Assembly (NCBI RefSeq): GCF_000317895.1
Contig: NC_019567.1
Location: 558,001 to 622,000 of the forward strand
From: Bdellovibrio bacteriovorus str. Tiberius
Lineage (GTDB): Bacteria > Bdellovibrionota > Bdellovibrionia > Bdellovibrionales > Bdellovibrionaceae
DNA length: 64,000 nt
Reading direction: 5' to 3'
In this document: in pieces, positions 1 to 64,000 of the stretch
Layout of the letters: each line of letters starts with the position of its first letter
How positions within the stretch are numbered: position 1 is the stretch's first letter
Position numbers and translations under genes: made by a program
Notes under the pieces: model-generated
The model's input: only the letters and a program-made list of their open reading frames with translations
What the model was told of the DNA's origin: nothing
The model's database searches: none

Positions 1-108
1 TTTTCAGTTGGCGTTCAAGGCCTTCTCACTTATCCCTAAATAAGGTGGGGGGTCTTTACAGTTTCCGGGGGCAGGCCTACAAACGGGCCTCACTGGAGAT
101 CTTGATAA

Positions 109-1458
109 ATGAAATGGGCCCTTGCACTTATTTTTGCCATGTCTTCTGCTGCCCAGGCACAGGAGAAAACCACGACCACAACCACGACTGTGATTCAAAG
201 CACGTCGACCACCGAGAACACGCCAAAGATTGAAACCAAGGCGGAAGAAGCTCCGGTACTGACTCAAGTGGCGACTGTCACTGAAGTCAAAAAAGAATAC
301 CCGCAATTTGAATTCACTTCTTACGGTTATATCTCTTTCAGCCAAGCAGAGACATTCAAAACTGTTCAGAACCTTGATCCGATCGTTCGTCGTTCCATGG
401 ATTTGGCAGAGTTCGCGTTTGAAGGTGAATATAAACTGACTGACAGCTCCAAAATTGAATTCGAAGTTGAAATCGAACACGGTGGTGTCGGTACGACGAT
501 CGAATTCGACCCCTTCGAAGAGTTCGGTGAATTCGAACAGGAAATCGAAAAGGGCGGTGAAGTTGTTCTTCATGAAATCTACTACAAAAAGGATTTCAAA
601 AAAACAGACACGGCAGTTCGCATCGGTAAGTTCCCCTTGTTCATCTCTTTGGGTTCTGTTCTGACCAAACCACACAAGTATCCAACCATCCTGGCTTCTG
701 ATCTTGAAGGTCGCATGATGCCACTGGGCTGGACGGAAACCGGTGTGGGTCTTGAACAGAAAATCAAATACGGATTCACGGCACGCGCGGCATTGGTGAA
801 CGGTTTGAACTCTGAGTTCTTCCGTACCTATTCCTGGGTTGGGGGCGGTTACCAGCGTCACTTCGAAAGCATGAACGCCGACAATCTGGCGACTGTTTTC
901 AGTCTTGAGTGGGGCAATATCTCCAAGGGCACAGGCATCGCCTATGCCCAGTACGCGGGTGACAGCACTGACAACCGCTACAAGGTCGACAAACTGAAAG
1001 TTCCGGCTGAAGTTCGTATCACCACGGTGATGGGTAACTACAAATGGAAAGGCATCGGTATCGCGGCTGAGTACATCGAAGGTTCTTTGGACAATTCAGA
1101 CAAAGTTTCTGCGGCCAACGCCACTTTGGGCGGTCTGGCGAAACCAAAGGCGTTTGCGCCATTGGGTCACAAGGCAAAACTTGAATCCGTGCAGCTTTCC
1201 TATGATTGGGAAACTCCGGGCCTGGTGTTCTTCCTGAAAGCAGAGCACGTGAACACTTTTGCTGATGTTCAGGGCAGCATCGTTAAAAATCCACGTTACG
1301 ATGTCAGTCGCCGTTCTGGTGGTTTCATGTGGATGTGGGATACAGCGGCCTTCATGAAGGTGCAGTATGCCCGCGACAAAACCGAACTGGAAGGTTTGCC
1401 TGAAACCTACCAGGCCAACGTGGCCTTCGGTTTCGATCTGTCCGCTTTTGAAAAGTAA
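109..1458 (+). CDS. Outer-membrane porin, phosphate-selective-porin-like
   Basis: A 449-residue exported protein. Residues 1-18 form a signal peptide ending AQA, followed by a Thr-rich linker of about 25 residues. The rest is alternating polar/aromatic sequence typical of a trimeric beta-barrel porin, including a stretch with HEIYYKKDF, VRIGKFPLFISLGS and acidic loops that resembles the OprP/OprO porin family. GGAG at 95-98 supports the ATG at 109. The next gene, imelysin, begins 34 bp downstream, so the two are probably co-transcribed. The porin may therefore serve the same iron-uptake module; this is inference. The substrate cannot be read from the sequence. Confidence 0.7.
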   Translation: MKWALALIFAMSSAAQAQEKTTTTTTTVIQSTSTTENTPKIETKAEEAPVLTQVATVTEVKKEYPQFEFTSYGYISFSQAETFKTVQNLDPIVRRSMDLAEFAFEGEYKLTDSSKIEFEVEIEHGGVGTTIEFDPFEEFGEFEQEIEKGGEVVLHEIYYKKDFKKTDTAVRIGKFPLFISLGSVLTKPHKYPTILASDLEGRMMPLGWTETGVGLEQKIKYGFTARAALVNGLNSEFFRTYSWVGGGYQRHFESMNADNLATVFSLEWGNISKGTGIAYAQYAGDSTDNRYKVDKLKVPAEVRITTVMGNYKWKGIGIAAEYIEGSLDNSDKVSAANATLGGLAKPKAFAPLGHKAKLESVQLSYDWETPGLVFFLKAEHVNTFADVQGSIVKNPRYDVSRRSGGFMWMWDTAAFMKVQYARDKTELEGLPETYQANVAFGFDLSAFEK

Positions 1459-1492
1459 TTTAATTTTTTATTAACAACCAAGGAGACTTAAA

Positions 1493-2578
1493 ATGAAAGC
1501 TCTTAAAATGATGTTGGCAGCAGTAGCGTTCGCAGGTGCGACGGCTCAAGCTGCAACAAACAAAGAAATCATCAATCACGTTTCTTACAATGTGATTCTT
1601 GCGACTTACAACGACCTGGCGGCTAAAACTGCGGAATTATCTGCAGCAGTTGACGCTTTGGCAGCTAACACCAATCAGGAAAATCTGGATAAAGCTCAAG
1701 CCGCTTGGCGTGCAGCTCGTATCCCTTGGGAAAGCTCTGAATCTTTCCTGTTCGGTCCAGTTGATTCTTTGGGTATTGACCCCTTGCTGGACACTTGGCC
1801 TTTGAACAAGCTGGACTTGGACTCTGTTATGTCCTCCAACCGCAAGATCACAGTTGATCTGGTTCGTGCATTGGGTACCAACCTTCAGGGTTTCCACACT
1901 TTGGAATATCTGTTGTTCGGTGACGGCAAAGTTACCAACACAAAACCAGCAGCTTCTTTGACTGCGAAACAGCTTGAGTACTTGAAAGCATCTGCTCAAT
2001 TGCTGGCAGAACACACTGCTGAACTGGCTCACGCCTGGACTACAAACTATGACCCAGAAAACCCAGCTGCTCCAGGTTACGTAAAAGTGATCAGCACTCC
2101 GGGCTTGAATAATGAATTCTATTCTTCTGAAAGAGCCGTAATGGAAGAATTCGTTCAAGGCATGATGGGTATCGTTGACGAAGTTGCCAACGGTAAAATG
2201 TCTGACCCAATGGGCGCGGACATCGGTTCTGCCAATATGGCGTTGGTTGAATCTCCATTTGCATGGAACTCTTTGAAAGACTTCCAGCACAACATCCGTT
2301 CCGTTTACAGCATCTACACTGGCCATTACAAAAACTCCAAAGGCCCAGGCGTAAAAGCTTTGGTTGAAAAAGTTGACGCGTCTTTGGCTGCTCGTGTTGA
2401 AGCTGACATCCTGAACTGCATGGCTTTGATTGAAGCAATCCGCCCGGCAAACGGTGGTGACTTCGGTCAGGCTATCTTCACTAAAGACGGCCGTGCTCGC
2501 ACTCAGACTGCGATTGATGCTCTGAATGCCCTTCACGCAACACTAGAGTCTGAAGTTCTTCCGACTCTGGACATGTAA
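1493..2578 (+). CDS. Imelysin family (M75-like) periplasmic protein
   Basis: A 361-residue protein with a signal peptide of about 20 residues (cleavage after AQA) and a helical body. The imelysin signature GxHxxE is visible as GFHTLE at residues 133-138. Imelysin-family proteins are periplasmic or outer-membrane-associated factors linked to iron acquisition; the original peptidase assignment for the family is doubtful. AAGGAG sits just before the ATG. A di-haem DUF1111 protein follows within 11 bp, a pairing known from iron-regulated imelysin operons in other proteobacteria. No lipobox is present, so it is probably soluble in the periplasm. Confidence 0.85.
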   Translation: MKALKMMLAAVAFAGATAQAATNKEIINHVSYNVILATYNDLAAKTAELSAAVDALAANTNQENLDKAQAAWRAARIPWESSESFLFGPVDSLGIDPLLDTWPLNKLDLDSVMSSNRKITVDLVRALGTNLQGFHTLEYLLFGDGKVTNTKPAASLTAKQLEYLKASAQLLAEHTAELAHAWTTNYDPENPAAPGYVKVISTPGLNNEFYSSERAVMEEFVQGMMGIVDEVANGKMSDPMGADIGSANMALVESPFAWNSLKDFQHNIRSVYSIYTGHYKNSKGPGVKALVEKVDASLAARVEADILNCMALIEAIRPANGGDFGQAIFTKDGRARTQTAIDALNALHATLESEVLPTLDM

Positions 2579-2589
2579 TCGGGAAATAT

Positions 2590-4098
2590 ATGAAGGCTTG
2601 GATTGTACTGACTGTTTTGAATTTGATGGCAGGGGCGGCTTTGGCTGCTCCTCAAATTGACATGGACTATGTTCACGCGGAGAAATCCGGTGGCGAGACC
2701 ACAGTGTTTTTCAAAGGCCAGTCCATCTGGGCCTTCCGTAACCCGGCTGCAAATTTGTCTGAAGAAGAGATCGCTCGTCACCTGACGGGCGATGCTCTTT
2801 TTGAGAGAAATTTCTCTGACGATCCGAACCGCTTTGAATACGGTTTGGGTCCGGTCCACAACAATACCAGCTGCAATGCCTGCCACGCCAAAGACGGCCG
2901 CGGTGCTTTGCCGGTAGTTCCGTTCAATAAAGAATGGGTGCCTTTGCGCCAGAATGAAGCAGTCTTCCTGCGTATCAGCATCGAAGACGGCGTGAAGAAG
3001 CCAAAAACAAAAGAAAATAAATTCGGTGCTCCAGTGCCGGTTCCGGGTTTCTCGGATCAATTGTTCCACCTGGGTTCTTTGGGGGTTCGTGAGGATCTTC
3101 CAGGGACAGGTCAGGCGCAAGTCTGGATGAAATACGACAAGACTCAGTTCACTTACCCTGACGGTGATGTGGTGGAGCTGCGTAAGCCGGTCTTTAAAGT
3201 CATGGGCGCTTATGATGAATATTTCGACTCTGTGACTGGCGAAATGAAAAGCCGTCTTTACGAAAAAGACGTTCGCATGGGCGCGCGTATCGGAACGCCG
3301 ATGATTGGTCTTGGTTTGCTTGAGGCGATCAAAGAATCCGACATTCTGGCATTGGCTCAGCGTGATCTTTCTGCGGAAGGTGTTTCCGGAAAAGCCAACT
3401 GGGTGTTTGATATCGAAAAAAGCATGGCGGGTGATCCGTATCCGGTTTCCATGGGTCGTTTTGGTTTGAAGAACAACACACCATCGGTATTGCACCAGTC
3501 TTTGGGTGCTTTGCGCGGTGATATCGGCGTGACGAACTATGCCTTCCCGGATGAAAGCATCGCGGGAACTCCGCTGTATGATGCTTACCGTGCGGGCCGT
3601 GAACCTCACGCCGGTTTGGAAGCAACTGATCAGGTGGCCAACGATATCGTTTTCTATTCCCAGACACTGGCGGTACCCGCTCGTCGTGGGGCGACTGAAG
3701 CCGAGGTGATCCGCGGTGCGGGGATCTTCCATCAGGTCAGCTGCACAACTTGCCACCAGCCAAGCTTCACAACCGGTGATCATCCGATCCAGGCGTTTGC
3801 CAATCAGAAGATCTATCCATACACCGACATGCTATTGCATGACATGGGTGATGGTCTGGCCGACGGTCGTCAGGATTTCGATGCTGACGGGCGCGAGTGG
3901 AAAACTCGTCCTCTGTGGGGGATGGGTCACACTCAAACCATCAATCCGCGTGCGGGATTCCTGCATGACGGTCGTGCACGCAATCTGGAAGAAGCGATCC
4001 TGTGGCATGGTGGTGAAGCTGAGCACTCCAAAAACAAATTCGTACGACTTCCCAAAGCAGATCGTTCCGCTTTGATTCAGTTCATCAAGTCGTTGTAA
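2590..4098 (+). CDS. Di-haem cytochrome c oxidoreductase, DUF1111 family
   Basis: A 502-residue protein with an N-terminal signal peptide (cleavage near ALA-AP). It has two c-type haem-binding CXXCH motifs: CNACH at residue 95 and CTTCH at residue 385. The spacing and overall length fit the DUF1111 putative thiol oxidoreductase/peroxidase family, which is distantly related to di-haem cytochrome c peroxidase. It sits 11 bp after the imelysin gene, the usual neighbour of this family in iron-uptake operons. The likely role is periplasmic redox chemistry coupled to iron handling; the actual reaction is not established for the family. It is the last gene of the cluster. Confidence 0.85.
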   Translation: MKAWIVLTVLNLMAGAALAAPQIDMDYVHAEKSGGETTVFFKGQSIWAFRNPAANLSEEEIARHLTGDALFERNFSDDPNRFEYGLGPVHNNTSCNACHAKDGRGALPVVPFNKEWVPLRQNEAVFLRISIEDGVKKPKTKENKFGAPVPVPGFSDQLFHLGSLGVREDLPGTGQAQVWMKYDKTQFTYPDGDVVELRKPVFKVMGAYDEYFDSVTGEMKSRLYEKDVRMGARIGTPMIGLGLLEAIKESDILALAQRDLSAEGVSGKANWVFDIEKSMAGDPYPVSMGRFGLKNNTPSVLHQSLGALRGDIGVTNYAFPDESIAGTPLYDAYRAGREPHAGLEATDQVANDIVFYSQTLAVPARRGATEAEVIRGAGIFHQVSCTTCHQPSFTTGDHPIQAFANQKIYPYTDMLLHDMGDGLADGRQDFDADGREWKTRPLWGMGHTQTINPRAGFLHDGRARNLEEAILWHGGEAEHSKNKFVRLPKADRSALIQFIKSL

Positions 4099-4220
4099 TA
4101 ACTTGATTCAGTCTGAACTGGTCGCGTGAAAACTGGACCACAGAATTGTGGCAAAACACAGTTCGAACATAGTATCATCTAATCTAAGCTTCTATTGGGG
4201 CTGGTAAGGAGGTGATGCTT

Positions 4221-4268
4221 ATGGTTAAAAACGTAGACATAACCAAGGCGGAGGTGACGTCCTCTTAG
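4221..4268 (+). CDS. Possible 15-residue peptide ORF with near-perfect SD
   Basis: ATG at 4221 opens a 15-codon frame (MVKNVDITKAEVTSS) ending in TAG at 4266-4268. It is preceded by TAAGGAGGTGAT at 4205-4216, complementary over 12 nt to the usual 3' end of bacterial 16S rRNA, with eight bases between GGAGG and ATG. The last codons lie in the 5' half of the stem described for the structured RNA, so ribosome passage would disrupt that fold. It may be a leader peptide or a real microprotein. Such a short ORF could also be chance; the SD is the main support. Confidence 0.3.
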   Translation: MVKNVDITKAEVTSS

Positions 4269-4311
4269 GACGCCAAGACCTTCGCCTAGGGTTCGAAAGA
4301 ATCATAAACCT

Positions 4312-4342
4312 AAGAGCGACCGTAAGGTCGCTCTTCTTATTT
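4312..4342 (+). terminator. Rho-independent terminator
   Basis: AAGAGCGACC (4312-4321) and GGTCGCTCTT (4326-4335) form a perfect 10-bp stem with a GTAA loop, followed by CTTATTT. It ends the structured RNA region and separates it from the cheA promoter. Confidence 0.85.
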
Positions 4343-4389
4343 GCAGCACTTGTAATTCAAATCTGGCCTAAATAAACCGCCCTCCGTTC

Positions 4390-4416
4390 TAACTTAAATC
4401 CCTGAAATACCGATAA
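4390..4416 (+). promoter_or_regulatory. FliA (sigma-28)-type promoter of the che operon
   Basis: TAAC (4390-4393), a 15-nt spacer, then ACCGATAA (4409-4416) match the sigma-28 consensus TAAA-N15-GCCGATAA at 10 of 12 positions. The expected start of transcription is at about 4423-4426, next to the ATG at 4427. No Shine-Dalgarno is visible, so the cheA message may be leaderless. FliA control is expected for chemotaxis genes. Confidence 0.5.
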
Positions 4417-4426
4417 ATTCCCTTAT

Positions 4427-6163
4427 ATGTCGGACGAAAACAAACCCCAGGATAACCAAGAGGTGGATCTATCTGCCTTTATCGACTTTGAACAGGTCGA
4501 AGAGGTGTCCCGTGCGTTTTTCGAAGAGTCCAAAGAAATTCTGGAAGACCTCGACACACTGATCTTGAAACTGGAAAACAATCCGGAAGATCAGGATCAG
4601 GTGAATGTGCTTTTCCGGAAAATTCACACCATCAAAGGCAGTGTCGGCGCCGTTCCCGGCGGTCAGCTGCTGGGCTCTTTGTCGCATGAATTTGAAGCTC
4701 TGCTAACTCGAATCAAACGCGAATCCCGTCCGGTCACCAAAGACTGCATTGATCTGTTTCTGAAAAGCTCACGCATCTTGAAAGTTCTGGCGCAAAGCCT
4801 GCGCGACAAGCGTGAAGTTTATCCGGAAGAGCTCAGTGAAGCCATTGAGGTTATTTCCGCCTACGGAGTCTTTGATTTCGGAGAGGAATCTGCTGTTCGC
4901 AGTCCGCGCCCCCAGACGGGCCGCGCGGTTTCCACTGCAGATGATGAAGGCGTGTGGCTGTCAGTAAAACAACTGAATGAATTCCTGCGTCTGTCCGGCG
5001 AACTGCTGGTGTTGAAAAACTTCTTCCAGATGATGAATCAGACCGTGAACTTCCGGGTTCAACCCGAGGTCTTTGAACGTCGCCAAAATGACTTTGCCCA
5101 GAACCTGGGTAAAATCAGCGACCAGTTCCAAAGCCAGGTGCAAAGTGTGCGCAAGGAAAAAGCCGGGGAAAGTCTGTCCGGACTGCCTTTGTTGGTGCGC
5201 CAGGCTTCGACCGAACTTAACAAAAGTGTCCACTTGGAATTCACTGGCGCCGAGCTTCCGATCGACAAGGGACTTGGAAAAGACCTTTACGAGTGTCTTG
5301 TGCATCTGGTGCGAAATTCCATCGATCACGGGATCGAGGACCAATTTGAACGAGCTGTGCAGGGGAAGCCCACCATCGGTTTGTTAAACCTCGATGTGCA
5401 CGAAAAAAATGGCGCCGTTCACGTGGTCTTTAAAGATGACGGAAAAGGACTGGACCGTGAGCGCATTCTTCAGCGCGCGGTTAAAAATGCCCTGGTGACT
5501 GAATCTGACGCCAGGGCTTTGAGTGATGAGCAGATCTATAAATTCATCTTCAGCGCCGGTTTTTCGACGAAAGAAAAAGTCACCACGATTTCAGGTCGTG
5601 GCGTTGGGATGGATATTGTTCTTTCCACTGTGGAAAGATACAAAGGCCGCATTCACATAGAAAATAATCCGGGTGCCGGGGCGACCTTCCATCTGGAAAT
5701 TCCAATTCCTCAGCACATCATGGTGGAAAGTGCCCTGTTGTGCGCATGGAACTCTTACCAGCTGGCGGTGCCGCTGACGTCGGTGGCGCACATCACGTCC
5801 TGTGATGAGCTGCAAATCACCACGGTGGATCATCTGCGCTATTGTCAGTTCAGCGGGATGACCGTTCCAATTTTGAATTATCATGAGATTCTGAATATGC
5901 GCACGTCCGTGTCGGAAGAAATGGTGCGCAAGTCTTCGGCCGTCTTTATTCGTCAGAAAGAGGCGGTGTTTGCATTGCTGGTGGACCGTATCGAGGCCCA
6001 GACGGATCTGGTTGTGAAATCCTTTGGTAACATGATCGGCCAGCAAAAAGGCTTCAAGGGCATTTCCATCCTGGCGGATGAAAAAGTGACCTATATTGTG
6101 GATCCGGAAAAAATGATGACGTTGATGATGTATGACCAGCAAAAACACGAGGAGGCCGCATGA
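4427..6163 (+). CDS. cheA: Chemotaxis histidine kinase CheA
   Basis: A 578-residue cytoplasmic kinase that phosphorylates itself and passes phosphate to chemotaxis response regulators. The N-terminal HPt domain carries the phospho-accepting His in IHTIKG (H67). A dimerisation region near 170-270 follows, then the HATPase domain with N-box VRNSIDHGIED (about residue 295) and DDGKGLD, then GRGVGMD. A C-terminal CheW-like domain spans about 430-570. No distinct CheY-binding P2 domain is evident and no receiver is fused. It overlaps the CheW-like gene by 4 bp, so translation is probably coupled. ATG at 4427 has no SD and follows directly on the FliA-type promoter. Confidence 0.9.
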   Translation: MSDENKPQDNQEVDLSAFIDFEQVEEVSRAFFEESKEILEDLDTLILKLENNPEDQDQVNVLFRKIHTIKGSVGAVPGGQLLGSLSHEFEALLTRIKRESRPVTKDCIDLFLKSSRILKVLAQSLRDKREVYPEELSEAIEVISAYGVFDFGEESAVRSPRPQTGRAVSTADDEGVWLSVKQLNEFLRLSGELLVLKNFFQMMNQTVNFRVQPEVFERRQNDFAQNLGKISDQFQSQVQSVRKEKAGESLSGLPLLVRQASTELNKSVHLEFTGAELPIDKGLGKDLYECLVHLVRNSIDHGIEDQFERAVQGKPTIGLLNLDVHEKNGAVHVVFKDDGKGLDRERILQRAVKNALVTESDARALSDEQIYKFIFSAGFSTKEKVTTISGRGVGMDIVLSTVERYKGRIHIENNPGAGATFHLEIPIPQHIMVESALLCAWNSYQLAVPLTSVAHITSCDELQITTVDHLRYCQFSGMTVPILNYHEILNMRTSVSEEMVRKSSAVFIRQKEAVFALLVDRIEAQTDLVVKSFGNMIGQQKGFKGISILADEKVTYIVDPEKMMTLMMYDQQKHEEAA

Positions 6164-6924
6164 GTGATTTCTTCGGTGATGACTTTACAGCGGAACTCAA
6201 AGCGTACTTCCTGGACAGCGTGATCAAGGAGATCGACAAGTTCATCGATCTGACCGACGAAAAACTGTGGCGCCGTATTCTGTCTGAGGTCAGCGAGCAA
6301 ACGCGTGCCTGGGCTGTGGATGCCAAGACGAATGAGTTTTTACATCTGGCTGCATGGCTGGAAGGCTTTGATGAAAAAAGCCGCAACCTGGAAGGGGCTG
6401 CGGAGTTGATCAAAGCTTTGAAAACTTTGAAGGGCTATATTGAAGCTCTGGGGGTTGATAAGACCGACACCGCCGATCTGGCGACACGTTTTGCGCTGAA
6501 TGCGCAGAACCTGCGTGAAATTCTGCTTCTGCACTGCCGGTCCGGTGCGCAGGAGTTTGCGGTGCCGATTTTAAGTGTGATCGAAATCAGCGGCAAGCTG
6601 CCGTTGTTTGATCTGCCTGAAAGAAAAGAGGGGCTCTTGGGGGTCATTCCGTTCCGCGGCGAGGCCGTGCCGGTGGTGAACCTTCAGGATCATGGCTTTG
6701 CCCGAATGGATGCTGATAATTTCTTCTATGTGATCTGTGAAGAGCAGGGGGTTCGCTTTTGTCTGCAGGTCACAGACACCGAAGACATGATCAGCGTCAA
6801 AGAAGCCGATCTGCAAAATTTTGAAAACCAATCCACTATGATGTCTGCGAACTTTGTTCACCAGTTTTTCATCAAAGACCGCCGCAGTATTATGGTTCTG
6901 GATCTTGAAAAACTGGTGGCTTGA
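6160..6924 (+). CDS. CheW-domain scaffold protein
   Basis: 254 residues. The N-terminal half (about 1-120) is helical and acidic without a recognised fold. The C-terminal half is a CheW-type SH3-like domain (EFAVPILSVIEI, LLGVIPFRGEAVPVVNL, then a final RRSIMVLDLEKL). CheW proteins couple CheA to receptors. This copy is longer than classical CheW (about 160 residues) because of its helical extension, which could be a degenerate HPt-like bundle; I see no conserved HTxKG motif. The start overlaps cheA by 4 bp (ATGA) and the stop overlaps the next ATG by one base, so the three genes form one translationally coupled operon. Confidence 0.8.
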   Translation: MSDFFGDDFTAELKAYFLDSVIKEIDKFIDLTDEKLWRRILSEVSEQTRAWAVDAKTNEFLHLAAWLEGFDEKSRNLEGAAELIKALKTLKGYIEALGVDKTDTADLATRFALNAQNLREILLLHCRSGAQEFAVPILSVIEISGKLPLFDLPERKEGLLGVIPFRGEAVPVVNLQDHGFARMDADNFFYVICEEQGVRFCLQVTDTEDMISVKEADLQNFENQSTMMSANFVHQFFIKDRRSIMVLDLEKLVA

Positions 6925-8480
6925 TGAACACTCACTATCTATTTCCCGGTAAACTTGCGGCCTTTAAAGAAGAGACCGTGATTTCCACTTTGTTGGGTTC
7001 CTGCGTGGCGGTGGCTTTGCATGATCCCACAACCCGCATCGGCGGCCTGAATCACTATCTGCTGGCTGACGGCATGCCCGATGAACGTGAAAATACCCGC
7101 TATGGGGCCCACGCCATTCCTTTGCTGATTGAAGAATGCGTGCGTCTGGGGGCCAATCGTGGCCGCCTGCAGGCGAAGATCTATGGTGGCGGTAACGTCA
7201 TCAGTGTTTCCCAGATCGGTGAAGGTATCGGCAAACGCAATATTGAATTTGCAGAAAAGATGCTGCGTGATTGTGGCATCCCCATCATCGAAAGAAACGT
7301 TGCTGGCGAAGCAGCCAGAACGATCAAGATGAACACTGCGACCTTTGATGTATTACACAACTCCTCGGGCGGCAGTGTTGATAAACCTGTGGATGTCTCG
7401 GGCTTCAAACCCTTGACGGTGGCCAAAACCGTGAAGGTTCTGGTGGTGGATGATTCCGCAACCGTACGCACATTATTCACTAATATTTTCACCAAAAGCG
7501 GACTGGAAGTGGTGGGCTCTGCCGCCGATGCTTATCAGGCTCGCGAAATGATTTTAAGTAAAAAGCCGGATGTTCTGACATTGGACATCGAGATGCCGAA
7601 AATGTCCGGCGTGATGTTTTTGGAAAAGCTGATGAAGCATCATCCGATTCCGGTGGTGATGGTTTCTTCTTTGGCCAGCACCGGGGAAGCGGCGATGAAG
7701 GCTCTGGAGCTGGGAGCTGTGGAGTTTGTGCACAAACCCTCGCAGTTTGATCCGGCGGTGTTAAAAGACCTGGCGGGCATGCTGGTTGAAAAAGTTCGCG
7801 CCGCTGCTTCTGTGAATATTCTGAGAAAACTCAAAGAGGCTCCGGCCCTTCAGGAAGTCAAAACCACAACCTTTGCGACTCCAACCCGCCGTCGTGCGGC
7901 CGAGTTGAAAGTGGTGGTGCTGGGTGGAAATGCCGGCAGCGCAGATGCTCTGGAAAAGTTTGTCAAAGGCCTTGCGGCCGACACGCCTCCGGTGGTGGTG
8001 GCGTGCAGTACGGTGGCGAACTTTGTGACGGCTTTTATCAGCAAGCTCAAAGCCGGATCGAAAGTGACTCCGGTGGTTGGTAAAGACGGTGATTTCCTAA
8101 GAATGGGACATGTTTATTTTGTTCCGGCTGAACATCACGGAAAGATTGTGACAGGTCCTCAGGGTCCCGTACTGAATCTGACCAAAGGGGCTCCGGTGGC
8201 GTCGCAATTGCCGTCGGCCAACGTGTTGTTCCAGTCTGCAGCGCAGTCCTATGCTCAGGGTGTTTACGCTTTGCTGCTGGGTGGATTTGGCACTGATGGG
8301 GTTGATGGACTTGTCGAAGTTCAAAAACGCGGTGGCGCCAGCGTGGTGCAGCACCCGGAAGAAGCGCAATTTCCCTATGCTCCGCAAAAAGCGATTGAAC
8401 TGGGAGTGGCGGATGAGATACTTAAAGCCGACATGTTGGCGCATCATCTGATGCAGTATCGAAACCAAAACTTATACTAG
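6924..8480 (+). CDS. CheD-CheB fusion with degenerate methylesterase domain
   Basis: 518 residues from the ATG at 6924 (a TTG lies one codon upstream). Residues 1-160 are CheD, the receptor glutamine deamidase: Cys27 in LLGSC and His44 in GGLNHYLL are at the catalytic positions. Residues about 170-290 are a receiver with phospho-Asp221 in TLDIEMPKMSG. Residues about 330-510 align with the CheB methylesterase. The catalytic Ser of GASTGG is replaced (LGGNAGS, Asn336) and the His of the QHM motif is replaced by Ser362, while the Asp of GFGTDG (Asp458) remains. The esterase half is therefore probably inactive and may act as a regulated binding module. It closes the operon. Confidence 0.85.
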   Translation: MNTHYLFPGKLAAFKEETVISTLLGSCVAVALHDPTTRIGGLNHYLLADGMPDERENTRYGAHAIPLLIEECVRLGANRGRLQAKIYGGGNVISVSQIGEGIGKRNIEFAEKMLRDCGIPIIERNVAGEAARTIKMNTATFDVLHNSSGGSVDKPVDVSGFKPLTVAKTVKVLVVDDSATVRTLFTNIFTKSGLEVVGSAADAYQAREMILSKKPDVLTLDIEMPKMSGVMFLEKLMKHHPIPVVMVSSLASTGEAAMKALELGAVEFVHKPSQFDPAVLKDLAGMLVEKVRAAASVNILRKLKEAPALQEVKTTTFATPTRRRAAELKVVVLGGNAGSADALEKFVKGLAADTPPVVVACSTVANFVTAFISKLKAGSKVTPVVGKDGDFLRMGHVYFVPAEHHGKIVTGPQGPVLNLTKGAPVASQLPSANVLFQSAAQSYAQGVYALLLGGFGTDGVDGLVEVQKRGGASVVQHPEEAQFPYAPQKAIELGVADEILKADMLAHHLMQYRNQNLY

Positions 8481-8488
8481 GATCTTCG

Positions 8489-9874
8489 TTGGAACTGCAA
8501 AACTTTATCGGAGGGGCGTTTGTCCCTTCCGACAGTCAGAAAACCTTCGCAAAAATTTCTCCTTTTGATGGCACGGAACTGGCGCGTGTGACTGCGTCCG
8601 ACGCCATGGATGTGATCAAAGCCATCCAGTCCGCAAAAAAAGCCGCACCCGTGATGAAGGAACTTTCTTTGTCGGACCGTGCTTCTTTGTTGTTGAAGCT
8701 GGCTTCAGCGCTGGAAGAAAAATCCTCTGATTATGCCTATCAGGAAGCTCTTCATCAGGGCTTACCGCAAAGTTTTGTTCTGCAGCACAGTCTGCTTCCG
8801 GCTGTCAAAGTTCTTAAAGACGTGGCGGCAAGTTTGAATCAGCCTTTGTCAGCTCAGGTGCTGCCTCAGCCCGTGGGCCTTGTGGGCATCATCGCTTCGT
8901 GGAATCTGTCTTTGCTTTTGGTTATTGAACGAATGGCCCCGGCTTTGGCTGCGGGAAATGTGTGCGTGGTGAAGATCTCGGATCTTTCGCCGGTCACAGC
9001 ACAAATTCTGGGCGAGGCTTTGCAAAAAGCGGAGGTTCCGGCAGGTGCGGTGTCTTTGCTTCAAGGCGATGCCGAAGTCGGAAAAATCGTGGCAGGGCAC
9101 CCCAGCATTCACGCGGTGACGGCGGTGGGAAAGACCTCCACCATGGAACAAATTGCCAAAGCGGGTCTTTCGCAGTTTAAGAAAATGCAACTGGCCGGCA
9201 GTGTGAAGAATTCTTCCGTGGTGTTGGCCGGGACGGATTATCAGGCGCAAATGCCTGAGATCATGAAATCCTTCCTGTTGGGGCAAGGACAGCTTTGCTG
9301 GAACAGTTCTCGTTTGTTCCTTTTGGAATCCATGTCGACTGAATTTATTGAAGCGATGAAGGCTTATCTTGATAAGCTGGAACCTTTGATGGACCCGAAA
9401 GGCAATTCCCCATGGACGCCACTGATCACGTCAGCTCGGCGCGAAGAATTGCAGAAGAAAGTTCAGGAAGGCAAAGTCGAACACGGCAAAGTTCTTTCCG
9501 GTGGCGACAGCGGTCCGGGCACGGGCTTTCACATGAAGCCGGTGATGATGCTGGATTTGCCAAACTGTTCGGTTCTGCAACAGGATGAATTGCAGGGGCC
9601 TTTGTTCCTGATGACTCCGGTCAAATATCAGCATGAAATTCTGAAATGGGCGAACACGTCTTACCTGGCTCAGTCCGCGGTGGTCTGGGGTCCTCAGGAA
9701 AAACTGGCTAAGGTGGTTTCGCAATTGGATTGCGCGCAAGTGTGGCTGAATCAATGGCAGCCCAATTCCGAAAGCAATGTGTTTGGATTCAAACAATCCA
9801 GCTTCGGAAATCCAGACCGGGCCTGGTCAGGCACCTTCTATTCGGATGTTAAGATCTTGACGGGGACACTGTAA
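8489..9874 (+). CDS. Aldehyde dehydrogenase superfamily protein, atypical active site
   Basis: 461 residues from a TTG at 8489 preceded by AGGA. The fold is that of NAD(P)-dependent aldehyde dehydrogenases. The oxyanion-hole Asn is in ASWNLSL and the nucleophilic Cys270 in GQLCWNSSR. The general-base Glu of the usual ELGG motif is Gln234 here (QLAGS), and the residues around the Cys differ from canonical GQxCTAxxR. The enzyme may be impaired, or it may catalyse acyl transfer or esterase-type chemistry. It begins 8 bp after the che operon and may ride on the same transcript, but no functional link to chemotaxis is evident. Confidence 0.8.
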   Translation: MELQNFIGGAFVPSDSQKTFAKISPFDGTELARVTASDAMDVIKAIQSAKKAAPVMKELSLSDRASLLLKLASALEEKSSDYAYQEALHQGLPQSFVLQHSLLPAVKVLKDVAASLNQPLSAQVLPQPVGLVGIIASWNLSLLLVIERMAPALAAGNVCVVKISDLSPVTAQILGEALQKAEVPAGAVSLLQGDAEVGKIVAGHPSIHAVTAVGKTSTMEQIAKAGLSQFKKMQLAGSVKNSSVVLAGTDYQAQMPEIMKSFLLGQGQLCWNSSRLFLLESMSTEFIEAMKAYLDKLEPLMDPKGNSPWTPLITSARREELQKKVQEGKVEHGKVLSGGDSGPGTGFHMKPVMMLDLPNCSVLQQDELQGPLFLMTPVKYQHEILKWANTSYLAQSAVVWGPQEKLAKVVSQLDCAQVWLNQWQPNSESNVFGFKQSSFGNPDRAWSGTFYSDVKILTGTL

Positions 9875-9901
9875 CGTCAAAGAGGTGACGAAATCCCCGT
9901 C
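9859..9901 (+). terminator. Nested inverted repeat across the ALDH stop
   Basis: GACGGGGA (9859-9866) pairs with TCCCCGTC (9894-9901), and inside it CGTCA (9875-9879) pairs with TGACG (9886-9890). The ALDH stop codon lies within the outer arm's loop. There is no T-run, so this is a weak terminator or an mRNA 3'-end stabiliser between convergent genes. Confidence 0.4.
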
Positions 9902-9918
9902 GAAAAGTTGACCGGACC

Positions 9919-10125
9919 CTAGTTCAGAATATGGGTGCGGTTGCGGGTTTTGACTTCGCAATGAGGGCAGAAAGCCTCTTCCTTCACTTCAGAAACTTCA
10001 CGGTCGGCAATGTGTTTTAGCTCCAGTACAGTGCCGCAAAGTATGCAATTGTTTTGGGAAATGATGAACTCACGGTGTTGTGGAGAGTCCGCTTTTTCAA
10101 AGTAGTTGATCTTGTTGTAATTCAT
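9919..10125 (-). CDS. Small zinc-ribbon-like protein
   Basis: 68 residues with two CxxC pairs, CILC near residue 28 and CPHC near residue 54, about 22 residues apart. That arrangement suggests a single bound zinc (treble-clef or ribbon). No other domain is recognisable. It is a lone minus-strand gene between the ALDH gene and a plus-strand lipoprotein. A role in nucleic-acid or protein binding is possible but unsupported. ATG at 10125 is the only reasonable start. Confidence 0.55.
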   Translation of the reverse strand: MNYNKINYFEKADSPQHREFIISQNNCILCGTVLELKHIADREVSEVKEEAFCPHCEVKTRNRTHILN

Positions 10126-10316
10126 GCGCCTCTAATCCTTGGCAGTTCATCGTCATCCTGACGAAGTCTCTTTCCCAGAGCATCTCTGTGCCACTGCAAA
10201 ACCCGTTCACAGGCCAAGGTCCGGAATCCGCTCACGACAACCCGTTATATCCAACAGGCCCCGGGCCGTAACTTGTAAGGCCCCTTTGCGATCTACAAAC
10301 TTCGAAAGGGTTCGAT

Positions 10317-11252
10317 ATGAAGTACGGAATGAATGGAATTTTAGTGGCTGCCTTGGCTTTAACTGCAGGTTGTGTGGAAGTGCGGGACAAAGAAGATGCC
10401 ACCCCTGTAAAGCCCATGGTTCAGGTTAACAAAGTCAGCCGCATGGTCGTGGACGGCGAGATGTACTTGTTTAACGGCGCTTTCCTGACCCGACCGGAGC
10501 TGGAGCTTGAATTGCGAAAAGCCCCCAAAATCTGGCCGGTGGAGGAACTGGAGTTTCACTATAAAGAAGTCATTCTGAAAAAGAACGCCGTCATCTATAC
10601 CATGGGTCATCGCGTGCGCTGGCATATCGATCGCCTTGAATCCGACGGGGCAAGAATCCAAACACTATCGCCCGAGTTCAAAGCTGGTGTTGGACAAGCC
10701 GGACGCCACGGCGGACATATTCTTTTGGATGTGGGAACGGCCAAGGGATCTTTGCGAATTCAAATGCTGGGTCAGGACGGTGGCGCCGGTAAAGCCGGCG
10801 CAGCACCTGATGAATCCATGCGCGGACTTGCTGGAGAAAATGGAAAATTCAGTCTGTGCGCGAATTCCGGCGAACACTTTGAAAGGGCTAGCGGAAAAGA
10901 TGGCAGTAAAGGCCATCAGGGGAAATCCGGCAGTAATGGTTCTTCAGGTGGTGACAGTGGCACTTTGGAAGTGACGATTCAATCGGGCAAAGAGTTTCAA
11001 TTGAATCACTTTCGCAGCGCAGGCCTTGGTGGTACTGGTGGGGCAGGGGGCAAAGGCGGTCTTGGCGGCGCTGGCGGCAAGGCGATGGGCATGGTGAGAG
11101 GGGCGGATGGTACATTTATGCCCTGTGCATTCAAAGCTCGCGAAGGAAAGCAAGGCCTGGATGGCAGTGTGGGTGCGAGCGGGCTGCCGGGCAATCCTGG
11201 CGCTGAGCAATCCCTCTGCATCACCCGTCAGCAGGTCATCGAATGTATCTAA
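10317..11252 (+). CDS. Collagen-like Gly-rich lipoprotein
   Basis: 311 residues with a lipoprotein signal peptide (lipobox LTAGC, Cys near 19). The first half is ordinary mixed sequence. From about residue 120 it becomes rich in Gly-X-Y-like repeats, such as GGTGGAGGKGGLGGAGGK, GLDGSVGASGLPGNPGAEQ and GQDGGAGKAGAAP, broken by non-repetitive segments with scattered Cys. This suggests a surface-anchored fibrous or collagen-like domain. The 190-bp region upstream (10126-10316) contains GC-rich short inverted repeats but no clear promoter. The 3' end overlaps the convergent kinase gene by 4 bp. Function is unknown. Confidence 0.65.
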   Translation: MKYGMNGILVAALALTAGCVEVRDKEDATPVKPMVQVNKVSRMVVDGEMYLFNGAFLTRPELELELRKAPKIWPVEELEFHYKEVILKKNAVIYTMGHRVRWHIDRLESDGARIQTLSPEFKAGVGQAGRHGGHILLDVGTAKGSLRIQMLGQDGGAGKAGAAPDESMRGLAGENGKFSLCANSGEHFERASGKDGSKGHQGKSGSNGSSGGDSGTLEVTIQSGKEFQLNHFRSAGLGGTGGAGGKGGLGGAGGKAMGMVRGADGTFMPCAFKAREGKQGLDGSVGASGLPGNPGAEQSLCITRQQVIECI

Positions 11253-13249
11253 ATGGTTTCCATTGAATAATTTAAAATGGTCTGAATCAGTGCCTCAACC
11301 TGCACGGGTTTCGTCAGATAGTCCGTGCAGCCCGCCTCAAGACAGCGGTCACGATCGTCTTTCATCGCATGCGCCGTCAGGGCGATAATTGGTTTGGAGT
11401 AACCGGCCTGACGCAGTTTTCGGGTGGCCGTATAGCCATCCATCACGGGCATCTGAATGTCCATCAGGATGATATCAAATTCTTTCTCAAGCGCTTTGGT
11501 CAGACCTTCCTGACCGTTGGTGGCCAAGGTCAGATTCGCTCCACGTTTCGCCAGCATTCTTTGAATTAACAAACGGTTGTCTTCAACGTCATCCACCAAA
11601 AGGATCGAGGTGGAAGACAGCTGCTTCCCAAGGTGAACTTCTTTGGGCGGGGCTGGGGCGACTTTCACCGTGTGAATCTTTGGAATATCCAGAGCGATCT
11701 TCACACTGAAGGTGCAGCCCTTGCCGGGCTCAGATTCTTCCAGAACCACATCGCCACCCATCATCTGCGCCAGACGGCGCGATAGCACCAGGCCCAGTCC
11801 GGTGCCTTCGTATTTGCGCGAAACCGAGTTGTCGATCTGCGAAAAAGCCTGGAACAGATTGGATCTTTGCGACGGAGAAATCCCCACGCCGGTGTCTTTG
11901 ATGGTGAAAAGCAGGTTGTTGCCAGAGATTTCATAGGTCATGCGCACATAACCCTGCTCGGTAAACTTGATGGCGTTACCGATGATGTTCGTCAGAATCT
12001 GGCGCAGGCGCAAAGGGTCGGTGCGGATCATGTCCGGCACGATCCCACGGCGGTTGAATTCAACGTGCACAGGCTTGTCGCCCACGCGGGCCACCATCAG
12101 AATATGCAGGTCTTCCAGCAGAGAATTCAGATTCACCGGGTGGCTTTGCATTTCCAGATGTCCGGCTTCCACTTTCGAAAGATCCAGAATGTCGTTGATG
12201 ATGCGGGTCAGGTGTTCCCCGGTGCGGTGAATGATGTTCACGTACTGCAGACGTTCGCTTTCATCCAGGTGGGATTCCTTCAGCAAATCTGAAAAACCAA
12301 TGATCGCAGCCAGAGGTGTGCGGATCTCGTGGGACATGTTGGCCAGGAACAGACTTTTCAGCTGACTGGCTTGTTCGGCTTGCTGTCGTTCGCCGATACT
12401 GCTGCTCAGATGGTGGGCCATCAGATTGATGGACTCGGCCAGTTGTCCCAGCTCATCACCGGAACGAACCGGCACATGAACATCAAAGCGTCCTTCACCG
12501 ACTTCGTGGGCCGCATTGTTCAGTTCGGAAAGGCCTTTGGAAAGATTGCGGCTGAAACTGATCGTCAGGAAAAGACCGGTGCCTTCCACAATCAGCACGG
12601 CAAAGATCAGCGTGACCATCAGCATGTTTTCCAGCCAGCGCGAGCCTTCCCCCAGAGTGTAAGAAAAGGACGCTTCCAGAATTGTTAGACGATCATTCAG
12701 ATCATCCACACTGTTCAGAGCCTTGAAGATTTCAGATTCGGGCGCATTTCTTTGAATCAGGGTGTGCAGATTTTTACCCATCACAATCAGCTCTTGAGTC
12801 ATCTGGTCACCTTCGCGCCAGATCTCTAGGGCTTTTTTCACGTGTTTGAAATTATGGAATCTTAAAACCAGGGAAATGACGCCGGGGATGTCATCGGGAT
12901 GGACTTTTCCTTCCAGCAGACCCTCTTTGGCTTTTGCGGTGTCGGGTGGAACTTGTTCCAAAGCGTTGCGGGCTTTGCTGTCACCCAAAGGCACGCGCAC
13001 ATTTTCCTGGAAGATGGTGTAGAAATTCGGATCACGCGTGCGCGCATATTTGTGTAAAGTGATGACGGCGTCTTTTTGACCCTTCGACCACATGCTTTCG
13101 CCGGCCACGAAGGCGCGCACGGAAGACAAAGAATTCATGGCGAAATACAAAGTGAAAAGCTCCAGGGCAATAAGAAGTGCCATGACGCCGATAACGATAT
13201 ACAGCTTTTTTGCGACCGAAAGATATTTCCAGAAACGTCTGATACCCAT
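11249..13249 (-). CDS. Hybrid sensor histidine kinase with HAMP and receiver
   Basis: 666 residues. A first transmembrane helix lies at about 17-40 (LYIVIGVMALLIALELFTLY), then a periplasmic helical sensor of about 170 residues, then a second helix near 200-230. A HAMP linker follows, then HisKA with the phospho-His in NMSHEIRTPLAAIIG, then HATPase (NAIKFTEQGYV, DTGVGI, GTGLGL), then a C-terminal receiver with Asp in DIILMDIQMPVMDG. There is no separate output gene beside it, so phosphate probably flows to an unlinked HPt/regulator. It is monocistronic and convergent with the collagen-like lipoprotein gene. Confidence 0.9.
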   Translation of the reverse strand: MGIRRFWKYLSVAKKLYIVIGVMALLIALELFTLYFAMNSLSSVRAFVAGESMWSKGQKDAVITLHKYARTRDPNFYTIFQENVRVPLGDSKARNALEQVPPDTAKAKEGLLEGKVHPDDIPGVISLVLRFHNFKHVKKALEIWREGDQMTQELIVMGKNLHTLIQRNAPESEIFKALNSVDDLNDRLTILEASFSYTLGEGSRWLENMLMVTLIFAVLIVEGTGLFLTISFSRNLSKGLSELNNAAHEVGEGRFDVHVPVRSGDELGQLAESINLMAHHLSSSIGERQQAEQASQLKSLFLANMSHEIRTPLAAIIGFSDLLKESHLDESERLQYVNIIHRTGEHLTRIINDILDLSKVEAGHLEMQSHPVNLNSLLEDLHILMVARVGDKPVHVEFNRRGIVPDMIRTDPLRLRQILTNIIGNAIKFTEQGYVRMTYEISGNNLLFTIKDTGVGISPSQRSNLFQAFSQIDNSVSRKYEGTGLGLVLSRRLAQMMGGDVVLEESEPGKGCTFSVKIALDIPKIHTVKVAPAPPKEVHLGKQLSSTSILLVDDVEDNRLLIQRMLAKRGANLTLATNGQEGLTKALEKEFDIILMDIQMPVMDGYTATRKLRQAGYSKPIIALTAHAMKDDRDRCLEAGCTDYLTKPVQVEALIQTILNYSMETI

Positions 13250-13325
13250 GCGAGTAGTGTATCGACTAAATGGGCGATGAAATAAACAAAAATAATTTTT
13301 GACGGCGCTTCAGGACATAAGAAGG

Positions 13326-13351
13326 AAGACCCCGATAAATTTCAGGGTCTT
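13326..13351 (-). terminator. Terminator downstream of ddl
   Basis: AAGACCC (13326-13332) pairs with GGGTCTT (13345-13351). Read on the minus strand the hairpin follows the ddl stop and is trailed by CCTTCTT. It separates ddl from the hybrid kinase gene. Confidence 0.5.
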
Positions 13352-13372
13352 TAACGTGATCATTGCAGAAAG

Positions 13373-14470
13373 TTAATCCAAGTAGCTGGTTTTGAGGCTT
13401 TGCTCGCCTTCGAACTTTTCAAAGCCCAATTGGATTAGCTGAGAGATCAAATCTTTATAACTCAAACCCGTCGCTTCCCACATTTTTGGATACATTGAAA
13501 TCTTGGTAAAACCAGGAATGGTGTTGATTTCGTTGATGTACAAATCCCCATTCGGGCGAATGAAGAAGTCCACACGGGTCAAACCATCACAGCCCATGGC
13601 CTGATAGGTTTGTTCTGCCATTTTCTGCACGGCTTTGGTGGTTTCCGGTGAAAGCTCGGCCGGGATTTTCAGCAGGGCTCCGTTGTCATCGATGTACTTG
13701 GCTTCATAAGAATAGAATTCGTGCTGCGGGATCACCTCACCCGGCAAAGAGGCTTTCGGCGCATGGTTGTGACCCATGACGGAACATTCCACTTCGCGGC
13801 CCTGGATGAATTCTTCAGCCAGAACTTTGGTGTCGAACTGGAAGGCGTCTTTCAGTTTCACCACAAAGTCTTCAGCCGTTTTGATCTTATGAACACCGAC
13901 AGAAGAGCCCGCATTGGCCGGTTTGATAAAGAACGGGGAGCCCAGCTGTTTCACGATTTCGTTGTAATCATTTTTCTGATGCGGAGTCAGCAGCAGATAG
14001 CGGGCATTCGGGATTTTTGCCACCGCCAAAAGACGCTTCATGATCTCTTTGTCCATGCCGGCCGCTGAAGACCACACGCCACAACCCACAAATGGAAGCT
14101 GAACCATCTTAAACAGACCCTGGATCGTGCCGTCTTCGCCCATGGTTCCATGCAGAATAGGGAACGCCACATCCACTGCCGTTTTAGACTGATCTTTCAA
14201 AGAATAAAGAACCGGCTTGCCTTGCAAGGACATCAAAGCCACCGATTCTGCTTTGGATGGAAGGGCACTGTCAACAATCTTGGTCGCCTCAGTGAAAACA
14301 CCCATATCCGGGAAACGATACCAGCTGCCTTCTTTGCTGATGCCAATCAATACGGGCGTAAACTGATCCTTATCCAAAGCATCAGCCACATTCTTCGCTG
14401 AACGCAAAGAAACTTCATGCTCCGCAGATTTACCACCAAAAATCAAAGCCACAATTTTTTTCATACTCAA
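13373..14470 (-). CDS. ddl: D-alanine--D-alanine ligase
   Basis: 365 residues, the usual length for Ddl. This cytoplasmic ATP-grasp enzyme joins two D-Ala for the peptidoglycan stem peptide. Visible signatures include [15 protein letters not shown] at the N-terminus, [14 protein letters not shown], the ATP-grasp segment [15 protein letters not shown], then [22 protein letters not shown] with the metal ligands. The start at 14470 gives a normal N-terminus. It lies 57 bp after elbB on the same strand, with its own terminator downstream. No sign of a vancomycin-type (D-Lac) specificity was assessed. Confidence 0.95.
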
Positions 14471-14527
14471 AATCCTCTAACGTCCTACGACCTGTTTCCT
14501 ACGCCAATTCCCAATATCTAATATCCA

Positions 14528-15181
14528 CTAAGCCCATTCCACGATTTCGTGGGCCAAACCAAAGATGCCGGCAAAGACTTCATTTGGTTTTGCATCTCCG
14601 TACATATAAGCCGGAGTCGTTACAACTTTTCTTTCGCGGTCGGTGATATAATCATTCACCGGGCATTCTTCGTGAATGGCACCGGTTTTCTGAATTTCTG
14701 CCGCGGTGGCAGCGTCATCACCAATGGTCACAGTGACCTTTTTGTCGCCCAGAACTTTGGCCACCAGAACCGGAGCAATACAAAGAGCTCCGATTGGTTT
14801 GCTGGCCGAATGGAACTCCAGAATCACACGTTTTACATCCGGATTCACGTCACACTGAGCGCCTTTTTCAGCCCAGTTGCTCAGATTCTTCGCAGCGCCA
14901 TAGCCACCGGGGAACACAACCGCATCAAAGTCTTTGGCGTGAAGTTTATCCAGGCTTTGGATGTCACCGCGAGCGATGCGGGCCGCTTCAGTCAGCAGAC
15001 TGCGTTTTTCGTTTTGGGCTTCGCCATTGATGTGATTGGTGATGGGAATCTGAATGTCAGGTGCGAAGCAGTGAACTTCGGCACCAGCCTGGTGAAGGCC
15101 GATCAACAAACTGACGGATTCAGTGATTTCACTTCCGTCGCGGTGACCGCAGCCGGAAAGTACAACGGCAATTTTTTTCAT
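14528..15181 (-). CDS. elbB: ElbB-type isoprenoid biosynthesis glyoxalase (DJ-1/PfpI superfamily)
   Basis: 217 residues, close to the usual ElbB length. The DJ-1/PfpI nucleophile elbow appears as GALCIAPVL (Cys134), and the protein has the VLSGCGHRDGSEI N-terminus and the FPGGYGAAKNL loop characteristic of ElbB. Family members have glyoxalase III-like activity; the link to isoprenoid synthesis is historical and weak. The ATG at 15181 is directly preceded by a perfect 9-bp hairpin that contains the Shine-Dalgarno. It is probably in an operon with the lipoprotein and GNAT genes upstream and ddl downstream. Confidence 0.88.
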   Translation of the reverse strand: MKKIAVVLSGCGHRDGSEITESVSLLIGLHQAGAEVHCFAPDIQIPITNHINGEAQNEKRSLLTEAARIARGDIQSLDKLHAKDFDAVVFPGGYGAAKNLSNWAEKGAQCDVNPDVKRVILEFHSASKPIGALCIAPVLVAKVLGDKKVTVTIGDDAATAAEIQKTGAIHEECPVNDYITDRERKVVTTPAYMYGDAKPNEVFAGIFGLAHEIVEWA

Positions 15182-15202
15182 AAAACCTCCACAGGAGGTT
15201 TT
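15182..15202 (-). promoter_or_regulatory. Hairpin sequestering the elbB ribosome-binding site
   Basis: On the minus strand AAAACCTCC, a 3-nt loop and GGAGGTTTT lead straight into the ATG of elbB. The 9-bp perfect stem buries GGAGG. The same hairpin plus U-run could act as a weak terminator for the upstream lipoprotein gene. Either use would make elbB expression conditional. Confidence 0.6.
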
Positions 15203-15247
15203 AGCCTACAAGATTCACCAGGTGTTGGCAACGAATCGCGGGGCGGA

Positions 15248-16117
15248 CTAGGTGCCGCCCGGTTTATAATTTTTCAATCGAGTGCAGACGGTCACGAGAG
15301 CTTTTTGTGATCCGGCTTGCGCCAGCGCACGATAGCAGTAGTCAGTCACACGGGAAAAGAATGGCAGGTCCGGAGTAATGGAGATGCTGTAATTGACCTT
15401 CTGCTTCTCTGTGGTTTCACCTTTTTTATAGTAAGCAGCCCAGTCAAATGAAACGGTTTTCACTTTCATGGTGCAGTTGGCAAGTCCACCGCAGTTGGCC
15501 TGAGTTTTCATCAGATCCGGAGCCGGACGCATTTCTTCCGTCACCTGCAGGTTGGAACACTTCACCTCGCAGCTGTCATAGCCAAGAGTTTCCGTGCAGA
15601 TTTTCATCTGGTCACTTGTCAGCTGGCAGGCATAAGCCAAGCCAATCAGGCGCTCAAAACCCAGGGACATTTGCAGGTCGTCGGCTTTGGCAGAGATTTC
15701 ACCTTTCAGTTTCGGACCACGGGCGAAGACTTCCATCGCCGGTTCAGCTTTGGTGACTGAGCGGTGGTCTTCGCGGGTGGACTGCTGGGTGTTGCCGTCA
15801 GAGGTCAAAGACTCGGTCTGGTACAGATACGTGTACAGCCAGTCATTGGTGCGCTCTTCTTTTTTGGAAATGGTGATGCCTTCCTGCAAAAGCATGCGGT
15901 CTTCGCCAGTTTCAATTTTTCGGAAGGTCTGCTGCAGCAGGAAATCGTTCGGAGTCATGGTCATCGGGTCCGCAGAACCCCAGGCTTCAGACAAAGAGTC
16001 CTGAACCTGCGCCAATGATGACGGGTTTTCTTCTTCTTCCAGTTCCGGGGTTTTAATACATGACACGGCCGTCGCCGCCAGAAGCAGCGGCAACAGGGGT
16101 TTTAAAAATCGGTTCAT
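15248..16117 (-). CDS. Lipoprotein of unknown function
   Basis: 289 residues from the ATG at 16117, chosen because MNRFLKPLLPLLLAATAVSC is a textbook lipoprotein signal with lipobox AVSC. Upstream in-frame codons would add non-signal residues. The start overlaps the GNAT stop (ATGA), so the two are translationally coupled. The mature part is acidic, with six or more Cys in the second half (CQLTSDQMKIC, CEVKC, CGGLANC), probably disulphide-bonded in the periplasm or on the outer membrane. I do not recognise a domain. Confidence 0.7.
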   Translation of the reverse strand: MNRFLKPLLPLLLAATAVSCIKTPELEEEENPSSLAQVQDSLSEAWGSADPMTMTPNDFLLQQTFRKIETGEDRMLLQEGITISKKEERTNDWLYTYLYQTESLTSDGNTQQSTREDHRSVTKAEPAMEVFARGPKLKGEISAKADDLQMSLGFERLIGLAYACQLTSDQMKICTETLGYDSCEVKCSNLQVTEEMRPAPDLMKTQANCGGLANCTMKVKTVSFDWAAYYKKGETTEKQKVNYSISITPDLPFFSRVTDYCYRALAQAGSQKALVTVCTRLKNYKPGGT

Positions 16118-17205
16118 ATAGAGTCCCATCCCCAGATCCACAGATTCAGTGGCAGAATTTTTTCAAGTTTGATCGCGGTTTCTTCTTTAAAGATGCCCAA
16201 GCCACGGAAGTCCACCGGGCCAAACAGCAGGCGCACCATGTCTGTTTCGTTGTTGATCGTGTAAAGATCCTGACCCACTCCAAAGACAAAGTGATTCGGA
16301 TGTTTTTCCAGAACGATGTCGGCAATGCCTTCAGCGCGGAACGCACGTTTGATCTTGGCGGCCAGCTGGTCAAAGTTCACCAGCTTGATCATGCCCAGAT
16401 AGCCGTGATTCATTGTCACGTCTTTGGTTTGCAAAGCCTGGATCAGGTTCGTTGCGTGGCGCGGGCAGATGATTGTGTAAGGCTGATCTTTTTGCGCACG
16501 GATGAATGCAAACAGCGCCATCAGTTTTGAAACCGAGCCGCCCCATTCATGGATATAGCCACCCAGATCCGCACCCTTGCCTTCGATCGCATAAGCTGCC
16601 AGCTGACCGTTCGGTTCCCAGGCGGTGTATACTTTTGTTTGCGGGATTGAGAGGAACTTTCTGGTTTCCTCAATCGTGCGCACAGAATTTACTGAATGAG
16701 CCGCATAAAGGCGGTAAATCGCATCCGGTGACACTTTGTTGTCGGTAGAGAAGCGCAGGTTGATCGGCGGAACATCAAAGTTTTCCTCGATCACAAAGCT
16801 GACTTCAGATCCCGCCAGTTCAAAGCCCATGCGGCGGTAGAAATCAAATAGGTCCGTCCAAAGAATCGCGATGTCACAGGATTGCTCGGTCGCGGATTTC
16901 AGGCAGTCGTTGATGATCTGGGTGCTGTAACCCTGACCCTGGTGCTGATCGTCGGTGACGACAGAACCAATCGCTCCCACCTTAAAGATCACATGGGGGC
17001 TTTTAATGATAAGAGGTTTCATAACCGCGTGCGATAGTACGGAACCCTCATCGGCGATGATACGCATATTATGCAAGTTGTTAGAGGAAAAGGCCGTTGG
17101 ATATTCCGCAGCAATGGACCAAGCGGCATCATTGCGAAGCTTTTTATTGAGGAAATCCAAAACCTGAGGAAGCTCAGCTTCCAGGGGGGAACGAGGTCCT
17201 TCCAT
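16114..17205 (-). CDS. GNAT-family N-acetyltransferase
   Basis: 363 residues. The acetyl-CoA-binding motif A is visible as VVTDDQHQGQGYSTQII at about residues 82-98, in an N-terminal GNAT domain. The C-terminal half (about 190-363) is probably a second, degenerate acyltransferase-like domain, as in two-domain GNAT proteins. The substrate is unknown. AAGGAG at 17211-17216 (minus strand) precedes the ATG, and the large hairpin element begins immediately upstream, so the 5' leader may contain it. The downstream lipoprotein gene overlaps by 4 bp. Confidence 0.75.
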   Translation of the reverse strand: MEGPRSPLEAELPQVLDFLNKKLRNDAAWSIAAEYPTAFSSNNLHNMRIIADEGSVLSHAVMKPLIIKSPHVIFKVGAIGSVVTDDQHQGQGYSTQIINDCLKSATEQSCDIAILWTDLFDFYRRMGFELAGSEVSFVIEENFDVPPINLRFSTDNKVSPDAIYRLYAAHSVNSVRTIEETRKFLSIPQTKVYTAWEPNGQLAAYAIEGKGADLGGYIHEWGGSVSKLMALFAFIRAQKDQPYTIICPRHATNLIQALQTKDVTMNHGYLGMIKLVNFDQLAAKIKRAFRAEGIADIVLEKHPNHFVFGVGQDLYTINNETDMVRLLFGPVDFRGLGIFKEETAIKLEKILPLNLWIWGWDSI

Positions 17206-17217
17206 GAACTCTCCTTA

Positions 17218-17357
17218 TATCTACATAGAGCGCCCCAGAGGGTCTTTAGGACCAAACCGCTTCGGACACATCCTCGCGGACGTGGTCCCTTTCGGGACCT
17301 ACTGCTGCGGAACTTGCGGTTTGTTCCTAAAGGCCCTCTGGGGCTCATATATAGATA
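17218..17357. repeat. Large imperfect inverted repeat / structured RNA element
   Basis: The left arm TATCTA (17218-17223) pairs with TAGATA (17352-17357). The 20-nt arm at 17232-17251 (GCCCCAGAGGG then CTTTAGGA) pairs with 17325-17344, with only one G-U pair. AAACCGC (17254-17260) pairs with GCGGTTT (17316-17322). The 55-nt apex holds a perfect GGTCCC-TTTC-GGGACC hairpin (17284-17299). It fills the space between the divergent GNAT and ferredoxin genes. It may be a small RNA, a shared regulatory leader or a non-autonomous mobile element. The class is unknown. Confidence 0.75.
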
Positions 17358-17494
17358 CTATACGAGGGACGGGGGGAGGACCCAGTGGGGACAGGAGAGG
17401 TCTTGAAAAATGCGACCCAAGTCGGGAAGGGGGTTTGACATCAAGGGCAAAAGCCTTATATTAAGGCGGCTTGGCCCCCCTAAGGAGATTCGTA

Positions 17495-17731
17495 ATGGCA
17501 GAGAAAAGTCAGTCTTGGAAAGATAATAAGCCCGGCAAGATGTTCGTAGATCAATCTTGCATTGCTTGTGATGCCTGTGTGCTGACGGCGCCTAAGAACT
17601 TCTCCATGCACGAGGAAGACGGTCACGCGTTCGTAGCCAGACAGCCGGAAACTCCGGAAGAGGAAGCTCTGTGCAAAGAGGCGATGGAAGGCTGCCCGGT
17701 TGAAGCTATCGGAAACGATGGCGACCAGTAA
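17495..17731 (+). CDS. 4Fe-4S ferredoxin
   Basis: 78 residues from the ATG at 17495, with TAAGGAG 8-14 nt upstream. Cysteines in CIACDAC (after FVDQS) and a distal CPV coordinate one [4Fe-4S] cluster, as in single-cluster ferredoxins of the Fer4_13 kind. This is a small acidic electron carrier. It overlaps nth by 14 bp; endonuclease III itself carries a 4Fe-4S cluster, so the pairing may be more than chance, but that is inference. The partner redox enzyme is not identifiable here. Confidence 0.85.
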   Translation: MAEKSQSWKDNKPGKMFVDQSCIACDACVLTAPKNFSMHEEDGHAFVARQPETPEEEALCKEAMEGCPVEAIGNDGDQ

Positions 17732-18371
17732 AAAGCACACTGCCAAACAGGCGGCGGCTCTCGCAACTATTGAACTTCTCAAGAGATATTATCCTGACGC
17801 TTATTGCGCCCTGAATTACACCAATCCTTTTGAGCTTCTGGTGGCCACCGTTCTTTCAGCCCAGTGTACGGATGAAAGAGTCAACATGGTGACCCCGGCG
17901 TTGTTTAAGAAATACCCAACTCCGAAGGCCATGGCGAAAGCTCCGGTCGAATCCTTGGAAGAACTGATCCGTTCGACCGGGTTCTATAAAAACAAAGCCA
18001 AAAATCTGAAAGCCTGTGCGACCACTTTGGTGGAAAAACACGGTGGCGAAGTCCCGCAAAATCTCGAGGCTTTGGTCGAGCTGGGAGGCGTGGGGCGCAA
18101 GACCGCCAATGTGGTGCTGGGAAATGCATTCAATATTCCCAGTGGGATCGTCGTGGACACCCACGTGACCCGCTTGTCCAACCGTTTTGGATGGGTGAAA
18201 ACCGACAACGCGGTGATGATTGAGCGTCAACTGTCAAAGTTCGTCCCCGTTGAAGATTGGATCATGTTGCCGCATTGGCTGATTTCTCATGGTCGAGCTG
18301 TCTGTAAGGCGAGAAAACCTGCGTGCAGTCATTGCTTTCTCGAGGAGACTTGCCCTAAGAAGGGTGTCTAG
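17718..18371 (+). CDS. nth: Endonuclease III (DNA glycosylase/AP lyase)
   Basis: 217 residues from the ATG at 17718, inside the end of the ferredoxin gene. This base-excision repair enzyme removes oxidised pyrimidines. The helix-hairpin-helix is LVELGGVGRKTANVVLG with the Schiff-base Lys, and the catalytic Asp is in VVDTHVTRLSNR. The [4Fe-4S] loop is CKARKPACSHCFLEETC with C-X6-C-X2-C-X5-C spacing. The in-frame TTG at 17700 would add six residues and is less likely. Length and all key residues are normal. Confidence 0.95.
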   Translation: MATSKKHTAKQAAALATIELLKRYYPDAYCALNYTNPFELLVATVLSAQCTDERVNMVTPALFKKYPTPKAMAKAPVESLEELIRSTGFYKNKAKNLKACATTLVEKHGGEVPQNLEALVELGGVGRKTANVVLGNAFNIPSGIVVDTHVTRLSNRFGWVKTDNAVMIERQLSKFVPVEDWIMLPHWLISHGRAVCKARKPACSHCFLEETCPKKGV

Positions 18372-18385
18372 TTCACAATGGCTTC

Positions 18386-18868
18386 ATGTTAGTTTCATTC
18401 TTTGAGAGCGTTAAATACGTAGGTCATCTTCTTCCGATCTCTTTTTTAAGAATCTTCCTGGGTTACTATTATCTGGAACATGCCCTGATGAAATATCGTG
18501 GCGATTTCCTGACCCGTCCGCGCATTGCGGATCAAATGGCTGAATGGCTTCCGGCCAGTCATGCTCCGAACTGGTTTAAAATCTTCGCCAGCTCCACGAT
18601 GATTCCCAACTGGCAGACCGTGGCCTTTATTATTCTGGGCCTGGAATTTGCCGTCGCTATTTCCTACATCATCGGATACGTGGTTCGTCCTGTGGCATTC
18701 CTTGGGGTGCTGTTGTGTGTGACCATGCTCTTTATCTCGGGTCCGGCGATGGAGGATTTGTATAAAACCTTCCTGGCGATTCACCTGATCCTGGCTTGGG
18801 TGGGTGCGGGACGCTGTCTGGGCTTTGACTATTATTTCTTCAAGCGCCGTCGCGGACTTTGGTGGTAG
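18386..18868 (+). CDS. DoxX-like four-helix membrane protein
   Basis: 160 residues with about four hydrophobic segments (near 15-35, 75-95, 100-120 and 125-145). This is the architecture of DoxX/TQO small-subunit-like membrane proteins, with LRIFLGYYYLEHALMK near the N-terminus and an HLILAWVGAGRCLG last helix. The function of most DoxX relatives is unknown; some join thiol or thiosulphate oxidation complexes. It lies 14 bp after nth and 3 bp before the thiamine-type ABC transporter genes, so it is in the same transcription unit. The link to transport is unclear. Confidence 0.6.
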   Translation: MLVSFFESVKYVGHLLPISFLRIFLGYYYLEHALMKYRGDFLTRPRIADQMAEWLPASHAPNWFKIFASSTMIPNWQTVAFIILGLEFAVAISYIIGYVVRPVAFLGVLLCVTMLFISGPAMEDLYKTFLAIHLILAWVGAGRCLGFDYYFFKRRRGLWW

Positions 18869-18871
18869 AGC

Positions 18872-19912
18872 GTGAAGCACTTTGTTCTTTTCCTGACTGT
18901 TGTATTTTTGGGTCTGTTCTTGGCGGTGCTAAACCGCACGGACACGGCGGCACCGAACAGCTCACTTCCCACGGTGCGTGTTTTTGGTTATGCGTCTTTC
19001 ACTGGTCGCTGGGGACCGGGACCGGCTTTGAAAGACCTGTTTGAAAAAAGCTGCAAGTGTAAAGTGGAGTTCATCGAAGGCAGTGATTCTGGAATTTTGC
19101 TGCAACGTCTGAAAATCGAAGGTGAAAGCCTGGGTGCAGATGTTGTGGTGGGCCTGGATCAGTTTGATCTTTCCAAAGCGGTGTCTGAGCAAAGCTGGAG
19201 AAAACTAAGCCTGGGTCAGCTGGATGTCTATGATGCCGTGAAACCAGCCTTGGCCAACAGCTTCTTTGTTCCTTACGACTGGGGTGCTTTGACTTTCGTG
19301 GCCCGCAAAAATGAATTGATGCGCATGCCATCGTCTTTGGATGATTTACTGGCGCCAGAGCTGGTCAAGAAAATCGCCTTGCAAGACCCACGCACCAGTT
19401 CCCCGGGGATGCAGTTCCTGTACTGGGTGATTCGTTCCAAGGGCGAGGAAGAGGGCTTCCGTTATCTGCAAAAACTGATGACTCAGGTTCACAGCTTTTC
19501 CCCGACATGGTCCACGGCTTATGGTCTTTTCACCAACAAGCAGACGAAGCTGGTTTATTCCTATGTGACGTCACCGCTGTATCATGAAATCGAAGAAAAA
19601 AAGAAAGACTATGTGGCTTTGCCGTTCAACGAAGCCCTGCCAGTGCAGTTTGAATTTGTGGGCATCCCGGAATTCTGCCGCCACTGTGATCTGGCTGAGC
19701 ACTTCGTGAATCTGATGCTTTCCAACGAAGGCCAGAAGATCATCATGGAAAAGAACTATATGTTCCCCGTGATGAAGGGCGTGATGGAAAACACTTCCTT
19801 TGCTCCTTTGATGAATGTCAAAACCATGCAACAGGTTGAGATCCTTTCTTCCACCGAAGTGGACCGCCTGCTTCGCCGTTGGACTGAGATCCGCCGGGGC
19901 GATCTCAATTGA
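18872..19912 (+). CDS. thiB: ABC transporter substrate-binding protein, thiamine type
   Basis: 346 residues from a GTG at 18872. An N-terminal hydrophobic segment (FVLFLTVVFLGLFLAVL) acts as signal or anchor. The body matches the iron/thiamine/polyamine cluster of periplasmic binding proteins: RVFGYASFTGRWGPG, GADVVVGLDQFDL, YDWGALTFVARK and FVNLMLSNEGQKIIMEKNYMFPV. With a two-fold permease and an ATPase following, the set resembles ThiBPQ thiamine uptake. Iron(III) or another small cation is an alternative substrate class. No TPP riboswitch was found upstream. Confidence 0.72.
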   Translation: MKHFVLFLTVVFLGLFLAVLNRTDTAAPNSSLPTVRVFGYASFTGRWGPGPALKDLFEKSCKCKVEFIEGSDSGILLQRLKIEGESLGADVVVGLDQFDLSKAVSEQSWRKLSLGQLDVYDAVKPALANSFFVPYDWGALTFVARKNELMRMPSSLDDLLAPELVKKIALQDPRTSSPGMQFLYWVIRSKGEEEGFRYLQKLMTQVHSFSPTWSTAYGLFTNKQTKLVYSYVTSPLYHEIEEKKKDYVALPFNEALPVQFEFVGIPEFCRHCDLAEHFVNLMLSNEGQKIIMEKNYMFPVMKGVMENTSFAPLMNVKTMQQVEILSSTEVDRLLRRWTEIRRGDLN

Positions 19913-21372
19913 ACCTGCGCCAGTGCCTCAGAATTGGCCTGGTGCTGTTTCTGATTTTTCCATTTCTGTTTCTGCTGACTCAGTTTGGTTTTTCCGGCTG
20001 GCCCGACATGGGCGAGCTGGTCTGGGCCTTTAAGAACAGTTTCCTGCAGGCTTTCTTTTCTTCTGTCTTTTCATTGATCATGGGTTTTTGGGTGGCGTTG
20101 GGTTTGTTGACCCTGCACTCGGCCCGCGGGCGCAAGGTGCGCTGGGGGCTTGAGATTCTGTGCCTGCTTCCCAATTTTATGCCGCCGATCTTTATCCTGC
20201 TTTCCACACTCAACGTCATTGATCCGTTTCCGATGGGAATTCCCGGGATTGTGATCGTGCACACTTTGATGAACTTTGGCCTGGTGGCGGTTCTTTTGGC
20301 GTCGACCATTGAAAACAAACTGGGTGGCATGATCGAGCTTGCTTATGTGGAAGGGGCGGGCCGCTGGCAGTTCCTGATGCGCGGGTTGTTCCCGATGCTG
20401 AAAAAAGATTTCTGGCTGCTGGGGTTATTCATCTTTGTGATCTGTTTTGGCAGCTTCGCGGTTCCGCTGATTGTCGGCGGCGGGCGTGGCACCACGGTGG
20501 AAGTGTTGATTTATGAAAAGATCCGTCTTTCAAGTAACTGGGGGGACGCAGTTTTACTGGCATTCCTGCAATCAGTGTTTATCTTTGCGCTGTCCTTTGT
20601 CGCCAGCCGCGGAAAAGGTGTGCACAGCACCCGCACTGCAAATTTGAGCCTGCTGAAAACGCCGACGGGGATTGTCGTTATCGCAGGATTGTCCTTCTTG
20701 TATCTGTTTGGGTACGTGCAGGGGTTCCTGTCCGGGCTTTCGCAGATTTCCACGTTTTATGAATTGCAGTCAGCGCTAATCTGGAACTTTATTGGCAGTC
20801 TGACTTTGGGAATGAGTGTTGGTATTTTGTCCTATGCCGGGCTGATGCTGATTGCCTACTGTTGGCCGAAGACGTGGTTTGAAAAATTCCTGAATGGTTA
20901 TGTGGCGCCGTCCACTTCACTGGCGTGCTTTTGCCTTTTGATCTTAAGCCCGAACGAAGGCTTTTATCCGTTTATCAAAATTCCGGTGGCGCTGACGCTG
21001 CTTAGTCTGAACAGCCTGTTCCGTATGGGTTGGGACAGCGAACTGCACGCTTTGCAAAATCAGATGACCGTGGCTTACTCCATGGGGGCTTCCAAAGCGC
21101 AGATTTTTAAAGAAATTCTGTTCCCGCAGCTTTCTGGTCGTGCGGGATTACTGGCGGGGATAGCGTCGATCTGGGCAGCGGGTGACTTTGCCGTATCGCG
21201 GATTCTGGCGCACCGGGATCTGAGCATCGCGATGATGACGGAAACCTTGATGTCGGGTTATCGCTTGAATCAGGCCATTGTTCTTAGCAGTTTGATTATT
21301 GTCGCCGGTTTGATTTGTTTTGCTTTGTGTGTGGGAGGCAGCCGTGTCCTTGGTCGAAAATTTGCACCGTGA
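19909..21372 (+). CDS. thiP: ABC transporter permease, ThiP-like fused permease
   Basis: 487 residues from a TTG at 19909, overlapping the binding-protein gene by 4 bp. About a dozen transmembrane helices are arranged as two tandem permease halves. Each half has an EAA-type loop that contacts the ATPase: YVEGAGRWQFLMRGLFPML in the first and SMGASKAQIFKEILFPQL in the second. The fused double-permease layout is typical of ThiP and FbpB proteins. It overlaps the ATPase gene by 29 bp. The assignment to thiamine rests on the binding protein and is tentative. Confidence 0.75.
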   Translation: MNLRQCLRIGLVLFLIFPFLFLLTQFGFSGWPDMGELVWAFKNSFLQAFFSSVFSLIMGFWVALGLLTLHSARGRKVRWGLEILCLLPNFMPPIFILLSTLNVIDPFPMGIPGIVIVHTLMNFGLVAVLLASTIENKLGGMIELAYVEGAGRWQFLMRGLFPMLKKDFWLLGLFIFVICFGSFAVPLIVGGGRGTTVEVLIYEKIRLSSNWGDAVLLAFLQSVFIFALSFVASRGKGVHSTRTANLSLLKTPTGIVVIAGLSFLYLFGYVQGFLSGLSQISTFYELQSALIWNFIGSLTLGMSVGILSYAGLMLIAYCWPKTWFEKFLNGYVAPSTSLACFCLLILSPNEGFYPFIKIPVALTLLSLNSLFRMGWDSELHALQNQMTVAYSMGASKAQIFKEILFPQLSGRAGLLAGIASIWAAGDFAVSRILAHRDLSIAMMTETLMSGYRLNQAIVLSSLIIVAGLICFALCVGGSRVLGRKFAP

Positions 21373-21976
21373 TTACGGAGACTTCAAATTAGATATCGAT
21401 TCCTGGGAAATCCTCGATGAAGGCGTCACTGTATTGTGGGGCCCGTCGGGCTCTGGGAAAACATCGGTGTTTCGCATTTTGCTGGGCCTTGAAAGCTGCC
21501 CGGGATTCAAGTGGACTTATCAGGGGACCGATCTGGCTAAGCTGAAAACTCCGGACCGAAACTTGGGCGTGGTGTTTCAGACTTTGGATCTTTTCCCGCA
21601 CCTGAGTGCTGAAGAAAACATGATGTTCGCAGCCCGCGCCCGCAAAGTGAATCCAGCGAAATCCAGTGCGCGTTTGAAAGAACTTTCTTCAATCCTGAAA
21701 ATGGAGTCTTTCCTGCAAAGGCCAGCGGCGGTGCTGTCGGGCGGGGAAAAGCAGCGTGTCGCCATTGCGCGCGCCTTGATGGGCGAGCCTCGTTTGCTTT
21801 TGCTGGATGAACCTTTTTCCGCTTTGGATCAGGAACTGCGCGATGAAAGCCGTAAACTGGTGAAAAGTGTGATTGAGACCGAGAAAATTCCAACCCTGCT
21901 TGTAACCCACGACCAGCGCGACGTGGAGATCCTTGGGAACAAGGTCACCACCATCCGCAACGGCCGCCTTGCTTAG
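21344..21976 (+). CDS. thiQ: ABC transporter ATPase, ThiQ-like
   Basis: 210 residues from a GTG at 21344 preceded by GGGAGG. Walker A is WGPSGSGKTS, the Q-loop is in VVFQTLDLFPHL, the signature is LSGGEKQRVAIARAL, Walker B is LLLLDEPFSALD and the switch His is in VTHDQRD. At about 210 residues it has no C-terminal TOBE domain, like ThiQ and unlike PotA/FbpC. This supports a thiamine-type importer. It is the last gene of the nth-to-transporter run. Transcription probably ends in the structured element that starts 3 bp after the stop. Confidence 0.8.
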   Translation: MSLVENLHRDYGDFKLDIDSWEILDEGVTVLWGPSGSGKTSVFRILLGLESCPGFKWTYQGTDLAKLKTPDRNLGVVFQTLDLFPHLSAEENMMFAARARKVNPAKSSARLKELSSILKMESFLQRPAAVLSGGEKQRVAIARALMGEPRLLLLDEPFSALDQELRDESRKLVKSVIETEKIPTLLVTHDQRDVEILGNKVTTIRNGRLA

Positions 21977-21978
21977 TC

Positions 21979-22162
21979 GGCTGGTGAAAAAGGGCCATCC
22001 GACTGCGTGTGGAGGGCTCCTGCCCTCCACCCTTCGGGCTGACGCGCAAAAATAGCATCCTGCTATTTTTGTGTCGGGCGGCCTTCTCGCTTCGACGTGC
22101 TTGGAGCACGCCTGCGCTGCGAGGGCCTACTCCGCCTTGCGGCTGACCCTTTTTGACCAGCC
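21979..22162. repeat. 184-bp multi-hairpin element with closing stem
   Basis: GGCTGGT (21979-21985) and AAAAGGG (21988-21994) pair with ACCAGCC (22156-22162) and CCCTTTT (22147-22153), closing a branched structure. Inside are three perfect hairpins. GTGGAGGGC/GCCCTCCAC lies at 22009-22030 and AAAAATAGCA/TGCTATTTTT at 22048-22070. CGTGCT/AGCACG lies at 22096-22110, itself enclosed by CTCGC/GCGAG. It sits between convergent thiQ and a kinase gene. It could be a bidirectional terminator, a structured RNA, or a copy of a dispersed palindromic element. Confidence 0.75.
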
Positions 22163-22205
22163 TTTAAACTCGTTAGAAGGAAGTTTTGTAGTTCTGGCGG
22201 GGTTT

Positions 22206-24935
22206 TCAGCCTAGATATCTTTGAATCATTTCTAGCAGGGCTGACTTTTTGATGGGCTTGGTGACGTGTTCAGTGCAGCCGACATCCAGTGATTTTTGCA
22301 TGTCTTCAGCCATGGCGTTGGCGCTGACAGCGATGATTGGAATTGGTTCGGTGCCTTGATCTTTTTCCCACTGACGGATCTTGCGGGTGGCCGCATAGCC
22401 ATCCATCACCGGCATCTGAATGTCCATCAGAATCAAATCAAATGGTTCAGCCAGAACTTTTTCAACGGCCTCTTTGCCGTTTTCGGCCTGCACAACTTCA
22501 AATGGCAGTTTTTTCAGATAAGTCAAAAGCAGGAAGCGATTGTCTTCAGTGTCATCCACCACCAGAATGCGTGCCGAACGGGTGACCGTCAGTTCATTCA
22601 TTGGCGGACGTGGAGTCGCATTGGCAACCGGGGCTTTTTCAGGTGCCACCAGTTCGCGCGGAGCTTCCGTCGGAATGTAAGGAACTGTAAAATAGAACGA
22701 GCTTCCGGTGCCTTCTTCGCTCTGGAACCAGATGCGTCCACCCATCAGCTCAACCAGATTTTTTGAAATCGTCAGACCCAAACCACTGCCGCCGAATTTG
22801 CGGGTGATGGAACTGTCGGCCTGAACAAAGCTCTGGAACAGCAGGTGCTGTTTGTCTTTAGGGATCCCGGTACCGGTGTCACGGATTGTGAAACGTACAA
22901 ACTTTTGCGAAGTCCCGTCAAAGTCCAGGGACACGGCGATTTCGCCTTCTTGAGTGAATTTGATGGCGTTTCCGATCAGGTTGAACAGGATCTGGCGCAG
23001 ACGGGTCGGGTCCCCGATGACCAACGGCGCACGGTTCTTTGGTAAATTCACACTTAACGAGAACTTCAGATCTTTTTCAGACGCTTTTTGTTTCAGGATA
23101 TCGCAGATATTCGTGGTCGTGGATTCCAGATCAAACGCGATTTTTTCCAGACGCACTTCGCGGGCTTCGATTTTGGAAATATCCAGAATATCATTGATCA
23201 GCGCCAGCAGATTTTCACCGGCATTGGCGCACACGCGCACCAGCTGGGATTGTTCCGGTTTCAGATCAGATTCCGCCAGAATGTCGGTGATACCGATGAT
23301 GGCATTTAACGGGGTGCGGATCTCGTGGCTCATACGAGCCAGGAATTCGGATTTCGCCTGGGATGCTTTTACGGCCTGTTCACGCGCTTCGATCAGGGCG
23401 GTTTCAGCGGTGATACGGTCGGTGATGTCGGTGCAGACGAATACGAAGGTCAGGTCTTTGCTGGTGCGGTTTGGAAGGGCCGCCCAGTTCATCAGCACCG
23501 GCAGACGACGTCCGTCCTGGGCTGTGATCTCGGCCTCGATGCTGTGACGGGTTTGTAGCAGCCAGGTGTAGTTGTTGAATTCTTCCTGCGTGCTGATCAG
23601 TTGTTTCAGGTCCACATGGGAAATCTGATTCGTGGAATAACCCAGGAACTTCAGCGCGGATTCATTGGCCTGTGAGATCATGTACGATGCCTGTCTCCAG
23701 TCGTCGTGATGGCTCACTTTGACGATGAACAGGAAGGCCTTGATAGATTGAATGACACTGTCCAGGAACTCTTTGGAAACGGTGGTGGTTTCCAAACGGT
23801 CGGCCAGCTGATTGTACTTGCTCACCAGCAAACCGATTTCGTCCTTGGAATTATAGTTGATCTTCTGGGTCAGGTTGCTGGTACCCAGTTTTTCCAGGCG
23901 GTCGGTCAGAAGCTGGATGGGTTCCACGACTTTTCCGGTGGCGGCAAAGGTCGCAAAGAAGAACAGGATAAAGATCAAAACCGCCGCGGCACTGGAGGCA
24001 ATCGCGATACGGTCCAGGACGGCAAAGGCTTCGCTTTCGTCAATCTTGGTCTGGATGTACCAAAGCTCACCGTTGGGCAGATAGATTTTTCCGATCGAGC
24101 GGATGACTTTCTGCCCGCGATAGTCAGTGCCCAGCTCGCGCACTTCGCTCAGGTTCTCAATTTTTTTGATGTCTTCATCGCCGCGGTTGGATGAAAGGAC
24201 TTCGGCTTCAAGGCTTCCCTGAGCAGCTTGGCTGGCTTCAACGCGGAATCTTCCGGTGTTACGCAGACTCCAGTCTTCGCCGTAAATCAGCGTCTCGCCC
24301 GTTTGGCCCATGCCGTGGGTCGGCCATGCAAAGTTATCACTGGTGATGCGATCAATTTCCGAGATGGAAATTTTCAGAACCAGAACGCCGACCGGGCGCA
24401 GGTTGCGATAAATCGGGGAGGCAACAAAGCCGGTGGCTGAATTGGGATTCAAACTGTCCTTGTCAAAGTCCAGAAACAGGGTCGAGCCTTCTTGGGCCTT
24501 CACGCCCCAAGTGTAGATGTCCTTGAGCTTTGATCCCGGAATCGAACCTACAGAGACGGATGAACCGTCTTCGATGTCTTTGCGGGTCGTGTAGACCACA
24601 ACGCCCTGATTGTTGATCAGCGCCATGTCGTAGATATTGAAGTCCAGGACATAGTTATCCAGCAGGCGGCGGAACTCGGGCAGGCTGTCGACTTTCTTTT
24701 CATGCAGCAGATCGTCCGTCAGTTCGTGAGAAGAGATCAGATTGATCGCCGTTTGCAGATCACGGAAATAATTTTCGATGGAGCTGGTCTTGCTGATACG
24801 GATTTGAGTCAGACGTTCATAGGTGCTGTCGATAACGGTGGATTCAACAATCTTGAGGCCAATAAGCGCGACGACAAACGTCGCAAGAAAGACGGAGATT
24901 AAATTGAATAAGAAAATTCTTAAACGTAATGTCAT
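22206..24935 (-). CDS. Large hybrid histidine kinase (Cache-HAMP-PAS-HK-receiver)
   Basis: 909 residues. A transmembrane helix lies at about 7-29, then a periplasmic double-Cache-like sensor (about 35-310, with NQGVVVYTTRKD and PVGVLVLKISI), then a second helix (AIASSAAAVLIFILFFFATF). HAMP follows, then a PAS domain (about 390-520), then HisKA with ARMSHEIRTPLNAIIG, HATPase (NLIGNAIKFTQEGEI, RDTGTGIP, GSGLGLTISK), and a C-terminal receiver with Asp in DLILMDIQMPVMDG. Cache domains usually bind small metabolites. It is divergent from a periplasmic solute-binding protein gene, which may belong to the same signalling pathway (inference). Confidence 0.9.
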   Translation of the reverse strand: MTLRLRIFLFNLISVFLATFVVALIGLKIVESTVIDSTYERLTQIRISKTSSIENYFRDLQTAINLISSHELTDDLLHEKKVDSLPEFRRLLDNYVLDFNIYDMALINNQGVVVYTTRKDIEDGSSVSVGSIPGSKLKDIYTWGVKAQEGSTLFLDFDKDSLNPNSATGFVASPIYRNLRPVGVLVLKISISEIDRITSDNFAWPTHGMGQTGETLIYGEDWSLRNTGRFRVEASQAAQGSLEAEVLSSNRGDEDIKKIENLSEVRELGTDYRGQKVIRSIGKIYLPNGELWYIQTKIDESEAFAVLDRIAIASSAAAVLIFILFFFATFAATGKVVEPIQLLTDRLEKLGTSNLTQKINYNSKDEIGLLVSKYNQLADRLETTTVSKEFLDSVIQSIKAFLFIVKVSHHDDWRQASYMISQANESALKFLGYSTNQISHVDLKQLISTQEEFNNYTWLLQTRHSIEAEITAQDGRRLPVLMNWAALPNRTSKDLTFVFVCTDITDRITAETALIEAREQAVKASQAKSEFLARMSHEIRTPLNAIIGITDILAESDLKPEQSQLVRVCANAGENLLALINDILDISKIEAREVRLEKIAFDLESTTTNICDILKQKASEKDLKFSLSVNLPKNRAPLVIGDPTRLRQILFNLIGNAIKFTQEGEIAVSLDFDGTSQKFVRFTIRDTGTGIPKDKQHLLFQSFVQADSSITRKFGGSGLGLTISKNLVELMGGRIWFQSEEGTGSSFYFTVPYIPTEAPRELVAPEKAPVANATPRPPMNELTVTRSARILVVDDTEDNRFLLLTYLKKLPFEVVQAENGKEAVEKVLAEPFDLILMDIQMPVMDGYAATRKIRQWEKDQGTEPIPIIAVSANAMAEDMQKSLDVGCTEHVTKPIKKSALLEMIQRYLG

Positions 24936-25039
24936 GCTTATTGATTAGCCTATGCATTTTTAGTGATATCGTATACGTGTTCCTAGTTCAATCAGCGAGT
25001 GAAATACAAGTGCGAAACTAGGCTTGGGAGTAGAGTTAA

Positions 25040-25780
25040 ATGAATGTAATCAAGGCGTTCTTTCTGACGGCAGTGCTGCTGCTCTCAAGCTCGCGGTCCT
25101 ATGCGGAACGCTGGGTGGTGATGACACTGGAGTGGCCTCCATTCACCTGTTCGCGCTGTCCTGAAAACGGAGCAGCGGCAAAGGCGTTGAAAGACACTCT
25201 CAACAAAGCCGGCATCAGTGTCGAATTTGTGTTTTACCCTTGGACTCAAACTCAGAAAAAGGCTGAACAGCCTGATGTGGTTGGTTATTTTCCTTCATGG
25301 AAAGATGTGTTGCCCGGTTTTACACGTTCCGAATCATTGTTTAAGTCTCCACTGGGTTTTATTCAGCAACGAAGCAAGCCTCTGGTCTGGGCCAAACTGC
25401 CGGATCTGAAAGGAAAAAAGCTGGGTATCACCGAGGGCTACAGTAACACCACTGAATTCAATCGCCTGGTTAAGGATAGAGTGCTGACGGTCGAAGCAGT
25501 GATAAGCGACGACACCAACGTGCGACGGGTGGCCCAGGGGCAGATTGATGGTGCTCTGATGGATATCAACAACGCCCGGTATCTGATTTCAAAAACTCAT
25601 CCCGAATATGCCGGCAAGGTTTCTGTCAATCAAAGGATCCTGGAAGATAAAGAGCTGTATTTCGCCTTTAACACCCATAATCGTGATAAGGCGGCTAAGC
25701 TTAAAAAAGCCCTGGAGAAGGTCAACTATCAGCGCATCGTGGATGACTATTTGCTGAAGTACCTTCTGCGCCTTGATTAA
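25040..25780 (+). CDS. Periplasmic solute-binding protein, SBP_bac_3-like
   Basis: 246 residues with a 22-residue signal peptide (cleavage after SYA). The N-terminus WVVMTLEWPPFTC and the segment DLKGKKLGITEGYSNTTEFN fit family 3 solute-binding proteins (amino-acid-binding fold). The Asp in ALMDINNARYLI is near the usual hinge. There is no ABC permease or ATPase beside it. Such orphan binding proteins often feed sensor kinases, and the divergent neighbour is a Cache-type kinase 104 bp away. A CSRC pair near the N-terminus may form a disulphide. The ligand is unknown. Confidence 0.75.
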   Translation: MNVIKAFFLTAVLLLSSSRSYAERWVVMTLEWPPFTCSRCPENGAAAKALKDTLNKAGISVEFVFYPWTQTQKKAEQPDVVGYFPSWKDVLPGFTRSESLFKSPLGFIQQRSKPLVWAKLPDLKGKKLGITEGYSNTTEFNRLVKDRVLTVEAVISDDTNVRRVAQGQIDGALMDINNARYLISKTHPEYAGKVSVNQRILEDKELYFAFNTHNRDKAAKLKKALEKVNYQRIVDDYLLKYLLRLD

Positions 25781-25890
25781 ACTTTGGTCATCAGTGTAAG
25801 CCTTACACGCGCTGTCTGTATTTTTCCGGCAAGGCCGCAAAATCCCTCTGAAATTTGCTATAAATAGCAGGAACAAAGGAGGGCCAAACT

Positions 25891-26604
25891 ATGAAAATCT
25901 TCAGTCAGACTCTGGCTCTTCTTGCGGCGGTGGTGTTGCTGAACGCCTGCGCGGCTTCCAAGTCCAGCGATGGTTCCGGATTAATTCCCACCATCTATTT
26001 TAAGCCCACAATTCAACTGGATAAGAACAAGTGTTCTTCCGCATCACTGCGTGATCTGCTTTCGCCCGAGGGCCGCGTGCTGACGACACTTTGTGATTCG
26101 GATTATGCTCAGTGCTTGCTTCAGGGGTCCTGCCTGATTGAGGACGACGGCGTGTCGACCTCTTACAATTATCATTCTACCAAAGACGGCGTGGCTCGTT
26201 TTATTGTGACGGACACCAAGGTTTGCCCTTTCGGTTATGGTGTCAGCAACGCATGTCTGGATCCTTATTTCTCGGCAGCCGCAGATTTGAAAATCTATAA
26301 GCTGGGTGATGTGCTTTACATTCCACGCTTGGTGGGCGCGAAGATGCCAAATGGCGAAGTTCATGATGGGTACATCGTCATTCGCGATGCGGGCGGCGGA
26401 GTCAAGGGTGCTGGTCGTTTTGATTTCTTCACAGGCTACATGGATCATCGTAATAAGAAAAACACCATGGCGCGCCTCGGTTTTGGGGATCCCAAGAATC
26501 GCATTGAATATCGTGTGGTCCGCGGCGAAGAAGCCGCCAGTGCGCGAGACCGCCGGGGATTCCCGGGACTTAAAAAATCCATTCTGGAAGAACAGCAAGA
26601 CTAG
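25891..26604 (+). CDS. Lipoprotein of unknown function
   Basis: 237 residues with a clear lipoprotein signal (lipobox LNAC, Cys at 20) and AAAGGAGGG upstream of the ATG. The mature protein has a Ser-rich linker, then a segment with four or more Cys (KCSSASLRD, CDSDYAQCLLQGSC, VCPFGYGVSNACLDP) and a beta-rich C-terminus. The C-terminal 40 residues are basic. No domain was recognised. It lies between the solute-binding protein and a secreted alpha/beta-hydrolase-like gene on the same strand, with a 60-bp gap to the latter. Confidence 0.65.
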   Translation: MKIFSQTLALLAAVVLLNACAASKSSDGSGLIPTIYFKPTIQLDKNKCSSASLRDLLSPEGRVLTTLCDSDYAQCLLQGSCLIEDDGVSTSYNYHSTKDGVARFIVTDTKVCPFGYGVSNACLDPYFSAAADLKIYKLGDVLYIPRLVGAKMPNGEVHDGYIVIRDAGGGVKGAGRFDFFTGYMDHRNKKNTMARLGFGDPKNRIEYRVVRGEEAASARDRRGFPGLKKSILEEQQD

Positions 26605-26664
26605 CATAAAAGCTCTATTTTTTAGCTGTTGCCAAGGCCCAGAGCCTTTGTTACTTCCAGCTGC

Positions 26665-27702
26665 ATGAAAACAATCGCTCTGTTCATTTCAGTTCTTCTG
26701 GTATCACTGACAGCCGCGGCAAAGGTTCAGTATCTTCGTTTGGGATCCGGCAAAGTGATTGCCTATGAATACATCCAGACCAACAAAGCCTCTTCGATAT
26801 TGATTTTACTTCCCGGGGTGAACCGCGCACTCAGTGCGGGCGATCGTTCAGTGCAACTGCTGGCAGAACAAGGGTGGAATCTTTTGCTGCCTTCATTGCC
26901 GGCGCATCCTCTTTCCATAGAAGGTCTTTCTGCCAGTGAAACGCCGTACTTTCTGTATGACTCGACCATTCGCTCTGCGGATTTTTCTTCTGACATTGAA
27001 CAGCTTGTTGCGGTTTTGAAAATCAAAGACGTCGTTCCGGTGACGTTGTCTTACACGTCGACGGTGGGGGCTTTCTTAAATCCTAAAATTTTCCCGCATG
27101 TGATTGAAACAGTTCCGCTGGGTATTCCCACCGAAACGAATCCTGAAGCGGCCAAGAACGCCGAGCTGTGGGAAGGCTGGCTGCGCATGAATCCGCTGAT
27201 GGCGCCGTACTGGATTCGTCAGTTCCGTGATCAGGCTTACACCAAGCACTGGGGGGCGACTGTTGATGCGAATCTTGCCAGTGATCCTGAATTCTACGGC
27301 GCAAAGCCACGCACGGCAGATATCAAGACGGGATACGTGACGATCGCCCGCGCGGCCGAGGACTTTGATCTGACCAAGGTGGATTACAAAGCAGACGCTG
27401 TGACTCGCGATTTTATTCTGGCGGGGGAAGAAAATTCCGAACGTCTGAAGAATCAGATTCAGGCTTTGAAAAATTATTTGCGCTCAGGCAAGCCGGTGCG
27501 TGTGATTGTGGTGGCGAATGCAGGGCATGTGCTGCCGTCGGAATCTCCGTCGGTGTATGCGGCGGCGATTGGGTTGCTGGCGCAGGAGCCTGTATCTGCG
27601 ACGGTGTCTTTCATGGTGGTGCGTAAGGCCGCAGATGTGCGCAAAGCCCAGTGGCAGGGGGCTTCCGCGCTGGAGGCCTGGATGACCGAGGCTGTGAAAT
27701 AG
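26665..27702 (+). CDS. Exported alpha/beta-hydrolase-like protein
   Basis: 345 residues from the ATG at 26665, chosen because it gives a signal peptide (MKTIALFISVLLVSLTAAA). The fold suggestion comes from SSILILLPGVNRALSAGDRSVQLLAEQGWNLL near the N-terminus, the position of a lipase oxyanion strand. A C-terminal VIVVANAGHVLPSE has a His at the place expected for the catalytic triad. The nucleophile elbow is not canonical (LSYTSTVGAF). It could be an esterase or a non-catalytic member. It is followed by a strong terminator. Confidence 0.55.
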   Translation: MKTIALFISVLLVSLTAAAKVQYLRLGSGKVIAYEYIQTNKASSILILLPGVNRALSAGDRSVQLLAEQGWNLLLPSLPAHPLSIEGLSASETPYFLYDSTIRSADFSSDIEQLVAVLKIKDVVPVTLSYTSTVGAFLNPKIFPHVIETVPLGIPTETNPEAAKNAELWEGWLRMNPLMAPYWIRQFRDQAYTKHWGATVDANLASDPEFYGAKPRTADIKTGYVTIARAAEDFDLTKVDYKADAVTRDFILAGEENSERLKNQIQALKNYLRSGKPVRVIVVANAGHVLPSESPSVYAAAIGLLAQEPVSATVSFMVVRKAADVRKAQWQGASALEAWMTEAVK

Positions 27703-27760
27703 CGGCTTTAAATGTCGCTGTGTCAAAGTGATACACAGTTTTTTACAGTGAGAATGAATT

Positions 27761-27787
27761 AAACGGGGGCTCTTTGAGCCCCCGTTT
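27761..27787 (+). terminator. Rho-independent terminator
   Basis: AACGGGGGCT and AGCCCCCGTT form a perfect GC-rich stem around a short CTTTG loop, followed by TTGC. It ends the hydrolase-like transcript. Because the DUF1460 frame runs back into it, the true start of that gene must lie downstream. Confidence 0.85.
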
Positions 27788-27825
27788 TGCTTTGTATGGG
27801 AATGCTGGATTTTCATGAGGTGACT

Positions 27826-28734
27826 ATGAAACGTTCTTTGCTCCAATCACTGCTTGTTTCCTCCCTGATTATGGGGATGGCGCCGGTTTATGCGTTGGCT
27901 GAAGTAACGGGGGCCGACCAGCGCCTGCAAAGCCTTTACACCTCAACAGCGCAATTGAAGCAGGGGCAGGGCAAAGACCGTGTGTCGATGTTTGCTTTGC
28001 AGTTTCTTTCTGAAAAAAGCCCGTACATTGTGGATCCGCTGGGTGAAGGCCCTCAAGGTGACATCAGTCATGGACCGCTTTATCGCTTTGATGGCTTCGA
28101 CTGCACAACGTTTGTAGAAACAGTGCTGGCGTTGTCGCTCTCATCAAGTCCTGAGCAGTTCCGCACGCGCATGAATCAGATTCGCTACAAAAATGCTGTG
28201 GTGTCGTACAAGACACGCAATCATTTTCCAAGCATCGACTGGATTCCTAATAATATTGAGAATGGTTTTGTAAAGGACATTACGGGTTCTATTGGCGGGT
28301 CTAAAACCAAGTGGTCGCAGACGTGGATTGAAAAAGACGCGTGGTTTGCGAAGAAGGGACCAGAGTACGTGCAGATGAGCCGCGAATTCAAACCAACGTT
28401 GGGCCAACTTCCCTACGTCGCCAAAGCAGATCTATTGAGTAGTCCCGAAATGCTTGCGAAAATTCCATCGGGCACGATCTTTCACGTGGTGCGCCCAAAC
28501 TGGGATTTGCGCGAAGGTGCAGGATCTCGGCTAGATGTTTCTCATATGGGATTTTTAATTCGTGAAAATGGTGTGTTGTACATGGTTCACGCCAGTAACG
28601 GTATTACTCGTGACGGTAGTAACGACGAGAAGCAGGTAAAAAAAGAGCCGTTGGTTGCTTATGTGGAGCGCGTGATGATGGCTTCGCCGACCACCGCTGG
28701 AATCAACATCCTGGCCGTTCGTAAAACACCGTAA
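27826..28734 (+). CDS. DUF1460 family exported amidase-like protein
   Basis: 302 residues from the ATG at 27826, chosen for the GAGGTGA ribosome site and for the signal peptide that follows (SLLQSLLVSSLIMGMAPVYALA). DUF1460 proteins belong to the NlpC/P60 papain-like superfamily. The nucleophile Cys is in FDCTTFVETVLALS and the His in DVSHMGFLI. A known DUF1460 structure indicates N-acetylmuramoyl-L-alanine amidase-type activity on muropeptides, so a role in cell-wall turnover or prey-wall digestion is plausible but inferred. It is monocistronic. Confidence 0.8.
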   Translation: MKRSLLQSLLVSSLIMGMAPVYALAEVTGADQRLQSLYTSTAQLKQGQGKDRVSMFALQFLSEKSPYIVDPLGEGPQGDISHGPLYRFDGFDCTTFVETVLALSLSSSPEQFRTRMNQIRYKNAVVSYKTRNHFPSIDWIPNNIENGFVKDITGSIGGSKTKWSQTWIEKDAWFAKKGPEYVQMSREFKPTLGQLPYVAKADLLSSPEMLAKIPSGTIFHVVRPNWDLREGAGSRLDVSHMGFLIRENGVLYMVHASNGITRDGSNDEKQVKKEPLVAYVERVMMASPTTAGINILAVRKTP

Positions 28735-28779
28735 GGTTTTTTGCGTGTAACATAAGTCTTCGATAAAACATCGTTTTTT

Positions 28780-28911
28780 AGCCCTTGGTCGAGCCTTGCC
28801 TGGACCTTGGTCAAAAATTTTTGAGTCCTTAATATCCAGTAAAATCAAGCACTAGCAAATCCGCCAAAAAAAATCCTAGACCTTGGGCTAAAGTTTTCTG
28901 GACCTAGGTCC
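28780..28911. promoter_or_regulatory. Palindromic operator-like boxes upstream of first flagellin
   Basis: Four 12-bp boxes: AGCCCTTGGTCG (28780), GGACCTTGGTCA (28802), AGACCTTGGGCT (28878) and the perfect palindrome GGACCTAGGTCC (28900). Within each pair the boxes are exactly 22 bp apart, about two helical turns, so a dimeric regulator could bind both on one face. The last box fills the spacer of the candidate FliA promoter. The rest of the gap to the flagellin gene (28912-29202) is described with the promoter and leader hairpin. Confidence 0.6.
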
Positions 28912-28916
28912 GAAGA
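28889..28916 (+). promoter_or_regulatory. Candidate FliA-type promoter of first flagellin
   Basis: TAAAGTTT (28889-28896) is a perfect sigma-28 -35 element. TCCGAAGA follows after 12 nt (consensus GCCGATAA after 11). It would give a leader of about 280 nt. The match is weaker than that of the second flagellin. Confidence 0.4.
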
Positions 28917-28991
28917 GTTTGTTGTACACGTTGGGCAAGCTAAAAAGGATCTCCAGATCAAATCAGGATACCTCCTCTCGAAGCTCAAGCT

Positions 28992-29028
28992 CCTCTCAAG
29001 AAACGTCCAATCACCGTTTCTTCAGAGG
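28992..29028 (+). other. Stable hairpin in the flagellin 5' leader
   Basis: CCTCT plus AAGAAACG (28992-29005) pair with CGTTTCTT plus AGAGG (29015-29028), 13 bp with one mismatch and a 9-nt loop. It lies 175 nt before the flagellin ATG. No T-run follows directly, so it is more likely an mRNA leader structure than a terminator. Confidence 0.5.
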
Positions 29029-29202
29029 GGCGGCTCCAACCTTAAATAAATTTTTTAAAAGTTAAGAGTTACTAAAAACAAAATCAGATCACGGGACGTA
29101 GGCGGATTTCGGGTGTTCAAAAGGTAAGTGGTGCTACCTTAGTTCATTTTAGATTCCATCAAAAACCAGCGGCTCCGGATCTCTAATCCCAAGGGGGGTT
29201 CT

Positions 29203-30027
29203 ATGGGCTTAAGAATCGCAACAAACACCGCATCTATCGCAGCACAACGTGTGCTATCCAAACAACAGAAACGCGCAGAGCATGCCGCTCAGGCACTGGC
29301 TTCTGGTAGCCGTATCGTAAATGCGGCCGACGACGCCGCAGGCTTGGCGATTTCTGAGAACTTCAAAGGACAATTGAAAGGTATCGGTCAGGCGCGAAAC
29401 AACGCCAACAATGCCATCTCATTTGTTCAGGTCAGTGAGGGGGGCTTGAATGAGGTCTCCAACATTCTGGTGCGTCTGCGAGAGCTGGGCGTACAGGCCG
29501 CTTCCGATACTGTGAGTGACACAGAGAGGGAGTTCCTAAATAAAGAAACCCAACAACTTATCCAAGAGGCGGATCGTATTGCCAAGACCACGGTCTTCGG
29601 TACGAAGAAAATGCTGGATGGTACTGCCGGAGCCATGGAGTTCCAGGTGGGTGCTTACTCGGATGAGAACAACGTTATTAAATTTGAATTTGATGCCGAC
29701 TCGACGGCCTCGGCTCTGGGAATCGATTCGATTGCCATGGCGGAAAGAGGGGATGCGCGAGCGTCTCTGGAGCAGGTCGATCAGGCGATTGAAAAAGTCT
29801 CGGGTATGCGAGCGAACTTCGGTGCGATGCAATCGCGAATGGAGTCCGCGGTGAGTAACCTTGACGTGTCCTATGAGAACTTGTCAGCGGCGAATTCTCG
29901 AATCCGCGACACCGACGTGGCGAAAGAAACGGCCGAAATGACATCTGCAAGTATTCTGCAAAATACAGCGGTGTCGGTTCTGGCTCAAGCCAACCAGTTG
30001 CCTCAAGTTGCAATGAAGTTGGTCTAA
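29203..30027 (+). CDS. fliC: Flagellin
   Basis: 274 residues, short flagellin with conserved D0/D1 ends and little central domain. The N-terminus has [36 protein letters not shown] and LNEVSNILVRLRELGVQAA. The C-terminus has [20 protein letters not shown] and ends in the exported helix QANQLPQVAMKLV. There is no N-terminal signal, as expected for type III export. AAGGGGGG precedes the ATG. It is one of two tandem flagellins here, more divergent from the consensus than the second, which suggests specialisation in the sheathed Bdellovibrio filament. Expected to be made in the attack phase. Confidence 0.95.
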   Translation: MGLRIATNTASIAAQRVLSKQQKRAEHAAQALASGSRIVNAADDAAGLAISENFKGQLKGIGQARNNANNAISFVQVSEGGLNEVSNILVRLRELGVQAASDTVSDTEREFLNKETQQLIQEADRIAKTTVFGTKKMLDGTAGAMEFQVGAYSDENNVIKFEFDADSTASALGIDSIAMAERGDARASLEQVDQAIEKVSGMRANFGAMQSRMESAVSNLDVSYENLSAANSRIRDTDVAKETAEMTSASILQNTAVSVLAQANQLPQVAMKLV

Positions 30028-30079
30028 TTATATCAGCGTAAAATATTTAAGATTCACATTCGCGATTACGGAATGTCGG

Positions 30080-30108
30080 GAGAAGCCTGTTCTGGGATAA
30101 GGCTTCTC
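30080..30108 (+). other. Hairpin in flagellin 3' UTR
   Basis: GAGAAGCCT (30080-30088) pairs with AGGCTTCTC (30100-30108), 9 bp. It sits between the flagellin stop and the main terminator and may protect the 3' end of the abundant mRNA. Confidence 0.5.
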
Positions 30109-30152
30109 TCGGGAAGAGGGGTCGCCCACATATACTCCTCGTCTTAAGCCCA

Positions 30153-30180
30153 CCCCGGGGACACCCGTCCCCGGGGATTT
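30153..30180 (+). terminator. Strong terminator after first flagellin
   Basis: CCCCGGGGAC (30153-30162) pairs perfectly with GTCCCCGGGG (30167-30176), followed by ATTTT. The RAYT element begins 8 bp after its stem, consistent with insertion behind a terminator. Confidence 0.85.
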
Positions 30181-30183
30181 TCG

Positions 30184-30816
30184 AAAAGGTGCCTGGTTGT
30201 TTTTTCTGGCTACAACGCACAATTTTCGAGGGGAGAAAGACGACTGTCTAATTTGGGTAAGGCAAACACTCCCTTGCGAAGTGCTCTTCTTACCAAGTCC
30301 CAACTTTCCTCATTAGGTTTGGCGTTCAGCCACCGTAATGTCTGCACCCGGCTGTCCCAGGTGCTCCAACGAGGGTCTTCCAGTACGGGAACCTCTACCA
30401 TCTTTCTTCCCAACAATGCTTGTATCGTTGAATACGGATAGTCCTGAACTCTTTCGCAGAGCCCTGCTTCCACCGGATTTCTATATACATATTTATAGGC
30501 GTGATCGTAATGCCGTGGATGAGCGATCAAACTACGGTGAAAGCGACCGCCATAAGTCTGATTTATTCTTCCGCTGATTTCCCGCAGATCATCACCCGTT
30601 GCGCGCATGAAGTACTGCATGGCTTCACTTAAGTTTGCCTGTGGTGATCGGACTATCATGTGAAAGTGATTGCTCATCAATACGAAGTTATGAATGCGCA
30701 GATCAGAGAGTGAAGAGCAAGATCTTCGCCCTGTTTGCGCTTCTTCTTATTAGTTCTTAGGTCCGGCAGTCGAATTTTACTGCTTTGTAGCCAGAAAAAA
30801 CAACCAGGCACCTTTT
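30184..30816 (-). mobile_element. RAYT element with 30-bp perfect inverted ends
   Basis: The ends at 30184-30213 and 30787-30816 are perfect 30-bp inverted copies (AAAAGGTGCCTGGTTG...CTGGCTAC), and similarity continues a few bases inward. Read inward-out, the ends start with GTAG, the tetranucleotide typical of REP sequences used by REP-associated tyrosine transposases. The 633-bp element carries one such transposase. No target-site duplication is visible, as expected for HUH enzymes. It separates the two flagellin genes. Confidence 0.8.
30210..30680 (-). pseudogene. REP-associated tyrosine transposase (RAYT), N-terminally truncated
   Basis: 156 residues of an IS200/Y1-type HUH transposase. 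The metal-binding HUH is SNHFHMIV, right at the start of the open frame. The C-terminal part has YKYVYRNPVEAGLCERVQDYPYST, with a Tyr near the expected catalytic helix. In-frame codons continue upstream (SDLRIHNFVLM matches the family) but hit a stop at 30747-30749. The usual first 35-40 residues are missing and no good start codon is present. It is probably a decayed copy. The stop codon lies inside the left terminal repeat. Confidence 0.75.
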
Positions 30817-30845
30817 CTTAGTCGGGGTAGACGTTGGGTGGGACT

Positions 30846-30943
30846 GGACCTTGGTATTGAAAAGTGCAGGGTTTTGGTCTGTTTTTCAGGATCTTAGTCC
30901 AGCTTTTACTGGATCATGGTCCAGAAGTGCTGGACGCGACTAA
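30846..30943. promoter_or_regulatory. Tandem operator-like boxes upstream of second flagellin
   Basis: Boxes: GGACCTTGGTAT (30846), GGGTTTTGGTCT (30869), GGATCTTAGTCC (30889) and GGATCATGGTCC (30911), plus a half-box GGAC at 30932. Spacings are 23, 20, 22 and 21 bp. The array ends where the FliA-type promoter begins, as expected for activator sites stacked upstream of a promoter. The remaining gap 30968-31138 is leader with no gene. Confidence 0.6.
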
Positions 30944-30967
30944 AGCCTTTCAAGACCTCGCCGAAAG
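30941..30967 (+). promoter_or_regulatory. FliA-type promoter of second flagellin
   Basis: TAAAGCCT (30941-30948), exactly 11 nt, then GCCGAAAG (30960-30967), against the sigma-28 consensus TAAAGTTT-N11-GCCGATAA. It would give a leader of about 165 nt before the flagellin ATG. Confidence 0.65.
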
Positions 30968-31138
30968 GTACGTCAGAAGCAACGACGCAAACCAAGTCGA
31001 AGCTCTCGAGGAACCCGCAAGGAGTGATTGCCTTACGAAGATTCGCTTGAGAGAGCCAGACAAAAGTTTGGGTCAACAACGTGTACAAACTGGCTAGCCT
31101 AAGTAGGTATAAGGCGGCCGATTTAATGGAGGTCCCAA

Positions 31139-31972
31139 ATGGGAATGAGAATTTCTACGAACGTATCCGCAATCAACGCACAGAGAACAATGGTTAACTC
31201 TCAGCGTGAAATCGGTAAATCAATGTCACAACTTGCATCCGGCTCCCGCATCAATAAAGCGGCGGACGACGCAGCAGGTTTGGCGATCAGTGAAAACTTG
31301 AAATCGCAAATTCGCTCTCTGGGCCAGGCTTCCCGAAATGCGAACGATGGTATCTCCATGGTTCAAACTGCAGAGGGTGGTTTGTCAGAGATCTCCAACA
31401 TCCTGACTCGTATGAGAGAACTGGGTGTACAAGCCTCTTCTGACACTATCGGTGATACAGAGCGCGGCTTCCTTGATAAAGAGGTTCAGCAACTTAAATC
31501 TGAGGCACAACGTATCACTCAGACTACCAGATTCGGTACAACAAAACTTCTGGATGGTTCCGGCGACAAGTTCGACTTCCAGGTAGGTATCAACAATGAC
31601 CCTGAAGCAGATAGAATCTCCTTCAACGCCGGTGAAACAAATGCATCCACGTCCTCTTTGGGAATTGACAGCTTTGACTTCTCTTCCAAAGAAGGTGCAC
31701 AAGAGGCACTGGCAGCAGTGGACTCTGCACAATCTCAAGTGAATGGTTACCGCGCAAATCTGGGTGCCCTTCAGAACAGATTGCAGTCCACAGTTGATAA
31801 CTTGGGTGTGCAACATGAGAACATCTCCGCAGCTAACTCTCGTATCCGCGATACAGACGTAGCAGCAGCAACTGCAGAGACGACTCGTAACCAGGTACTT
31901 TTGCAGGCGAATACATCTGTGTTGTCTCAAGCCAACGCAATGCCAAACTCTGCACTAAGACTGATTGGTTAA
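31139..31972 (+). CDS. fliC: Flagellin
   Basis: 277 residues with canonical short-flagellin ends: [59 protein letters not shown], then [20 protein letters not shown] and a terminal [13 protein letters not shown]. It is clearly paralogous to the flagellin 1.1 kb upstream but closer to the general consensus. GGAGG at 31128-31132 supports the ATG. It is preceded by a FliA-type promoter and four palindromic boxes and followed by a stable hairpin. A structural subunit of the filament exported by the flagellar type III system. Confidence 0.96.
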
Positions 31973-32038
31973 TATTAGAATTTTTTTATAAGGATTTGAC
32001 CTGAGAGGATACCTCCGTTTCCTCTCGGTACCAACCTA

Positions 32039-32064
32039 CCCAGGAAGACATGGGTCTTCCTGGG
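32039..32064 (+). terminator. Hairpin terminator after second flagellin
   Basis: CCCAGGAAGAC (32039-32049) pairs perfectly with GTCTTCCTGGG (32054-32064) around ATGG. A weaker GAGAGGA/TCCTCTC pair lies just upstream (about 32003-32026). There is no strong U-run. The remainder of the gap to 32302 has two short inverted repeats (ACCCA/TGGGT and GTC/GAC) and no gene. Confidence 0.6.
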
Positions 32065-32302
32065 GTACTTAAGGGGTTGGGATTCCTCGCAACATAATTA
32101 GGATCATACGGTTGCCTCGGTTCACGGGGTTTTTTGCGTTTGGTTTGATTATCCCTGTCAGTGGAGCAGTTCTTGCTTTGCTGTAATTCCTGAAAGTTTA
32201 AGCCTGTTAAGTTGGATATGGTGTCCGGCTTAGACCCAATTTTGGGTTCGCTGTCTCGTTTTTAGACGGCGGCAAGGGGTTTAAATCGATTTGGGAGTAC
32301 GT

Positions 32303-34450
32303 ATGCTGTCCTGGAGCCGTTCTACATTTGCCATGCTTCTTTGCTCGTCCCTGCTGGTTGCCTGTAGTAAAGAGACCGAAAAAGTCATCGTCAAAGACTC
32401 TCTGCCTCCTGAAAAAATCGAAGCTTCCGCCAAGGTCAGTAAAAATCATGTGACCTTCGAAAAGTCCTCATTAGGAAAGCTGTTCATGCTGGTGCCGACC
32501 GTTATCGAGTCGTCCCGTTCAGCTGCGCCCAGTTTCTTCCGCCCGCAGTTGGTGTCTTTTGAAAGAAACGGGGATCGCATCGCGATCTTCAATCAGACTG
32601 TCAAAGACGTGGTCGAGACGGTCACCGCCGATCAGTTGATTCAAAGTTTTGCCATCGTCGATGAGACCGCCGATCAGGTGGTGTTCGACATGGGCCAGGG
32701 CTTCCTGTCTATGAATCTGCAGGACTCCATGGATATCGTTTTGCCCTATACGTATTCCGACGTGATTGAGCGGGGCGAACGAAAGTTGGAATCCCATCTG
32801 GATATCAAGGATTCCTATGTCAGCTCTTTGTCCCTGCGTAACAACTCGATCTTCATGAAGCAGGTGATCCGTGTCGTGGAAAAAGCCCGTGAAACCGGCG
32901 AGGCCAACAAAGAAGCTGAAGAAAAGCTGAAGCAGATCGGGATGAAAAAGCCTGAAAAGTTTGAAACCAGCAAAACTCTGTTTTTTGAAATCAAACCTTA
33001 CGTGCAGAACGATGAATTCAAGTCCAAACCCATGGATGCGCAGAGCCGTTTTGGATTCTTCATCAACAACACCTTTAAAAAAGGTGAAGACAACATGAAA
33101 ACCCAGATCATCCGCTGGAACACCGACGAAAAAGCCGGTGACATTCGCGTGTTGATCGATGCCAATGTTCCGGCAAAAATGGAAGCGGCAGTGAAAGAGG
33201 GTGTGACTTACTGGAACCGCGTTCTGGGCCGTGACGTTCTGAAAATTGAAACTGGTTACAAGGATTCGGATCCGCAAACGGACCGGTCAATTGTGATTCG
33301 CTGGATTCACTGGGACAACGGGTTTGGTGCTTACGCCAATGCCCAGGTGGACCCCCTGACGGGCGAAGCCTTCCGAGGCTTCGTCTATATGACGTCCTCT
33401 TTCATCAAGAAGGAAGACATGACATCCGGTGGACAGAACGATGTGTTTTCGTTCAAGCACGGTGATCTGTGCGGGATGAGAGTCGACATGAACCAGCCGG
33501 ACCAGGAAGACAATGTGCGCGCTGTGATCGCTCATGAAATGGGTCACGTTCTGGGACTTCGTCATAACTTTGCGGGCAGTTCTTCCACCGAATACACGGA
33601 TAAAGAGATTAAAGAAACGATCGAACAGCGAGCGAGGGGAAATCTTGCCGTTGAAAAGGCTGTTGTTACCACCGTGATGGATTATACGGACAATGCTGCT
33701 TCCTTGGCTTCGGGCGCCTTCATTAAAGACAAGGTGATGCCTTATGACCAGAAAGCCATCGACTGGGCCTATAAAGGCATCGAGTCCGCGAAAAGCAAAG
33801 GCATGTATTGCTCGGATGAACATATTCTGGAGGCAGGATCCGGTGGAAGAAATATCATTGGCTGTGATCGTCAGGATATGTACCGCAATGTCTTCTTTGC
33901 AGAACGCGAAAAGGTTCTAAGGGCCGCAAAAGATGCGTTGAACAGCACTATCTATTCCCTGGAGTACATGAAAAAAGCCGGGTACAAGATCGAGCACAAA
34001 GCCTTTGTGCAAGTCACCTTCAGCCCGTCTTTGGAAATTGCCGAGTCCCTGTATAAGAGCGACAAGAAAAATCCTCTTCTGACAATTGCCGATGTGGTGG
34101 AGGACTTTATTTCTCCGTACATGCGTTGGGGTTACAGTGGGAAGGACTTTAACAATGGCAGCACGACCGGGGACGCCGAAATCAACGAGCAGTTGAAGGA
34201 AATGGGTGGCTTGACGGCATACCTGAAAACCTTGAGTCCTACGGCCACCGATCCTGAATTCTTCCAGAAGCTTGCCAAAGAAGCCCTTGCCGCAGGGAAA
34301 TTCGACCAGCTCGGTCTGACCCCTGAAGAGCTTGTTGTCGTCAAAGAAGGTTTGATGGAAAACTCCGCCAAGCTTGATGCCGAAGCCATGGACCTTGCCA
34401 TGAAGGCGGTCGACCTCACCAAGCTTCGCGACACCATTACTAACCGGTAG
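32303..34450 (+). CDS. Zinc metalloprotease lipoprotein (gluzincin/metzincin-like)
   Basis: 715 residues from the ATG at 32303, with GGGAG upstream. The signal peptide ends in lipobox LVACS. The catalytic motif HEMGHVLGLRHNF starts at His411, an extended HExxHxxGxxH site characteristic of metzincin-like peptidases, within the DUF5117/DUF4953-type zinc-dependent group. About 400 residues precede it, beta-rich and probably a prodomain or adaptor. A VMDYTDNAAS segment after it may supply the Met-turn. The gene is convergent with ppc, overlapping by 11 bp. It may act in the envelope or in prey digestion; this is inference. Confidence 0.8.
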   Translation: MLSWSRSTFAMLLCSSLLVACSKETEKVIVKDSLPPEKIEASAKVSKNHVTFEKSSLGKLFMLVPTVIESSRSAAPSFFRPQLVSFERNGDRIAIFNQTVKDVVETVTADQLIQSFAIVDETADQVVFDMGQGFLSMNLQDSMDIVLPYTYSDVIERGERKLESHLDIKDSYVSSLSLRNNSIFMKQVIRVVEKARETGEANKEAEEKLKQIGMKKPEKFETSKTLFFEIKPYVQNDEFKSKPMDAQSRFGFFINNTFKKGEDNMKTQIIRWNTDEKAGDIRVLIDANVPAKMEAAVKEGVTYWNRVLGRDVLKIETGYKDSDPQTDRSIVIRWIHWDNGFGAYANAQVDPLTGEAFRGFVYMTSSFIKKEDMTSGGQNDVFSFKHGDLCGMRVDMNQPDQEDNVRAVIAHEMGHVLGLRHNFAGSSSTEYTDKEIKETIEQRARGNLAVEKAVVTTVMDYTDNAASLASGAFIKDKVMPYDQKAIDWAYKGIESAKSKGMYCSDEHILEAGSGGRNIIGCDRQDMYRNVFFAEREKVLRAAKDALNSTIYSLEYMKKAGYKIEHKAFVQVTFSPSLEIAESLYKSDKKNPLLTIADVVEDFISPYMRWGYSGKDFNNGSTTGDAEINEQLKEMGGLTAYLKTLSPTATDPEFFQKLAKEALAAGKFDQLGLTPEELVVVKEGLMENSAKLDAEAMDLAMKAVDLTKLRDTITNR

Positions 34451-36794
34451 TCAGCATTCCACTGGCAACGCCGGTGACTGTTTCCCTGAGCAGCTTGATG
34501 TCCTTGGTTTCAAGGGCCACAAGTTGCAGGACATTCAAAGGATGAATCAGCGGCGAGCGCAGGCCGATGCTGGTTTCAAGCCACGGGCGGTACCACAGCA
34601 GGCTTTTTTCACCTGTGATTTCCCGAATGCATTTGACGGCTTTCGCATATTCCATGCGGAAGCTTTTTTCGTATTTGACGACTGTGCTTTGTGAAAGCTT
34701 CGAGGATCGCAGATACATAAAGAACACATCCAGTTCGATCTTTTCCAAAGTAAAGCCCACGGCCTTGATGTAGGTTCTAAACATCGAGGATTCCTTAAAT
34801 GCCCGACGGTATTTGTTTTTGTCTGCCGCCGACAGCCCTGTCCAGAAAGAACCAAGTCCCCACCATGTCGGGAACAGCGCACGGGTCTGAGTCCAGCACA
34901 ACACCCAGGGTATTGCGCGCAGGCTTTTTAGCTGCACAGGTCCCTGGCGTTTCGACGGCCGGGACCCCATGCGCAGGTCTTTCATAAAGGAATAAGGCGT
35001 GGCTTTTTCAATCAGCTCCAGGAAATCTTCCTGCTTCAGAATATTTTGATAGCTGGATTGAATGGCCCCGGCCAGAGTGCTCAAGGCTTTTTCCGTGGCG
35101 ACAGAGCCGCGCGAGGCGGGTTTCTGTTTTCGGACATCACGGTTTTCCACCAGCAGATTCAGCTGTCTTTGCAGAATGTCCGGTGAATTGTAGTTGCGAT
35201 AAATCATTTCGCCCTGCACGGTCATCTTGACGGTCTTCAAAGCAGAAAGAGGCCACCACTCGGTCTGTTCCTGGATGGAGCCTCCACCGCGTTCTATGCT
35301 GCCGCCGGACCCATGGAAGAAGATCGGGGTCAGGCCTCGGCCTTCAATGGCTTTTTCCAGAGTGCCAATGGCGGATTGGATCATATAGCGCGATGGGAAG
35401 GATCCGTTTTCTTTGGCGGAATCCGAATACCCCAGCATGACCTCCAGTTGCCCGGACCAGTGCTTTTTTATCAATTGCACATGTTTCTGGGTGCCAAGGA
35501 ATTCAGAGATGATCTGTTTAGAGCTCTTAAGGGAATGTGAACTTTCAAATAGCGGCACCACGGGCAGACGGGGCCCCTTCAAGTGTAGTGAACTTAGTCG
35601 AACTCCAGCAGTGATATCTTTCGCCGACTCGCACTGACTTAGGACAAATCCCCGGACGTAATCGCGGGGATTGTGATCGGGGCAGAGGCGTGACAAAGCC
35701 ATCAGCATGCGTGTGATGTTCGGACGCTTGGAAGGATTTGCCAAAGCCTCATGCACCAACGTGCTATCTTCACGAAGCTCCAGTGGGACCACCAGACCGG
35801 GGAAGATCTTCAGCAGAAAGCGGATGCGGTTCAGTTTTTCGGATTCGGTCCCGAAGATCCGCCCCTGTTCGTGGGAAAGATTCTGCAGGGATTTGGTCAG
35901 GCGATCCACCCGGGCGGCATCACCGGCAGAAATGCGGCGAATTTTGATCAGGTTTGCTTTCACGGCGCGGGCGTGCTGCTGCAGCTTCTGTGTTGGTTTT
36001 CTTTGGTCAAGCCCCGAGCGCACCAATGGGGCAAGCTCTGTCATGTATTCGGAAAACTGTCGCGCCACCCACTGATGCAGACGCTGACGGGACATGTTCA
36101 GACTTCCCAGCATGGTCTTTTCATCCACCCCCGGGTGTCCGTCCTTGTCGCCACCAACCCACGTGCGGATATAGAACGGATTTTTCTCCTGCCGCTGTTG
36201 CAGATAAATATCAATGACGTTGTCCTGCAAAACCAGGGAATAGATATATTCAGCCTCGTCCATCACTGTGGGTTTTCGCTGCTTGGACATGGGCAGGTGC
36301 CAGGCCATGCGAATCAGGGAATGCAGCCGCGCCGTTTGTGTGCTGTGGCTGGATTGCAGGCGCTGTAAAAGCAGCTCGTGAATCATGCGCAGATAAACCA
36401 GCATGTCGCTGTTGCGCGATTCAGTCGGGTGCGCGGTCAGGACATGGATCACGCGCCCATAGGAATGTTTTTCTTCACTGACAACAAGGCTGCTTTCCTC
36501 ACGAAGCCGGTGGGTGCGGTACGCCGATTCGCAGGCATTGATAAGCTCCAGCATCAGAGCAAAGGAATGGGCGATCTCGAAGCGCTCCTGATTGGAAAGA
36601 TTCTCCATGTCAGTTTTAAGTTTCAGCAGTCCGTTGATATCGCGCGTGGCTTTGGATTTTACATGGAGGCGGATGTTTTCAATGCGCTGAAAGGCACGGG
36701 TCCCCAGCTCGGCCTCGATGACGTGCCCAAGTTCTGTTACGGCCCAGTTCACAAGTGATGTCAGTTCCTTCGCAAGCTGTTTTTGCATGGCCAC
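34440..36794 (-). CDS. ppc: Phosphoenolpyruvate carboxylase
   Basis: 784 residues, shorter than typical bacterial PEPC (about 880-930). This cytoplasmic enzyme makes oxaloacetate from PEP and bicarbonate. Diagnostic motifs are present: VLTAHPTES with the catalytic His, VGGDKDGHPGV, VMLGYSDSAKENG with the active-site Lys region, and FHGSGGSIERGGG, in which FHGxGGxxxRGGG carries the essential Arg. The C-terminus ends in ASGMLTTG rather than the usual GxRNTG, a notable change at the PEPC terminus. Probably monocistronic. The 5' side faces flaG divergently across a REP-like sequence. Confidence 0.93.
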   Translation of the reverse strand: MAMQKQLAKELTSLVNWAVTELGHVIEAELGTRAFQRIENIRLHVKSKATRDINGLLKLKTDMENLSNQERFEIAHSFALMLELINACESAYRTHRLREESSLVVSEEKHSYGRVIHVLTAHPTESRNSDMLVYLRMIHELLLQRLQSSHSTQTARLHSLIRMAWHLPMSKQRKPTVMDEAEYIYSLVLQDNVIDIYLQQRQEKNPFYIRTWVGGDKDGHPGVDEKTMLGSLNMSRQRLHQWVARQFSEYMTELAPLVRSGLDQRKPTQKLQQHARAVKANLIKIRRISAGDAARVDRLTKSLQNLSHEQGRIFGTESEKLNRIRFLLKIFPGLVVPLELREDSTLVHEALANPSKRPNITRMLMALSRLCPDHNPRDYVRGFVLSQCESAKDITAGVRLSSLHLKGPRLPVVPLFESSHSLKSSKQIISEFLGTQKHVQLIKKHWSGQLEVMLGYSDSAKENGSFPSRYMIQSAIGTLEKAIEGRGLTPIFFHGSGGSIERGGGSIQEQTEWWPLSALKTVKMTVQGEMIYRNYNSPDILQRQLNLLVENRDVRKQKPASRGSVATEKALSTLAGAIQSSYQNILKQEDFLELIEKATPYSFMKDLRMGSRPSKRQGPVQLKSLRAIPWVLCWTQTRALFPTWWGLGSFWTGLSAADKNKYRRAFKESSMFRTYIKAVGFTLEKIELDVFFMYLRSSKLSQSTVVKYEKSFRMEYAKAVKCIREITGEKSLLWYRPWLETSIGLRSPLIHPLNVLQLVALETKDIKLLRETVTGVASGMLTTG

Positions 36795-36883
36795 TCCTGT
36801 CCGTAGGGATAGTTTAGGCCTCTTTCCTTCGTCGAGGGAAGTCGTATATTGGGACGACTTCTGTCTGGGAATGATGCGCTATT

Positions 36884-36910
36884 GCCAGAAAAAACAACCA
36901 GGCACCTTTT
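36884..36910 (-). repeat. Solo REP-like sequence (RAYT family)
   Basis: A 27-nt copy of the RAYT terminal repeat, from GCCAG to CACCTTTT, identical over those bases to the ends of the 30.2-30.8 kb element, in minus orientation. The GTAG tetranucleotide is not conserved here. It lies between divergent ppc and flaG, directly before the flaG ribosome-binding site. Confidence 0.8.
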
Positions 36911-36932
36911 GGGGAGGGGGGAATGTGCCGAT

Positions 36933-37316
36933 ATGTTGGGCATGAATATCAAGGGACTGATTTCCAACATTCTACCGAACAATGAAGTTCGCCATGTTGA
37001 TTCGATCGGAAAGACGATTCAGTCCGATTCTGCACACGATCGTGATGCCAACGGGCAAGAGCAATATCAGAATCAGCAGCAACAGCGCGAGCCGATGACT
37101 GAAGAGCAGCTTGAAAAAGCCATGGATCACCTGCGCAGTCTGCCAGCAATGAAAGAACACAAGTGGACCGTAGAGCTTGAAGACGAAGGCGATGGACGCT
37201 TTGTTGTCGTGAAAGACAATCTGGGCACGATTATCCGCCGAATTCCTGAACTGGAATTATGGACTTTGCCATCTGATAACTCTTCTCGAGGACAGCTGCT
37301 TAAGCGTTCCGCATAA
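36933..37316 (+). CDS. flaG: FlaG family flagellar protein
   Basis: 127 residues from the ATG at 36933 (a second ATG at 36942 is possible; GGGGAGGGGG is upstream). The first half is polar and Gln-rich. The C-terminal FlaG domain reads WTVELEDEGDGRFVVVKDN then TIIRRIPELELW, matching the family's conserved beta-strands ending in IRxIP. FlaG proteins affect filament length and usually precede fliD, as here. A REP-like element abuts its leader. The 172-bp gap to fliD contains no clear promoter or terminator, so co-transcription with fliD is possible. Confidence 0.8.
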   Translation: MLGMNIKGLISNILPNNEVRHVDSIGKTIQSDSAHDRDANGQEQYQNQQQQREPMTEEQLEKAMDHLRSLPAMKEHKWTVELEDEGDGRFVVVKDNLGTIIRRIPELELWTLPSDNSSRGQLLKRSA

Positions 37317-37488
37317 GTTTTAATTTCAAAAGTGCATAAGATTCCCGGCAAGAGGTCCAGCAAATCAGGACCCTGTCAAAATCCCTGTGGGTTTATTTTC
37401 ATTAGAGCCCTGAAAGCCTCTCCACTGGCCTTTCCTAGAGACATTTAATTGACTCACGGTCATTGAATCATTTTGACACAATGAATTC

Positions 37489-38853
37489 ATGGCAGGGATT
37501 CGTATAACCGGCATGGCCTCTGGGCTACCACCAAATATCGTTGAGCAGCTGATGGAAGCTGAGCGAATTCCCGTGAAACAAATGGAAGTCGGTCGCGCCA
37601 AGCAGGAAGACAAGCTCAAGCTGGTGCAGGATCTGGAATCCAAGGTGAATGATATCACCAAGAATCTGGGTGAGATGACTTCCACCAGCGGTTTTGTCGA
37701 CAAAAAGTTTCTTAGTGGCGATCCCAATGTAGTGGAAGGCCAAGTCGACCCGCAAATGGCCATTCCCGGGGAATACTCGCTGGAAGTGGTGCAGTTGGCG
37801 CAAAAGCCAGCGGCCATGTCCAACGGTTTCCCGGACAAGGATCAGACTCAGATCGGTGTTGGTTACATCAAATTCCAAACCCCCGAGGGGACGAAAGAGG
37901 TGTACATCAACGGATCCAACTCCACTTTGGATGGCGTGATGAAACAAATCAACGCTGCCAACGTGGGCTTGAAAGCCCAGGTGCTGGAAGACCGCAAGGA
38001 CCAGGAAAATCCGTTCAAGCTTCTTGTATCGGGTCTTTCCACGGGTAACGACAGCCAGGTGACCTTTCCAAAAATTTATCTTTTGGACGGGGATCAGGAC
38101 ATGTACTTCGAAGAGTCGCGCAAAGCGCAGAACGCGAAGGTCAAAGTCGATGGCTTTGAGATTGAACTTCCCGACAACAAATCCACGGATTTGGTGCCGG
38201 GCGTGACTTTGGATTTTAAATCTGCGGCGCCGGGACGCGAGATTCGTCTTTCAGTGAAAGAAAATCTTGAGGTCATCAGCGGCAAGATCAAAAGCTTCGT
38301 GGACGCTTACAATGCGGCTCTGGATTTCATCCAGAAGCAGAGCAAGCTCCAGGCTGGTAACGGCAAGAACCCGTCCCTGGGCCCTTTGGGTGGTGACGGC
38401 ATGCTGCGCTCGATTGAGAACAGCCTGCGCCGGGTGATTTTGAATCCGCAAATGGGTGTGGAATCTCCGATTCGCCGTGTGGGTGAGCTGGGGATTGAGT
38501 TCAACAGAAACGGTACCCTGAACTTCTCGCAAGACAAGTTCAACAAAGTACTGCAGGCCAACCCACAGGCGGTGGCGGCGTTTCTGCGCGGTGACGGTTT
38601 TAACACAGGTTTTGTGGCGACCGTGAAGCGTGAGATCGGGAATCTGGTGAACGGGCAGTTCGGCACCATCTCCAACCGTAAACGTGGTTTGGAGGATCGT
38701 ATCAAGCAGGTGAACAACCGTATTGAAACGAAAGAACGCCAGTTGGAAAGAAAAGAAGACAGTCTGCGACGCAAATTCGCGGATCTGGAGTCAAAGATGT
38801 CGGACCTCAATGCGCAGCAGGCACGCTTCGCAGCGATGGCACCCAAGGCATAA
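37489..38853 (+). CDS. fliD: Flagellar filament cap protein FliD (HAP2)
   Basis: 454 residues. The N-terminal FliD domain is clear (IRITGMASGLPPNIVEQLMEAE, with the family's SGLD-like turn as SGLP). A variable central part follows, then the C-terminal FliD domain (SVKENLEVISGKIKSFVDAYNAALDFI, LRRVILNP, ELGIEFNRNGTLNFSQDKF). A heptad-rich terminal helix ends it (RIKQVNNRIETKERQLERKEDSLRRKFADLE). FliD pentamers or related rings cap the growing filament and fold flagellin. There is no obvious Shine-Dalgarno before the ATG. fliS follows after 35 bp. Confidence 0.94.
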   Translation: MAGIRITGMASGLPPNIVEQLMEAERIPVKQMEVGRAKQEDKLKLVQDLESKVNDITKNLGEMTSTSGFVDKKFLSGDPNVVEGQVDPQMAIPGEYSLEVVQLAQKPAAMSNGFPDKDQTQIGVGYIKFQTPEGTKEVYINGSNSTLDGVMKQINAANVGLKAQVLEDRKDQENPFKLLVSGLSTGNDSQVTFPKIYLLDGDQDMYFEESRKAQNAKVKVDGFEIELPDNKSTDLVPGVTLDFKSAAPGREIRLSVKENLEVISGKIKSFVDAYNAALDFIQKQSKLQAGNGKNPSLGPLGGDGMLRSIENSLRRVILNPQMGVESPIRRVGELGIEFNRNGTLNFSQDKFNKVLQANPQAVAAFLRGDGFNTGFVATVKREIGNLVNGQFGTISNRKRGLEDRIKQVNNRIETKERQLERKEDSLRRKFADLESKMSDLNAQQARFAAMAPKA

Positions 38854-38888
38854 GAACGTTGAATAAGTAAGAATGGAGTGAGGGGTCT

Positions 38889-39299
38889 ATGAACAAAAAT
38901 GCATATCAGAAGTACAAAACGACTTCAGTACAAAGCGCCAGCCGCGAAAAAATCCTGCTGATGCTTTACGAAGGTGCCATTAAATTCACGAAGCTGGCTA
39001 TCAAGGCAGCCGAAGAAAAGAAAATCGCAGATCGCGGCACGAACATTGGGCGCGCCTTCGATATCATTATGGAACTGAACAACACTCTGGATCACAAAGT
39101 CGGTGGCGATGTCGCGAACCAGCTTGAACAGCTTTATATGTTCATGATGGAGCAATACACCAAAGCCAATATCACAGGCAGTCCTGAGCCATTGAAAGAA
39201 AACTTGAAGCTTCTGAACACGCTGTATGACGGCTGGGTTCAGGCAGTGGAAAAGTTGAAGCAGGAAACCAACAATTCACCAGACAAAAAAGCAGGCTAA
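38889..39299 (+). CDS. fliS: Flagellin chaperone FliS
   Basis: 136 residues, all-helical, with the FliS signatures NAYQKYKTTSVQSASREKILLMLYEGAIKF near the start and NQLEQLYMFMMEQYTKANITG in the middle. FliS binds the disordered flagellin C-terminus in the cytoplasm and delivers it to the export gate. GGAGTGAGGGG precedes the ATG. Its place between fliD and a small helical protein is the standard fliDST-type arrangement. Both flagellins upstream keep the C-terminal residues FliS recognises. Confidence 0.95.
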   Translation: MNKNAYQKYKTTSVQSASREKILLMLYEGAIKFTKLAIKAAEEKKIADRGTNIGRAFDIIMELNNTLDHKVGGDVANQLEQLYMFMMEQYTKANITGSPEPLKENLKLLNTLYDGWVQAVEKLKQETNNSPDKKAG

Positions 39300-39322
39300 G
39301 AATGAGTCACTGTGGAGGGGAC

Positions 39323-39748
39323 ATGACCAGAATTATCACCTTGTTGAACGAAAAGAATCATTACCTCGAAAAATTCTATGCACTGAATGAAGTGGAATTG
39401 GCAAACTTCGCCCAAGGGCAGTTTGACAATCTGGAGCACTTCTATCAGACCCGTGACCGCATTCTGGATGTGCTTAAGTATGTGGACGCCCAGATTGAAA
39501 AGGCTCACTCCGAGATCGGTGCAGACAGCGTGATCGCTGACAACGAACGCCGCGAGGTGAAAGAGGCTTTGTCCATCAAGGATGAATATGTTGCCCGCAT
39601 TATCGAGCAGGATATTCAAGTGTTGGCTTGCATTGAAATGGCCAAGAACTCGATTATCCGTGAACTGCAGGAGGTTCGCCGCAACCGTAAGGCTGTGGGT
39701 GGTTACAAGACCAAGACCTTCAATCAGCGTCTGGATGAAGAGGTCTAG
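39323..39748 (+). CDS. Small helical flagellar chaperone-like protein (FliT/FlgN-like)
   Basis: 141 residues from the ATG at 39323, favoured because GGAGG (39313-39317) lies directly upstream; an in-frame ATG at 39302 would add seven residues. It is entirely helical and heptad-rich (LLNEKNHYLEKFYALNEVELANF, DRILDVLKYVDAQIEKAHSEI), with a basic C-terminal tail. Its position after fliS and its length resemble FliT or FlgN export chaperones, which are poorly conserved in sequence. The assignment rests on context and helix content. The 146 bp to the next start hold nothing clear. Confidence 0.55.
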   Translation: MTRIITLLNEKNHYLEKFYALNEVELANFAQGQFDNLEHFYQTRDRILDVLKYVDAQIEKAHSEIGADSVIADNERREVKEALSIKDEYVARIIEQDIQVLACIEMAKNSIIRELQEVRRNRKAVGGYKTKTFNQRLDEEV

Positions 39749-39894
39749 GAAAAATTTTCCTGACAAAAACATGACGGCGAGTTTGGCCAAAGAGTCAAAC
39801 AACTGGCTGAACTTGCCTCAGATTCAATTAAATCACAAACGACCCATTGGCATCTGTGTTGCTCCATCAAGTCTTCGCGAGGAGAGCACAACAG

Positions 39895-40941
39895 ATGTTG
39901 GAAAATCAGATCGTTCAAAAGTCCAGTGAAATTTCCGGTGACCAATCAGGTCCTGAGTTCGTTCAGGAATCCACTAAAATTTATTTTGATCCGCAACAGG
40001 CCATTGCCGATTTCGATGCGGAACTGCCGGAAGTCAAAGAAGAAAGAATCACGGACCCTCGTGTAGCCAACTTCATTCGTCACGCGCAAGTATTGATGAA
40101 ACATCGTGAATACCCTCTGGCGATGAATCTGTTACGCGAAGCCAGCAATAAAGATTCCAAAAATCCTGCAACATTGAACATGCTGGCGAACTGTCTGGAC
40201 AAGATGTCCCGCAATTCTGAAGCCTTGATCGTCAGAAAGACCCTGGCGCAAGTTGACTATGGCTTTGAAAGCCTGCATGGCTACGCCACGTCTTTATATA
40301 AATCCGGTCGCGATCAGGAAGCTTTGGACAAATACTTTGAAGCTTTGGCTGTTCTGACAGATGAGTCCGACACTTTGTTTGAGACCTACAAAAACATGGG
40401 CAATATTTTCGTGCGTCAGGGCGACTTCGACGGCGCGGAAGAATACTATAATAAAGCTTACACAATGAACCCGCAGTCTGATGTGCTGCTGGTGAACTTC
40501 GGTACGTTGGAAGTTCAGCGTGGCGATTATGACAAGTCCCTGTACTGCTTCCGTAAAGCCGTTGAAATAAATCCGGAAAATGACAAAGCCTGGGTTGGCC
40601 TTGCCATGGTACACAGCCAATTCGGTGATATGGAACTGGCTTGGGCCAATATTGAAACAGCTATCGATATCAATCCACAAAACCGTACAGCCGTTCATCT
40701 GGCTGCGAACTGGGGTCTGCGTGATGGTAAGTTACAAAAAGCCATCGAAGCTCTTCAGGGTTATCTTGCAAGTGTGGAAGAAGATGAAGACATGTCCCTG
40801 GTTCTGATCAATCTGCTGTGCAGTGCCGGTCAGGTCGAGCAGGCGATGCTTGAAATCGAGCGCGTTCTTCTTTGGAATCCTGATCACAAAGAAGTCAGAA
40901 ATCTTAAAAAGAAAATCACCGCATCACAGAAGGTTGCTTAA
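39895..40941 (+). CDS. Tetratricopeptide-repeat protein
   Basis: 348 residues from the ATG at 39895 with GAGGAG upstream. About six to seven TPR units run from residue 65 to the end, for example HREYPLAMNLLREASNKDSKN, ETYKNMGNIFVRQGDFDGAEE, VLLVNFGTLEVQRGDYDKSLY and KAWVGLAMVHSQFGDMELAWA. The N-terminal 60 residues are disordered and acidic. No signal peptide is present, so it is cytoplasmic. TPR proteins are common partners of flagellin glycosyltransferases. It lies 1 bp before the Maf-N-like gene. Confidence 0.75.
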   Translation: MLENQIVQKSSEISGDQSGPEFVQESTKIYFDPQQAIADFDAELPEVKEERITDPRVANFIRHAQVLMKHREYPLAMNLLREASNKDSKNPATLNMLANCLDKMSRNSEALIVRKTLAQVDYGFESLHGYATSLYKSGRDQEALDKYFEALAVLTDESDTLFETYKNMGNIFVRQGDFDGAEEYYNKAYTMNPQSDVLLVNFGTLEVQRGDYDKSLYCFRKAVEINPENDKAWVGLAMVHSQFGDMELAWANIETAIDINPQNRTAVHLAANWGLRDGKLQKAIEALQGYLASVEEDEDMSLVLINLLCSAGQVEQAMLEIERVLLWNPDHKEVRNLKKKITASQKVA

Positions 40942-40942
40942 A

Positions 40943-41554
40943 ATGCCTATGATCACATTCTCTGAAAATCACGAATCATCTTTGATTGCTTTTGAAGAGG
41001 GGCAGGCCCTGGCTTCTTTGCGCGATCCGCGCGGTGAGGGCTTGAAGTGGGCTTATTCTTTGGGTGTTTTGCCGGCAGAGCATGTTGTGGTTGTGGGTCT
41101 TGGCGCCGGTTTCCATGTGGCGGCTTTGGCGGACGTGGATCCGGATGTGCGTATCACGGTGATTGAATCCCGTGAATCCCTGATTCCAGTGTTCCGTTCC
41201 CAGTTCCCGGATCTGGAAGACCGTGTAGAGATTCGTGTGGTGCAAACCGCTCAGGATCTTTTCAAGTCTGAACTGTTCCAGGAAGTGCTGAATCATCGCT
41301 CTTTCGTTCTTTCTTTCCAGGAATGCTGGGGGGCGCAGGCTCAGTTCTTCACTGAAGCGTTCGCGCACCTGACGGGTCGTTCGGTGGAATCCGTTCGTTA
41401 TCATTTCGAAGAATTCGGTATCAACATGAAAGCCCTTTATCTGCAGCCAAATCAGTTGTTGTCCATCAACGATGTGATTCCGGTGATTGAGGCTTCTGCG
41501 ATGCCTGAAACTAATAAACAGATTTTCCGCGTGCTCGGTGAATTGGTGAAATAA
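40943..41554 (+). CDS. Maf-N-terminal/methyltransferase-like protein
   Basis: 203 residues from the ATG at 40943. The start (SLIAFEEGQALASLRDPRG, then AYSLG) and the Rossmann motif VVVVGLGAGFHVAALADVDP with an acidic strand end (ITVIESRE) resemble the N-terminal part of motility-associated (Maf, DUF115) glycosyltransferases, and more loosely SAM methyltransferases. The large DUF115 catalytic domain is absent. It lies between a TPR protein and two GT9 glycosyltransferases downstream of fliD-fliS, so a role in flagellin modification is a reasonable inference. Confidence 0.5.
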   Translation: MPMITFSENHESSLIAFEEGQALASLRDPRGEGLKWAYSLGVLPAEHVVVVGLGAGFHVAALADVDPDVRITVIESRESLIPVFRSQFPDLEDRVEIRVVQTAQDLFKSELFQEVLNHRSFVLSFQECWGAQAQFFTEAFAHLTGRSVESVRYHFEEFGINMKALYLQPNQLLSINDVIPVIEASAMPETNKQIFRVLGELVK

Positions 41555-43063
41555 ATGAAGATTCTGGTTGTCTCTCTTCTGAGGCTTGGTGACATCATCC
41601 AGCAGGAACCTCTGCTGCGCGGTCTGCGGGAAAAACATCCCACGGCCGAGATTCATCTGCTGATGAACCGTCAGTTCGCAAATGTCGAACGCATCCTTCA
41701 CGGTGTGGTGGATAAGTACATCCATTTTGACCGGGAAACTTTGCAGCGGGGCCTGGGCGAGAGCGGCTTTAATATTCTATATTCCTATTCCGTGCTGGAA
41801 GAGCTTGTACAGTCGCTGAATGGCGAGAAGTACGATCTGGCTTATAATTTTACTCATAACAGGCTCAGTGCCTATTTGCTGGGCGCTTTGGAGATCCCGG
41901 AAAAGCGTGGTCTTCATCAAGAAGACGGTCGCTTCCGTGGAATGGACAACCGCTGGCTTAAATACTTTAACGACCGCTTTTCGGGGGCCCAAAAGTCCTT
42001 GTTCCACTACGTGGAGCTGTTGGGGAATTCCTTCAACCTTCCGGTGCGGCCTCAGGCCGCCGGGGTTCGCAAGAAAAGCAAATCCATTCTGTTCCAGTGT
42101 CTGACCAGTCAGACAGCTAAAAACTGGGGCCTGGATAATTTCGTTCAACTGAAAAGAACCATTGAAATGGCCCTCGTGGATTACAAGGTTCAGATTCTGG
42201 GGGCTCCGTTTGAACGCGAAACCTTGTTAAGCGCATTTTCGGAAAAAGATCTTTTGATCTGTGATCTGTCCGAAGCCCGCAAGCATCTGCAAGACTGTGC
42301 GTTGCTGGTTACCGGCGACACCAGCATCAAACATCTGGCAGCGCAAATGGGCGTCCCTTTGGTGGAACTGGTTATGGGCACCAGCGATGCTGTGAAAACC
42401 GGGGCGTTTTCCGAAAACGCAAGAATACTGACTGAAGATATCACCGTGGAACGTGTGTTCGGTGAGGTGTGGGATGAACTTAGTGGTGAATCCCGGAATA
42501 TCGAAAACACCGCGGGATCTTTGGAGCGGGCGACCTGGAAGCTTTATTTGGATAAAGCTTCGCGCGATGCTGAGCCTGCGTATGTAGCGGCTTTGCAGCA
42601 GCTGTTGGATTCCCATCCGGAAAAGAACCTGTTGCTGGCTTTGAACAGCTATCAGGAAAAAACGCAGATTTACCTGGCTTGGCAAAAACGCATTATCGCG
42701 GCGTTACCGTCACGGGAAATGCTGACCAGCCGCAAAACGGTTTCAGCAACGGATGTGGCTGAACTGATCTTGGTGGCTCAGGATATTATTAAAAGTAAAA
42801 AAGATGACGCCGGTTATTTCCAGGGGTTCGTGGAATCCCTGCTGGCCCGCTATTCTCAGGCGACCCAGGTTCTGGATCGCGTGAAAGCGGATCTGGAAGA
42901 TCAGGCCGAGCTTTTGGCAATTCGTGAAACATTGACTCGTCATTTGCAATCTCTCTCCATGGAAGGAGCGTACTATGCAAAAGGAATTGGACAACTATCT
43001 ATCAGTGGCTTTGAAGAGACTGGAAAAAGCCTACAGCGAGATCTTGAAGACGCAAAGCTATAG
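41555..43063 (+). CDS. GT9 (heptosyltransferase-like) glycosyltransferase
   Basis: 502 residues. It begins MKILVVSLLRLGDIIQQEPLLRGLREKHP, the GT9 N-terminus with its R-x-GD motif. The nucleotide-sugar site follows as VTGDTSIKHLAAQMGVPLVEL and ILFQCLTSQTAKNWGLDNF. The C-terminal 170 residues are helical and not part of the canonical GT9 fold. It starts 3 bp after the preceding stop and overlaps a small ORF at its end. GT9 enzymes usually build the LPS core. Here the flagellar context suggests flagellin glycosylation, as for similar clusters in other bacteria. Unproven. Confidence 0.75.
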   Translation: MKILVVSLLRLGDIIQQEPLLRGLREKHPTAEIHLLMNRQFANVERILHGVVDKYIHFDRETLQRGLGESGFNILYSYSVLEELVQSLNGEKYDLAYNFTHNRLSAYLLGALEIPEKRGLHQEDGRFRGMDNRWLKYFNDRFSGAQKSLFHYVELLGNSFNLPVRPQAAGVRKKSKSILFQCLTSQTAKNWGLDNFVQLKRTIEMALVDYKVQILGAPFERETLLSAFSEKDLLICDLSEARKHLQDCALLVTGDTSIKHLAAQMGVPLVELVMGTSDAVKTGAFSENARILTEDITVERVFGEVWDELSGESRNIENTAGSLERATWKLYLDKASRDAEPAYVAALQQLLDSHPEKNLLLALNSYQEKTQIYLAWQKRIIAALPSREMLTSRKTVSATDVAELILVAQDIIKSKKDDAGYFQGFVESLLARYSQATQVLDRVKADLEDQAELLAIRETLTRHLQSLSMEGAYYAKGIGQLSISGFEETGKSLQRDLEDAKL

Positions 43064-43148
43064 CAAGGAAGCTGAAAAAGTTCAGTTGTTGAAAGAACTC
43101 GTTAAGGAACAGATTAAAAATGAAAATACTCATCCTGCAACTCGCTAG
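42975..43148 (+). CDS. Small helical protein overlapping two GT9 genes
   Basis: 57 residues (MQKELDNYLSVALKRLEK start), in a different frame from both neighbours. It overlaps the first GT9 gene by 89 bp and the second by 29 bp. AAGGAG sits 7 nt before the ATG. The sequence is an amphipathic, Lys/Glu-rich helix without low-complexity artefacts, and it bridges the 56-bp gap between the GT9 genes. It may be a real small subunit or a translational coupler. Support is the ribosome site and protein-like composition. Confidence 0.5.
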   Translation: MQKELDNYLSVALKRLEKAYSEILKTQSYSKEAEKVQLLKELVKEQIKNENTHPATR

Positions 43149-44574
43149 GCTCGGGGACATCTATATGACCTGGCCTGTTTTGCAGGGCCTGCGTCGTACT
43201 TATCCCACGGCAGAGATTCATATTCTGACTCGTCCGCGCTTTGAAAGCGCCCTTGAAGGGTTGCAGGCGGTGGATCGTCATTGGTCATTGCCTTCAAGTC
43301 AGATTCTGACGCCGCTGATTCAGACGGAACCGGATCTGGAAGCGTCTTTGAGTCATATGGACGAATTTGTGACGACTTTGAAGTCCGAACAATTCGACCG
43401 CATCATTAATTTTACGTTTTCCCCATTTTCAAGCTATCTGACTCATGCTTTGTCAGAGCCAAACACGGTGGTGAGCGGTTACACCCGTAACGCCGACGGC
43501 AGTTTGTGTTTTGCTGATGACGTCAGTGCCTATTTCTATGCCCAAGTGGGACTTGATAAGCCCAACCGCGTTCACGTGGCGGACATTCTGGCATCCATGG
43601 TCGATGTACAGTACACCGAAGAGGACTGGGGCATTTCCACGTATCAGGAAGCTTCAGTGACTTTGCCTGAACGATACATGGTTTTGCATGTCGGTGCCAG
43701 CGATCCACAGAAGGCTTTAAGCCCCGATGCATGGGTGCGCGCCTTGAAGGTGACTTCGCAAAGATATGCGCATCTTCCAGTGGTGCTGATCGGTTCAGCT
43801 GCCGAAGCGCCATTGGCGCTGCAGATTGAAACCCAGGTGCCGGATATGACTTTTGTGAATCTGGCGGGCCGCACGCAGGTGTCCGAACTGCCAGCGATCA
43901 TCAAGAAAGCTGAAGTGCTGGTGGGTTGCGACAGTGCGCCTGTTCATATTGCCTCTTTGACGGACACACCGACTTTGAACGTCAGTGTGGGCCCCGTGAA
44001 TTTCTGGGAGACGGGCCCGAAAGCAAGTCTGTCCTTTATCTATCGCCGCGAAAGTGAATCCGAAGTGGTGGCCGAGGACCTGGGTGCGGTGCTGGGGGAT
44101 CTTTTGGATGGTGAGGTCCGCGAAGGACTGATCGTTAGAACGGGCGGCCTTGTGAGCTATGCTCGCGAAGAGGCGCCTTCAGAAGCCTTCCAGTGGCAGT
44201 TAGTGGAGGCTCTTTATATGGGCGGCAGTTTCCCGGTGGCCGACCGCATGGAGATCCTGCAAGGGGCCATGAAACTGAATGATATCAATACTTTTGCGAT
44301 GGAACAGCTGGCGTTGATTCCAGAGCTGGGGGTGGCCAAGGTCGCTCCTTTCCTGGATAGCGCCGAAGAAGTTATCAACAACATTAGCCGAATGGTTCCG
44401 GAATTGAGTCCTCTAGTAAGCTGGTATCAAGCGGAAAGAATCCGCATTGCACCCGGCTCGCTCGAGGAAATCCGTACCGCAACATTGAATGTGCATGAGC
44501 GATTCAAACGCTACCTTCATGTATACATTCCACATGAGGCACTCAAGGAAGAGGCAGGCAATGGAGCGGTTTAA
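43120..44574 (+). CDS. GT9 (heptosyltransferase-like) glycosyltransferase
   Basis: 484 residues, paralogous to the GT9 protein just upstream. It has MKILILQLARLGDIYMTWPVLQGLRRTYP at the N-terminus, LHVGASDPQKALSPDAW, the VNLAGRTQVSELPAIIKKAE region and the donor site VGCDSAPVHIASLTDTPTLNV, all typical of GT9. The C-terminal 130 residues are helical. Two adjacent diverged GT9 enzymes suggest sequential transfer of two sugars. The gene overlaps the next ORF by 14 bp. Confidence 0.8.
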   Translation: MKILILQLARLGDIYMTWPVLQGLRRTYPTAEIHILTRPRFESALEGLQAVDRHWSLPSSQILTPLIQTEPDLEASLSHMDEFVTTLKSEQFDRIINFTFSPFSSYLTHALSEPNTVVSGYTRNADGSLCFADDVSAYFYAQVGLDKPNRVHVADILASMVDVQYTEEDWGISTYQEASVTLPERYMVLHVGASDPQKALSPDAWVRALKVTSQRYAHLPVVLIGSAAEAPLALQIETQVPDMTFVNLAGRTQVSELPAIIKKAEVLVGCDSAPVHIASLTDTPTLNVSVGPVNFWETGPKASLSFIYRRESESEVVAEDLGAVLGDLLDGEVREGLIVRTGGLVSYAREEAPSEAFQWQLVEALYMGGSFPVADRMEILQGAMKLNDINTFAMEQLALIPELGVAKVAPFLDSAEEVINNISRMVPELSPLVSWYQAERIRIAPGSLEEIRTATLNVHERFKRYLHVYIPHEALKEEAGNGAV

Positions 44575-45244
44575 AGTCAGCGGAGACGATCTTCGCAATT
44601 TCTATAACGAGAATATTCCTTTGGCGCGCGTGTTCAGTGATATTGAATCGGACCTGCGCCATACCAACCAGGTTGTTTGCCGTTATATCGTCAACGGTCT
44701 GGAAGTGGCTGAAGCCGATGAGGCGCGTTTTTCAACAGTGACGCTGGAGCAGATTGAAACCTTGGAGTATCTGACTGAAAACAGCCGTGATCTGACGGGC
44801 ATTGTTTTGCGCGGCTGGATTGAGGCGATGCCGGAATTGATTCAACAAAATGAAAACCTGGCCAAGCGCATGCGTGCTCAGGGCCTGAGCGGTCTTTTAA
44901 AATCCATTCACGATCTGGTTCACAATTGTGAGTTCCTGATCGACAGTGCGATGACGATCAAAGAAACCATGGGTGATCAGTTCTTTGGCGCCACGCCACT
45001 GGACTGGGATAAAACCGAAGCTGAAAGCAAAAGAACAGTTCTTGAGGCCTTGCGCGCTCTGGAAAATAAGGATTTTGTTCTTTTAGCGGATGTCCTGGAG
45101 TATGATTTAAACAATGTTCTTCAGATGTGGCTGGACCACCTGAAGGTGTTGGAGAAATCACTTAATGGCGAATACACAGGAAATCAGTTCGATTCCGAAC
45201 AAGCTCGATCCCATTCTATGGGTCGGAAACGTATCGCCAATTAG
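44561..45244 (+). CDS. Helical protein of unknown function
   Basis: 227 residues from the ATG at 44561, with AAGGAAGAGG just upstream. The protein is all-helical, without signal peptide or transmembrane segment. Conserved-looking stretches include SGDDLRNFYNENIPLARVF, TLEQIETLEYLTENSRD and VLLADVLEYDLNNVLQMW. I do not recognise a family. It overlaps the preceding GT9 gene by 14 bp and the following kinase gene by 80 bp, so it is embedded in the same operon, between glycosyltransferases and a two-component system. Confidence 0.6.
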   Translation: MERFKVSGDDLRNFYNENIPLARVFSDIESDLRHTNQVVCRYIVNGLEVAEADEARFSTVTLEQIETLEYLTENSRDLTGIVLRGWIEAMPELIQQNENLAKRMRAQGLSGLLKSIHDLVHNCEFLIDSAMTIKETMGDQFFGATPLDWDKTEAESKRTVLEALRALENKDFVLLADVLEYDLNNVLQMWLDHLKVLEKSLNGEYTGNQFDSEQARSHSMGRKRIAN

Positions 45245-47201
45245 ACTTCCCCACTTTTTCCCGTTTCAAAAGCGGGAAGTGGAGATCATTTTCAGGGCCT
45301 CTATTGCTGAGGCCCTTTTGCTTTTGCAGAGTCAGCGTTTTTCCTCGATCTTAGTCCAGGAAGTCGGCAACTCTGATGCGTTGGAATTTTTGTACCAAGC
45401 CCGCCTGTTGCAGCCGATGGCTCCGCGTATTTTGATCGCAGAAGAACTTAACGAACAAGAGGTCCGCGAGGGCATCAACAAAGCCCAGGTGTACCGCTTC
45501 ATGCGCTGGCCTTTGACGGAGCATGAGATCTGGGAACAGCTCGAAAACGCTTTGCAAAAGCACGCGATGTTTTTATCTCGCTCTTTGCTGCTGAAAGAAT
45601 CTTCCCACCAGAACAAACAGCTGGAAGCCCTGACCCATTCCCTGGAGGGCATGGTTGAAGAGCGCACCCAGTACATTGAAATGTCCCACCATGAGGAAAG
45701 CGAAAAGTTGACCCGGGAACGCCAGTTGATTCGTTTCATCAAGGATCTTGCGACGCAGACGTCATTTGAAGACATCCTGGCGATCCTGCGCAAGGAACTT
45801 CGCAAGTTCCACAAGATGGGAGATCCGATCTTGGCCTTCCGCTTGGGTGGATCAAAAACCTTCTTCTTAAGTTTTCAGTCCGGGCATTTCACTCAGACCG
45901 AATCCACCAGCTATTTTGAATTTCCCAAGACAGCGCAAGTGCCCAGTGCGGAGCTGATTCGCTCGTTTGCCAATCACTTTGGCCGTCCGTTTGTTAAAGC
46001 GTATGTTGTGCCTTTTGAACTGCGTATGACCAGTCACCTGACCAGCGGTGAAGGCGAAGCGATTCTGTGTATTGAGAACTCGCTGAACGACAAAGAGATG
46101 GGGCCGTTCATGGATTTCATGAACGACCGGGTTCGTCCGTTAAGTATGGCTTTGGACCGTGTTCTGCTGGAAAACCAGCTTTCCAGTTTTTCGTATCGTT
46201 GGGAAAAGACCTTCGATGGTATGCGCGACCCTATTGCGATTGTGGACATCGACTACAACGTGGTTCGCGCCAATCGCAAATTCAGTGACCGCTTCATGCA
46301 CCACAAGTGTTATGAAAGCTTTGCTCATCGCAAAGCCACGTGTGAAGGGTGTCCGGTGCCGCAGGCTTTGAAGGAAGGCGCACCGGCCGCGGGCCAGATT
46401 CAGGTGGATGGGCGCATCTATCAGGTGCACAGCTATCCGGTGCTTTTGGATCAGGGCAGTCGTCCAACAAACGTTGTGAACCAGTATGTGGATATCACCC
46501 AGTCCCGCGAACTTTACCTGCGCATGCTGCAAAGTGAAAAAATGGGAGCCATTGGTTTGCTGGCCGGAAACATCGCCCATGAACTGAATAATCCATTGAC
46601 CGGTCTTCGCTCGTTGTCGCAGGTGCTGCTGCAGGAAGCCGAAGAGGGCAGCAATCTGCATTCAGATCTGGTCGAGATTGAAAAGGCCACAGCACGGTCT
46701 CAGCGCATTATTAAAAACCTGCTCGATTTTTCGAAAGGGGAAGACCAGCCTTCGGAATTCATCAGCGTGGATGAGGTCGTTGAGCGCACTTTGCCGATGT
46801 TGAAGTCGGCGTTGCGCACCCACCGCCTGGAGGTGGATTTACAAACTTTGGGCTCCACGGTTTATGTGGAGCCGCATTTGTTGCAGCAGGTGGTCTTTAA
46901 TCTGATAAACAATGCCTGTCAGGCCATGAAAGATCCGGGCCGCTTGAGCCTGCGCACTAGTTTGGTCAATGGATCTGTGGTGCTGGAGATTGAAGACACC
47001 GGGCCGGGCATTCCGGAAGACATCCGTCGACGCATCTTTGAACCCTTCTTTACGACAAAAAAAGAGGGACTTGGTACCGGTCTTGGGTTAAGTATGTCTA
47101 AGTCAGTCATTGAAAAATTCGGAGGCACCATCGAATTCCGAGACGTGGATCCCCACGGGACTTGTTTCACGATCGTGCTTCCGCAAAGGAATGCGCCTTG
47201 A
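45165..47201 (+). CDS. Cytoplasmic sensor histidine kinase with PAS domain
   Basis: 678 residues and no transmembrane helix. The N-terminal 120 residues look like a degenerate receiver (ILWVGNVSP, SSILVQEVGNS, MAPRILIAEE). A coiled coil near 145-185 and a GAF-like region follow, then PAS (FDGMRDPIAIVDIDYNVVRANRKF) with a CESFAHRKATCEGCP Cys cluster. HisKA has GNIAHELNNPLTGLRSLS, with HATPase NLINNACQAM, EDTGPGIP and GTGLGLSMSK. The NtrB-like H-box and the adjacent receiver gene form a pair. It overlaps its upstream neighbour by 80 bp; GGAG supports the ATG at 45165. Confidence 0.88.
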   Translation: MANTQEISSIPNKLDPILWVGNVSPIRLPHFFPFQKREVEIIFRASIAEALLLLQSQRFSSILVQEVGNSDALEFLYQARLLQPMAPRILIAEELNEQEVREGINKAQVYRFMRWPLTEHEIWEQLENALQKHAMFLSRSLLLKESSHQNKQLEALTHSLEGMVEERTQYIEMSHHEESEKLTRERQLIRFIKDLATQTSFEDILAILRKELRKFHKMGDPILAFRLGGSKTFFLSFQSGHFTQTESTSYFEFPKTAQVPSAELIRSFANHFGRPFVKAYVVPFELRMTSHLTSGEGEAILCIENSLNDKEMGPFMDFMNDRVRPLSMALDRVLLENQLSSFSYRWEKTFDGMRDPIAIVDIDYNVVRANRKFSDRFMHHKCYESFAHRKATCEGCPVPQALKEGAPAAGQIQVDGRIYQVHSYPVLLDQGSRPTNVVNQYVDITQSRELYLRMLQSEKMGAIGLLAGNIAHELNNPLTGLRSLSQVLLQEAEEGSNLHSDLVEIEKATARSQRIIKNLLDFSKGEDQPSEFISVDEVVERTLPMLKSALRTHRLEVDLQTLGSTVYVEPHLLQQVVFNLINNACQAMKDPGRLSLRTSLVNGSVVLEIEDTGPGIPEDIRRRIFEPFFTTKKEGLGTGLGLSMSKSVIEKFGGTIEFRDVDPHGTCFTIVLPQRNAP

Positions 47202-47545
47202 AGATTTTAATTGTTGATGATGAAGCTCTGGTCCGCCGCTCTTTGAGTCGTGCCTTGAAAGGCAAGGGTCATGACGTGCTGGAGGCCGGTGATGGCAATG
47301 AAGGCCTGCAACTGTGGCAGACTTCCAATCCGGATCTGGTGTTTTTGGATGTGCTGATGCCGGGTCGCACCGGTCCTGAAGTTTTGAAGGAAATGCGCGA
47401 TCAATCCAAAGCCAAAGTGATTCTGATGTCAGCGTTCGCTGGTGAACACAATATGGAAACCGCCCAGCAGATGGGTGCGAATCTTTTTGTGCCGAAGCCT
47501 TTTGAAGATATTTTTGCCGTTGTGAAAATGGCAGAGGATTTGTAG
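47198..47545 (+). CDS. Single-domain response regulator
   Basis: 115 residues from a TTG at 47198 that overlaps the kinase stop (TTGA). It is a receiver domain only: ILIVDDEALVRRSL has the acidic pair, the phospho-Asp is in LVFLDVLMPGRTGPEVL, the Thr/Ser switch in VILMSAFAGE, and the Lys in FVPKPFED. No output domain is attached, so it is a CheY-like or relay regulator and the probable partner of the kinase immediately upstream. Its effector is not encoded in the window. rsmD follows after 2 bp, which may extend the same transcript. Confidence 0.9.
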   Translation: MKILIVDDEALVRRSLSRALKGKGHDVLEAGDGNEGLQLWQTSNPDLVFLDVLMPGRTGPEVLKEMRDQSKAKVILMSAFAGEHNMETAQQMGANLFVPKPFEDIFAVVKMAEDL

Positions 47546-47547
47546 TC

Positions 47548-48147
47548 ATGAGAATTATTGCGGGGAAATATCGTGGACATCAGCTGGTGGCATTTGATGC
47601 CGACCACATCCGCCCCACAACGGATCGGGTGAAAGAAACCCTGTTCAATAAATTGCAGTTTGATATCGACGGCGCTCGCGTAGTGGACTTGTTCTGCGGC
47701 ACCGGCAATCTGGGCATTGAGGCTTTGTCGCGCGGGGCGGAGTTCTGCACTTTCGTTGAAAAGAACCCCAAGTCGCTGGTCATCACGCGCAAGAATTTTG
47801 AAAAACTGCGTGTGCCGGCTGCGGATTACAAGATCGTCAATATGGACGTGATCGCTTATTTGAAATCCTACGAGGGTGAACCGTTCAATATTATCTTTGC
47901 CGATCCGCCGTTCACTGAAAAGATGGCTCACTTCGTAATGGAAGCAGCCAGTACCAGTGCAGCCTTTGGCAAAACGACCCTGCTGGCGATTGAGTCCCAG
48001 GCCAAAGAACGCATGGAAGACCGTTACGGCTCTGTGATTCGTTACAGCAAAAAAGAATATGGCGATAAAATCCTAAGTATGTTCTGTCACGAAAGTGCCT
48101 TGGAACAGGATGAAGAACCGGCAGCCGAAGAGGAACACCATGAGTAA
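47548..48147 (+). CDS. rsmD: 16S rRNA (guanine-966-N2)-methyltransferase RsmD
   Basis: 199 residues. The family N-terminus MRIIAGKYRGHQL is present, followed by RPTTDRVKETLFNKL, the SAM site VVDLFCGTGNLGIEALSRGA and the catalytic FADPPF. RsmD methylates G966 of 16S rRNA during small-subunit assembly. The acidic C-terminal tail (EQDEEPAAEEEHHE) is unusual. The stop overlaps coaD by 8 bp; rsmD-coaD adjacency is common in bacteria, which supports both calls. Confidence 0.95.
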   Translation: MRIIAGKYRGHQLVAFDADHIRPTTDRVKETLFNKLQFDIDGARVVDLFCGTGNLGIEALSRGAEFCTFVEKNPKSLVITRKNFEKLRVPAADYKIVNMDVIAYLKSYEGEPFNIIFADPPFTEKMAHFVMEAASTSAAFGKTTLLAIESQAKERMEDRYGSVIRYSKKEYGDKILSMFCHESALEQDEEPAAEEEHHE

Positions 48148-48622
48148 AATTGCCGTTTACCCAGGAAGCTTTGACCCCATCACAATGGGGCATGTTGATA
48201 TTATCAACCGTATTTCCCCTTTGTATGAAGAAGTCATCGTGTTGGTTGCACAATCTTCACAGAAACAGAGCATGTTTTCTGTTGAAGAAAGAAAGACTTT
48301 GATCGAAAAATCCTTGTCCCATCTGAAAAACGTCAAAGTCGATATCTTTGGCGGTCTGACGGTGGAGTACATGAAAAAAGCCAAAGCCCAGGTGATCGTG
48401 CGGGGCTTGCGTGCGGTGTCGGATTTCGAGTACGAGATGACCATGGCGAACATGAATCGCAAGTTGGCGCCGGACTTTGAAACCCTTTTGGTCTTTGCCA
48501 GCCCCGAGTTCTATTATATTTCTTCGCGCGGGGTGAAAGAGGTGGCCATCAACGGTGGCGCCTTGAAAGGCCTGGTGCCGGACGTCGTGGTCGAAGCGAT
48601 GGAGAAAAAAATCAGAAAGTAA
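48140..48622 (+). CDS. coaD: Phosphopantetheine adenylyltransferase
   Basis: 160 residues from the ATG at 48140, the normal CoaD length. It catalyses the penultimate step of coenzyme A synthesis. The nucleotidyltransferase motif YPGSFDPITMGH has the T/HxGH-type His at its end. FGGLTVEYMKKAKAQVIVRGLRAVSDFEYE and the ISSRGVKE motif near the C-terminus complete the active site. It overlaps rsmD, as often seen. The aminotransferase gene follows after 10 bp. Confidence 0.96.
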   Translation: MSKIAVYPGSFDPITMGHVDIINRISPLYEEVIVLVAQSSQKQSMFSVEERKTLIEKSLSHLKNVKVDIFGGLTVEYMKKAKAQVIVRGLRAVSDFEYEMTMANMNRKLAPDFETLLVFASPEFYYISSRGVKEVAINGGALKGLVPDVVVEAMEKKIRK

Positions 48623-48632
48623 GGAGCGAATC

Positions 48633-49835
48633 TTGATTCAGCTTTCCAAACGAGCGCAAAATCTGAAGCCTTCTCCGACCCTGTTTCTGGTAGCAAAGGC
48701 CAAAGAGCTGGCTGCCCAGGGGCACGATGTGATCTCCCTGACCGTTGGAGAGCCGGATTGGCCCACTTTCAAGGGCGCTTCCGACGCTGGCATTGAGGCC
48801 ATCCAAAAAGGCATTACCAAGTACACTCCGGCCAATGGCACGGTGGAGCTTAGAAAATCCATTTCTGAAAAGTTGAAATCTGAACTGGGGTTTGAATATT
48901 CCCCGAAAGAAATCACCGTGGCTTCCGGTGCGAAGTACATCATCTTTTCAGTGCTGCAGATGATCTGCTCGCCAGGGGATGAGGTCGTGATTGCGACTCC
49001 GTACTGGGTCAGCTATCCCGCGATGGTGGAGCTGGCGGACGGTGTGCCTCACATCGTTGAATGCGGCGAAATGGAAAACTTCAAAATCACGCCTGAAAAA
49101 TTGGAAGCGGCGATCAATGCCAAAACCAAAGGCTTCTTGTTCTGTTCACCCAGCAACCCGACGGGTTTGCAGTACTCGGCGGATGAACTAAAAGCCCTGG
49201 CCGAAGTTCTGCGCAAACACCCGCAAGTGGTGATTATTTCTGACGACATTTACAACCGCCTGGTCTTTGATGGCAGCACGGTCGCTCCGCACATTCTAAC
49301 CGTCGCGCCGGATCTGAAGGATCGCACAGTGCTGGTGAATGGCGGATCCAAGGCCTATTCCATGACCGGCTGGCGCATTGGCTGGGCTTCGGGCCCAGAG
49401 CGCCTGATCACGGCAATGGCGGACTATCAAAGCCAAAGCACGGGTTCACCTTCCAGTATTTCCCAGCATGCGCTGCTTTCGGCGATTAAGACCTCGGAAG
49501 CGGATATCAAGGACGTGGTGGCTAAGCTTGTGGCCCGCAAGAATTCAGGTTTGAAAGAGCTTGAAACAGTGCCGGGTTTTAAAACCGCCGAACCGCAAGG
49601 GGCTTTCTATTTCTGGGTCGACATCCGTGCACATCTCGGGAAGTCCTATCAAGACCGCGTGATCAGAACCTCAAAAGATTTCTGTGATGTGCTGCTGGAA
49701 AAATTCTTTGTGGCGACCGTGCCTGGGGCTGAATGCGGAACCGAAGGGTTCATGCGTTTAAGCTTTGCGGTTTCAGAAGAGACCATGAAGCGGGGGGTAG
49801 CCCGCATGAAGGATCTTGTCAGTCAGCTTGTGTAA
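48633..49835 (+). CDS. Aspartate/aromatic aminotransferase, PLP class I
   Basis: 400 residues from a TTG at 48633 with AAGGAG upstream. It is a cytoplasmic PLP enzyme of the aspartate aminotransferase Ib subgroup. SLTVGEPDWPTF, YTPANGTVELRKSI, CSPSNPTG and IISDDIYNRLVFD are all present, with the PLP Lys in NGGSKAYSMTGWRIGW and FMRLSFAVSEE with the carboxylate-binding Arg near the C-terminus. It probably transaminates aspartate or prephenate. It is the end of the operon; a strong terminator follows 6 bp after the stop. Confidence 0.92.
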   Translation: MIQLSKRAQNLKPSPTLFLVAKAKELAAQGHDVISLTVGEPDWPTFKGASDAGIEAIQKGITKYTPANGTVELRKSISEKLKSELGFEYSPKEITVASGAKYIIFSVLQMICSPGDEVVIATPYWVSYPAMVELADGVPHIVECGEMENFKITPEKLEAAINAKTKGFLFCSPSNPTGLQYSADELKALAEVLRKHPQVVIISDDIYNRLVFDGSTVAPHILTVAPDLKDRTVLVNGGSKAYSMTGWRIGWASGPERLITAMADYQSQSTGSPSSISQHALLSAIKTSEADIKDVVAKLVARKNSGLKELETVPGFKTAEPQGAFYFWVDIRAHLGKSYQDRVIRTSKDFCDVLLEKFFVATVPGAECGTEGFMRLSFAVSEETMKRGVARMKDLVSQLV

Positions 49836-49841
49836 AAAAGC

Positions 49842-49875
49842 AAAAGGCCTTGATCACTCAAGGCCTTTTTTATTT
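49842..49875 (+). terminator. Rho-independent terminator
   Basis: AAAAGGCCTTGA (49842-49853) pairs perfectly with TCAAGGCCTTTT (49858-49869) around TCAC, followed by more T. It works in both directions for the convergent aminotransferase and vWA lipoprotein genes. Confidence 0.92.
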
Positions 49876-49891
49876 TCATTTATTATTCCGG

Positions 49892-51112
49892 TTAGAACAG
49901 ATTTCTGAAGAAGCTCAGCATTCGGCTGAAGAAGCCTTCTTCTTTCAGCGGGGTCACTTTGCCGCCGACAGAGCTTGGGCTGCGGCTGTCATCGGCACAC
50001 TGGTAAGTAATGTCGACAGTGCGGCCTGCTGGAACGGCTGTGCTAAAGACGATGCTTTGGCCTTCCACGCGGGATTCAACCGTCCCAATGCTTGGTGTGA
50101 TGGTCACGTTCACCGTACCTACCGGAGTACACTCTAAAGGCACAGAGCTTAAAGAGTCTTTGATCTTATCAATGAACAAATTCAAGTTCATGGAATAGTC
50201 GCTGTCACAGATACTGCCGACGCCACCACCAGTCAGCTGAGACAGTTCCGCGTACTTAAAGCCGTAATGGCTTTTTGCGCCGCCAGCGTCCTGGGACGCC
50301 TTACAGGAAGAATCACCCGGCTTTACGATGATGGAATTCACCGTGAAACGTTGAGTAGCCCCGAAAGTAGAGCGAACATAGTCGACAAACACTTGTGGCT
50401 TGTCTTCGTTTTCAAGGGCTTTCAATTCACCCGCATAAACCTGCTGGGAAGCATCGCCACCGATGCTGCGCTCGTCTTCGTCAGAGATAATGATATAAGC
50501 GATACCGGCATCCGCACGATAGCAGCCGTTGTTGGGATTGTAGTGATAGTCACCGTTATAAACGTGGTGATAAGCGGCTTTGATCGCGCGCTCGTCATCC
50601 GAGTTTTTATAGCCGGCACCAATATATTCAATAGTGTGGGCGAATACGGCACTCAGATCCACGTTGCTGGATTTTTTAAGCACCATGCCCAGGGAAGTGG
50701 AGGCGGTGGCGTTTTTCTGCCAGTAGATGGAAGCACCCCAGGCATTTGTGGTGTCAGTCACCGGAAGGGCGCGGGTGACGGTGGCACACATCTGCCAGTC
50801 GATATTGGAGTTTTGCAGCTTAGTGATAAAAGATGAAAGGTTCGCCGCCAGTTTGCGGTTGTCCGGAAGCATGGAGTTGGAGTCGTCGATCACCAGAATG
50901 ATATCAAGCTTGTTGTCAGAGGCTTGAACGGTGTTGTTGTAGTGAACATCGCGAAGAGTGGTTCCTGGAGTTGGAACCGGATCGGGAGTTTTTCCATCCG
51001 TACCGACATCGTCGTTGGAAGGGGCAGAAAATTTTACAGGTCCACAGGCACTCAAAGCCAACACCAGCAACACAGAGGCCCAACGCACCCCTTGCCATTT
51101 TTTCAACGACAT
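49892..51112 (-). CDS. von Willebrand factor A-domain lipoprotein
   Basis: 406 residues from the ATG at 51112, chosen for AAGGGGAG upstream and the lipoprotein signal ending LALSACG. A Pro-rich linker leads to a vWA domain: the MIDAS motif DIILVIDDSNSM has the DxSxS metal site. SFITKLQNSNIDWQMCATVTR and YIIISDEDERSIGG follow. The C-terminal 90 residues are beta-rich and end in an amphipathic FFSRMLSFFRNLF. It is probably an outer-membrane-anchored adhesion or scaffold protein facing the periplasm or the surface. A sigma-70-like promoter and three palindromic boxes lie upstream. Confidence 0.8.
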   Translation of the reverse strand: MSLKKWQGVRWASVLLVLALSACGPVKFSAPSNDDVGTDGKTPDPVPTPGTTLRDVHYNNTVQASDNKLDIILVIDDSNSMLPDNRKLAANLSSFITKLQNSNIDWQMCATVTRALPVTDTTNAWGASIYWQKNATASTSLGMVLKKSSNVDLSAVFAHTIEYIGAGYKNSDDERAIKAAYHHVYNGDYHYNPNNGCYRADAGIAYIIISDEDERSIGGDASQQVYAGELKALENEDKPQVFVDYVRSTFGATQRFTVNSIIVKPGDSSCKASQDAGGAKSHYGFKYAELSQLTGGGVGSICDSDYSMNLNLFIDKIKDSLSSVPLECTPVGTVNVTITPSIGTVESRVEGQSIVFSTAVPAGRTVDITYQCADDSRSPSSVGGKVTPLKEEGFFSRMLSFFRNLF

Positions 51113-51134
51113 AATCCACACTCCCCTTTGTTGC

Positions 51135-51163
51135 ATAATAACACACTGATTTTTGTGTCCCAA
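51135..51163 (-). promoter_or_regulatory. Sigma-70-like promoter of the vWA lipoprotein
   Basis: On the minus strand TTGGGA (51158-51163), exactly 17 nt, then TATTAT (51135-51140). Compared with TTGACA/TATAAT the matches are 4/6 and 5/6. The first palindromic box begins 10 bp upstream of the -35, a usual place for an activator site. Confidence 0.45.
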
Positions 51164-51172
51164 AGCGAGTTA

Positions 51173-51235
51173 GGGTCTAGGTCCTGCTTTGATACATTTA
51201 GGACTTTGGTCTCATTGTGAGACGGACCTTAGCCA
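51173..51235. promoter_or_regulatory. Palindromic boxes between vWA lipoprotein and DUF2802 genes
   Basis: GGGTCTAGGTCC (51173), GGACTTTGGTCT (51201) and GGACCTTAGCCA (51224), starts 28 and 23 bp apart, belong to the same family as the boxes upstream of both flagellins. They sit in a divergent intergenic region and could serve either gene. Confidence 0.55.
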
Positions 51236-51273
51236 GTCTAAAATAAATAACAGAATAGCCGGGGAGGCCATGG

Positions 51274-52182
51274 GTGAGCTTTTGGGTCTTGCTTCAAGTA
51301 CTTGTGAATTTGATTTTGTTGGCGGGCGTTGTGGGTTTGTGGGTGCGCTTGAACCGACCTCCTAAAGACGATCCAAGACTGAGCAAAGGTTTGCAGTTGC
51401 TGCAATCCAAGATCGCCGTTTTGGAAGACCTTTCCGACCGCACGGAAACTCAAGTCAACCAGCTGACCGCGCTGCTGGAACAAAAAGTAAAAGACATTCA
51501 GGCCAAGATTCAGGCTGCCGACAAACAAATCGGCAAGATCGACCAGAACATGCAAAAGAGCATGGAAGTGGCCAAGATCTTCCAGGATCGTATTCCTCAC
51601 ACGGAAATCATTGAACGCCAGAACACAGTTAAATACGTAAAGGCCGCGCGCATGGCCCATCAGGGTTCCAGCGTGGATGAAATCGCCCGTGAAGTGGACT
51701 TGTCCCGCGGTGAAATTGAATTCATCGCCAAAGTGAATCGCGATCAGTTGATGTTCTGTGAAGACAGTCTGCCAGAATGGGCAAACGAAGAGATCGAAGA
51801 ATCCGCTCAATCCGACTTGAGCGACGTGGACAACATCAGCTTCATGACTCCGCTGCAAAGAGAAATCCCGATTGAAATCAGCACCGCTTTCGAGGTTCCA
51901 AAAACCGACCAGGAAGCTTTGAAAAAATTGGGTGATGCCTTTAAAGCCGCCTGCAATGAAGTGAAGGCTGAAGAAGCCGCCGCTCAGCAGACCGCAAACA
52001 ACGTATCTGCTTTGTTCAACGTGACCCAGAATATCGCGCAAAATTTCCTAAGCGAGAAGCCGACGCCGGCTGCGCCAACCGCGGCCCAGGTGGAAAAGAA
52101 AAGACCGGTCCTGCACATCGGCGAGCCAGAGATCCGTCCGGTTCAGTTCCGTCGTATTGATCTGGCGAAGGACTTGGACTAA
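51274..52182 (+). CDS. DUF2802-like membrane-anchored coiled-coil protein
   Basis: 302 residues from a GTG at 51274 with GGGGAGG upstream. One N-terminal transmembrane helix (about 3-23) is followed by a coiled coil (about 35-110). A DUF2802-like helical domain follows (VKYVKAARMAHQGSSVDEIAREVDLSRGEIEFI). DUF2802 proteins occur in flagellar clusters of other proteobacteria. A TAAA-N15-GCCGGGGA sequence at 51239-51265 resembles a FliA promoter but would overlap the ribosome site. The Ala-rich C-terminus is probably disordered. It ends directly at the next gene. Confidence 0.55.
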   Translation: MSFWVLLQVLVNLILLAGVVGLWVRLNRPPKDDPRLSKGLQLLQSKIAVLEDLSDRTETQVNQLTALLEQKVKDIQAKIQAADKQIGKIDQNMQKSMEVAKIFQDRIPHTEIIERQNTVKYVKAARMAHQGSSVDEIAREVDLSRGEIEFIAKVNRDQLMFCEDSLPEWANEEIEESAQSDLSDVDNISFMTPLQREIPIEISTAFEVPKTDQEALKKLGDAFKAACNEVKAEEAAAQQTANNVSALFNVTQNIAQNFLSEKPTPAAPTAAQVEKKRPVLHIGEPEIRPVQFRRIDLAKDLD

Positions 52183-52425
52183 ATGGCATCCCGGGCCTTT
52201 CTTAAATCTTTGGAGAAAGGCCAGATCCTGCACGCCCAGGTGGAAGAGGTCACTTCCCCCACCGAACTGCTGTGTAACTTTCAAGGCGAGCTGCTTCTTA
52301 TCTTTAATCACACGGGTAGCGGTTTTAAAAAGAACGACCCTATATCTTTGCAGGTCCTCAGTATCAATCCCCTGAGATTTCAGGTGTTTTCACCCTCCAG
52401 CCCCAAGTTTCAGCGGGTTGTGTAA
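52183..52425 (+). CDS. Small beta-rich protein, unknown
   Basis: 80 residues, starting at the base after the preceding stop, so it is co-translated with the DUF2802-like gene. It has a beta-rich pattern (ILHAQVEEVTS, ELLCNFQGELLLIFNHTG, DPISLQVLSINPLRFQVF) suggesting a small barrel of the kind found in flagellar hook-length or OB-like modules, but no firm match. There is no signal peptide. The coupling suggests the two products work together. Confidence 0.5.
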   Translation: MASRAFLKSLEKGQILHAQVEEVTSPTELLCNFQGELLLIFNHTGSGFKKNDPISLQVLSINPLRFQVFSPSSPKFQRVV

Positions 52426-52507
52426 TTAGGTAAATCCGCCCTTTCAGACAAAAACCCCACAAAAGTGTCAACCAATACGCTGGAGTATCCAGTCCCTGTG
52501 TAATAAA

Positions 52508-52529
52508 CCTCCGCCCATACAAACGGAGG
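52508..52529 (+). promoter_or_regulatory. Hairpin covering the protease ribosome-binding site
   Basis: CCTCCG (52508-52513) pairs perfectly with CGGAGG (52524-52529), which is the Shine-Dalgarno 4 nt before the ATG at 52534. The loop is 10 nt. This could lower translation until the stem is opened. It is weaker than the elbB hairpin. Confidence 0.4.
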
Positions 52530-52533
52530 CTTT

Positions 52534-53331
52534 ATGAACAAAGCATTACTATTGGTTTCTTCCCTTTTCCTGATGGCGGCCTGTGCGCCACAGAATTCCC
52601 CGAATCTGACCGTAGCGGATAACGCAGCTATCGTCGGTGGTGACAAGGTTGAAACCACCAGCAGCATCGGTCGCAGCACCGTGGGCATCTATGAATCCAA
52701 AATCGGTTACATCTGCTCTGGAACTTTGATTGCAAAAAATCTGGTTCTGACAGCGGCTCACTGCGTGGATCCTAACGCCAAAGACCTGGCGATCTACTTT
52801 ACTTCAGAAATGAAGAAAGCCAGCAAAGAGCAAATCCGCCGCGTGACCGGTCAGGTTGTGCATGACGGTTACACGGGTGCGGTTCAAACCAAAGACACCA
52901 ACGACATCGCGGTTCTGCGCTTTGAAGGCGAAGCCCCGGCGGGTTACACGGTGGCGCCAATCTTGTTTGAACAAGGTCACCTGAACAACGACGTAAAAAC
53001 AATCGTTGCCGGCTATGGCTTGAACTGGACAATTGTGATGAGCAAAGGCGCGGGCACTCTGCGCACGACAAAGTTGTCTATCGACGATATTAACTTTTCC
53101 AGAACTGAAGTGATGCTGGGTCAGTCCCTGCGCAAAGGTATCTGCAGTGGTGATTCCGGTGGTCCGGCGTACCTTGAAATCAACGGCCGCCTGCATGTGT
53201 GGGGCGTGGCAAGTCGCGGGGACTCTTTGCCGGGTCTGTTGACGCCGAAGTGCATGCTGTTCTCGGTATTCACTCGCGTGGATGCTCACCAGACATTCAT
53301 TCAAGATGCTGTAGCGGAACTGTCCCGCTAA
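52534..53331 (+). CDS. Trypsin-like serine protease (S1), lipoprotein
   Basis: 265 residues with a lipoprotein signal (lipobox MAAC, Cys 17). IVGGDKVETT is the mature N-terminus of a chymotrypsin-fold protease. The catalytic triad is complete: His in LTAAHC, Asp in NDIAVL and Ser in GDSGGP. Activation would require cleavage before IVGG, which would release the enzyme from its lipid anchor. S1 proteases are numerous in predatory Bdellovibrio and are thought to take part in prey degradation; the role of this one is inferred. A terminator follows 13 bp after the stop. Confidence 0.92.
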   Translation: MNKALLLVSSLFLMAACAPQNSPNLTVADNAAIVGGDKVETTSSIGRSTVGIYESKIGYICSGTLIAKNLVLTAAHCVDPNAKDLAIYFTSEMKKASKEQIRRVTGQVVHDGYTGAVQTKDTNDIAVLRFEGEAPAGYTVAPILFEQGHLNNDVKTIVAGYGLNWTIVMSKGAGTLRTTKLSIDDINFSRTEVMLGQSLRKGICSGDSGGPAYLEINGRLHVWGVASRGDSLPGLLTPKCMLFSVFTRVDAHQTFIQDAVAELSR

Positions 53332-53344
53332 GGCAAAAAAAGCA

Positions 53345-53370
53345 AAAGGCCCCTTCCGGGGCCTTTCTTA
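53345..53370 (+). terminator. Bidirectional terminator
   Basis: AAAGGCCCC (53345-53353) pairs perfectly with GGGGCCTTT (53358-53366) around TTCC. It lies between the protease gene and the convergent gene ending at 53368. Confidence 0.9.
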
Positions 53371-53877
53371 TTTGGAGCTCTCTTTGATGAAGAGAGTCAG
53401 ATAGTGGCGAACCATGTATTCCAGCTTTGCCGGCTGGTTCTGGTATGTCCAGATGACTTCGCCGAAGGCGCCCCACTTGGCCTCGATGATGTGTTCGTCC
53501 ATCACGTTGGTTGCGGATTGAGAAGCTTCCGCGCCCGGAGTAGGGATGTAGTTGGTTCCGATAAAGTTAAAACGAATGCTGATCTGGCCCGGAGCTTTCA
53601 AAGAGAAGATCATCTTGAAGCCGTTACGGAAAAGCATGAAGTCAGCGTGGGTTTTTGCAATCCCGTAGATTTTGATGCGACCCAAAGCTGATGGTTTCAG
53701 TTCGTTGAAGGATGTGGATGCATCCACGAACTCAGTTTTCATAGCCAGCAGGAACTGAATCGTCTCGTTGATCAGAATTTTATCGGCGTCAAAGCCGAAA
53801 CTCATGTCCACAAGACCGGACTCTTCCATCTGTTGTTCAGCTTTCACAAGTTCTTTAATCCAGCTGATTTTCTCCAT
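53368..53877 (-). CDS. Conserved-looking cytoplasmic protein, unknown
   Basis: 169 residues from the ATG at 53877 (preceded by GGGGGG); an upstream in-frame start would add 19 residues that do not look like protein. It begins with a helix (EKISWIKELVKAEQQMEESG). A mixed alpha/beta body follows (KTEFVDASTSFNELKPSALGRIKIYGIAKTHADFMLF), ending EYMVRHYLTLFIKESSK. There is no signal peptide. I do not recognise a family. It is flanked by a bidirectional terminator and by a 119-bp gap without other features. Confidence 0.55.
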   Translation of the reverse strand: MEKISWIKELVKAEQQMEESGLVDMSFGFDADKILINETIQFLLAMKTEFVDASTSFNELKPSALGRIKIYGIAKTHADFMLFRNGFKMIFSLKAPGQISIRFNFIGTNYIPTPGAEASQSATNVMDEHIIEAKWGAFGEVIWTYQNQPAKLEYMVRHYLTLFIKESSK

Positions 53878-53996
53878 GAATCCCCCCAAAATTGACAGCG
53901 CAGCATCCTCGCCGCTAGTTGTCGATATTCTCAATAATTTCGAGGGGCTGTGTCTTTGTCAAGATGGAGCGGTTTGGCTCGCCGCAATAACAGGGT

Positions 53997-56951
53997 CTAG
54001 AACCCCGTTATTTGCAATGCGGTCGCCAGAACACCCTCGGCACCCTTCGGCGCTTGGAAAGCGACATAGTAACCAAGGACCACATTCACCGGGATCACGT
54101 AACCCAAAGTGGTTTCCAGTTTGGCTTCGACTCCGGCGCTGTAATAAGGCTTGTTCATGCTGGTGACTTCATACACCAGGTCCACGTCGTTCACGAAACG
54201 GCCGTCGGCAGCAGCGGCATCACCCACCACCGCCGCAGAAAGGCGGCGGAAGAACAGGGCATCAGTGCCTGAACCACGGTAAAGATCCTTCAGCGGCAGG
54301 CGGTATTCGGCATTGACGGTCACCAGATTTCGGCCAAACAGTTGCCCCCGTTTGTAGCCACGCAAAATATACTGAGGCAACGGGCTGTTCGGGATAAAGA
54401 CCATGGATTCGGTGGAGACACCGTAAATCGGTGACACCTTTTCCGGAGTATACACGCCATTCAGTCTTAGCATGATCGCATGGTGTTTCGGCAAGAAGCG
54501 GGAAAGATAGATTTCACCACCAGCCAGGAACTGCGAGTGGTTCAGATAACCTTCCTGCGCGATATAATTGTAAGCCCCCAAGTACGCTCCGCCCCCGGAT
54601 TCAGGGGAAATCTGGGCGCCGGACTGGGAATAATTCGCGTAACTTAAATAAGCATAAGGCCCCGTGCGTTTCACTTCGGTTGTCAGGGTGGATCTTTCCA
54701 GATACTGCCAGCCCACTTGCAGGTTGGAATAAATCGAAGCCCAGTGGGTGTCAGGAAGCACGGACAGTTGTGCGCCAAAGTCTTCAATCTCGTTCGACAC
54801 GGTTCCCAGATAGTAGCTGCGTTTGTAACTTAAAACTGCAAACGGCCACGGGGTTGTCTGGTTGATGTAGCTTCCCAGAATGCTGCCTTTGTTGATCCCG
54901 GTGTCCCAGGAAGCGGCAATTTCATACATGTGTTTTTTTAGTGGATCAAAGCCCGAGGTCTGCGCTTCGATTACCAGACCGGTTTCGCTGGAAGACCCTG
55001 AAATGAACGGCATCCAATACCGCGGTAGCAGATAGCCATACGGAGAATAGTCATCAAGCTCGGAAGCTTTCACGGCATTCCTGGCTTCTTCTTCAGCCTG
55101 GGGATTGCGTTCGGCTTTGGCGTAACGATCGCCCATCAAAGAACTGACCTGAGGCAGAGTGTTCGGTGTCTTTTGCCATTCATCGGGCTTGATCGCTGAA
55201 ACTCGCAAACCCTGGGAGGTCATCTCGGTGGCGAAGATTTCTTTATTCAAAGGATCCATGTCTGCGGTGAACAGAGCCGTCAGCGTGTGAGAAATCGGGC
55301 GGACGTTTTTAAATTCCACGTCTGACAAATAAAGATTCGGCACGCCGTTTTTAGTCGAGGCAAAGATCACGCCTTCCCCCGTTTTTCGCGCAAAGCGGGC
55401 GTTGGGATAATCCGTCAGCACGGCTTCGGAAGTTTTGGAGGAGATGGAATAGCGGTGCAGATTTTCGCGGCCGTCTTCGCTGCGCAGTGAAAATACAATC
55501 GTGTCTTCATTCAGGAAGGTCGGATAGGACACTCGCTGCTGCATCGGTGGCGAGAAAAGCAATTCCGACGGGGGATTCTTTTCGCCAGTCAGGCGAATCA
55601 ACCCCAGGTGAGTGCGGTTGCCATCCAATTTAACGAACGCCACCTGGTTGCCAGAGGGGGATACGGCGGGTTCACGACCGCGAAGCCCTTTGGTCAGAGC
55701 CTTCGCCTTTCTTTCGCCAAGCTCATACACGAACAGGTCGGAATATCTTTGGATGCGATTGGTGTAGTCGATCTTGTCGTAAATCAAACGTTTGGAATCC
55801 GGGAACCAGCTGATGCGCTGAATGCTTCCGGTGGGCGGCCCGTCTTTTTGGGTGGCCGGGATAAAGCTTTCACTAAACCGTTCAATGGTGTCGGTCATGC
55901 GCGAATCCAGGAAACTTTGACCTTCTTTTTCTTTGGTCAGGATTTTTACCGCGCGGGAATTGCCGTCATCTTCGGTGATCAGGGCCAGATGTTTGCCGTC
56001 AGGTGAAATCGCCGGGGCGCTGACTGATTGGAAATTGTTTTGCGGGGTGATCGTGGCGGTCGGTGCAACTTCGCGCAGGGTTTTTAGCTGCTCCAGGGCG
56101 CGCAGTTCGGTTTCCTTCATCATGCTGTCGTATTCAGTGCTGTAGCTGGCACCCAAATAGTCCCGCGCCGGGGTTTCAATAAAATACGGAACCCGGCCGC
56201 CCTGGCGTTCATGCAGTTCGCCGACAACTTTGGTGCCTTTGTCCGCGATCATCTGACTCCACATCAAAGAGCCAAAAAGATAAGGTCTGGCCCCTTGAGG
56301 CCAGGTGTAGATGTTTTCATTGGCTTCGGCGATATCAAAATCACGCAGGGTTTTGGCGTCGACCATCGCTCGAACGGTGGCGTCCTGATAGTGCGAACGC
56401 AGGCGGCCGTGATCGGACAGGCGGGTTTCCATTTCAACCGCCACGCCTTCCTTCCACCACTGGGGCATCAGGATGTTCGGGGCGATGATGGTTCCAAAAA
56501 CCGCACGCAGGGGTTTCATGATTCCGTTGGCCGGTTCAAAAGTCAGGATGTGGGTGTATTCATGGGCCAGAAGCTCGAACGCCCAGTCGCCTGTATCAGA
56601 AAGACTTTCTTCAGGGCCGGGGAGCACGGGATAAGCCATGATGTGCGGATATGGGATTCTTGTGGCGTATCCATTTGTGACATCGGTTTTGTCGTTGATA
56701 ATGACGATTGTTTTGTCAGGGCGGGAATGAAAGTAAGAGCGAAGTTCTGAATAGGCTTTCTCTAATTTTTCCGCATACAGATAGCCAAGGTCCTGCTGCT
56801 CGGCATTAAAAATAACTTCGAAGTGGGCGGTCTTGAGGGTTTTCCATTTTAACTGCGGAGGCACTTCAAGTTGTGCCTTGGCTTGGGACACTGAAAGTAA
56901 AATTGTCAGAAATAGAGACGCCAAGCTGTAAACTGCGGAGTATTTTTGCAT
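53997..56951 (-). CDS. Exported protein: gluzincin-like, PD40 beta-propeller and C-terminal barrel
   Basis: 984 residues with a signal peptide of about 26 residues. The N-terminal domain carries HEYTH (His130, Glu131, His134) followed by WWKEGVAVEMETRLS, the arrangement of peptidase MA-like gluzincins. Residues about 300-620 contain TolB-like PD40 repeats (PAISPDGKHLALI, ISWFPDSKRLIYD, PAVSPSGNQVAFV). From about 680 to the end the sequence is aromatic and alternating, like an outer-membrane beta barrel of the bacterial surface antigen type. The combination suggests a surface or periplasmic enzyme tethered by its own barrel. Function unknown. Confidence 0.75.
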   Translation of the reverse strand: MQKYSAVYSLASLFLTILLSVSQAKAQLEVPPQLKWKTLKTAHFEVIFNAEQQDLGYLYAEKLEKAYSELRSYFHSRPDKTIVIINDKTDVTNGYATRIPYPHIMAYPVLPGPEESLSDTGDWAFELLAHEYTHILTFEPANGIMKPLRAVFGTIIAPNILMPQWWKEGVAVEMETRLSDHGRLRSHYQDATVRAMVDAKTLRDFDIAEANENIYTWPQGARPYLFGSLMWSQMIADKGTKVVGELHERQGGRVPYFIETPARDYLGASYSTEYDSMMKETELRALEQLKTLREVAPTATITPQNNFQSVSAPAISPDGKHLALITEDDGNSRAVKILTKEKEGQSFLDSRMTDTIERFSESFIPATQKDGPPTGSIQRISWFPDSKRLIYDKIDYTNRIQRYSDLFVYELGERKAKALTKGLRGREPAVSPSGNQVAFVKLDGNRTHLGLIRLTGEKNPPSELLFSPPMQQRVSYPTFLNEDTIVFSLRSEDGRENLHRYSISSKTSEAVLTDYPNARFARKTGEGVIFASTKNGVPNLYLSDVEFKNVRPISHTLTALFTADMDPLNKEIFATEMTSQGLRVSAIKPDEWQKTPNTLPQVSSLMGDRYAKAERNPQAEEEARNAVKASELDDYSPYGYLLPRYWMPFISGSSSETGLVIEAQTSGFDPLKKHMYEIAASWDTGINKGSILGSYINQTTPWPFAVLSYKRSYYLGTVSNEIEDFGAQLSVLPDTHWASIYSNLQVGWQYLERSTLTTEVKRTGPYAYLSYANYSQSGAQISPESGGGAYLGAYNYIAQEGYLNHSQFLAGGEIYLSRFLPKHHAIMLRLNGVYTPEKVSPIYGVSTESMVFIPNSPLPQYILRGYKRGQLFGRNLVTVNAEYRLPLKDLYRGSGTDALFFRRLSAAVVGDAAAADGRFVNDVDLVYEVTSMNKPYYSAGVEAKLETTLGYVIPVNVVLGYYVAFQAPKGAEGVLATALQITGF

Positions 56952-57045
56952 AAATCTTTGCTAGTGGTCCGGCTGTACAGCAACGCAACATCAATTTAGG
57001 AAATCTAAGGTTTGACAATGAGCTGCTATAAATTAAAGTTTTTAG

Positions 57046-57054
57046 TGTTATAAT
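57046..57054 (+). promoter_or_regulatory. Extended -10 promoter of pal
   Basis: TGTTATAAT: a consensus TATAAT preceded by an extended TGn motif. The predicted start is about 22 nt before the pal ATG, leaving room for AGGAGG. A TTGACA at 57012-57017 is too far (31 bp) to be its -35. Confidence 0.5.
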
Positions 57055-57082
57055 AACGACTCGAAGTTCATAGGAGGACATC

Positions 57083-57589
57083 ATGGTTCGTAAATTGGCT
57101 CTTGGTCTTGTTGCCATCGCATTCGTAGCAGGTTGTAAAGGAAAACAAACTCAGTCTGATCAGTCTATCGAGACTTTGCCTACTGGCGGTCAGTCCACAG
57201 CAATTGACTCTGCTCCATTGAGCTTCGACCCAATGGGTTCTGATTCCGGCAAGATTTCTGGTTTGGTAACTGTTCATTTCGGTTATGACAAATCCAGCCT
57301 GGATGCTTCTTCCAAAAAAGACATCGCGACTAACGTCGAGTGGATGAAAGCAAATCCTTCTGTTCGCGTACAAATCGAAGGTCACTGCGATTCTCGTGGT
57401 ACTATCGAATACAACGTGGCTTTGGGTGAAAGACGTGCCAACGCGGTTAAAGCTTACATGGTATCTTTGGGTATCGGTGCTGACCGTTTGAGCACTATCA
57501 GCTACGGTAAAGAAAAACCACTTGAGACAGGCGACACTGAAGCTGCATGGGCGAAAAACCGCCGTGCTAACTTCGTACCTGCTCAGTAA
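57083..57589 (+). CDS. pal: Peptidoglycan-associated lipoprotein Pal
   Basis: 168 residues. The lipoprotein signal ends in lipobox VAGC (Cys 18). The OmpA-like C-terminal domain is complete: VHFGYDKSSLDASSKKDI, then IEGHCDSRGTIEYNVALGERRANAV with the peptidoglycan-binding Asp and Arg, and NRRANFV at the end. Pal links the outer membrane to peptidoglycan and works with the Tol complex. AGGAGG precedes the ATG. Downstream are a DUF4398 lipoprotein and CpoB/YbgF, as in Tol-Pal operons, but tolQRAB are not in this window. Confidence 0.94.
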   Translation: MVRKLALGLVAIAFVAGCKGKQTQSDQSIETLPTGGQSTAIDSAPLSFDPMGSDSGKISGLVTVHFGYDKSSLDASSKKDIATNVEWMKANPSVRVQIEGHCDSRGTIEYNVALGERRANAVKAYMVSLGIGADRLSTISYGKEKPLETGDTEAAWAKNRRANFVPAQ

Positions 57590-57611
57590 CATCTAAGCAG
57601 AAGGGCGCAGA

Positions 57612-57923
57612 GTGAACCTACAGAGACTTTTCATCGGAGTTTTGCTTTTCACGGTGATCGTCAGCTGTCAAACTGCGCCTGTTCCCCTGGATGACTATTC
57701 CTTAGCTCGAGCCGCACTGGATGCGGCTCGTTCTGTTCAAGCGGCCCGCCATTCCCCCGGATACTGGCATCAGGCGGAAGAAGCCTATCGTAAAGGCCGC
57801 ATCTATTTCGAAGACCGTGATTACGGCAAAGCCAAAGAACAATTCATCCGCGCCCGCATGGCAGCTGAAAAAGCTGAGAACTCGGCTCGTCTGATTCGTC
57901 AAAAAACTGGAGATGTCCTATGA
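57612..57923 (+). CDS. DUF4398-type lipoprotein
   Basis: 103 residues from a GTG at 57612. The lipoprotein signal has lipobox VIVSC. The mature part is one helical hairpin matching DUF4398: SLARAALDAARSVQAARHSPGYWHQAEEAYRKG followed by DYGKAKEQFIRARMAAEKAEN. Proteins of this family often accompany Pal or OmpA-like lipoproteins. It overlaps the CpoB gene by 4 bp. It is probably a periplasmic outer-membrane-anchored partner of Pal or CpoB, by context only. Confidence 0.75.
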   Translation: MNLQRLFIGVLLFTVIVSCQTAPVPLDDYSLARAALDAARSVQAARHSPGYWHQAEEAYRKGRIYFEDRDYGKAKEQFIRARMAAEKAENSARLIRQKTGDVL

Positions 57924-58591
57924 AGTTGATCATTCTTGTTGTCGCAGCCGCGACCTTGCTGACGGGCTGTTTGAAAACCCGTACCGATGTTCGTGAAAAT
58001 GAACAGCGTCAGGTGATGCAGCAGCAGGTGGTCACTCTGCAAAGGACCAATGCCGATGCTTCCGGTCGTGTCGCAGATCTGGAAGAACAAATGCGCGAGT
58101 TGAACGGCCGCGTGGATGTGGTTGAAAACAAGCTGGGTTCCAGCCACTCGGGTGTGGAAAATGCTCTGAAAAATTCCCAGCAGCAGAATCAGGATCTGAA
58201 TGGCAAAGTGGCCATAATGCAAGAAGCCCTCACAACCATGGAAAAACAAATCTATGCGTTGAATGCCGAAGTAAATGCCCTGCGTGCTGAAAAAGCCGCG
58301 GCTCAGGCTGAAAAGTCGGCGAAACAGGCCAAAAGGGACTCTTTAGAGGCAGCTCAGGAGTTTTTCAGCAAAAAAGACTGGAAACAGTCCATCCTGAACT
58401 TCCAAAAATACCGTGATGAAAATCCGAAAGGTCCTAAGTTTGCGGATGCGACCTATAAAATCGGGGTGTCCTTCCAGGAATTGGGCATGAAAGACGAGGC
58501 AAAAACCTTCTATGACGAGGTGGTCAGCAAGTTTCCGAAGTCAGAAGAGGCTCGTCGTGCTAAGATCCGTTTGAAGGGTTTAAAAAAGTAA
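57920..58591 (+). CDS. cpoB: Tol-Pal system coordinator CpoB (YbgF)
   Basis: 223 residues. Lipobox LLTGC near Cys 17 makes it a lipoprotein, whereas CpoB of E. coli is soluble. A long coiled coil (about 25-135) leads to TPR-like repeats (AAQEFFSKKDWKQSILNFQKY, YKIGVSFQELGMKDEAKTFY, VVSKFPKSEEARRAKIRLKGL), the YbgF layout. In other bacteria CpoB coordinates peptidoglycan synthesis with Tol-driven outer-membrane constriction. It is coupled to the DUF4398 gene by a 4-bp overlap and 4 bp from tsaD. Confidence 0.85.
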   Translation: MKLIILVVAAATLLTGCLKTRTDVRENEQRQVMQQQVVTLQRTNADASGRVADLEEQMRELNGRVDVVENKLGSSHSGVENALKNSQQQNQDLNGKVAIMQEALTTMEKQIYALNAEVNALRAEKAAAQAEKSAKQAKRDSLEAAQEFFSKKDWKQSILNFQKYRDENPKGPKFADATYKIGVSFQELGMKDEAKTFYDEVVSKFPKSEEARRAKIRLKGLKK

Positions 58592-58595
58592 TACT

Positions 58596-59633
58596 GTGAT
58601 TGAAAGAGTTCTCGCCATTGAAACCAGCTGTGATGACACCTCTGTCGCGATCGTCGATCGTACCGGCTGGGTTCACTCTGTGGTGGCGGCCTCTCAGGAT
58701 CTGGATCACGAAATCTATGGCGGCATCGTCCCTGAAATTGCCGCCCGCAACCATTCCATCGCTTTAATTCCATTGATCGAAGAAGCCTTTAAGAAAGCCA
58801 ATATGAATTGGTCTGACGTGCAGGGTATTGCCGTCACCAACCGTCCGGGTTTGATTGGCGCCTTGATCGTGGGTCTGGTTACGGCGAAGTCACTGTCTCA
58901 GGCCAAGCATTTGCCGTTCCTGGGTGTGAACCACCTTGAAGGACATTTACTGGCGCCGTTTTTGCGCGATGATAAATATGCTCCACCGGAAGATTTCGGT
59001 TACCCGTATGTGGGTTTGGCCATCAGCGGTGGACACACAAGTTTGTATCAAATTAAAGGACTGGGCGATTATCGTATCTTGGGTGCTACCAAGGATGATG
59101 CGGCCGGGGAGTGTTTCGATAAATTTGCAAAGATGGCAGGCCTGGGGTTCCCGGGTGGTGTGCGCGTCGATCAAATGGCCAAGGCGGGTAATCCGCAGGC
59201 GTTCGAATTCCCCCGCAGCATGATCCATGATGACACTTTCGACATGAGCTTCTCGGGGCTGAAAAGTTCCGGCCAGCGCATGCTTGAACAATTGGGACCA
59301 GAACTTGTGCAGGAACGTCTGCCGGATCTGTGTGCCTCTTTCCAGGAAGCCATCGTGGATGTCCTGATCGCAAAGCTGGATCGTGCGGCGAAAGTCTTCC
59401 GTTCCAAGCGTGTGATTCTGACTGGCGGGGTCAGTGCGAATTCGCGCCTTCGTCAGCGGGCTCAGGAATGGGCTGATAAAAAAGGTTATACTTTGGTGAT
59501 TCCACCTCTGCGTTACTGCACTGATAATGCCGCGATGATTGGTTATGTCGGCGCTTTGCGCATGGCTCGTGGTGAAGTTTCTGAACTGGATCTGGGACCG
59601 TCACCTCAAGCTCTTGCATCGGATTTTAAATGA
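58596..59633 (+). CDS. tsaD: tRNA threonylcarbamoyladenosine transferase TsaD
   Basis: 345 residues from a GTG at 58596. This universal enzyme transfers the threonylcarbamoyl group to A37 of tRNAs reading ANN codons, with TsaB and TsaE. Motifs: LAIETSCDDTSVAIVD, the metal site NHLEGHLLAP, ISGGHTSLY, and ATKDDAAGECFDK and LTGGVSANSRLR for nucleotide binding. Length is normal. The stop overlaps rsmA by 4 bp. The Pal-CpoB-TsaD-RsmA-SmpB run probably forms one transcript. Confidence 0.97.
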   Translation: MIERVLAIETSCDDTSVAIVDRTGWVHSVVAASQDLDHEIYGGIVPEIAARNHSIALIPLIEEAFKKANMNWSDVQGIAVTNRPGLIGALIVGLVTAKSLSQAKHLPFLGVNHLEGHLLAPFLRDDKYAPPEDFGYPYVGLAISGGHTSLYQIKGLGDYRILGATKDDAAGECFDKFAKMAGLGFPGGVRVDQMAKAGNPQAFEFPRSMIHDDTFDMSFSGLKSSGQRMLEQLGPELVQERLPDLCASFQEAIVDVLIAKLDRAAKVFRSKRVILTGGVSANSRLRQRAQEWADKKGYTLVIPPLRYCTDNAAMIGYVGALRMARGEVSELDLGPSPQALASDFK

Positions 59634-60454
59634 GTTATTCACGTGAACGTTTGCAGCGCGCGCAAGAGGCCATGGGCATTGCCGCGAAAAAATCTTTGGG
59701 CCAGAACTTTCTGGTCAGCGACACGGTCATCAATCGCATCATCGATCAGGTGAAAGCTTTTGCGCCGGAAGAACTGGTCGAAGTGGGCCCCGGCCCGGGC
59801 GCTTTGACGGATCTGTTATTAGAGCTGAATCTGCCAATGCAGGTGATTGAACTTGATACTGCGATCGCGGCTTACTGGCGCGAAAAAGGTCTGACGGTTA
59901 TCGAAAAAGATGCGCTTCGTTTGGACTGGAAGCAGTTCTATACCGGCAAGCGCGTGGTCTTTGTCAGCAATCTGCCGTATCAGATTTCTTCCAGCATCGT
60001 GATTGAACGTTCTTTGGAAAACGAAGGTGTTGCGGCAATGGTGCTGATGTTCCAAAAGGAAGTCGCCCAGAAAATCCGCGGCACGGTGGACAGCGACCTG
60101 TACGGTCTTTTAAGTGTCTATGCACAAGCTTTCTGGAAAATTGAAACTGTGACGGATGCGGGGCCAAGAGACTTCCAGCCGCCTCCGAAGGTGGCCAGCC
60201 GGGTGCTTTCTTTCGAACGTATTGAGTCTGAGGTCAAAAACCGCAAGGCTTTCTTAACATTCGTGAAGTGCGCCTTCGCGCAAAGACGCAAGCTTTTGAA
60301 GAAAAATTTGTCTGGTCTTTTAAGTCAAAAGAAGCTAACTGAAGAGCAAATGGTCGGCTGGTTGGCCGAGCTGGGCTTTAAAGAAACGGCCCGCGCGGAA
60401 GAGCTTTCTCCGAAGCAGTTTGTGGCCCTGTATAAGCATTTTGGATTTGAGTAA
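59630..60454 (+). CDS. rsmA: 16S rRNA dimethyladenosine transferase RsmA (KsgA)
   Basis: 274 residues. It dimethylates two adjacent adenosines near the 3' end of 16S rRNA in the 30S subunit. The N-terminal AKKSLGQNFLVSD, the SAM motif VEVGPGPGALTDLLL and the catalytic SNLPYQISS (N-LPY) are all present. The C-terminal part has FQPPPKVASRVLSFER. It starts within the tsaD stop (ATGA) and ends one base before the smpB ATG, so translation of the three genes is coupled. Confidence 0.97.
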   Translation: MSYSRERLQRAQEAMGIAAKKSLGQNFLVSDTVINRIIDQVKAFAPEELVEVGPGPGALTDLLLELNLPMQVIELDTAIAAYWREKGLTVIEKDALRLDWKQFYTGKRVVFVSNLPYQISSSIVIERSLENEGVAAMVLMFQKEVAQKIRGTVDSDLYGLLSVYAQAFWKIETVTDAGPRDFQPPPKVASRVLSFERIESEVKNRKAFLTFVKCAFAQRRKLLKKNLSGLLSQKKLTEEQMVGWLAELGFKETARAEELSPKQFVALYKHFGFE

Positions 60455-60913
60455 ATGAGCGAAAACATCCTGATTGTTCATGAGAACAAAAAAGCACGCT
60501 TTGACTACACGATCGTGGAAACCTACGAGGCGGGTCTGCAGCTTATGGGCAGCGAGGTGAAATCCCTGCGCAACAAGGATGTTCAGTTGAAGGATTCCTA
60601 CATCTCTTTCAAAGGGGATGAGGCATACCTGCAAAATGCGCATATCGCGGAATACAAAGCTTCCAGTTACAACAATCATGTTCCGGAAAGACACCGCAAG
60701 CTTCTGATGCACAGAAATGAGCTGGATGAAATTTTCGATGCTTTACGTGAAAAGGGCTATTCCTGCGTGCCGCTGAAGATCTACTTCAAAAACGGCCGCG
60801 CCAAACTGCAGATCGCTTTGGTGAAGGGTAAAAAGACCCACGACAAGCGCGAGGCGATCAAGAAACGCGACGTTTCTGATCAAATTCGTTCATCTCTACG
60901 ACGTTCTCGTTAA
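60455..60913 (+). CDS. smpB: tmRNA-binding protein SmpB
   Basis: 152 residues, the expected length. SmpB delivers tmRNA to stalled ribosomes in trans-translation. KARFDYTIVETYEAGLQLMGSEVKSLR, KDSYISF, ERHRKLLMHRNE and YFKNGRAKLQIALVKGKK are family hallmarks, followed by the basic HDKREAIKKRD tail. The 3' end overlaps a convergent gene by 56 bp. tmRNA (ssrA) itself is not in the window. Confidence 0.97.
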   Translation: MSENILIVHENKKARFDYTIVETYEAGLQLMGSEVKSLRNKDVQLKDSYISFKGDEAYLQNAHIAEYKASSYNNHVPERHRKLLMHRNELDEIFDALREKGYSCVPLKIYFKNGRAKLQIALVKGKKTHDKREAIKKRDVSDQIRSSLRRSR

Positions 60914-61517
60914 GGATAAACTCTTCTTTGATGCCCAGGCGGGCACGTTTTTCAGACAACAGGTGTTTCCACGCGGCATAGGCCTCGCGGTTCTGCGGAT
61001 CGATGCTGAGCTTTTCCAAAAGCTTCAGCTCAGTCTCAGTGTTCGCTTTCAAAGCACGATAGAAATAATCATAAGTCATCGACAGATCGCGGAAGTCATC
61101 TTCTTCCGGCAGGTGATAGTCGGGGATATGCCACTGACCCAGCATCAATTGGTGCATGTGCTTTTCCATCGCAACAAGCGGCGATAGCAGATTTTTGGTC
61201 ATGCGGATCACCAGGAACAGTGTAACCCCGGTCAGGAAAACAAAGCTTGCCGCCAAGAACACCTGCAACCACGTGATCTCGCGCTCCAGATGCTGAACCA
61301 GCGTCGGATGCGTGTCGTAAGCAAGACTTTTGAACAGTTCGTAATTCTGATTGATGAAGTAAAAAGCCGGAAGTAGGAACAAGATAGCGCCGCCAGCAAC
61401 GGCTGTGATCATGTACCAGCAATACTTGTACTGGAAGGCTTTGTTCAATATGAAGCGGCGGGGACCCTGTCCCTGAGGCACGCGTTGAGGTTCGATCACC
61501 CTTCTTCCATACAACAT
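60858..61517 (-). CDS. Two-helix membrane protein with HAMP-like linker
   Basis: 219 residues from the ATG at 61517 (a GTG lies at 61526). It has two transmembrane helices (MITAVAGGAILFLLPAFYF and FLAASFVFLTGVTLFLVI) around a short periplasmic loop. A HAMP-like linker follows (RMTKNLLSPLVAMEKHMHQLMLGQWH), then a helical cytoplasmic tail without a recognisable kinase, cyclase or methyl-accepting domain. It may be a truncated receptor or a partner that passes signals through HAMP coupling. Its last 56 bp overlap smpB on the opposite strand. Confidence 0.65.
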   Translation of the reverse strand: MLYGRRVIEPQRVPQGQGPRRFILNKAFQYKYCWYMITAVAGGAILFLLPAFYFINQNYELFKSLAYDTHPTLVQHLEREITWLQVFLAASFVFLTGVTLFLVIRMTKNLLSPLVAMEKHMHQLMLGQWHIPDYHLPEEDDFRDLSMTYDYFYRALKANTETELKLLEKLSIDPQNREAYAAWKHLLSEKRARLGIKEEFILNENVVEMNEFDQKRRVS

Positions 61518-61595
61518 ATGTCCCACTTATCGGCGGGTTGTGTTTTGTGTAGAGTCCAATTATTCTCAAAAAGAAGCAAAATCACGGAGGACAGC

Positions 61596-62405
61596 ATGAG
61601 TTTATCACCGGCTTTCGCAACTGCGGGGTCCAAGCTGCAAGATACATTGAGACCTAGGTCTCATGGGGAAAGACTAAGGTCTTTAATATACGTTCTATTT
61701 CTTACCTTGGTCGTCCTTCTTTCCGCGATCGAGTCCCGCGCTCAGAACGAAGGTCCTGAATCAACCACTCTGGTGGATGAAAATTATTCTTTGAAAGCCG
61801 ACCGCGAGGCGTTTGAAGAACTACGTAAAAACATCCCGGCCAACGTAAAAAAGGACAATGATGAAAAGGCCTTCATGGATGGTCTGGTTTCAGACTTGTC
61901 CCGCACACCTTCCGAGGTTCGTGGCAAGTTCAGTTCTATCGTGAACAAGAAGCGTGATTTGTTTAATAAAGACATGACCAAGGCGCGCGAACAGTTCGGC
62001 AAGATCCAGAAAAAAGAGCGCGACGAATTCACCAAAGATCTGGCGGACAAACGCAAGGCCTTCGCCAAAACGAAATCGACCTCTGACGAACGCAAAGAGT
62101 TCTATGACGAACACGAATCCAAGCGCAAAGACTTCTACGAAAATCAGAAGGAAAAACGTGACCAGTTCGAGGCCGACATGCGCGACAAACGCAAAAACTT
62201 CGATGACTACATCCGTTCAAAGACGGACGAATTCAATCAGCTTCACCGCGATTACACCAAGCGCTTTGATGAAAACAAAAAAGCCGTGGCTGATCAGAAG
62301 AAACAAGCCGAGCTAAAAAAGAAACAGCAGCAGCAGGATCTGGATAAAGAATACGAAGCCATCCGCAAACAAGATCCAACGATCCTCGGACCTACCGGCG
62401 AATAA
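61596..62405 (+). CDS. Membrane-anchored coiled-coil protein, unknown
   Basis: 269 residues from the ATG at 61596 with CGGAGG upstream. A basic N-terminus of about 30 residues precedes one hydrophobic segment (LIYVLFLTLVVLLSAIESRA), an inner-membrane anchor or late signal peptide. The rest (about 60-260) is an extremely charged Lys/Glu/Asp helix with repeated KRKDF, KRDQF, KRKNF and KRKAF units about ten residues apart, ending in a Gln-rich tail. It is probably a long periplasmic coiled coil or single alpha-helix spacer. Two palindromic boxes of the flagellin type lie inside its N-terminal codons. A REP-like copy overlaps the stop. Confidence 0.6.
   Translation: MSLSPAFATAGSKLQDTLRPRSHGERLRSLIYVLFLTLVVLLSAIESRAQNEGPESTTLVDENYSLKADREAFEELRKNIPANVKKDNDEKAFMDGLVSDLSRTPSEVRGKFSSIVNKKRDLFNKDMTKAREQFGKIQKKERDEFTKDLADKRKAFAKTKSTSDERKEFYDEHESKRKDFYENQKEKRDQFEADMRDKRKNFDDYIRSKTDEFNQLHRDYTKRFDENKKAVADQKKQAELKKKQQQQDLDKEYEAIRKQDPTILGPTGE
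61650..61682. promoter_or_regulatory. Palindromic boxes within a coding start region
   Basis: AGACCTAGGTCT (61650-61661), the core of a 14-bp perfect palindrome at 61649-61662, and AGACTAAGGTCT (61671-61682) are 21 bp apart. They match the box family of the flagellin and vWA loci. A weaker TTACCTTGGTCG follows at 61702. They lie about 50-120 bp inside the coiled-coil gene, so either the start is further downstream or the site works from within the gene. Confidence 0.5.
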
Positions 62406-62433
62406 AAGGTGCCTGGTTGTTTTTTCTGGCTAC
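62404..62433 (+). repeat. Solo REP-like sequence, identical to RAYT ends
   Basis: A 30-bp copy (AAAAGGTGCCTGGTTG...CTGGCTAC) identical to the terminal repeats of the element at 30.2-30.8 kb, with GTAG on its complementary strand. It begins within the TAA stop codon of the coiled-coil gene. Confidence 0.85.
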
Positions 62434-62458
62434 GCAGCATCTAACGCAGGGTGGGCCT

Positions 62459-62478
62459 AAAAAAGAACCGGGAACCTT
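62459..62478 (-). repeat. REP-like variant, left of EamA gene
   Basis: AAAAAAGAACCGGGAACCTT. Its reverse complement (AAGGTTCCCGGTTCTTTTTT) is a variant of the RAYT repeat core (AAGGTGCCTGGTTGTTTTTT), differing at three positions. It contains the stop codon of the EamA gene. Confidence 0.7.
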
Positions 62479-63319
62479 ATTGTCTGTCGGTAAAAAGAAG
62501 TGCCAGCGAGGCACCGATGATCATCAGGCCGCTGACAACGACCCACAGGGTGATCGGCTGGCCGAAAAGAATTGCGGCGAAGGCGATTGCGTAAACGGGT
62601 TCCAGGGCGATGAAGCCGCTGCAGGTTTTGGCTGACAGGCGGCTCAGAGCAAACAGATACAACTGATGCATCAATGCGGTTGTGACCACTCCTAAAACTA
62701 CCAACCACATCCAGTCAGAGCCTCGTTCCGGCGCAGGTCCCATGAATCCCAAAAAGGGCAGCATGCTGACCACGACCACAATATTTTGAACAAATGAAAT
62801 GGTGATTGGTCTCATGTACAAGGTCAGGCTTTTGGCGAATACTCCGAAAAAGGCAAAGGCCAGGGCCGAAGTAAGACCGATGACGGTGCCAAACAGTTTT
62901 GCACCTTCGGCTTTCACATCCACAAGCATTCCGACGGCGATAACGATGACAGCGCCTGCGGCGATCTCAATCAGGTTGGGCCATGACTTCGCGCGGATAC
63001 TTTGCAGCAGAATCGTGAACAGCGGGAAGGTCGCAAAGGTCAGAGTCGCAATGGCGATATCAGCCATTTGAACCGAAGCAAAAAAGCTGACCCAGTGATA
63101 GCTCAGGAGAACACCGGTGATCACCAAAGGCTTTAGATGATTTTTTGCCGACGTCAGATTCAGGCCGCCAACAGTGAATGCATAGAAAAACAAAGTGATA
63201 GCCGCGAACAATCCCCGTGCCCCCACAATCCAAAATGGCGAAGCATGAAGCTCTCCGAAAAGAGCGGCGGAGCCAAAGATGATTGCTGCAAGATTGATTG
63301 CGATAAGACCAGCGTTCAT
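62477..63319 (-). CDS. EamA/DMT-family transporter
   Basis: 280 residues with about ten transmembrane helices in two EamA repeats, the drug/metabolite transporter layout. The N-terminal repeat begins NLAAIIFGSAALFGELHASPFWIVGARGLFAA. The second repeat holds FSALSRLSAKTCSGFIALEPVYAIAFAAILFGQP, with the usual EPV motif. It is an inner-membrane exporter or importer of metabolites; the substrate is unknown. REP-like variants in the same orientation flank it (62459-62478 and 63359-63381). It is oriented toward the coiled-coil gene. Confidence 0.85.
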   Translation of the reverse strand: MNAGLIAINLAAIIFGSAALFGELHASPFWIVGARGLFAAITLFFYAFTVGGLNLTSAKNHLKPLVITGVLLSYHWVSFFASVQMADIAIATLTFATFPLFTILLQSIRAKSWPNLIEIAAGAVIVIAVGMLVDVKAEGAKLFGTVIGLTSALAFAFFGVFAKSLTLYMRPITISFVQNIVVVVSMLPFLGFMGPAPERGSDWMWLVVLGVVTTALMHQLYLFALSRLSAKTCSGFIALEPVYAIAFAAILFGQPITLWVVVSGLMIIGASLALLFTDRQ

Positions 63320-63358
63320 ACCGGGCCATTGAACACTTGATGAAGCGCTGTAGACCCG

Positions 63359-63381
63359 AAAAAGAACCGGGAACCTTTTTT
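63359..63381 (-). repeat. REP-like variant, right of EamA gene
   Basis: AAAAAGAACCGGGAACC followed by a T-run, the same variant and orientation as at 62459-62478. It overlaps the last bases of the PilZ gene. Confidence 0.7.
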
Positions 63382-63994
63382 AGCGGCGGAAGACTTCTTT
63401 GTGGATTTCCAGGGTGATGGCGAAGAGTTTGTTTTCCAGGATTGCTGACAATGGAGTGAACTCGATGCCGAAGGTTTGGATGACCTTGTTGCCGTCGTCG
63501 ACTTTAATGTGGCGGACTTCGCCCTGCACTTCGATGGGACTGCGTTTGCCGATCAGGAGGTGACCTGTGACCTTGTCGCCCATCTTTAATAGCGGAGCAT
63601 CCAGTTTATAGACGACTCGGCAACCCTGACCGCTCAGGTCGGCCAATTGGCCGGTGATCTTCTGTGGTTTATCGTTCACCAGAATAATATTATAGAAAGC
63701 CTGATAGCCGTCAGGGATGTGCACGCGATAGTTCTGGCGACGCTGCAGGTGATACAGCTCCTGCGGAACCGGGATCAGCACCTTGCCGTTTACGACTTGC
63801 GCTTTGCTTTGGAAGTAGTACTTTTCACCACCCAAAAAGAAGTGGCCCAGATATTCTTCCTGATCTTTCATCAGTGTCGGGGATTCAAAAGTGCATTCCA
63901 AAGCCTGATGTTTGGAATTGAACAGAACGACCTTCAACTTGCAGATGGAATCTTCCGTGCCCTTGCACAGGAATTCGCCGCGGGCTTTGGCCAT
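63380..63994 (-). CDS. PilZ-domain protein, YcgR-like
   Basis: 204 residues from an ATG at 63994; the frame stays open to the window edge (63995-64000), so the true start could lie outside. The C-terminal PilZ domain has the c-di-GMP-binding RxxxR in QRRQNYRVHIP and DLSGQG (D/NxSxxG) about 32 residues later. The N-terminal part resembles the YcgR flagellar-brake domain (FESPTLMKDQEEYLGHFFLGGEKYYFQSKAQV). A c-di-GMP effector acting on motility or envelope functions is likely. Several single-PilZ proteins are known in Bdellovibrio. Confidence 0.85.
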   Translation of the reverse strand: MAKARGEFLCKGTEDSICKLKVVLFNSKHQALECTFESPTLMKDQEEYLGHFFLGGEKYYFQSKAQVVNGKVLIPVPQELYHLQRRQNYRVHIPDGYQAFYNIILVNDKPQKITGQLADLSGQGCRVVYKLDAPLLKMGDKVTGHLLIGKRSPIEVQGEVRHIKVDDGNKVIQTFGIEFTPLSAILENKLFAITLEIHKEVFRR

Positions 63995-64000
63995 ATCATC

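Follow-up and report, generated by a model that had tools for sequence, protein, structure and literature searches.

It is an unsolved question how a bacterium that makes several flagellins arranges them in a constant order within a single filament. Bdellovibrio has six flagellins, and the filament positions of most of them are known. The 64,000-nucleotide stretch of the Bdellovibrio bacteriovorus str. Tiberius genome analyzed here (the window) contains two flagellin open reading frames that agree in size and order with FliC1 and FliC2 (Bd0604 and Bd0606) (PMC2791853). Attack-phase cells express both genes, and FliC2 is a minor protein positioned directly after FliC1 in the filament (PMC2791853). 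Published RT-PCR used 25 cycles for fliC1 and fliC2 and 30 cycles for fliC3 to fliC6 (PMC2791853), which suggests that fliC2 mRNA is abundant, cycle number being a weak measure of abundance. Our analysis indicates that fliC1 and fliC2 are probably tied at both the DNA and the RNA level. The main reading, to which we assign a probability of roughly 0.6, treats the region as a control module with two layers, with promoters built from palindromic boxes and FliA motifs at the DNA level and pairing of the two leaders in trans at the RNA level (Table 1).

The two genes are separated by a transposon-like insert (30185-30817) whose inverted ends are GGTGCCTGGTTGTTTTTTCTGGCTACA and its complement. Its open reading frame (30210-30680, minus strand) contains an NHFHMIV motif and resembles REP-associated transposases; no Pfam match to this frame was found. 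In HD100, another element occupies the same site between fliC1 and fliC2.

Table 1. Features of the fliC1-fliC2 region, in window coordinates
Feature	Position	Strand	Sequence	Remarks
fliC1 distal box pair	28778..28793 and 28800..28815	+		
fliC1 box on -35	28876..28891	+	CTAGACCTTGGGCTAA	
fliC1 FliA promoter	28889..28915	+	TAAAGTTT-N11-GTCCGAAG	inferred start near 28924
fliC1 box on -10	28898..28913	+	CTGGACCTAGGTCCGA	
X, 5' end of fliC1 leader	28922..28933	+	UUGUACACGUUG	complementary to R
fliC1 leader region, APsRNA3 equivalent	28928..29055	+		maps onto HD100 attack-phase RNA
Anti-Shine-Dalgarno stretch, fliC1 leader	28947..28955	+	GGAUCUCCA	
fliC1 leader hairpin	28998..29022	+	loop CCAAUCAC	loop matches fliC2 loop
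fliC1	29203..30027	+		274 aa
Box A	30844..30859	+	CTGGACCTTGGTATTG	consensus count, matrix, orthologues
Box B	30866..30881	+	GCAGGGTTTTGGTCTG	degenerate, right half GGTCTG; weaker in relatives too
Box C	30887..30902	+	CAGGATCTTAGTCCAG	consensus count, matrix, orthologues
Box D	30909..30924	+	CTGGATCATGGTCCAG	top single site of window
Half-box E	30930..30936	+	CTGGACG	extends into -35; similar sequence before -35 in most orthologues
fliC2 FliA (sigma-28) promoter	30941..30967	+	TAAAGCCT-N11-GCCGAAAG	predicted start near 30975-30976
Half-box F	30952..30957	+	AAGACC	in promoter spacer, in array register; conservation
fliC2 leader hairpin	31019..31034	+	loop AGUGAUUG	loop matches fliC1 loop
R, fliC2 leader stretch	31077..31088	+	CAACGUGUACAA	reverse complement of fliC1 5' end
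fliC2 leader hairpin with constant loop	31097..31115	+	loop AAGUAGGU	upstream of ribosome site
fliC2 Shine-Dalgarno region	31127..31135	+		complementary to fliC1 leader
fliC2	31139..31972	+		277 aa

A conserved box array precedes the fliC2 promoter

The box consensus is a 16-bp palindrome, CTGGACC-WW-GGTCCAG, and four copies of it, followed by a half-box, precede the fliC2 FliA promoter. The sequence-only reading had described such an array from the letters of the window; the array itself was confirmed, with coordinates shifted by about 2 bp and with steps of 21 to 22 bp in place of 20 to 23 bp. With a position matrix that was built from orthologues without this genome, and that is not independent of orthology, the best four-box array in the window scored 58.5, whereas no shuffled window exceeded 6.1. 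A plain consensus count agreed, with three sites at two or fewer mismatches (0.0 expected) and six at three or fewer (0.8 expected). Across relatives, with the first base of the -10 element as reference, the box centers lie at -108, -86 (weaker), -65, and -43, the last two being strongest; Bdellovibrio keeps these positions, and so do most fliC2 promoters in other genera. The fliC2 box array is confirmed as real and deeply conserved, and the earlier proposal that phased sites are stacked ahead of a FliA promoter holds.

The promoter itself follows the FliA pattern (TAAAG -35, 11-nt spacing, and a GCCGA-type -10), and the motif occurs without mismatch before fliC2 in nearly all Bdellovibrio genomes. 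The sequence GACC at 30954-30957, directly before the -10, is kept in nearly all orthologues, and the box register thus reaches into the promoter. No mapped transcription start for fliC2 was found in published data. Two published FliA-driven RNAs, APsRNA6 and APsRNA7, begin 8 to 9 nt past their -10 elements, and the same offset puts the fliC2 boxes near -59, -81, -102, and -124 relative to the predicted start. By this estimate, the positions from -59 to -124 would be those used by upstream activators, and the palindromes, their helical phase, and their location upstream of the -35 correspond to a class I-like activator layout.

The fliC1 promoter carries the same boxes at other positions

At fliC1, two boxes lie over the promoter itself, centered at -24 and -2 relative to the -10 across the family, and in Bdellovibrio a distal pair lies about 98 bp further upstream than these. 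The claim that the sites of the first flagellin overlap its promoter was therefore borne out, and the difference in placement between the two genes is conserved across the family. The contrast drawn between the two promoters survives in part: strong boxes cover the promoter of fliC1 and stand upstream of that of fliC2, but the distinction is not absolute, because fliC2 keeps in-register half-boxes over its own -35 and -10. The two promoters share one plan, with the symmetric boxes moved upstream in fliC2.

Box matches at other loci

Genome-wide, single boxes were no commoner than a reversed-pattern control, and isolated boxes therefore mean little; only arrays count. With the settings used, no box arrays were found before fliC4 or fliC5, and the HD100 loci adjoining fliC5 and fliC6 contained no box. 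Upstream of fliC3 there are two weak box matches, CAGGACCAAGGGCTAG and CAAGCCCTCGGTCCAG (L002, 1203 and 1327). Outside the flagellin region, the window has further box-like matches at 45344, at 51171 and 51199, and at 61648 and 61743. In several Bdellovibrio species, a pair of boxes about 40 bp apart precedes an outer-membrane porin-like gene (L281, L299, and L028; G000:C1:426926), and in one genome (G016) a three-box cluster precedes a subtilisin-like protease gene (L294, 1436-1540). Among the genes neighboring single boxes, no recurrent transcription-factor gene was found. A search of the available literature found no description of these boxes or of the flagellin-leader pairing described below.

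The 5' end of the fliC1 leader covaries with a stretch of the fliC2 leader

A stronger link between the paralogues, absent from the sequence-only reading, is at the RNA level. At site 1, the 5' end of the fliC1 leader (X) can form a duplex of 10 to 12 bp with a stretch of the fliC2 leader (R). Across 41 genomes, X and R change together (GUACACGUUGG/CCAACGUGUAC, GAACAUGUUGG/CCAACAUGUUC, GUUACUUGUUGG/CCAACAAGUAAC, GAUACGUUGG/CCAACGUAUC, and others), with changes on both sides in 7 of 13 base pairs and with G-U wobbles tolerated. In the native register 89% of cells were paired, compared to 25 to 42% in slid registers. The mean pairing energy of native leaders was -20.3 kcal/mol versus -14.5 kcal/mol for species-swapped leaders, 5.8 better and unmatched in 100,000 permutations, in a set for which three fliC2 windows were picked by eye. 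An unbiased test of pairing over whole leaders gave 0 of 20,000 permutations, and 6 of 100,000 when one genome per genus was taken, a set that included genomes without the pairing sites. For each of six pairs, parsimony on the FliC2 tree, in which many branches are weakly supported, required between 2 and 11 changes of pair state. For two held-out fliC2 leaders (G045 and G048), complements were predicted in advance; the match extended along 11 bases in G045, one compensated pair among them, and along 12 in G048. Covariation support fades two columns before 28924, where the fliC1 start is expected from the -10.

The X 13-mer has a single exact occurrence in this genome, at fliC1; the best near-matches to it in the opposite-strand set include the fliC2 leader, where R is predicted to be single stranded. 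The control with other flagellin leaders was run without fliC6. Pairing is missing in some genera. In G029, G037, and G057, site 1 is absent from both leaders; the exception is G038, which keeps X and not R. In G039, fliC1 has 17 kb of downstream contig in which no fliC2 was detected, and the leaders are still complementary. In that genome, the genes being apparently nonadjacent, the leaders would seem to meet in trans.

Two further predicted contacts involve hairpin loops and the fliC2 ribosome site

Site 2 consists of complementary 7-mers in predicted hairpin loops of the two leaders. The loops covary as CAAUCAC/GUGAUUG in the HD100 group and CAGUCAC/GUGACUG in most genomes, with variants CUGUCAC/GUGACAG (G035 and G041), UAGUCAC/GUGACUA (G045), and CCGUCAC/GUGACGG (G042); in G033 the match is longer and shifted. 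The stems are variable while the loop match is kept. Taken alone, the fliC1 loop lies within background pairing energy in this genome.

At site 3, GGACCUCC-like stretches of the fliC1 leader face the fliC2 Shine-Dalgarno region. Native pairs exceeded swapped ones, with 25 of 20,000 permutations reaching the native value, and clear compensations were seen in G008 (GGAUCUCC/GGAGAUCC), G041 (GGAACCUC/GAGGUUCC), and G048 (CAACCUCU/AGAGGUUG). The same test on fliC1's own ribosome site gave no excess, with a window that was badly placed in some genomes. Across genera, covariation is strong at sites 1 and 2 and modest to weak at site 3. Sites 1 and 3 are topologically crossed and may therefore be alternatives.

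The fliC2 leader also contains a hairpin with a constant loop, a possible candidate site for an RNA-binding protein. Similar hairpins, with GUAGGU or GUGGU and different stems, occur in the leaders of fliC1 and fliC5, and other genera have them too. A second fliC1-leader hairpin near position 50, with the loop GCAGUCA, was seen in other genera (L212, L218, L224, and G024) and was not seen in Bdellovibrio proper.

The fliC1 leader corresponds to the attack-phase RNA APsRNA3

The fliC1 leader matches an RNA listed in HD100 as APsRNA3 (561,854-561,981, 128 nt), with the FliA promoter entry "yes" and 191-fold upregulation in attack phase (PMC3627812, Table 2); that 2013 listing gives it without a target. 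APsRNA3 begins 13 nt past the fliC1 -10, versus 8 to 9 nt for the two other FliA RNAs, and its published 5' end lies 4 nt inside the start implied by covariation. The equivalent of APsRNA4 is at 30057-30154 in the window, directly downstream of the fliC1 coding region, and therefore resembles a 3' UTR RNA of fliC1. An Rfam scan of 28500-32300 gave no relevant match.

The leader's complementarity to a target in a separate transcript is conserved and includes compensatory changes, one of the features expected of a trans-acting UTR-derived small RNA.

A proposed model for coupled flagellin expression and its alternatives

The boxes, the promoter motifs, their conservation, and the covarying complementarity were established by computation on the genomes. 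From them we infer an encounter of the two RNAs in vivo, the direction in which it acts, and a regulator with its sign at each promoter. In this model, FliA and a dimeric box-binding regulator would switch on both genes in attack phase. One such dimer could read both registers, probably cooperatively along one helix face, and at fliC2 it would sit on the upstream boxes (about -59 to -124) and help RNA polymerase, while at fliC1 it would lie over the -35 and -10 and hinder or reshape the polymerase. The fliC1 leader RNA, free or within the mRNA and accumulating as APsRNA3 or including it, would meet the fliC2 leader through the loops; its 5' end would then zip onto R, and the ribosome site could be covered. 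Most simply, the fliC1 leader would restrain fliC2 translation in trans, leaving FliC2 a minor protein that is added after FliC1. Such restraint fits the apparently abundant fliC2 mRNA and the minor FliC2 protein (PMC2791853). The full proposal is that three-point leader pairing couples paralogous flagellin mRNAs in trans, that the abundant fliC1 leader keeps fliC2 poorly translated, and that flagellin order and amounts are partly set by RNA on top of a shared box and FliA design. We hold this proposal tentatively, at a little under even odds.

Two alternatives concern the boxes. The earlier suggestion that one regulator tunes the two paralogues oppositely would explain the region by the boxes alone, with activation of fliC2 from upstream sites and repression of fliC1 from promoter-overlapping sites. 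The conserved positional contrast argues for this view, but half-boxes also cover the -35 and -10 of fliC2, and the covarying leaders are left unaddressed; moreover, with both genes active in attack phase (PMC2791853), a simple switch in opposite directions is not obvious. We consider this explanation unlikely. It is somewhat easier to imagine that the boxes are a broader attack-phase operator and not a flagellin device, as the box pairs before the porin-like gene in several species and the cluster before the subtilisin-like protease gene in one would suggest; the lack of excess of single sites over the reversed-pattern control elsewhere in the genome speaks against this idea, which we regard as possible without favoring it.

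The remaining alternatives concern the complementary leaders. Pairing could activate or stabilize, the fliC2 leader shielding the 5' end of fliC1 mRNA from decay or the pairing opening the fliC2 leader. A duplex whose start coincides with the inferred 5' nucleotide of fliC1 RNA, and a predicted single-stranded R, are consistent with such a role, whereas the anti-Shine-Dalgarno match to fliC2 and the small amount of FliC2 protein alongside seemingly abundant mRNA (PMC2791853) point to repression; a positive effect seems doubtful to us. The complementary stretches could also be two copies, in inverted orientation, of a DNA site bound by a single protein or recombinase, covarying as the preference of that protein drifts. 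Their inverted orientation and a few near-palindromic cores would suit a DNA site, but G-U wobbles are tolerated, the second contact lies in hairpin loops with variable stems, the third is a ribosome site, and pairing support ends at the inferred start site, all of which make this explanation very improbable. Hin-like DNA inversion, considered for the X/R inverted repeat, was rejected on account of the wobble pairs, the loop and Shine-Dalgarno contacts, and the apparent nonadjacency of the genes in G039.

Relation to known systems

FliA promoters in Bdellovibrio (PMC3627812), sigma-28-dependent UTR RNAs acting on flagellin mRNA (PMC10578931), and combined Shine-Dalgarno and loop-loop contact (PMC2837412) are already known. 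The attack-phase promoters described by Karunker et al. in 2013 share promoter class and organism with this region, and the fliC1 leader is where their APsRNA3, which has a FliA promoter entry, maps; in the available part of that report, however, the boxes and the leader pairing are not described, and APsRNA3 has no target (PMC3627812). The Escherichia coli RNAs MotR and FliX are likewise sigma-28 dependent, derived from UTRs, and pair with flagellin mRNA. They come, however, from the motA 5' UTR and the fliC 3' UTR, pair within coding sequence, and bind Hfq (PMC10578931), whereas in Bdellovibrio three places of complementarity link the leaders of two flagellin paralogues. In Staphylococcus aureus, RNAIII contacts coa mRNA in a similar bipartite manner, with a Shine-Dalgarno-masking duplex and a loop-loop contact, but it is a dedicated regulator with several targets (PMC2837412); in Bdellovibrio, the partner is the leader of a coregulated paralogue, with the loop contact located 5' of the coding region. 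The Salmonella mgtCBR leader RNA, as summarized in PMC10578931 from Choi 2017, also acts on one of two flagellins but belongs to an unrelated operon and not to a flagellin paralogue.

For Bdellovibrio, a palindromic operator is now defined at attack-phase genes, and the leader pairing suggests a target for APsRNA3. A conserved and covarying RNA contact between two flagellins that are adjacent in filament order opens flagellin ordering to a direct test at single-nucleotide level.
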